Virus record (IMG/VR): IMGVR_UViG_3300042451_000020
Location: 1 to 23,794 of that record
Direction: 5' to 3' (one strand)
From: a virus
DNA: 23,794 bases
Shown here: piece after piece, positions 1 through 23,794 of the stretch
Layout of the letters: every line of letters starts with the position of its first letter
Position numbering within the stretch: the stretch's first letter is position 1
The notes under the pieces: model-generated
What the model was told of the DNA's origin: nothing
What the model saw: the letters and a program-made list of their open reading frames with translations, nothing else
Database searches by the model: none
Made by a program: the position numbers and the translations under genes

Positions 1-39
1 TTTGCTAGAGCAATACTAAGAAAGGCACAAGAGAAATGA
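1..39 (+). CDS. 3' end of an upstream gene (partial)
   Basis: Reading from base 1, the window opens inside a coding frame that gives FARAILRKAQEK and then TGA at 37-39. The stop overlaps the ATG of the next gene (ATGA at 36-39), the same junction type used repeatedly downstream, which is why I treat this as a real gene end rather than chance. Only 12 residues are visible, so no function can be assigned. Since the next gene resembles the C-terminal part of phage replication initiators, a replication role for this one is possible but not shown. Confidence 0.55.
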   Translation, partial: FARAILRKAQEK

Positions 40-419
40 ACTTTGCTGATTTTTATGCCTTATATCCTAGAAAACAAGGCCGCAGGGCTGCCGAGAAGTC
101 ATGGGACAGGCTAACCCGTCAAGACCAAGAAGATGCGTTCCTAGCCCTTCCTACGCACTTGGAATACTGGAAGCTAAAGCAGACTGAAAAAGACTTTATC
201 CCCCATCCTGCTACTTGGCTTAATCAAGGTCGCTGGGAAGATGAACTGGATATGGAAGTCAAAAAGGTTAAAAAACCCGAATTGCCTTGGTATTCCAGCG
301 AAGAATTAACTAAAGCAAAAGCACAAGAATTAGGAGTACAAGCGTATGCAGGAGAAGGCTGGCAGCAATGGCGGGCAAGGATCAGCCAAAGAATCAAGCA
401 ATTGGAAGAACAGGCTTGA
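36..419 (+). CDS. Primosome/helicase-loader-like C-terminal domain protein
   Basis: This 127-residue protein carries the signature that usually closes phage replication proteins of the O/DnaT type: FADFYALYPRKQGRRAAEKSW near the start and FIPHPATWLNQGRWEDE around residues 54-70. In known proteins that module follows an N-terminal winged-helix DNA-binding part and is thought to contact the replicative helicase. Here it stands alone, starting at ATG 36 with an AAGAAAGG sequence upstream at 18-25. The rest is charged and helical, ending in a Glu/Gln-rich helix. It overlaps the upstream gene by four bases and the downstream small gene by 74 bases. It probably acts in helicase loading together with the gene cut off at the window edge; the module assignment is firm, the exact role is inferred. 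Confidence 0.7.
   Translation: MNFADFYALYPRKQGRRAAEKSWDRLTRQDQEDAFLALPTHLEYWKLKQTEKDFIPHPATWLNQGRWEDELDMEVKKVKKPELPWYSSEELTKAKAQELGVQAYAGEGWQQWRARISQRIKQLEEQA
332..336 (+). promoter_or_regulatory. Ribosome binding site inside the preceding gene
   Basis: AGGAG lies nine bases before the ATG at 346, inside the coding sequence of the preceding gene. It is a full-strength Shine-Dalgarno match and is the main reason for accepting the 74-base overlap of the two reading frames. Confidence 0.6.
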
Positions 420-549
420 TTACCTTTCTAGCTGGTATATCGGGGTTGCAAAGCGTAGGGGGTGGGATGAAGTTGTTAGATTGCTTGCCCAATACCCTGA
501 TGTTGAAGATGAAATGAAACAAGAAATTAAAAGAAAACTAGGAAAATGA
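346..549 (+). CDS. Small phage protein, DUF7696-like
   Basis: A 67-residue basic protein. Its second half (YIGVAKRRGWDEVVRLLAQY, then a charged helix ending KRKLGK) resembles small DUF7696-type proteins often seen near phage replication genes; that resemblance is from memory of the pattern and is moderate. The start at 346 lies within the previous gene in another frame, but it has a strong AGGAG and there is no later ATG, GTG or TTG that would keep the conserved part. Its stop forms an ATGA overlap with the next gene at 546. Residues 1-24 are Ser/Gly/Asn-rich and are probably constrained by the overlapping gene rather than by function. Confidence 0.6.
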   Translation: MQEKAGSNGGQGSAKESSNWKNRLDYLSSWYIGVAKRRGWDEVVRLLAQYPDVEDEMKQEIKRKLGK

Positions 550-875
550 CTGAATACGATCCACACGAAGCAATCAATTACATATACACACACGCACCAA
601 AATACGCAGAAGCAAAAGGCCAATTGGCCCAATTAGAAGCGTACAAGTCTAGCCTTAAAGCTATTATGATGAAGAAATCTAGTGAACAAAGCCTTGGCGG
701 TCAGGAGCGAGAAGCCTATTCAAGCCAAGAGTACCAAGACTTATGCGTTGCAATAGGTAAGGCTACCGAGAATGCAGAAACCCTAAAATGGCAGATTACA
801 GCGGCTACAATGCGTTTTGATGCTTGGCGCACAGAACAGGCCAGCAACCGTAACTTAGAGAAAATGACACGATGA
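546..875 (+). CDS. Conserved phage helical protein of unknown function
   Basis: A 109-residue, mostly alpha-helical protein. It matches a widespread phage family with the pattern Y...APKYAEAKG..A.LE.YKSSLKAIMMK, a middle QERExY....Y, and an end reading ITAATMRFDAWRTEQASNR. Members sit among recombination and replication genes and have no proven function known to me. The regular heptad-like spacing suggests a coiled coil or helical hairpin. It is coupled at both ends by ATGA overlaps (546-549 and 872-875), so it is translated as part of the replication/recombination operon. A role as an accessory to recombination is only guilt by association. Confidence 0.7.
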   Translation: MTEYDPHEAINYIYTHAPKYAEAKGQLAQLEAYKSSLKAIMMKKSSEQSLGGQEREAYSSQEYQDLCVAIGKATENAETLKWQITAATMRFDAWRTEQASNRNLEKMTR

Positions 876-1036
876 TTAACTTAGCTGAAGAATTACTTAT
901 ACTTAAATCACTTGTAAAGATGTACGAAATCGCACTTGCCAACAATGACAAGGTGCTTATTATGGAGATCGCAGTAGATATTGCAGAATCAGCAGAAAAA
1001 CTAGAACAACGCAGCGTAGATAATGCCAACACTTAA
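872..1036 (+). CDS. 54-residue acidic helical protein, unknown
   Basis: A short frame starts at ATG 872, overlapping the previous stop by four bases (ATGA), and ends TAA at 1034-1036, directly against the ATG of the nuclease gene in the same frame. The product begins MINLAEELLILKSLVKMYEI and ends EKLEQRSVDNANT. It is amphipathic, acidic and compatible with one helical hairpin. I recognise no family. The case for a real gene is positional: it exactly fills the space between two well-supported genes with phage-typical coupling on both sides and no other frame covers it. Confidence 0.6.
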   Translation: MINLAEELLILKSLVKMYEIALANNDKVLIMEIAVDIAESAEKLEQRSVDNANT

Positions 1037-1309
1037 ATGCCCACAAAAGCCGAAAAAGAAACCTACCGAAAAATTGCTGAACTGGGATGCTCATTATGCA
1101 GGCATCAAGGCAATGAGGGAACTCCAGCAGAACTCCATCACATTAGAAGAACTGGTAGACGAAGTGATGCCCCTGTTATACCGCTCTGCCCATACCATCA
1201 TCGGGGGTCAAATACCAGTATTCACGGAATGGGGCGTAGAAGATTTGAAGCAGAATATGGCATTACTGAAGAATCATTACTCGCTAAGACGCTTGAATTA
1301 TTAGGATGA
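1037..1309 (+). CDS. ref: Ref-like HNH nuclease (recombination enhancement)
   Basis: This 90-residue protein matches the catalytic domain of the P1 Ref family of RecA-dependent HNH nucleases. It has a zinc-type CSLC (residues 18-21), the HH pair at 34-35 in AELHHIRR, the PLCPYHH core at 49-55, an IHGM histidine at 63, and the typical RRRFEAEYG helix at 67-75. In the known family the enzyme cuts DNA bound in RecA filaments. The length is that of the domain alone; the N-terminal DNA-binding extension of P1 Ref is absent, as in many short phage homologues. The frame one base off, starting at 1023, lacks any motif. It ends in an ATGA overlap with the RusA gene, and the pair forms a recombination cassette. 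Confidence 0.8.
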   Translation: MPTKAEKETYRKIAELGCSLCRHQGNEGTPAELHHIRRTGRRSDAPVIPLCPYHHRGSNTSIHGMGRRRFEAEYGITEESLLAKTLELLG

Positions 1310-1683
1310 TCGTACTTAACCTGCCCCTGCCGCCTAGCGTAAACAGCTACCGCACCATATTCCGTAACAGAATGGGTATAAGCAAGGCTGGCAAGGAATT
1401 TAAGGCCCAAGTAAGTGATTATGTGGTTGAGTACCGTGTACCCAAGCTAGGTTCAGCACGGCTAGAGATGAAGGTAGTCCTATATCCTCGTGACCGCAGA
1501 AAGCAAGACATTGACAATCGAATCAAAGCTTTATGGGATGCTTTGGGCGATGCTGGCGTATTTGACGATGACGAGCAAATTGATGTTTTAGTTATTGAGC
1601 GTGGTGAAATAAAAAAAGGCGGTGGATGCTTGGTACTTATTGATATTCTTGATAAAATAGAAGAAAATGCACCCATAAAATAA
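1306..1683 (+). CDS. rusA: RusA-family Holliday junction resolvase
   Basis: A 125-residue RusA endonuclease, close to the usual length for the family. It begins with the characteristic LPLPPSVNSYR strand and has the acidic catalytic core KQDIDNRIKALWDALGDAGV followed by FDDDEQID. By family comparison Asp68, Asp70 and an Asp at 88-89 supply the metal site, with Lys74 at the position of the catalytic lysine. RusA dimers cut four-way junctions symmetrically and help clear recombination and replication intermediates before packaging. It starts within an ATGA overlap at 1306-1309, so its translation is probably coupled to the Ref-like nuclease. No key residue appears to be missing. Confidence 0.92.
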   Translation: MIVLNLPLPPSVNSYRTIFRNRMGISKAGKEFKAQVSDYVVEYRVPKLGSARLEMKVVLYPRDRRKQDIDNRIKALWDALGDAGVFDDDEQIDVLVIERGEIKKGGGCLVLIDILDKIEENAPIK

Positions 1684-1691
1684 GGATTTGT

Positions 1692-2051
1692 ATGGAAAAG
1701 TCAATGGCGTTGTTTCTTGCAACCATGCTTCATTCAGGCACAAACACCCATTTTTTCCATTGGGCTACCAAATCCTACGCAAAGCACAAGGCTTTGGGCA
1801 AGTTTTACGAAAACATTATTGAGCATACAGACGCATTAGCCGAAACTTATTTTGGTATTTACGGGCAGATTACCGAGTTCCCAGCCACATACCATATGCC
1901 TAAAGAGCCGCTGGCATATATGCAATCCTTACAACGCTTTGTTAAGGATGCACGGTCAGACTTGCCAATGGATTCCGAGATTGTCCAATTGATCGACAAT
2001 ATCGCCCAAGAGATCGACACAACCATCTATTTACTTAAATTTAAGGCTTAA
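1692..2051 (+). CDS. DUF5856 Dps/ferritin-like protein
   Basis: A 119-residue helical protein of the phage DUF5856 type, recognised from LHSGTNTHFFHWATKSYAKH followed by KALGKFYENIIEHTDALAET. These helices look like a compact ferritin/Dps fold. The sequence has HW at 23-24, His32, Asp47 and Glu51; the His-15-Asp-4-Glu spacing equals that of the Dps ferroxidase residues (His43, Asp58, Glu62 in Dps numbering). It is shorter than bacterial Dps (about 160 residues). TAAGGA at 1681-1686 sits five bases before the ATG. It could bind iron or protect DNA from oxidation; whether it is an active ferroxidase or only shares the fold cannot be told from sequence. Confidence 0.7.
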   Translation: MEKSMALFLATMLHSGTNTHFFHWATKSYAKHKALGKFYENIIEHTDALAETYFGIYGQITEFPATYHMPKEPLAYMQSLQRFVKDARSDLPMDSEIVQLIDNIAQEIDTTIYLLKFKA

Positions 2052-2053
2052 TC

Positions 2054-2239
2054 ATGCCATTAGACAAATCAGGCAGCGCAGAAGCAGTCGGCAAAAACAT
2101 CAAAAAAGAGATGAAAGCTGGCAAACCTAAAAAGCAAGCTGTAGCAATAGCACTTAGCGTTGAGCGTGAGAACGCCAAAGGTGATCGTAAAGCCAAACTG
2201 GAAGATGCCTACGCTAAGTACATTGAAGAAAAAGCATGA
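2054..2239 (+). CDS. Tiny basic conserved phage protein (AVGKNIKKEM type)
   Basis: A 61-residue Lys-rich protein with the recurrent pattern LDKSGSAEAVGKNIKKEM then AGKPKKQAVAIALSVER. The pattern is common in small proteins of phages and environmental bacteria, and no function is established to my knowledge. It is nearly all charged or small residues with no membrane segment, suggesting a nucleic-acid- or protein-binding helix. It begins two bases after the DUF5856 gene and ends in an ATGA overlap with the next small gene, the first of three consecutive tiny charged proteins. Identity as a family member is good; role unknown. Confidence 0.75.
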   Translation: MPLDKSGSAEAVGKNIKKEMKAGKPKKQAVAIALSVERENAKGDRKAKLEDAYAKYIEEKA

Positions 2240-2418
2240 AAAACGGTCTATACGCCAATATTCACGCCAAGCGTGAGCGCATAGCCAAAGGTTCAGGCGA
2301 AAAGATGCGTAAAGCGGGTAGCAAAGGCGCACCAACCGCAGCAGACTTTAAAGATGCCGCTAAGACTGCCAAGCCTACCCGTAGAGAAATTATCGAATCC
2401 AAAATGAAGGATATGTAA
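2236..2418 (+). CDS. Tiny basic conserved phage protein (GLYANIHAKRERI type)
   Basis: A 60-residue very basic protein. It follows a pattern I have seen in many phage genomes: GLYANIHAKRERIAKGSGEK, then a KAGSKGAPTA segment, then FKDAAKTAKP. Such proteins often precede structural or packaging modules and are uncharacterised. The Gly/Ser-rich, cationic composition suggests an extended nucleic-acid-binding peptide. It is coupled on both sides: ATGA with the gene before (2236-2239) and TAATG with the gene after (TAA 2416-2418, ATG 2418). Confidence 0.75.
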   Translation: MKNGLYANIHAKRERIAKGSGEKMRKAGSKGAPTAADFKDAAKTAKPTRREIIESKMKDM

Positions 2419-2564
2419 TGTTTACTAAAGAAAAGATCAAACCTGAAGATTCCTTGCTACAAAAGCACAAAGAATCTACATTAGAAAAGCAACAGCGTGA
2501 GCGTTTAGAGCGTAGAGCCGCCATTGCCAACAAACTTAAAGACTTGGATAAAGAAGTTAAATAA
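2418..2564 (+). CDS. 48-residue charged helical protein, unknown
   Basis: A short frame from ATG 2418, which shares its A with the previous TAA, to TAA 2562-2564. The product is almost entirely charged, beginning MFTKEKIKPEDSLLQKHKES and ending NKLKDLDKEVK, and should form a single long helix or coiled coil. No family recognised. It completes a run of three tiny charged genes. The stop is followed at once, in the same frame, by the TTG start of the hydroxylase gene, so either reinitiation or stop readthrough would link the two products; coupling seems the simpler explanation. Confidence 0.6.
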   Translation: MFTKEKIKPEDSLLQKHKESTLEKQQRERLERRAAIANKLKDLDKEVK

Positions 2565-3278
2565 TTGGAAATAAACACTTTATGGATAGAGCGGTTACTT
2601 AAAAAGCCGTTCCATGAGCATAGTTTGTGGGGAAATAAGAAGTTTTACGACCCTCACTTACATCCAATCACGCAAGAACTAGAAGGCAACTTCCCAGCTA
2701 TTCAGGCTGAGATCAAAGAATTGCTAAAGCGTTACGATGAGTTTGCTAACTTCCAAAGCATTAGCCCCGATCAGACTTATATCAGCAATGACGATAGATG
2801 GCGTATGTTCTTCTTCAAGGCCGCAGGTGTCAACTTTGGCAAGAACAAACAATATTGCCCAGTAGCCATGTCAATCGTTGATAAGCACAAAGATGTAATT
2901 AGCGCATATATATCGGTATTAGGCCCACGCAAACTACTTAATCCGCATGAAGGGCCTTGGTCGGGAATCCTTAGAATGCACCTAGGTGTAGTCATACCTG
3001 AATACCAAATGTGTTCATTGCATAACGGGGGAGAAGTCTATTTTTGGGAAGAAGGTAAATGCGTACTGTTTGACGATACCTATACCCACATGGCACTAAA
3101 CGATACCGACAGCATAAGAGCCGTACTATTCCTAGACATCATGCGCCCCCTGCCGCAGCCTTGGAAGTTTATTAACTACGCCATACTCAAGTTATCAATC
3201 TTATTCCCATATATATGGATACCCTACTTCCGTCACAAGAAATGGGAAAAGGCATTTTACAAACAGCAACATAACTGA
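2565..3278 (+). CDS. Aspartyl/asparaginyl beta-hydroxylase-like 2OG-Fe(II) oxygenase
   Basis: A 237-residue member of the AspH/LpxO family (PF05118), enzymes that hydroxylate Asp/Asn side chains or lipid A acyl chains using 2-oxoglutarate, oxygen and Fe(II). The core is clear: HEGPWSGILRMHLGVVIPE (128-146), WEEGKCVLFDDTYTHMALN (161-179) and IRAVLFLDIMRP (184-195). By comparison with human AspH, His139 and His175 are the two iron ligands and Arg185 binds 2-oxoglutarate. Residues about 202-222 form a hydrophobic stretch that could anchor the C-terminus to the membrane. The start must be TTG 2565: an in-frame TAA precedes it directly and the next Met is deep in the fold. Substrate could be a protein, host lipid A or a small molecule. 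Confidence 0.85.
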   Translation: MEINTLWIERLLKKPFHEHSLWGNKKFYDPHLHPITQELEGNFPAIQAEIKELLKRYDEFANFQSISPDQTYISNDDRWRMFFFKAAGVNFGKNKQYCPVAMSIVDKHKDVISAYISVLGPRKLLNPHEGPWSGILRMHLGVVIPEYQMCSLHNGGEVYFWEEGKCVLFDDTYTHMALNDTDSIRAVLFLDIMRPLPQPWKFINYAILKLSILFPYIWIPYFRHKKWEKAFYKQQHN

Positions 3279-3316
3279 TAGAATTAACTTATCTTAATCA
3301 ACCACTTGAGCTAGAT

Positions 3317-3682
3317 ATGACCGCTAAATTAGCGAAAAATACCGAACACCCTAATTTAAATGTGGGTCGCAAAGCAGGAGCAACCAACAAAAGCACAGGA
3401 ATGGCTCGAGAAGCGATTGCTCGGTTCGTTGATGGTAATGCTAGCAAAATGGAAGAATGGCTACAGAGCGTTGCCTATGGCATCCAAGCGACAGACAAAG
3501 AAGGCAACCCAAAGTACAGCACAGAGGGTAATCCCGTCTATGTAGTGCCACCCAATCCCGAAAAAGCATTTGGTATGCTCCAAGCAGTCATGGAATACCA
3601 TGTTCCTAAACTAGCCCGTACTGAAGTCGTTGGGGATGCAACCGCACCTATTACCCACATCTACAAGTGGCAAGATGACTGA
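3317..3682 (+). CDS. Putative small terminase subunit
   Basis: A 121-residue protein directly before the large terminase and overlapping it. It follows a pattern common in genes at this position: GRKAGATNKSTGMAREAIAR with FVDGNASKMEEWL, then PEKAFGMLQAVMEYHVPKLA. The first segment looks like an N-terminal helix-turn-helix DNA-recognition region and the last a helical oligomerisation segment; between them lies a variable Gly/Asn/Pro loop (about 55-80). Small terminases recognise the packaging site and regulate the large subunit. Upstream is only a weak TTGAG. Position and pattern support the call; an uncharacterised terminase-associated protein is the main alternative. Confidence 0.65.
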   Translation: MTAKLAKNTEHPNLNVGRKAGATNKSTGMAREAIARFVDGNASKMEEWLQSVAYGIQATDKEGNPKYSTEGNPVYVVPPNPEKAFGMLQAVMEYHVPKLARTEVVGDATAPITHIYKWQDD

Positions 3683-5018
3683 AGTTGTACATGAGTTTGA
3701 ATACAAGGCTAGAGATGCGTTTAAAGACTTCCACAAAAGGAAAGAACGCTGGGCGGTACTAGTCTGTCACCGAAGGGCTGGTAAGACTGTAGCCAGCATT
3801 AATGACCTTATACGCAGGGCAATTAAAGAAGAAAAGCCTGACGGCAGGTACTTTTACCTTTGCCCATTATATTCGCAGGCTAAAAGCGTAGCTTGGGACT
3901 ACTTACTACGCTTTGCTGCACCTGCATTAGAAAAAGCCAACCAATCCGAATTATGGGTACAACTGCACAATGGGGCTAAGATTCGCCTATTCGGTGCTGA
4001 TTCACCTGATTCGCTTCGTGGAAACTATTGTGACGGTATCGTATTAGACGAATATGCTGATATGAAACCCCGTGTATGGGGTGAAATCATAAGACCAGCT
4101 TTGGCCGATAGGGGCGGTTGGGCTACATTTATCGGTACACCTAAAGGCCATAACAGTTTCTATGAGATATACAAGAACGCTGAAAACAACCCTGATTGGT
4201 ACTCCAAGACACTAAGGGCAGACCAATCAGGTCTATTGCCACAGGCTGAATTGGAAGATGCCCAGCGCATGATGGCTATAAATCAGTACGAAGCTGAATT
4301 CCTATGTAGCTTTGAAGCTGCCATATTGGGAGCATTCTATGGTCAAGAGATGCGTAGAATCACGGACTTAGAGCGTATTACCACCGTAGACTATGACCCC
4401 ATGTTCCCTTGCCATACTGCTTGGGATTTGGGATATACCGATTCAACAAGTATTTGGTGGTTTCAAGTGGTTTATGGCGAAATAAGGGTACTCGATCACC
4501 ACTCCAGCAACGGTCAAGCTGTACCTTATTACACGGGCCTATTACAACAAAAAGAAAACGAATTTGGGTACAAATATGGTTACCATTACCTGCCCCATGA
4601 CGCTAGAGCAAAAACGATGGGTAGTGGTGGAAAGAGCATAATTGAACAAATTGCTGCAAAAATTGACATAAAACACTTAAAAATCGTACCAAATCTGTCA
4701 TTACAAGACGGAATACAAGCAACACGACTTGCATTAACTCGTGCTTGGTTCGATAATAGATGCGAAGAAGGCATTGAATGTTTGCGTCAATATCAGCGAG
4801 AGTGGGATGATGATAAAAAAGTATTTAGGGATCGCCCAAAACACGATTGGACAAGCCACTCAGCAGATGCGTTCCGCTATCTCAGCATTGTATGGAAAGA
4901 CGAAGATAGTCCGATCTTGTCGGATGCAAGACCTAAAGGCCTTCATGTCGGGCAAACGGATGTGACATTGAACGAAATGTGGAAATCTACCCCCAAGATC
5001 ACGAATACTAGGATATAA
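3675..5018 (+). CDS. Large terminase subunit (packaging ATPase/nuclease)
   Basis: A 447-residue terminase motor. The N-terminal ATPase has Walker A CHRRAGKT at 31-38, Walker B IVLDEY at 122-127 with catalytic Glu126, and the coupling motif FIGTPKG at 152-158. The C-terminal RNase-H-like nuclease has AWDLGYTDSTS (Asp251), LPHDARAKT (Asp309) and SHSADAFRY (Asp398), the three expected metal-binding acids. I start it at ATG 3675, which overlaps the small subunit by eight bases (ATGACTGA); the longer frame from 3630 would add 15 residues from inside the preceding gene with no conserved content. The enzyme cuts concatemeric DNA and pumps it through the portal. Cleavage mode (pac or cos) cannot be told. 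Confidence 0.95.
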   Translation: MTEVVHEFEYKARDAFKDFHKRKERWAVLVCHRRAGKTVASINDLIRRAIKEEKPDGRYFYLCPLYSQAKSVAWDYLLRFAAPALEKANQSELWVQLHNGAKIRLFGADSPDSLRGNYCDGIVLDEYADMKPRVWGEIIRPALADRGGWATFIGTPKGHNSFYEIYKNAENNPDWYSKTLRADQSGLLPQAELEDAQRMMAINQYEAEFLCSFEAAILGAFYGQEMRRITDLERITTVDYDPMFPCHTAWDLGYTDSTSIWWFQVVYGEIRVLDHHSSNGQAVPYYTGLLQQKENEFGYKYGYHYLPHDARAKTMGSGGKSIIEQIAAKIDIKHLKIVPNLSLQDGIQATRLALTRAWFDNRCEEGIECLRQYQREWDDDKKVFRDRPKHDWTSHSADAFRYLSIVWKDEDSPILSDARPKGLHVGQTDVTLNEMWKSTPKITNTRI

Positions 5019-5020
5019 GC

Positions 5021-7300
5021 ATGGAACACACTTACGAAGATTGGTATAACTGCATTGCCCAGTACGAGCGTACATTTAAAGAATGGGAAGGTCGTGCCGA
5101 TAAGATCGTAAAACGATACCGTGACGAATCCCGTAGCCGTAACAACCCCAATGCTAAGTTCAATATCCTGTGGAGCAATGTTCAGACCATTACCCCAGCG
5201 GTATTTGCAAGACTACCAAGACCCGATGTAAGCCGTAGATTCCGTGATAACGACCCAATTGGTCGTGTCGCTTCTATGATGCTAGAACGGGCTTTGGAGT
5301 ACGAAATTGAACATTATGGTGACTATGCCAGCGCAATGAAGCAATGCGTTCAGGATCGTTTACTCGGTGGGCGTGGTACTGCTTGGGTTCGTTATGAGCC
5401 ACACATTGTCGGTCAAGCTGGCGGTGAAGCCGAAGATATGCCTGAAGATGGCTTCCAAGTTACTGAAGATACAGACGAAGCAGAAACCGAAGGCGGCATT
5501 TACCGTGAGAACCAAGAGCGCATTGAATACGAGTGCGCACCAGTAGATTATGTGTATTGGCGTGACTTTGGTATGACCGTTGCCCGTACATGGGAAGAAG
5601 TAACCGCAGTATGGCGCAAAGTTTATATGGAACGCCCTGCCCTTGTTGAACGCTTTGGTGAAGAACTAGGTGGGCGTATCCCATTGGATACAAAACCTGA
5701 AACATCTAAGTCATTTAATGAAAAGATGGGCGAAGGCTCACGGGAAGCCTTGATTTATGAGATTTGGGATAAAACCACAGGTCAAGTGATTTGGTTATCC
5801 AAGTCTATGGGCAAAGTTCTTGATACCCGTGCCGATCCACTCCAGCTTGAGAACTTTTGGCCTTGCCCAAAACCTATGTTTTCAACGCTTACAACTGACA
5901 GCCTGATTCCTGTACCTGATTTTGTACTGTACCAAGACCAAGCTAGGCAGCTAGACACCCTTGCAGACCGTATTGATGGCTTCATTCAAGCCCTTAAAGT
6001 ACGGGGCGTTTACGATGCGGCAGAGCCTAGCCTTTCCCGTTTGTTTACCGAAGGCGAAAACAATGCCTTGCTGCCAGTTAAGAACTTTGGTGCATTTAGC
6101 GAAAAAGGTGGGTTGCAAGGGGCTATTAACCTTGTAGATATTCGCCCAATCGCTGAAGGCTTGAACATGGCTTATCAGGCTATGGAACAAGTCAAAGGAC
6201 AGATTTACGAGATTATGGGCATTGCTGATATTCAGCGTGGTCAAACCGATCCTAACGAAACCCTTGGCGCACAGATTATTAAGTCAAACAACGCTTCAGG
6301 GCGTTTAAAGACTATGCAACACGCTGTAGTGGACTTTGCTACCGCCTTGCTACAGATCAAAGCGCAGATTATTTGCCAGCACTTTACCGATGACACCATC
6401 GTTAAGATTAGTGGTGCAATGCAATTATCCCCGCAAGATCAACAACTTATTCCACAAGCATTGATGCTTTTAAAGGATGAACCTGCTAAAAACTTCCGTA
6501 TTGAAGTAACTACGGATTCCATGATCTATCAGGATGAGCAGCAAGAAAAGCAAGACCGCATGGAGTTTTTAAGCGCAGTAAGCGGTTTCCTAAGTCAAGC
6601 CTTACCTGCCGCACAAGCTACACCTGAACTTACGCCTATGCTGGTTGAGATGCTAAAGTTTGGTGTAACCGCATTTAAGGCTGGTAAAGGCTTAGAAGGG
6701 TTGATTGACGAAACAGCAGATCAATTCCGCAATCAAGCCAAGGCAGCCGAAGGACAACCCAAACCGCCAAGCCCTGAAGAACAGAAGATGCAAATGCAGA
6801 TGCAAATGGAACAAGCCAAGATGCAAGCTAGACAGGCTGAATTACAGATGCAAATGCAGATGGAACAGCAAAAAATGCAGATGCAGATGGAATTGGAAAA
6901 GGCTAAACAAGAGTATCAGGCCCAAGAAAACCAGCTTAAATTCCAGCTTGAAGATCAGCGCAATACCCAAAAGGCAGAGATGGAAATGCGTATTGCTCAG
7001 ATGAAGATGAACACCGAGCGTAATACCCAAGTCTTGTTGGCACACATTAATAATGGTGCAAAGATTGAGGTTGCCCGTATCGGTTCAGATGATTCTGATG
7101 GCGCACAAGCCTACATGACTGAAATGGACATGGCTGAATCAATGAAACATCCTATGCAGCCTATTGCCGATGCCATTGCAATGAGCAACCAACAAATGAC
7201 TTTGGCATTAGGTGACTTGGTAAACACCATCAATGAAAACCACAATAGGCCGAAGCAAGTAGTTCGGGGTCAAGACGGTAAGATTATCGGGGTTCAATAA
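5021..7300 (+). CDS. P22-like portal protein
   Basis: A 759-residue portal, in the size range of P22-type portals (725 residues in P22) rather than the roughly 500 of HK97-type ones. Recognisable stretches include YERTFKEWEGRADKIVKRYR, then NILWSNVQTITPAVFARLPR near residues 50-67, and GQIYEIMGIADIQRG about 400, which are typical of large podovirus portals. From about residue 586 to 680 the chain becomes a Met/Gln/Lys-rich coiled coil, equivalent in place to the C-terminal helical barrel of P22 portal. The dodecameric ring is the DNA gate and the docking site for terminase, then for the gp4-like adaptor. It starts two bases after terminase and ends in a TAATG overlap with the first fibre gene. 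Confidence 0.9.
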   Translation: MEHTYEDWYNCIAQYERTFKEWEGRADKIVKRYRDESRSRNNPNAKFNILWSNVQTITPAVFARLPRPDVSRRFRDNDPIGRVASMMLERALEYEIEHYGDYASAMKQCVQDRLLGGRGTAWVRYEPHIVGQAGGEAEDMPEDGFQVTEDTDEAETEGGIYRENQERIEYECAPVDYVYWRDFGMTVARTWEEVTAVWRKVYMERPALVERFGEELGGRIPLDTKPETSKSFNEKMGEGSREALIYEIWDKTTGQVIWLSKSMGKVLDTRADPLQLENFWPCPKPMFSTLTTDSLIPVPDFVLYQDQARQLDTLADRIDGFIQALKVRGVYDAAEPSLSRLFTEGENNALLPVKNFGAFSEKGGLQGAINLVDIRPIAEGLNMAYQAMEQVKGQIYEIMGIADIQRGQTDPNETLGAQIIKSNNASGRLKTMQHAVVDFATALLQIKAQIICQHFTDDTIVKISGAMQLSPQDQQLIPQALMLLKDEPAKNFRIEVTTDSMIYQDEQQEKQDRMEFLSAVSGFLSQALPAAQATPELTPMLVEMLKFGVTAFKAGKGLEGLIDETADQFRNQAKAAEGQPKPPSPEEQKMQMQMQMEQAKMQARQAELQMQMQMEQQKMQMQMELEKAKQEYQAQENQLKFQLEDQRNTQKAEMEMRIAQMKMNTERNTQVLLAHINNGAKIEVARIGSDDSDGAQAYMTEMDMAESMKHPMQPIADAIAMSNQQMTLALGDLVNTINENHNRPKQVVRGQDGKIIGVQ
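6779..6905 (+). repeat. Met/Gln low-complexity repeat in portal C-terminus
   Basis: Short, imperfect direct repeats of atgcaaatg/atgcagatg encode alternating Met-Gln runs such as KMQMQMQMEQAKMQ and LQMQMQMEQQKMQMQM, separated by charged helices. At the protein level it continues as a coiled coil to about base 7060. The repeats look like recent slippage growth within a coiled-coil barrel segment. Confidence 0.75.
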
Positions 7301-9408
7301 TGGCTATAACAGTCAAACATAAGTTTGTAAGTGCTATTCCTGATGCTGGCGATCCTACGATTGTTCAACCGTCAAACTGGAATGATGACCATGATTTAAC
7401 AGGTACGATTCCTGTAGCCAATGGTGGAACGGGTGCTTCTACGCTTACTGGCTATGTAAAGGGTAATGGCACAGCAGCTATGACCGCTAGTGCAACTGTA
7501 CCAAGCACGGACATTACAGGTTTAGGCACGGCTTCTACTAAAGATGCAGGTGTAGCCAACGGTGTAGCTACCCTTGATGCTGGCGGTAAAGTACCTGTTT
7601 CTGAACTCCCAGCCGCAGTATTGGGCGCACTTAGTTATCAAGGAACATGGGATGCAAGCACTAACACCCCTACCCTTACTTCTTCTGTTGGTACTAAGGG
7701 TTATTACTATGTGGTCAATGTTGCTGGTAATACTAACCTTAACGGCATTACTGATTGGCTTGTGGGCGATTGGGCAGTATATAACGGGACTGTTTGGCAA
7801 AAGGTTGATAACACCGAAACCGTAACATCCGTAAACGGTCAGACAGGCGCAGTCGTATTAACCACTACAAACATTGCCGAAGGTACAAACCTTTATTACA
7901 CGGATGCACGGGCTAGAGCAGCAATTAGCGCAGGTACGGGCATTAGTTATAACAACGGTACAGGCGTAGTAACCAATGCTGCCCCTGACCAAACTGTAGT
8001 TCTAACGGCTGGAACTGGGATTAGCACTAGCGGCACATACCCTAATTTCACTATTACCAATACAAGCCCATCATTGGGTGGTGATGTAGTAGGCCCAACA
8101 GGTGCAACGGATAACGCAATAGCTAGATATGACACCACAACAGGCAAATTACTGCAAAACAGCCTAGTTATTATTGGTGATACAGGCAGCGTAACAGGCG
8201 TAAATGCCTTGACCGCTGAAAGCCTTACTGTAAACAATAACGCTACATTAGGATCATCTAATACCGATACTTTAGATGTTCGGGCTAGGATTTCTTCTGA
8301 TTTAGACCCTGAAACCAACAACGCTAAAGACTTAGGAACTAACGGTAGAAACTGGCGTGATGGCTTTTTTGGTAGAACGGTTCATACCGTAAACCTAGAA
8401 CTAACAGGCACAACCAGCTTTGATGGTTCACAAGGAACGGCTGGTCAAGTTCTTACATCCGCAGGTACAGGCAATACGCCTACTTGGACTACGCCAACCA
8501 CAGGCACAGTTACTTCAGTTACGGGAACTGCCCCAGTAGTATCTTCAGGCGGTAATACCCCAGCTATTAGCATGGCAGCAGCTACAGGAAGCGTAAATGG
8601 CTACCTTACAAGCACCGATTGGACTACTTTTAATGGCAAATACTCAGTAGGTGGTGCTTTAGGTACGCCTTCTAGCGGTACAGTAACCAACTTAACAGGT
8701 ACGGCTTCTATTAACATTAACGGTACTGTAGGTGCTACAACTGCTAATACTGGCGTATTTACTACTGCAACAGCCAATAGCTTTATTCCTAACCTATCTA
8801 CTGTACCTACCAATGGTATGTATTTACCTGCTGCCAATACGGTAGGTTTTGCTACTAATTCTTCAGAAAAAGTAAGGGTTGATTCAACTGGTAATGTAGG
8901 AATTGGATTAACTAGCCCTAGTAGCTACGGAATATTAGCAACTGCTGGTAATATCAATAATCTTGCTACAGCATTAGGAACTGCCGATGCAGCAACTGTA
9001 TCTATACTTAATAATAATGTTGGTGGTTTAGGGGTAAGAGCATCATTATCCATGAATATTGCTAGTATTGGTAAATCAGTTATAGCTGGTTACTATGCTG
9101 CTTTTAATGGTTCAAATGATATTGGTACTGGATTACAGTTTGGTACACAAACAAACGCTGCTGGCGGTACTGTAGAGCGTATGCGTATTAACCAACTAGG
9201 CAATGTTGGCATAGGAACTACCACCCCTTCTGCTTCAGCAATATTAGATGTGCAAAGCACCACTAAAGGTGTTCGTATGCCTAACATGACTACGACACAA
9301 AAGAACGCTATTGCAAGCCCTGCTGCTGGTTTAATGGTGTTTGATACTACCCTTTCAAAGCTATGTGTTTATAGCGGTATAGCTTGGGAAACAATCACTT
9401 CAATTTAA
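7300..9408 (+). CDS. Tail fibre protein 1 (repeat-rich adhesin)
   Basis: A 702-residue Gly/Thr/Asn-rich fibre. The N-terminus (VKHKFVSAIPDAGDPTIVQP then SNWNDDHDLTGTIPVANGG) matches the head-proximal part of many phage fibres, followed by shaft motifs such as DITGLGTASTKDAG and NLYYTDARARAA. The distal half contains GNVGIG-type beta repeats (8890 and 9199). It ends with the ILDVQSTTKGVRMPNMTT then MVFDTTLSKLCVYSG cap seen in adhesins that lack a chaperone protease; no S74 peptidase motif is visible. Low charge, few Cys and repetitive strands fit a trimeric beta-helical shaft. It probably binds the host receptor. Its place between portal and scaffold genes is unusual for a fibre. Start ATG overlaps the portal stop (TAATG). 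Confidence 0.85.
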   Translation: MAITVKHKFVSAIPDAGDPTIVQPSNWNDDHDLTGTIPVANGGTGASTLTGYVKGNGTAAMTASATVPSTDITGLGTASTKDAGVANGVATLDAGGKVPVSELPAAVLGALSYQGTWDASTNTPTLTSSVGTKGYYYVVNVAGNTNLNGITDWLVGDWAVYNGTVWQKVDNTETVTSVNGQTGAVVLTTTNIAEGTNLYYTDARARAAISAGTGISYNNGTGVVTNAAPDQTVVLTAGTGISTSGTYPNFTITNTSPSLGGDVVGPTGATDNAIARYDTTTGKLLQNSLVIIGDTGSVTGVNALTAESLTVNNNATLGSSNTDTLDVRARISSDLDPETNNAKDLGTNGRNWRDGFFGRTVHTVNLELTGTTSFDGSQGTAGQVLTSAGTGNTPTWTTPTTGTVTSVTGTAPVVSSGGNTPAISMAAATGSVNGYLTSTDWTTFNGKYSVGGALGTPSSGTVTNLTGTASININGTVGATTANTGVFTTATANSFIPNLSTVPTNGMYLPAANTVGFATNSSEKVRVDSTGNVGIGLTSPSSYGILATAGNINNLATALGTADAATVSILNNNVGGLGVRASLSMNIASIGKSVIAGYYAAFNGSNDIGTGLQFGTQTNAAGGTVERMRINQLGNVGIGTTTPSASAILDVQSTTKGVRMPNMTTTQKNAIASPAAGLMVFDTTLSKLCVYSGIAWETITSI

Positions 9409-10434
9409 GGATTAAAAATGGCAACGACACTAAAGATTAGAAACAGCGTAATTGCGGCAGGTACACCAACTACTTTAGAGCAGGGTGAACTAGCGGTAAA
9501 TATTACCGATAAAAAAGTATGGGTAGGTAATGCAGCAACTACCCCCGTACAAATTGTAGGTACAGGTTCAGGTGGTGGTGGTGCGGCTGGATCAAACACC
9601 CAAGTGCAATTTAACTCTAGCGGTGCTTTGGCTGGTTCTGCCAATATGGTGTTTGATGGTTCTACCCTTACTACCCTTAATTCTGAATACACAGGCACAT
9701 TAACTGGCGGCACAGGAATAATTAATATTGGTTCAGGTCAGTTTTACAAAGATACAGGTGGGAATATTGGTATAGGAAGCACTAGCCCTACTGCTATTTT
9801 TGGATTAACTACACAACTTGGAAATGGTAGTTTTCAGTCTACTTTGAGCCTTATTGGAAGTGGGGCAGGGCAGCTTGGTGATGTGTATTTAGCTGGCGTA
9901 GCAGATTCGGCTTTGCTGATTGCAAGGGCATCAACCCCATTAATTTTTGGTACTAACAACTTAGAACAAGTCCGTATTACATCGGCTGGTTTAGTTGGTA
10001 TTGGCACAAGTTCACCTTCTACAAAACTAAGTGTTTTAACATCCACTTCAAATGCTGGTATTAATGTTACAGACAATACTGTAAATACAATTATTTATAG
10101 CATTGGCGGTGTTTCTTCTGCCATAGGAACATCAACAAGCCATGCGTTACAACTGTATACAAACAATACTGCAAAAGTTCATATTGATACTGCTGGCAAC
10201 ACAGGTATTGGAACTACTAGCCCTGCTGTTCCATTAGCGGTTTATAACGCATCTGCACCAGCAATACACATTCAAAACTCTACAAGTGGAGTTACAGCAA
10301 CAGATGGTTTGCAAGTTGCATTAACTGGTTCTACTGGCTATCTTTTCAACCTTGAAAATGGTGGAATTCTTTTTGGCACAAACGCCACAGAAAGAATGAG
10401 AATTGCTGCTTCAGGAAATTTATTAGTTGGAACA
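8890..10434 (+). repeat. GNVGIGT beta-repeat family shared by both fibre genes
   Basis: A coding repeat centred on GN(V/I/T)GIG(T/S)(T/S)(T/S)P occurs at about 8890 and 9199 in the first fibre gene and at 9760, 9988 and 10195 in the second, with a degenerate GNLLVGTTT copy near 10414. Most copies are preceded by a (V/R)(R/H)I(N/D/T) strand. The copies lie in different genes, suggesting shared origin by duplication or module exchange of shaft repeats. Confidence 0.75.
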
Positions 10435-10872
10435 ACAACAAACAATGCTTCAGGCGGTGTTATTCAAGTATCTAATGGAATTACATTTCCTGCGACCCAA
10501 TCCCCATCGTCTGATGCTAATACACTAGATGATTATGAGGAAGGCACTTGGACACCTGCTGCAAGCACAAACATTACAGGTTCTAGTGGTGCTGGCACTT
10601 ACACAAAAGTAGGGCGCATGGTGTATTGCATGGGAAGTTTAAGCGTTACGGCAATTTCAGGTGATTTTATTATTACAGGCTTGCCATTTACTAATTCAAA
10701 CAACGCTTATTACACATTGTCTATACCTTATTTCCCAGCAAATGTAAGCATATTATCGTCTACTGGAACACAGGTAAACCCTAACGCAACAACTATCAGC
10801 TTCTTTACAACTGGGACTACTTTTAGCGGTGCAGCACAAACTTGTTATTTTGCATTTTGGTACATGGTTTAA
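9418..10872 (+). CDS. Tail fibre protein 2 (receptor-binding, distinct C-terminal domain)
   Basis: A 484-residue fibre paralogous in its shaft to the preceding gene. The N-terminal block LKIRNSVIAAGTPTTLEQGE then LAVNITDKKVWVGNAATT is a known fibre-attachment module, followed by a Gly-rich hinge and the NTQVQFNSSGALAGSANMVF motif. Three to four GNVGIGT-type repeats form the shaft. From about residue 370 a different domain begins with EEGTWTPAASTNITGSSGAG and TYTKVGRMVYCMGSLSV, a beta-sandwich-like tip common in phage fibres and likely the receptor-contacting part. It starts nine bases after the first fibre with AAGGA upstream. Whether the two fibres form one branched structure or alternative adhesins is not visible. 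Confidence 0.85.
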   Translation: MATTLKIRNSVIAAGTPTTLEQGELAVNITDKKVWVGNAATTPVQIVGTGSGGGGAAGSNTQVQFNSSGALAGSANMVFDGSTLTTLNSEYTGTLTGGTGIINIGSGQFYKDTGGNIGIGSTSPTAIFGLTTQLGNGSFQSTLSLIGSGAGQLGDVYLAGVADSALLIARASTPLIFGTNNLEQVRITSAGLVGIGTSSPSTKLSVLTSTSNAGINVTDNTVNTIIYSIGGVSSAIGTSTSHALQLYTNNTAKVHIDTAGNTGIGTTSPAVPLAVYNASAPAIHIQNSTSGVTATDGLQVALTGSTGYLFNLENGGILFGTNATERMRIAASGNLLVGTTTNNASGGVIQVSNGITFPATQSPSSDANTLDDYEEGTWTPAASTNITGSSGAGTYTKVGRMVYCMGSLSVTAISGDFIITGLPFTNSNNAYYTLSIPYFPANVSILSSTGTQVNPNATTISFFTTGTTFSGAAQTCYFAFWYMV

Positions 10873-10875
10873 TTA

Positions 10876-10896
10876 ACTAACCCATATTAGGTTAGT
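10876..10896 (+). other. Intergenic hairpin after fibre gene 2
   Basis: ACTAACC at 10876-10882 pairs perfectly with GGTTAGT at 10890-10896 around a seven-base loop. There is no T-run after it, so it is not a standard intrinsic terminator. It lies in one of the few gaps of the window (47 bases), just before the AAAGGAG ribosome site of the next gene. It could slow RNA decay or set a processing point; it could also be chance. Confidence 0.4.
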
Positions 10897-10919
10897 CGGA
10901 CACTTAAAGGAGAATTAAA

Positions 10920-11177
10920 ATGGCATTAACTAAAGAAACAGTAGTAGACCAAATTACAGTAACCGAAAACGGCACAGTTTTGTATCGTGAAGCTACACGC
11001 ATTATGGAAGATGGCAAGCAACTTAGCCAAACTTACCACCGTTCAAGCCTTGCACCTGAAGCTGATTTAACTGCCGTACCAGCCAATGTTGCAGCTATTT
11101 GCAATGTTGCATGGACTTCAGAAGTTATTGCGGCCTACAAAGCGCAGCAAGCAGCTAATCTGTCAAAAGGGGAATAA
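10920..11177 (+). CDS. Small fibre-associated conserved phage protein
   Basis: An 85-residue protein of a recurrent phage family with the pattern MALTKETVVDQITVTENGTV, then REATRIMEDGKQLSQTYHR and a C-terminal helix TSEVIAAYKAQQAANLSKG. The first half is beta-rich and the last 25 residues helical. Homologues generally accompany tail fibre genes, so a virion or fibre-assembly role is plausible but unproven. AAAGGAG before the ATG is one of the best ribosome sites in the window, suggesting high expression. Confidence 0.75.
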   Translation: MALTKETVVDQITVTENGTVLYREATRIMEDGKQLSQTYHRSSLAPEADLTAVPANVAAICNVAWTSEVIAAYKAQQAANLSKGE

Positions 11178-11179
11178 GC

Positions 11180-11527
11180 ATGGCAACAACATATAACTGG
11201 ACTATTTCCGCAATGGATTGCGTACCACAAGAAGATGGACACACCGATGTAGTCGTAGTGGCCCATTGGAATGTATCGGCTACGGATGGCACTTACAGTT
11301 CTAGCGCATACGGCACACAATCATTTACCTATGATGCTGGCAAGGCGTTTATTCCTTACGACAGCTTAACTGAATCTGAAGTTGTTTTGTGGGTACAAGA
11401 AAGCATGGGAATTGATGCGGTTACTGCGTTGCAACAAAACCTTGACCAACAAATTGCTAATCAAGTTAACCCACCCATAGTAACGCCACCGTTACCTTGG
11501 GCAACAACATCACCAGCACCAATTTAA
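11180..11527 (+). CDS. Small virion-associated protein, DUF7936-like
   Basis: A 115-residue protein of the type that opens YNWTISAMDCVPQEDGHTDV, continues with HWNVSATDGTYSSSAYGTQ, and has a helical part LTESEVVLWVQESMGIDAV followed by a Pro-rich tail VNPPIVTPPLPW. It matches a common family beside fibre genes, thought to be structural. The beta-rich first part and extended proline tail suggest an accessory that sits on a larger assembly. It follows the 85-residue gene by two bases, and the two often travel together. Confidence 0.75.
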   Translation: MATTYNWTISAMDCVPQEDGHTDVVVVAHWNVSATDGTYSSSAYGTQSFTYDAGKAFIPYDSLTESEVVLWVQESMGIDAVTALQQNLDQQIANQVNPPIVTPPLPWATTSPAPI

Positions 11528-11559
11528 GGCAAACCGTCAGCCTTTTTTGGCGGTAATTT

Positions 11560-11563
11560 GGAG
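11560..11563 (+). promoter_or_regulatory. Ribosome binding site fixing the start at 11570
   Basis: GGAG lies six bases before ATG 11570. An in-frame TTG at 11558 overlaps this site and would place it inside the coding region, so the ATG is preferred. Confidence 0.65.
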
Positions 11564-11569
11564 AAAATA

Positions 11570-11791
11570 ATGGGAAAAAATGAAAAAGCCCCGTTTATTG
11601 TTTTAAATAATGTGGAGTACGACATTGAAAGCATGACGGATCAGCAAAAGGTAATGATTAACCACCTTGCTGATCTTGATAAAAAGCTAGGTTCTATGCA
11701 ATTTAATATGGAACAACTGCAAGTAGGCCGTGAAGCCTTTATCAAAATGCTTTCTGAATCGCTTACTGCACCTGCTAAAGTAGTCCAGTAA
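11570..11791 (+). CDS. DUF6447-like small protein
   Basis: A 73-residue protein with the layout of the DUF6447 family: a short N-terminal beta hairpin (FIVLNNVEYDIESM) followed by a long helix, here LADLDKKLGSMQFNMEQLQV then GREAFIKMLSESL. In known members the helix includes an L..LD..I.RLQ.QLA..QTAR.AY pattern, and this one keeps its spacing. Function is unknown, though it is frequent in phages and in bacteria carrying prophages. The Shine-Dalgarno GGAG at 11560 fixes the start. TAATG overlap with the next gene at 11791. Confidence 0.7.
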   Translation: MGKNEKAPFIVLNNVEYDIESMTDQQKVMINHLADLDKKLGSMQFNMEQLQVGREAFIKMLSESLTAPAKVVQ

Positions 11792-12258
11792 TGTTTGCAA
11801 CAGCTTTTCAAGTTAATGCGTTTCAAAATAACGCTTTTCAGATATACATACCACCCTCAGAACTTGGGGGTGGTGATGATGCTTCATGGACACCTGAAGA
11901 ACTTAAAAGAATCCGCAAGTTATCGGCAAAAATAGCTGAACGGCAGCGTTTACTTGAAAAAGCCACCAAAGATGCAAATGCTTCACGCAAGCAAGCATTT
12001 AAGAATTTAATTGATCCTGTTGCTAAAGTTAAGCAACCTAAAGTACAATCCAAACAAGAGGTTAAAGCTGATATACCGTTAGCTGAAACACAAGATTTAG
12101 AACGGTCTATAAGCTACCTTGAAAGACAACGGGATAACATCCTTGCGGCAGTAGCTTACAGAAACCAACAATATCTCATTCAAGAGCAATTGCGAGTAAT
12201 GGAAGCCCAACGCCTAGAGGAACTAGACGATGAGAGCGCATTATTACTACTGCTTTAA
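11791..12258 (+). CDS. FQxNAFQ-repeat phage protein
   Basis: A 155-residue protein whose first 20 residues are the motif FQVNAFQNNAFQI, a pattern widespread in phages and environmental sequences. This is followed by an acidic linker and long charged helices (residues 33-70 and 100-145). The C-terminus is a run of leucines. No function is known to me. The helical body looks like a coiled coil. Its last 16 or so bases overlap the beginning of the glycosyltransferase-like frame. The leucine-rich end reads naturally, which argues against an insertion or deletion error at this junction. Confidence 0.7.
   Translation: MFATAFQVNAFQNNAFQIYIPPSELGGGDDASWTPEELKRIRKLSAKIAERQRLLEKATKDANASRKQAFKNLIDPVAKVKQPKVQSKQEVKADIPLAETQDLERSISYLERQRDNILAAVAYRNQQYLIQEQLRVMEAQRLEELDDESALLLLL
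12217..12220 (+). promoter_or_regulatory. Ribosome site near the glycosyltransferase start
   Basis: GAGG at 12217-12220 is nine bases before ATG 12230. That ATG reads a frame that stops at 12290, one base out of register with the glycosyltransferase frame. It is recorded because it bears on how that gene is initiated. Confidence 0.4.
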
Positions 12259-13151
12259 ACCCACACGCACAATACAAGTTAGCCTACGATAACCTACACG
12301 CTGGCAGGTATGCTGCTGGCTTTAGGCTTTTTGAGTACCGCTGGCATAAAGACATATTAGCCAACCAAACCATTCCGTATGCAAGACTGCCTGTAGCCCC
12401 TAAAGCATGGCAGGGCGAATCCTTACTAGACAAGACCATTGTGGTTCAAATGGAACAAGGGTTTGGCGATATATTTCAATATGCACGGTTTTTGCCAGCC
12501 CTAAAAGTTCTAGGTGCTAAAAAGCTGGTTGTCTTGACCGTACCTAATTTATTTGGTGTTTTAGGGCAAATGGAGTGTATTGACCAGCTTACAAATCTGA
12601 CAGAGGAAGGCCCAGCACATGAATGTGACTACTGGATTGGCTCTATGTCATTGCCGTATTACATAGATTGTGCAATGCCATATGTAAAGGCATTATTTCC
12701 CGTAAATTCGCACAAAATTGTCGGATCAGAAGGTTATTTTGAAGCTGAACCCAGCAATATTCCTAAAAAGATAGGCGTTAATTGGTCTGCCAGCAAGGGT
12801 ACATTGCATTGGATCAAGTCTATATCCGCAGAACACATGGAAAAGCTAGTTGGAAGCGATGTTTACAGCTTAAACCCTGAAACTAATGGCAACTTTAGAC
12901 CGCTTCCTGACGATGGCTGGAAGAAAGACTGGTCAATTACCGCTAAACACATGAAAGCCATGCGTGGCGTAGTTACGGTAGACACAGGCACAGCACACTT
13001 GGCTGGTGCATTAGGCGTTAAATGCGTAGTTTTGCTGCCAAAAGAGGAATTTGTATGTTGGCGGTGGAAAAATGCCCGTTGGTATGACAGCGTTTGCCTA
13101 CTTAGACCCGAAGAATACGATAAATTACCTGAAATCATAAGGAGAATGTAA
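12240..13151 (+). CDS. Glycosyltransferase-like protein, apparent ATT start
   Basis: A roughly 303-residue protein of the TPR-linked glycosyltransferase group related to ADP-heptose transferases (GT9-like). From the proposed start it has one TPR-like unit (ALNPHAQYKLAYDNL, AGFRLFEYRW), then W.GESL and the family marker EQGFGDIFQYARFLP (72-86). The C-terminal half has IGVNWSASKG (about 178), VDTGTAHLAGALG (247-259) and CWRWKNARWYDS. The first ATG/GTG-type start (GTG 12441) would delete the conserved front part, yet an in-frame TGA at 12231 blocks any start further upstream. ATT at 12240 or 12243 is the only open option; an ATG at 12230 with GAGG upstream is in another frame. It may transfer a sugar to host surface glycan or a virion protein. 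Confidence 0.75.
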   Translation: MITTALNPHAQYKLAYDNLHAGRYAAGFRLFEYRWHKDILANQTIPYARLPVAPKAWQGESLLDKTIVVQMEQGFGDIFQYARFLPALKVLGAKKLVVLTVPNLFGVLGQMECIDQLTNLTEEGPAHECDYWIGSMSLPYYIDCAMPYVKALFPVNSHKIVGSEGYFEAEPSNIPKKIGVNWSASKGTLHWIKSISAEHMEKLVGSDVYSLNPETNGNFRPLPDDGWKKDWSITAKHMKAMRGVVTVDTGTAHLAGALGVKCVVLLPKEEFVCWRWKNARWYDSVCLLRPEEYDKLPEIIRRM

Positions 13152-13549
13152 TGGCTTTAGTTAAAGTCAAAGTTACTTGCCCATGCTGCAAAGTCGATCA
13201 CGAAGAATATGACGAAAAGCAGTTTGATGACCGTGAAAAGTACCTTGCTTACTGGAATTTGCCGTTTGAAGGGGAAGAAGCTGACAAGGCATGGCGGCAA
13301 AAGCTGGAAATGACCCCAAAAGAAGCCCCTATGGTAATGCCTGACATTGAAGGACACATATCAATGGCTGATGGTACATGGGTTTCTAGCCGTTCTGCAC
13401 ACCGTGAGAATCTAAAGCGTAATAACTGCATTGAAATTGGCAATGATGTGCCTACCCAGCAAAAAACCATTGAAATTAGCCGCAAAGACCAAGAAGCCCG
13501 TAAACGGCAGATTGCAGAAATTGCTTACTCCAAACTTAACTACAGATAG
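13151..13549 (+). CDS. Conserved phage protein with N-terminal Cys cluster
   Basis: A 132-residue protein common just upstream of scaffold and capsid genes. The N-terminus has a CPCC cluster and His17 (residues 10-17), which could bind a metal, but there is no second cysteine pair. The conserved core is IEGHISMADGTWVSSRSAHR then ENLKRNNCIEIGND (67-99), shared by many phage proteins of this position. The tail is a charged helix. Function unknown. AAGGAG upstream and a TAATG overlap link it to the glycosyltransferase gene. Confidence 0.75.
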   Translation: MALVKVKVTCPCCKVDHEEYDEKQFDDREKYLAYWNLPFEGEEADKAWRQKLEMTPKEAPMVMPDIEGHISMADGTWVSSRSAHRENLKRNNCIEIGNDVPTQQKTIEISRKDQEARKRQIAEIAYSKLNYR

Positions 13550-13557
13550 GGAAAACC

Positions 13558-14649
13558 ATGTCAGATGACCGCAGAGAATTACTGGAAGCAGCCTTAGAAT
13601 CAGCCGAAGAAGGCACACTTGAAGCACCTATCGAAAAGGAGATTGAAGTAAATGACGATCCAATCCAAGCCGAAAACGCCAGCGAAGAAGGTAGCGTTGA
13701 AGAAAGCGACAACCGTGACGAAAAAGGTCGCTTTAAAGCCCAAGAAGCCAGCACCGACCAAGATAGTGTTGAAAAATCTGACTTGGTGGGAGAAGCTAGT
13801 GATGTTCCTGACGAGGAAATAAAACGCCCTACTACTTGGAAAAAAGAGTATGTAGAGGTATGGAACAAGATGCAGGAAGGCAAACCGCTAGATAAAGCGG
13901 AATTTGCTAAGTTTGCTGAATACGCCAACCAGCGTGAATCCGAGTACAAAAAGGGTGTTTCTGCATACAAAGCCGAAGCCGACAATGCACGGCAGCTTAC
14001 AGAAGCCATTGGCCCATTCATTCCTGAACTGCAAAAGCATGGTATTCACCCTGCCGCATGGATCAACAACTTAGGTAGGGCGCATTACACCCTAGCTAAT
14101 GGATCATACGACCAAAAGGTGCAAATGTTCCATCGACTTGCACAAGATTATGGCGTACAATTAAATTCAGATAGCTTACAAATGCCTGAACAGGCGTATG
14201 TAGACCCGTATCAGCAACAGTTAATGCAGCAGCTTCAAGCTACACAGCAACAAGTTCAGCAACTATCGCAGATTCGGGAGCAAGAGGAAAATGCTCGATT
14301 GACCCAAGAAATCAGTCGAGTAAGTAGTGACAAAGAGCGGTTTCCGCACTTTGAGATGGTAAGGGAAGATATGGCTCAATTACTTGAGCGAGGTTTAGCC
14401 CCAAACCTAGAAACGGCTTATGCCAAAGCGGTGCGTATGAATGACGAAGCGTACAAGTTAGAGCAGGAAAAACTCCTGAAATCGGCTAGTACCCAAGCGT
14501 CTAAGGCACAGCAAGTAGCTAGAGCTAAAGCAACTGCTGTTAGCCCACGATCCGTTACCCCTAGCGGTCAAGTGTCTAAATCAGATGCAAAGGATAGACG
14601 ATCCCTGTTGATGGCTAATTTGGCCGATGCAGAGGGTGGTCGGGTTTAA
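13558..14649 (+). CDS. Capsid scaffolding protein
   Basis: A 363-residue, highly acidic and helical protein directly before the major capsid gene, the usual place of the scaffold. Residues 1-88 are Glu/Asp/Ser-rich and probably disordered. RPTTWKKEYVEVWNKM (90-105) and LQKHGIHPAAWINNLGRAHY (158-177) are patterns of podovirus scaffold/head-assembly proteins. A Gln-rich coiled coil follows (217-250), then a basic Ser/Ala-rich end with DRRSLLMANLADAEGGRV, resembling the C-terminal coat-binding helix. The protein would direct procapsid assembly and leave or be degraded before packaging. No protease motif is visible. Confidence 0.85.
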   Translation: MSDDRRELLEAALESAEEGTLEAPIEKEIEVNDDPIQAENASEEGSVEESDNRDEKGRFKAQEASTDQDSVEKSDLVGEASDVPDEEIKRPTTWKKEYVEVWNKMQEGKPLDKAEFAKFAEYANQRESEYKKGVSAYKAEADNARQLTEAIGPFIPELQKHGIHPAAWINNLGRAHYTLANGSYDQKVQMFHRLAQDYGVQLNSDSLQMPEQAYVDPYQQQLMQQLQATQQQVQQLSQIREQEENARLTQEISRVSSDKERFPHFEMVREDMAQLLERGLAPNLETAYAKAVRMNDEAYKLEQEKLLKSASTQASKAQQVARAKATAVSPRSVTPSGQVSKSDAKDRRSLLMANLADAEGGRV

Positions 14650-14672
14650 CTTAACTAAATAAAGGAAATATC

Positions 14673-15653
14673 ATGGCTTTTGCTAACTCAGCAATCACCG
14701 ATATTATCGCTACCACCATTCAAAGTCGTAGCGGAGTATTGGCAGATAACTTAACACAAAACAATGCAATTCTTCAGCGTTTGAACTCCAAAGGTAATGT
14801 TCGCCCATTCTCGGGTGGTAATGTGATCTTGGAAGAAATCATGTACAACGACCCAGCAACCAACAATGCTAATAGCTATAGCGGTTACGAAGTCTTGAAC
14901 ATCACTCCTGATAGCCCAATCTCGGCTGCTCAGTTCAGCATCACTCAGTATGCTGATTCTGTGACCATGAGTGGTCTTGAAATGTTGCAAAACAGCAGCA
15001 AAGAAGCAATCATCGACCTTTTAGATGGTCGTATGCAAGTTTCTGAAGCCCGTTTGTTGAACCGCATTTCGGGTGACTTGTATGGTGACGGTACTGGTAA
15101 CGGTGGTAAGAACATCACAGGTCTAGCCGCTGCTGTTTCTACATCGCCTACAACTGGCACATACGGTGGTATTAACCGTGCAAACTGGGAATTTTGGCGT
15201 AACCAAGCAACAACTGGTGCTGATTCCGCTGCTTTGATCCAAGCTGCTATGACTACTGCTGCTATCAAATCTGTTCGTGGTAATGATAAGGTAGACCTTA
15301 TTATTGCTGGTAACACTTTGTATCAGCGTTATGTAGCTTCTTTGCAAGCGATTCAGCGTATTGCTGGTGTAGACGAAGGTGCAGCAGGTTTCGCATCCCT
15401 TAAGTTCTACGGTGGCGGTATGTCTGCTGATGTGGTATTAGGTGGTGGTATTGGCGCACAAGAGAACGCATTGTATATGTATCTCTTGAACACCGATTAC
15501 ATCTTCTTCCGCCCACACAAAGAGCGTAATTTCGTTCCTATCGGTGGCGAGCGTCAGTCGATTAACCAAGATGCAATCGTGAAGCTGTACGGTTGGGCAG
15601 GTAACTTAACTTGCTCTAACGCTTCATTGCAAGGTATCTTGACTGGTTCTTAA
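14673..15653 (+). CDS. Major capsid protein
   Basis: A 326-residue shell protein, identified by family pattern and place between scaffold and decoration genes. Typical segments are MAFANSAITDIIATTIQSRS, LADNLTQNNAILQRL (residues about 23-37), a G-rich loop FSGGNVILEEI, YSGYEVLNITPDSPISAAQF, and RISGDLYGDGTGNGG near 131-145 (an A-domain-like Gly loop). The C-terminal half has HKERNFVPIGGERQSINQDA. It should adopt the HK97 fold. AAAGGAAAT before the ATG is a strong ribosome site, as expected for the most abundant protein. No N-terminal delta domain or cleavage site is evident, in line with a separate scaffold. Confidence 0.9.
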   Translation: MAFANSAITDIIATTIQSRSGVLADNLTQNNAILQRLNSKGNVRPFSGGNVILEEIMYNDPATNNANSYSGYEVLNITPDSPISAAQFSITQYADSVTMSGLEMLQNSSKEAIIDLLDGRMQVSEARLLNRISGDLYGDGTGNGGKNITGLAAAVSTSPTTGTYGGINRANWEFWRNQATTGADSAALIQAAMTTAAIKSVRGNDKVDLIIAGNTLYQRYVASLQAIQRIAGVDEGAAGFASLKFYGGGMSADVVLGGGIGAQENALYMYLLNTDYIFFRPHKERNFVPIGGERQSINQDAIVKLYGWAGNLTCSNASLQGILTGS

Positions 15654-15680
15654 TCAACTGACTAATTAAAGGAAATTATC

Positions 15681-15977
15681 ATGTCATATAACATTACCCC
15701 TACCTCGGGCATTAACTTGGATGCGGTTGTAGAAACCAATCCAAACTCTGCTGGTACTGGCGTTCCTGTCAATGGCCCACTTGGTTCACAAGTGTTTGGC
15801 TCTGACGGTAAGCGTTATGTACTAGGTGTTGCTGGTGCAGCTATTGCGGCTTCTACAGCAACTTGCTCGATCAATGCTTCTACATTCGTTGTTACAGCTT
15901 CAGGTGGCTCATATGCAGCCCCAGCCGTTGCCGTAGCTTCAGGTGATTATGCTTGGTTCGCAGCTACTAGTGTTTAA
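15681..15977 (+). CDS. Putative capsid decoration (cement) protein
   Basis: A 98-residue, Ala/Gly/Ser/Val-rich beta protein immediately after the capsid gene. It has VNGPLGSQVFGSDGKRYVLG, then AGAAIAASTATCSINASTF and SYAAPAVAVASGDYAWFAAT. This small beta-barrel-like pattern is frequent in genes that follow major capsid genes and fits a head decoration protein that binds the shell surface. It shares the capsid gene's type of strong upstream site (AAAGGAAAT). The terminator that follows it ends the head block. Confidence 0.7.
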   Translation: MSYNITPTSGINLDAVVETNPNSAGTGVPVNGPLGSQVFGSDGKRYVLGVAGAAIAASTATCSINASTFVVTASGGSYAAPAVAVASGDYAWFAATSV

Positions 15978-15999
15978 TAGCATTTTGTAGTAAAAACAG

Positions 16000-16027
16000 G
16001 GGGTTACCTTAATCGGTAGCCCCTTTT
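16000..16027 (+). terminator. Rho-independent terminator after the head genes
   Basis: GGGGTTACC (16000-16008) pairs with GGTAGCCCC (16015-16023) with one G-T wobble, around the six-base loop ttaatc, followed by TTTT (16024-16027). It has A-rich sequence on its left side. It sits in the 87-base gap between the decoration gene and the next gene, the largest gap of the window. It would limit readthrough so that scaffold, capsid and decoration transcripts outnumber the tail transcripts. Confidence 0.85.
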
Positions 16028-16064
16028 ACCTTTAACTTTACCTAACTACTTAGGAGATTTAAAA

Positions 16065-16715
16065 ATGGCTTTACCTAGTGATACACAAGGAGCAGATTCA
16101 CGCTTACAAGTACGCTTCTACAAGAAATCCGTACAACAAGAGCAGGAATCCATAGACGCTGGCAGACCAATCTACAAAGACTTTGATTTTGTACATATCT
16201 GCGTTGCTGGCGATACCCTTACCGAAATCGACACTTATGCGCTACAAAACCATAAGCAGCGTTTCCCTATTCAATGGGCTAATTATATGAATAGACAAGG
16301 GGCGCATGACGAAGAAGTGGTTGGAACGCCTGTTTCAGAATGGCCTTTAGTATCAAAAAGCCAAGCTGAAGAATTAAGAGCAATTAAGTTCCAAACCGTA
16401 GAATCTATTGCACACGCTTCAGATCAACAGTTACAGCGTATGGGAATGATTGCAGGAATGTCACCCTATGCGTTCCGTGACAAGGCAAAGGCATTTTTAA
16501 ATCTAGCAACTACGGCAGCAGAAACCGATAAGCGTGAACATGAGATTAACGCTTTGAAAGAAGAACTTGCCAAAAAGGAACTAGAAACTGCTAAAATGAA
16601 GGCAGAAACAGATGCAAAGCTGGCACAAATGCAAGAGCAAATGGCCACTATACTTGCTGCTGTTGGTGAAAAGAAACCCCGTAAACAGAAAACGGTAGCC
16701 ACAGAGGAAGCCTAA
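16065..16715 (+). CDS. Conserved head-associated phage protein, unknown
   Basis: A 216-residue protein of a widely distributed family that follows capsid genes. Conserved parts include LQVRFYKKSVQQEQESIDAG, then RPIYKDFDFVHICVAGDTL, a GTPVSEWPLV core (about residue 87), and LRAIKFQTVESIAHASDQQL. The C-terminal third (150-200) is a Lys/Glu/Met-rich coiled coil with a basic tail EKKPRKQKT. The central part resembles a helix-hairpin segment often associated with nucleic-acid contact. It starts after the terminator with AGGAG upstream and its stop directly abuts the next gene in the same frame. No established role. Confidence 0.75.
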   Translation: MALPSDTQGADSRLQVRFYKKSVQQEQESIDAGRPIYKDFDFVHICVAGDTLTEIDTYALQNHKQRFPIQWANYMNRQGAHDEEVVGTPVSEWPLVSKSQAEELRAIKFQTVESIAHASDQQLQRMGMIAGMSPYAFRDKAKAFLNLATTAAETDKREHEINALKEELAKKELETAKMKAETDAKLAQMQEQMATILAAVGEKKPRKQKTVATEEA

Positions 16716-17618
16716 ATGTCATCCAACCTACTCCAATTGGTTCAGCAAGTAACTTCTGAACTTAACCTTGCCGTACCGACCTATGTAGTTGGTAACCCTA
16801 GCCAAGATGTGCAGCAAATTCTTGCGCTAATGAATCGTGCTGGATATGACCTCATTAAAGAGCATGATTGGCAAGCATTGGAGTTGGAATACCGTTTCTA
16901 CACCACAGCAATAACCACAACCTGCGACACCATTAACAACACTTATGATCTGTTAAATGTTGCCGATACCACAGGTTTGGACAATACCTATTCCATCGTA
17001 GGTACAGCTATTCCGCAAGATACTTATGTGCAATCTGTGACAGGATCAACCGTAACGACTACTCAGTTAGCTTCTGCTACAAGCGTTGGCGGTACTGTGA
17101 CCTTCAGTAAAACGAAGTATCCCTTACCGCCTGATTATGAAACAGTTACAGATAATACCCATTGGGACAAGACAAAACATTGGCAAATGCTTGGCCCAGT
17201 TGATGCACAGCAATGGCAATGGTTAAAATCAGGCTATATTTCAACAGGCCCTAGGGTTCGCTGGCGTATTCTTGGCAATGAGTTTCAGATTTGGCCGCCT
17301 TACAATACCCTTGAATATTTAGGATTTGAGTACCGTTCTAAAGGATTTGTACGCAGTTTAACTGGCGAAGTAAAAAATAGCTTTACAGCAGACACAGACA
17401 CAACCGTTTTAGACGATTCTGTAATTGCTATATTGACCAAACTTAAATATTTCCAAATTAAATCTTTTGACACAACCGCATTGCAACAAGACTACAACCG
17501 TTATTTAAGCGTTGCCAAAGCAAACGACAAAGGATCAGCTACATTGTCATTTGCACCACAACCAAGTGCCGTTTTGATTGGTTGGGCAAACATTCCTGAT
17601 ACTGGTTACGGAAGCTAA
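16716..17618 (+). CDS. P22 gp4-like head-to-tail adaptor (tail accessory factor)
   Basis: A 300-residue protein with the helical N-terminus of the gp4/head-completion group (LLQLVQQVTSELNLAVPTYV, QILALMNRAGYDLIKEHDWQ) and a C-terminal half with YPLPPDYE, WQMLGPVDAQQWQWLKSGYI, RVRWRILGNEFQIWPPY and FEYRSKGF, found in podovirus adaptor proteins. It should form a ring below the portal and close the head after packaging. P22 gp4 is 166 residues; this is larger, partly because of an inserted beta-rich segment around residues 70-132 that includes VGTAIPQDTYVQSVTGSTVT. The stop of the previous gene touches its ATG in the same frame. Confidence 0.8.
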   Translation: MSSNLLQLVQQVTSELNLAVPTYVVGNPSQDVQQILALMNRAGYDLIKEHDWQALELEYRFYTTAITTTCDTINNTYDLLNVADTTGLDNTYSIVGTAIPQDTYVQSVTGSTVTTTQLASATSVGGTVTFSKTKYPLPPDYETVTDNTHWDKTKHWQMLGPVDAQQWQWLKSGYISTGPRVRWRILGNEFQIWPPYNTLEYLGFEYRSKGFVRSLTGEVKNSFTADTDTTVLDDSVIAILTKLKYFQIKSFDTTALQQDYNRYLSVAKANDKGSATLSFAPQPSAVLIGWANIPDTGYGS

Positions 17619-17620
17619 CT

Positions 17621-19621
17621 ATGGCAGTTGCACAACAACGCAAGGCTAATACTGCTAGTTTGGCTTCACCTATTGGCGGTTGGAACGCACGGGATTCACT
17701 AGCGGAAATGAATCCGCTTGATGCCGTACAGATGGTCAACTTTTTCCCCACGCCTACGGATGTGACTTTAAGGCAGGGATATACTCGCTATTCTCAGCTT
17801 ACAACTAGCACGGGCGTAGTTAGTATTAGCACCATAACATTTAATGACACCCTTGTAACTCTGACAACATCGACAGCGCATGGACTGTCAACAGATACTT
17901 TTATCTCTATTACAGGCGCAACACCATCAATTTACAACGGTATTCACCAAATTACCGTAATAGATAGCACAAGTTTTACTTACCGAGTTGCTTCTGTGCC
18001 TTCAGGAAATGCTACTGTTGTTGGAGCGTACACCATAGGGATAACAAACAATGTAGAAACGCTGATGAATTACAGCAGCCCTACAGTTCAAAAGCTATTT
18101 GCTGTTGCTGATGGCAAGATATACGACACATCGACCAATCCAGCTACCGTAGTATTTAGCGGTTTAGACAATAGCCGTTTTCAGCATATTAACTTTTCGA
18201 CTGCTGGCGGCAACTTTTTAGTTGCTGTTAACGGTCAAGACGCTGCTATGATTTATGACGGAGTGCGCTGGTTTAAGTTGGCGACCGTTACCGCAGCGCA
18301 GACAATTAGCACACTTACCAGTTCAGGAACAACGGCTACCGTAGTTACATCGTCAGCACATGGTCTTGTAACTGGCAATCGTATTCAAATGACAGGCGCA
18401 ACAGAAGCACCTTATAACGGTACTTTTGTTATTACTGTTACAAACACTACAACCTTTACTTACACGCTTGCTACGACCACTACAAGCCCCGCAACAGGAA
18501 CGCCTGTTTATAGCACTTTGGGCATTACTGGTATCAATAACAATCGTTTTGTGAATGTCAATTCTTTGCAAGAACGCATTTATTTTGTAGAAAAAGACAG
18601 TCTTAGCTTTTGGTACTTGCCTGTTGAATCGTTAGGTGGCGCAGCAACAGAATTTCCGCTTGGATCAATAGCTCGTAATGGTGGTTTTTTGCAAGCAATG
18701 GGTACTTGGACTATTGACGCTGGTTATGGCGTTGATGACTTTGGCGCATTCATTACTTCTATGGGTGAAGTTATTGTTTATAAAGGAACAGACCCTTCAG
18801 ACGCTAATGCTTGGTCTATGGTTGGCGTTTGGCAGATTGGGCAATCGTTTAACCGCAGGTGTTTCTTTAAATTTGGCGGTGATTTGCTGTTGATTACGCA
18901 AGGCGGCTTAGTGCCATTGGCGGCTGGCATTCAATCTAGCCGTTTAGACCCTCGAATTAACCTGACTGACAAGATTTTTTATGCAATGAGCCAAGCTGCA
19001 ACGCTTTATGCAGGTAATTTTGGTTGGCAAATTAACTATTTTGCTTCCGCTAATATGCTGATTCTTAATGTGCCTATTGAAAGTGGCTACGAACAATATG
19101 TAATGCACAACATTACTAAATCTTGGGCTAGATTTACCAATATTCCTGCTGTTTGCTGGGAAATGTCGGGTGGCGAAGGTATGTTCTTTGGTGCTAATGG
19201 CTTTATTGGTAAGTTTTACGATGGATTTAGCGACCAAGGCAATAACATTGTAGGTAATGTGCAGCAAGCGTACAGCTATTTTGACAGTCGTGGGCAATTA
19301 AAACGGTTTACTTTAGTTCGCCCTATTTTGCAAACAAATAGCCAAGTTCCTACTGTTTTATGCGGCATTAGTACCGACTTTGACACCGTAAACCTATCAA
19401 ACGAAATTACATTTAACCCTAGTCTGTCAACCGCAAGTACATGGGACACGGCTAAATGGGATCAAAATAATTGGGGTTCGGGACTTACCGTAACTAAAGT
19501 TTGGCAAGGCGTAAATGGAATAGGTTACTCAGGTTCAGTTAATTTAAGTGTTGCATCGCAAGGTGTAGATTTTAGATGGGCAAGCACGGATTATGTGATG
19601 GAGCGTGGGGGTGTTTTGTAA
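17621..19621 (+). CDS. P22 gp10-like packaged-DNA stabilisation/tail hub protein
   Basis: A 666-residue, strand-rich protein of the P22 gp10 type that forms the hub below the gp4-like ring. Recognisable are SPIGGWNARDSLAEMNPLDA near the start, VKLFAVADGKIYD-like blade repeats (about 157-170), ERIYFVEKDSLSFWYLP, LLLITQGGLVPLAAG and NITKSWARFTNIPAVCWEM, indicating a beta-propeller-like body. P22 gp10 is 472 residues; the extra length comes largely from two inserted Ig-like copies (about 66-138 and 228-298). The protein would plug or stabilise packaged DNA and connect fibres or spikes to the tail. It lies two bases after the gp4-like gene. Confidence 0.82.
   Translation: MAVAQQRKANTASLASPIGGWNARDSLAEMNPLDAVQMVNFFPTPTDVTLRQGYTRYSQLTTSTGVVSISTITFNDTLVTLTTSTAHGLSTDTFISITGATPSIYNGIHQITVIDSTSFTYRVASVPSGNATVVGAYTIGITNNVETLMNYSSPTVQKLFAVADGKIYDTSTNPATVVFSGLDNSRFQHINFSTAGGNFLVAVNGQDAAMIYDGVRWFKLATVTAAQTISTLTSSGTTATVVTSSAHGLVTGNRIQMTGATEAPYNGTFVITVTNTTTFTYTLATTTTSPATGTPVYSTLGITGINNNRFVNVNSLQERIYFVEKDSLSFWYLPVESLGGAATEFPLGSIARNGGFLQAMGTWTIDAGYGVDDFGAFITSMGEVIVYKGTDPSDANAWSMVGVWQIGQSFNRRCFFKFGGDLLLITQGGLVPLAAGIQSSRLDPRINLTDKIFYAMSQAATLYAGNFGWQINYFASANMLILNVPIESGYEQYVMHNITKSWARFTNIPAVCWEMSGGEGMFFGANGFIGKFYDGFSDQGNNIVGNVQQAYSYFDSRGQLKRFTLVRPILQTNSQVPTVLCGISTDFDTVNLSNEITFNPSLSTASTWDTAKWDQNNWGSGLTVTKVWQGVNGIGYSGSVNLSVASQGVDFRWASTDYVMERGGVL
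17816..18034 (+). repeat. Ig-like insert, copy 1
   Basis: This segment encodes VVSISTITFNDTLVTLTTST, AHGLSTDTFISITGATPSIY, NGIHQITVIDSTSFTYRVAS. The same layout (threonine strand, AHGL, ITGAT..YNG, ITV..S..FTY) recurs 480 bases later. Such modules occur inserted in many phage structural proteins. Confidence 0.75.
18302..18514 (+). repeat. Ig-like insert, copy 2
   Basis: Encodes ISTLTSSGTTATVVTSSAHG, LVTGNRIQMTGATEAPYNGT, FVITVTNTTTFTYTLAT, the second copy of the AHGL/TGAT/YNG/FTY module in the same gene. The protein copies are clearly related but differ in sequence, so the duplication is not recent. Confidence 0.75.
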
Positions 19622-20041
19622 ATGCTTTGTTTGGACAAGGATTTAGTTGGCCCTTGGATAGCTAGGCATTGCAATATGACTTGGACACCTGATAATTCAA
19701 CTGCAATTGGGTTATTAAAAGACAATGATTTAGTAGCTGGTGTTTGGTATGAGGATTACAACAAAGTTTCAATAATGTGCCATATAGCCATAACTGGCAA
19801 AATGACACCTAAATATTTAAATGTTATTTTTGACTATCCTTTTGTACAATTAGGGGTAGAAAAGATAGTTGTACCCGTACTTAGTGACAATAAAGTATCA
19901 ACCAAATTTGTAAAAAATTTGGGATTTGAAGAAAAAGCTCGATTATCTGAAGTTTCGCCTGATGGTGATATGGTATTTTTTGTAATGTCTAAGGACAAAT
20001 GTAAATTTATAGGAGAACGATATGGGAAAAGGCGGAGGTAG
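19622..20041 (+). CDS. GNAT-family acetyltransferase
   Basis: A 139-residue GNAT-type protein matching a small group often found next to gp10-like tail genes. It has LVAGVWYEDYNKVSIMCHIA (strands 2-4), YLNVIFDYPFVQLGVEKIVV and LSDNKVSTKFVKNLGFEEKA, the usual last GNAT part with N..S..F...LGF. The classical acetyl-CoA loop (QxxGxG/A) is replaced by a helix beginning with MTPKYLNVIF, as in other phage members, so activity is likely but not assured. Such enzymes acetylate amines on proteins or small molecules; the target is unknown. Its stop overlaps the next gene by 20 bases and its start touches the gp10-like stop in the same frame. Confidence 0.8.
   Translation: MLCLDKDLVGPWIARHCNMTWTPDNSTAIGLLKDNDLVAGVWYEDYNKVSIMCHIAITGKMTPKYLNVIFDYPFVQLGVEKIVVPVLSDNKVSTKFVKNLGFEEKARLSEVSPDGDMVFFVMSKDKCKFIGERYGKRRR
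20011..20015 (+). promoter_or_regulatory. Ribosome binding site inside the acetyltransferase gene
   Basis: AGGAG six bases before ATG 20022, within the last codons of the preceding gene. It is a near-ideal site and fixes the overlapping start of the ejection protein. Confidence 0.7.
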
Positions 20042-21371
20042 TGCCCCACCACCACCTGATTATGCTGGTGCTGCTCAACAAACAGCGGCAGGTAACTTAG
20101 AAGCCGCCCGTGTTGCTACTAAAGCAAACAGGGTAAACCAAGTTACACCTTATGGCTCTTTGACTTACACGCAAAATCAATCGCCTACATTTAATGCTGA
20201 AGGATATAGAACAGCTTTAGATGCATACAATCAGGCAAGGCAGTCATATCAGCCACAAACTGATGAATACGGCAATGTGTACAACCCAATGCCTACTGCG
20301 CCAAATTACAATGATTTTATGATGGCTGCCGATCCTGATTCGGGATGGACAGCAACACAATCTTTAAGCCCTGAACAACAAGAAATTCTTAACTATCAAA
20401 ATCAAACCAGTATTGGACTTGGTAAGTTGGCAGGTCAAGGTCTTGGTTATGTTGAAGATATGCTTAATACGCCTTTTGACACTAGCCGATTGGCAGAATT
20501 GCAGTCACGGGTTAGCCCTGCGGATATGCAACGCCTTACTGGTCAAGCTAACCTTGGTCAAATGGGTGAAGCTGAAAGACAATTACGGGCAGGTCAAGCA
20601 CCAAATTTACAAACATCTATCGGTCAAAACGCAGGTATGGAAGGTTGGGATCGTGCAAGCAATCTGTTAATGCAACGCCTTGACCCGCAATTAGAACGCC
20701 AATCAGAGCGTTTAGATGCTCAATTGGCAGCACAAGGCATTCCTATGGGTTCAGAAGCATATACCCGTGCCAAGCAAGACCTTGCAATGCAACAAAACGA
20801 TGCTAGAACGCAAGCCCAGCTACAGGCACAAGGCATTCAACAAAATCTGTTTGGTCAAGAATTGCAAGCTGGTCAGTTTGGTAATCAAGCTATGCTTGGT
20901 CAGAATCAAGCGCAATTGGCTAATCTTGGCTTTACCAATCAAGCAACGCAACAAGACTTTGCTAATCAATTGGCTGGAATGGGCTTTAATAACCAGCAAA
21001 TTCAGCAAATGTACCAAAACCAACAAGCACAGCAACAAGCTAATAACGCTATTGCACAGCAAGAATATGCTAACCGAATGGGTGGCGCAAACTTGTCTAA
21101 CCAAGCCCGTCAGCAAGGTTTACAAGAACAAGCCTACCTGCGTAATGAACCACTAAATACCCTTTCTGCGGTGCGTACTGGTTCACAGGTGACTGGCCCA
21201 CAATTTGTAAATTCATTTAACCAAGCTACAACGCAAGGCCCTGATTTATTGGGCGCACAACAAATGAATTACAACGCTCAAATGGGTGCTTATAACGCCC
21301 AGCAAGCAGGTCAAAACAGCATGACTAGCGGATTAATGGGATTGGCTGGTGCAGGAGTAATGGCGTTCTAA
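20022..21371 (+). CDS. Putative internal/ejection protein (GGGSAPPPPDY type)
   Basis: A 449-residue Gln/Asn/Ala-rich helical protein. The first residues MGKGGGSAPPPPDYAGAAQQ, then ANRVNQVTPYGSLTYTQ and LSPEQQEILNYQNQTSIGLG, define a common family in podovirus genomes downstream of the tail hub, where DNA-ejection (pilot) proteins are encoded. Residues about 240-360 are repeated Gln-rich helices, and the C-terminus is a short hydrophobic Gly/Ala/Met segment (GLMGLAGAGVMAF) that could insert in a membrane. The role in ejection follows from position and composition, not from a catalytic motif. Confidence 0.72.
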   Translation: MGKGGGSAPPPPDYAGAAQQTAAGNLEAARVATKANRVNQVTPYGSLTYTQNQSPTFNAEGYRTALDAYNQARQSYQPQTDEYGNVYNPMPTAPNYNDFMMAADPDSGWTATQSLSPEQQEILNYQNQTSIGLGKLAGQGLGYVEDMLNTPFDTSRLAELQSRVSPADMQRLTGQANLGQMGEAERQLRAGQAPNLQTSIGQNAGMEGWDRASNLLMQRLDPQLERQSERLDAQLAAQGIPMGSEAYTRAKQDLAMQQNDARTQAQLQAQGIQQNLFGQELQAGQFGNQAMLGQNQAQLANLGFTNQATQQDFANQLAGMGFNNQQIQQMYQNQQAQQQANNAIAQQEYANRMGGANLSNQARQQGLQEQAYLRNEPLNTLSAVRTGSQVTGPQFVNSFNQATTQGPDLLGAQQMNYNAQMGAYNAQQAGQNSMTSGLMGLAGAGVMAF

Positions 21372-22102
21372 TGCAAGAGTTTTATAACCGCCACAGAAAA
21401 GTCGCTTTAATGTTTTCGGGCGGTAAAGATTCAATAGTTTGTTTAGATTTAATTAAAGATTATGTAGATAGGACTGTGGTAATTTGGAACAATACTGGGG
21501 CTAATTTTCCTGAGATTGTGGATTACATGGAAAAAGTAAAGGCAAAAGTGCCTTTTTTCTATGAAATTAAGACCAATCAACCAAAGTCTATTGCAGAAAA
21601 TGGCTACCCAGTAGATGTGTTGCCACTTAACTTTACTGAACTTGGTCAGGCAGTTACGACCAAAAAGACGATTAAGTTAAGAAGTTATTTTGATTGTTGT
21701 GCAGAAAACTTTTGGTTTCCGTGCAACGAGGTAGTAAAAAGTTTAGGAATTACGGGAATTATCAGAGGTCAAAGGCTTGCAGAATCCCACAAAGCACCTA
21801 TTAGGTCGGGGTATCAAGAAGATGGCATTGAATACTTTTTCCCAATAGAAAGCTGGTCAGACGCACAAGTAGTGGATTATTTAGAAAGCCATGACTTGTT
21901 AGACGATGAGCGATTAAAAATGGGGCATTCTTCACTAGATTGTTGGAACTGTACGGCTTATTTAGGGGACAGCGAAGATCGAATGAGGTATGTAAAAAGT
22001 AAGCATCCTGAGAAGTTTGAAGAATTAAAAATAATTCTCAAAGAAATCAACGATGCTATTAAAATAGAAACCAATGGCATTAGCAAAGTTTTGGAGATTT
22101 AA
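21371..22102 (+). CDS. PAPS/APS reductase-like PP-loop enzyme with Fe-S cysteine pattern
   Basis: A 243-residue adenine-nucleotide alpha-hydrolase of the PAPS reductase group. The PP-loop SGGKDS is at residues 16-21, NNTGANFPE at 40-48, GIIRGQRLAESHKAPIRSG at 129-147, and PIESWSDAQVVDYL at 158-171. Cys109-Cys110 and Cys191-x-x-Cys194 form the CC-X80-CXXC arrangement that holds a [4Fe-4S] cluster in APS reductases. The catalytic C-terminal cysteine motif (ECGLH in reductases) is absent, so ordinary sulfate reduction is doubtful; nucleotide or nucleic-acid thiolation, or a DndC-like role, are alternatives. It sits between two internal virion genes and abuts the next gene in frame. Confidence 0.8.
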   Translation: MQEFYNRHRKVALMFSGGKDSIVCLDLIKDYVDRTVVIWNNTGANFPEIVDYMEKVKAKVPFFYEIKTNQPKSIAENGYPVDVLPLNFTELGQAVTTKKTIKLRSYFDCCAENFWFPCNEVVKSLGITGIIRGQRLAESHKAPIRSGYQEDGIEYFFPIESWSDAQVVDYLESHDLLDDERLKMGHSSLDCWNCTAYLGDSEDRMRYVKSKHPEKFEELKIILKEINDAIKIETNGISKVLEI

Positions 22103-22474
22103 ATGAATATGAACCCATACGGACAAAATCCTTTCATCCAGCAGGGGCAAATGCAAGATTTAAGCGGTGTTGCCCCTATGTATCAAAACATTGGTGGACA
22201 GCAAGCCAACCAAAACGCTGCTCTTGGACAACAAAACCAACTAATGAACCAAGCCGCCCAATTAGGGCAACAAAGTAACAACATGAATCCTTTAGCTTTA
22301 GCTATTATGTTGCGTAAAGGTGAAAAGCCTACACAAGACCAAATGAACGCCAAAGATGCACAAATGGGTGGCTTAAGCACATACAACCCAATGACCCAAT
22401 ATGACATTTCACAGCAATACGGTACTGATATGTATTCGCCACAAAGCAGAATGTTAGCTGCACAGGAAAGATAA
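22103..22474 (+). CDS. Gln/Asn/Met-rich putative internal virion protein
   Basis: A 123-residue protein made largely of Gln, Asn, Met, Gly and Pro, beginning MNMNPYGQNPFIQQGQMQDL, with one short conventional helix (LALAIMLRKGEKPTQDQMN). Its composition resembles the flanking putative ejection proteins, and disorder is likely. I recognise no family. GGAG upstream and direct contact with the preceding stop place it firmly in the ejection operon. It may be a small internal or core protein; no motif establishes this. Confidence 0.6.
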   Translation: MNMNPYGQNPFIQQGQMQDLSGVAPMYQNIGGQQANQNAALGQQNQLMNQAAQLGQQSNNMNPLALAIMLRKGEKPTQDQMNAKDAQMGGLSTYNPMTQYDISQQYGTDMYSPQSRMLAAQER

Positions 22475-22475
22475 T

Positions 22476-23720
22476 ATGGCTAATGGAACTTTACCCCCCG
22501 AATTGTTTGCAGAGCAACAGCAATTAAACCGCCAGCAACAAATGGCGCAAATGCTGATGCAACAAGGTACACAACAACCGCAGGGCCAAATGGTCAGCGG
22601 TCAATATGTAAAACCTAGCATATTTGCTCAATTAGTCCCTTTAGCCCAAATGTACGCTGGTACACGCATGGCACAACAAGGCGATAAAAGAGCCTTAGAT
22701 ATGGCTGCTGCATTGCGTAAACGCCAAGGTGAGGATGTTCAGTCTTACATGACTGCAATGACCCCAACCACAACTACTACTGAAATGGCTGGGCCATACG
22801 GGGTTAGCGGTGCAGGTCAAAATATACCTATGCCAGTTGCTACGCAGACGCAAGGCCCTGATTACGCTAAAGCGTTCCAAGTTGCCTATAACTCATATGA
22901 TCCTGCACTAAGAGCGCAAGCCCTTGATATGCTGAAAACTCAGAAATTGGGCGAAGGTGAAAGCCTTAACCGCATGGACTTCACGACTGGAAGATTAACG
23001 CCAATTGGTCAGGGTGGCGAAAAGGTATCGCCTGATATTCGTACCGCTGCACAAATGTTAGGTATTACTGGCAACCCAAGCACATTTACACCGCAACAAA
23101 CAAAAGCGGTAGCAGACCAAGTTACAGCTAATAAGCGTTCAGCAGCAACAAATGTCAATGTAAACACAGCCAACAAGTTTGCTGGTGGGTTTGCTGATAA
23201 AGCTAGTGCTGGCGCATATGATATGTACACAGCAGCATTAAACGCTCCAAAAGCAATTGAAAACAGCAAGCGCACTATTGACTTAGTTAATTCAGGTGCA
23301 TTGACTGGTACTGGCGCAGATTTAGCTTTACAAGCTGCAAAAGTATTTAATGTGGCTGGTGCGGATAATAAAGAAACTATTAGAAATACTGAAATGCTTG
23401 TTGCTAATCGTGGTAAAGCATTGCTTGGCAGCATTAAAGCATCAGGTCTTGCTGGTAGCCAAGGTCTTACAGAAGGTGAGCGTAAGTTCTTGACGCAAGC
23501 TGAAGGTGGAACAATTACTCTTGATGGCGAAACATTAAAAGCAATGGCTGGTCTTGAAATTAAGATGGCAGTTGATAATCAGAAAAAATGGAACGCTCAA
23601 GCAGGTCGCATGGATCCCGAAATTTTAAAAGTTACTGGTGCTGGCCCTGTAGAAGTTTATACAGGCACAGGATCTATTGATTTAGGCAATCCATTGTTAG
23701 CACCAAAACCAAGGCGATAA
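22476..23720 (+). CDS. Putative internal virion/ejection protein
   Basis: A 414-residue protein with a Gln-rich helical N-terminus (PPELFAEQQQLNRQQQMAQM), a Thr-rich linker near residue 100, and a conserved-looking C-terminal half: NSGALTGTGADLALQAAKVF, NTEMLVANRGKALLGSIKAS and GLTEGERKFLTQAEGGTITL. Parts of the latter occur in large virion-associated proteins of many phages. The protein is helical and Ala-rich, as expected for material ejected with DNA. It lacks an obvious enzyme motif. It starts one base after the preceding gene, and the next gene follows after one base. Confidence 0.68.
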   Translation: MANGTLPPELFAEQQQLNRQQQMAQMLMQQGTQQPQGQMVSGQYVKPSIFAQLVPLAQMYAGTRMAQQGDKRALDMAAALRKRQGEDVQSYMTAMTPTTTTTEMAGPYGVSGAGQNIPMPVATQTQGPDYAKAFQVAYNSYDPALRAQALDMLKTQKLGEGESLNRMDFTTGRLTPIGQGGEKVSPDIRTAAQMLGITGNPSTFTPQQTKAVADQVTANKRSAATNVNVNTANKFAGGFADKASAGAYDMYTAALNAPKAIENSKRTIDLVNSGALTGTGADLALQAAKVFNVAGADNKETIRNTEMLVANRGKALLGSIKASGLAGSQGLTEGERKFLTQAEGGTITLDGETLKAMAGLEIKMAVDNQKKWNAQAGRMDPEILKVTGAGPVEVYTGTGSIDLGNPLLAPKPRR

Positions 23721-23721
23721 T

Positions 23722-23794
23722 ATGGCATTAGATCAATTAATTGGTAATCCTGATTATGAAAACGCAAACATAGCGACTAAAAACGCTATTTTTG
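23722..23794 (+). CDS. 5' end of next gene (partial), likely large internal protein
   Basis: Starts at ATG 23722 and runs off the window after 24 codons. The visible part, MALDQLIGNPDYENANIATK then NAIF, has the NPDYxNANxATKxAIF pattern that is found, often repeated, at the start of long phage internal proteins, some of which carry a lytic transglycosylase domain. Nothing more can be said because the gene is cut. Confidence 0.6.
   Translation, partial: MALDQLIGNPDYENANIATKNAIF

Follow-up and report, generated by a model that had tools for sequence, protein, structure and literature searches.

A phage gene for a PAPS-reductase-like protein, optional at one site of a late virion-gene operon and without residues used by CysH

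We characterized, in a viral DNA stretch of 23,794 nucleotides (IMG/VR record IMGVR_UViG_3300042451_000020; the whole stretch is hereafter the window), a real, conserved and optional phage gene at 21371-22102, which belongs to a phage family of PAPS-reductase-like proteins (PHROG 424) that is already described and named in databases. The gene is under purifying selection and occupies one fixed site within a late virion-gene operon in a minority of close relatives. Its product very probably does not function as a self-sufficient assimilatory APS/PAPS reductase (CysH). The relevant features of the window are:

19622..20041, + strand: GNAT acyltransferase gene (PHROG 4470)
20022..21371, + strand: upstream virion structural protein gene (PHROG 6121), whose stop overlaps the start of the PAPS-like gene
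21371..22102, + strand: PAPS-reductase-like gene, 243 amino acids plus stop (PHROG 424 / PF01507)
21416..21433, + strand: PP-loop SGGKDS (residues 16-21), a motif of the ATP-pyrophosphatase type
21695..21700, + strand: Cys109-Cys110, first half of a predicted APR-type [4Fe-4S] site, without RK behind it
21941..21952, + strand: Cys191-Trp-Asn-Cys194 (DCWNCTAY), second half of the predicted cluster site
22007..22096, + strand: C-terminal helix (residues 213-242, predicted structure), where CysH has its ECGLH tail
22103..22474, + strand: small late-block protein rich in Q/N, starting directly past the PAPS-like stop
22476..23720, + strand: next late-block gene, no family match

The open reading frame is not a chance one, since its product matches the PF01507 PAPS_reduct domain (E 3.8e-17; 63.3 bits against a cut-off of 22.5) and the PHROG 424 profile (E 1.5e-31) and has 57 relatives in IMG/VR at 95-32% identity; BrxP is a weak match. 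Among 50,697 phage records we recovered 10 matches, of which eight belong to Burkholderia phages (five phages) and the other two to an uncultured phage and an Aeromonas phage. An earlier note, made from the letters of the DNA, had read a SGGKDS PP-loop, Cys109/110 and Cys191/194 in this product: all are present, and the 80 residues separating C110 from C191 make its CC-X80-CXXC spacing exact. Across 26 non-redundant relatives G18, D20, S21, the CC and CXXC pairs and Y197 are invariant, SGG[KR]DS or a near variant occurs in every one, and an ECGLH tail in none (0/26). In the alignment of 32 relatives C109, C110, C191 and C194 are the sole invariant cysteines. C24, considered as a further catalytic cysteine, occurs commonly but is lacking from several relatives, BcepIL02 among them, and was rejected. 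Purifying selection is evident from dN/dS values of ~0.18 for the pair with the relative L004 and 0.09-0.14 for the majority of the remaining pairs; a single pair reaches 0.32.

Structure prediction and comparison, as the note had proposed, gave an AlphaFold2 model (from a 32-member alignment; pLDDT 93.7, pTM 0.88) with a confident APS-reductase/PP-loop fold, whose best structural matches are APS/PAPS reductases (Z 13.5-14.9) and CysD (1zun, Z 16.0). Behind these, at Z 12-14, come PP-loop ATPases, among them GMP synthetase, TilS/MesJ and LarE. The APS reductase match spans residues 1-206, and of the viral models a phage protein bearing the label CysH lies closest (TM 0.87). All four cysteines find their counterparts in the CC and CXXC of the Mycobacterium tuberculosis APS reductase 7lhr, with DCWNCTAY set against its GCAPCTA; with both pairs in APR positions, this alignment suggests that they form one APR-type [4Fe-4S] site. 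At the level of motif and fold the protein likewise displays the SGGxDS signature of a PP-loop ATP pyrophosphatase. The chain ends in a helix, predicted at residues 213-242, in the place of an ECGLH-type motif, just as had been surmised.

The residues of the protein set it apart from CysH. CysH (TIGR02055; 2goy, 7lhr) shares with it the fold and the CC...CXXC cluster ligands. However, CysH controls drawn from whole genomes combine CCxxRK, CXXC and ECG[LI]H with a decayed PP-loop that no longer reads SGGKDS, whereas the phage family shows the reverse: SGG[KR]DS with a few variants, a CC without RK, CXXC and no ECGLH. With control reading frames in the wrong frame (e.g., L117, L137 and L138) left out of the motif comparisons, ECG[LI]H is present in the controls L118, L123 and L125 and absent from the window protein and its aligned relatives, and the window protein has CCAENF where 3/3 CysH controls have RK. 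It also falls short of the NCBIfam CysH cut-offs, scoring 39.5 against 165.1 for TIGR00434, 38.8 against 235.3 for TIGR02055 and 29.8 against 254.2 for TIGR02057. Hence, judged by its own residues against the CCxxRK, ECG[LI]H and decayed PP-loop of the controls, the window protein does not belong to the CysH reductases. When a genuine APS reductase served as query, just four phage records were hit, of which one carries the label Salmonella enterica, so that CysH proper is rare in that phage collection at that sensitivity. The earlier proposal that the nucleotide and Fe-S parts are kept while CysH-type sulfate reduction is unlikely is therefore borne out by the motifs of the controls, the 7lhr alignment and the APS-reductase-like model.

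A working CysH that boosts host sulfur assimilation, which here would need a catalytic thiol from elsewhere, has nonetheless been the published interpretation of such genes: JC1 gp65 has been so read in print, the Lessievirus annotation is sulfate reductase, phage cysH genes in lakes have been understood likewise (PMC10914622), and domain, fold and cluster cysteines are all common to CysH. We consider this improbable for the family at hand, as none of the aligned relatives has ECGLH, the CC lacks its RK, the PP-loop is intact unlike that of the CysH controls, the scores stay far under the CysH model cut-offs (39.5 vs 165, 38.8 vs 235), and no cysteine outside the cluster is invariant. An enzyme of DNA phosphorothioation akin to DndC or SspD, modifying the phage DNA, has in its favor a shared PP-loop and a CXXC, together with a weak SspD match (E 0.0068 for the window protein, 3.6e-9 for the best in the family). 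DndC, SspD and BrxP are indeed similar to the window protein in having a PP-loop domain with cysteines; BrxP is larger and carries additional domains (PMC12839542). However, the DndC controls L132, L133, L134 and L136 display a C-x10-C-x6-CxxC layout without the CC pair of the window protein, and the five SspD controls likewise lack CC and have an additional C-terminal CXXC; lacking this pair, neither group can accommodate the window protein. Moreover, in a 64-protein tree the phage family and a handful of copies from bacterial genomes together form a separate clade (support 100/98), apart from DndC and SspD; the row cysH_L126 was disregarded there on account of its very long branch and probably wrong frame. 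Cysteine layout and tree thus led us to reject membership in DndC/SspD, and with it the DndC-like identity raised earlier; we rate phosphorothioation of this kind as very improbable.

Nested inside the phage clade are the Roseateles genome copies L064 and L066, as well as L063; the latter probably represents a prophage or a phage contig, since a GNAT gene and a virion protein gene adjoin its PAPS-like gene. Archaeal PAPS-reductase-domain proteins of the PRK13795 type are like the window protein in combining SGGKDS, CC and CXXC without ECGLH, but they are large ferredoxin-domain fusions, have CWLCP where the window protein has CWNCTAY, and lie elsewhere in the tree. A literature search on MJ0066/MJ0973 yielded nothing useful.

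Most of the named relatives among phages are Lessieviruses of Burkholderia (Bcep22-like; ~39% identity), whose genomes measure 61-63 kb, have a DarB-like gene farther downstream and carry the homologue under the annotation sulfate reductase. BcepIL02 gp67 and JC1 gp65 have the cysteines and PP-loop of the window protein as well as its gene order, and gp67, too, is without an ECGLH tail. BcepIL02 encodes, in succession, an internal virion protein, a virion protein, GNAT, a virion protein, the PAPS-like gene, virion proteins and DarB; hence, the window's order of GNAT, virion protein, PAPS-like gene and next late genes is also that of BcepIL02. In the window the upstream gene's stop overlaps the start of the PAPS-like gene in a TAATG at 21369-21373, and the ATG of the downstream gene lies directly behind the PAPS-like stop. 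The idea that the gene sits between two putative internal virion genes holds on the upstream side, where PHROG 6121 identifies a virion structural protein; the gene downstream matches no family but sits where Lessieviruses have virion genes. Elsewhere in the late block, the gene at 12441-13151 has a weak match to glycosyltransferase family 9 that is under the cut-off (E 7e-4).

A place between virion genes, with its start overlapping the stop of the gene before it, would suit an enzyme that is carried in the virion and ejected with the DNA, as the note had also envisaged. However, virion mass spectrometry of JC1 detected gp64, gp67 and gp68 and did not find gp63 (GNAT) or the PAPS-like homologue gp65 (PMC9144972); this homologue is only ~39% identical, and failure to appear in a mass-spectrometry list carries little weight. 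Furthermore, the gene is missing from the majority of close relatives, whose late blocks match in other respects. Proteomics and distribution together led us to set virion carriage aside as having little probability, and the PAPS-like protein is probably not a virion protein.

This distribution was established with the window's major capsid protein as query, keeping the best 80 contigs, which are not independent samples. Of these relatives, 39 span the site (capsid protein 93-99% identical), with six filled, 32 empty and one rearranged. Where present (6/39), the PAPS-like gene always has the identical position, and in the 32 empty loci the next late gene stands close behind the upstream gene, and nothing separates the two. 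GNAT is found in 34/34 fully covered loci, and the more distant Lastavirus SopranoGao and phage MW202489 have the GNAT-virion protein block without the PAPS-like gene. Nearly all relatives, Klebsiella Lastavirus and Burkholderia Lessievirus among them, have a GNAT gene within the virion block, and this gene is much more constant than the PAPS-like one. Mosaicism runs through the late genes and is strong between the window (14673-23720) and the relative L160, in which the capsid protein is 99%, the PAPS-like protein 67%, GNAT 33% and the protein preceding GNAT 69% identical.

The upstream virion protein (window 20022-21371; L164:15141-16202; L161:15716-17089) itself differs with the state of the site. 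Its C-terminus is usually an S74 chaperone domain in relatives without the PAPS-like gene (PF13884, E 6.7e-11 in L164) and a short hydrophobic tail in those with it. The counts are 29 loci with S74 alone, six with the gene alone, four with neither and none with both, and no S74 signature was found upstream in 60 gene-bearing loci. Most simply, S74 and the PAPS-like gene would be two alternative modules that recombination exchanges at a single site. A bolder proposal, by which a phage-specific class with PP-loop and four-cysteine APR-type cluster performs a late sulfur or adenylate modification unlike known CysH, DndC and TtcA and functionally replaces the mutually exclusive S74 domain of the neighbouring virion protein, strikes us as highly improbable.

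As to function, there is about an even chance that the protein is an optional, accessory enzyme from a clade of PAPS-reductase-like proteins specific to phages. Such an enzyme would be made late, act in the infected cell and stay unpackaged; it would split ATP to AMP and PPi, thereby activating a substrate beside the [4Fe-4S] cluster, and might join in sulfur transfer or a related modification, without reducing APS or PAPS. ATP-pyrophosphatase chemistry, with ATP cleavage judged from the motif, has somewhat more for it than against it, and sulfur transfer is put forward tentatively. The thiolases TtuA, NcsA and TtcA have three-cysteine sites, unlike the four-cysteine clusters considered here, so that no transfer of the TtuA/NcsA/TtcA kind is implied here. 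We identified no partner, with ParB-type genes in only 2/16 gene-bearing records; an IbrB/ParB partner was rejected, as PF02195 is present in 4/29 records, two with and two without the gene, and hence not linked to it. A catalytically silent or regulatory nucleotide- and Fe-S-binding protein, as proposed for IbrA, would fit a single gene with no known partner and with no identified catalytic residue aside from the PP-loop; however, conservation is among the highest at the PP-loop and the cluster positions, which suits chemistry, and we regard a silent protein as unlikely.

The annotation of the PAPS-like gene as a sulfate reductase is doubtful. Phage cysH genes have been counted as virus-driven sulfate assimilation, for example 167 in freshwater phages (PMC10914622). 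Given a PAPS-like clade without the residues that CysH uses, part of the inference of sulfate assimilation by phages may rest on a misassigned function.
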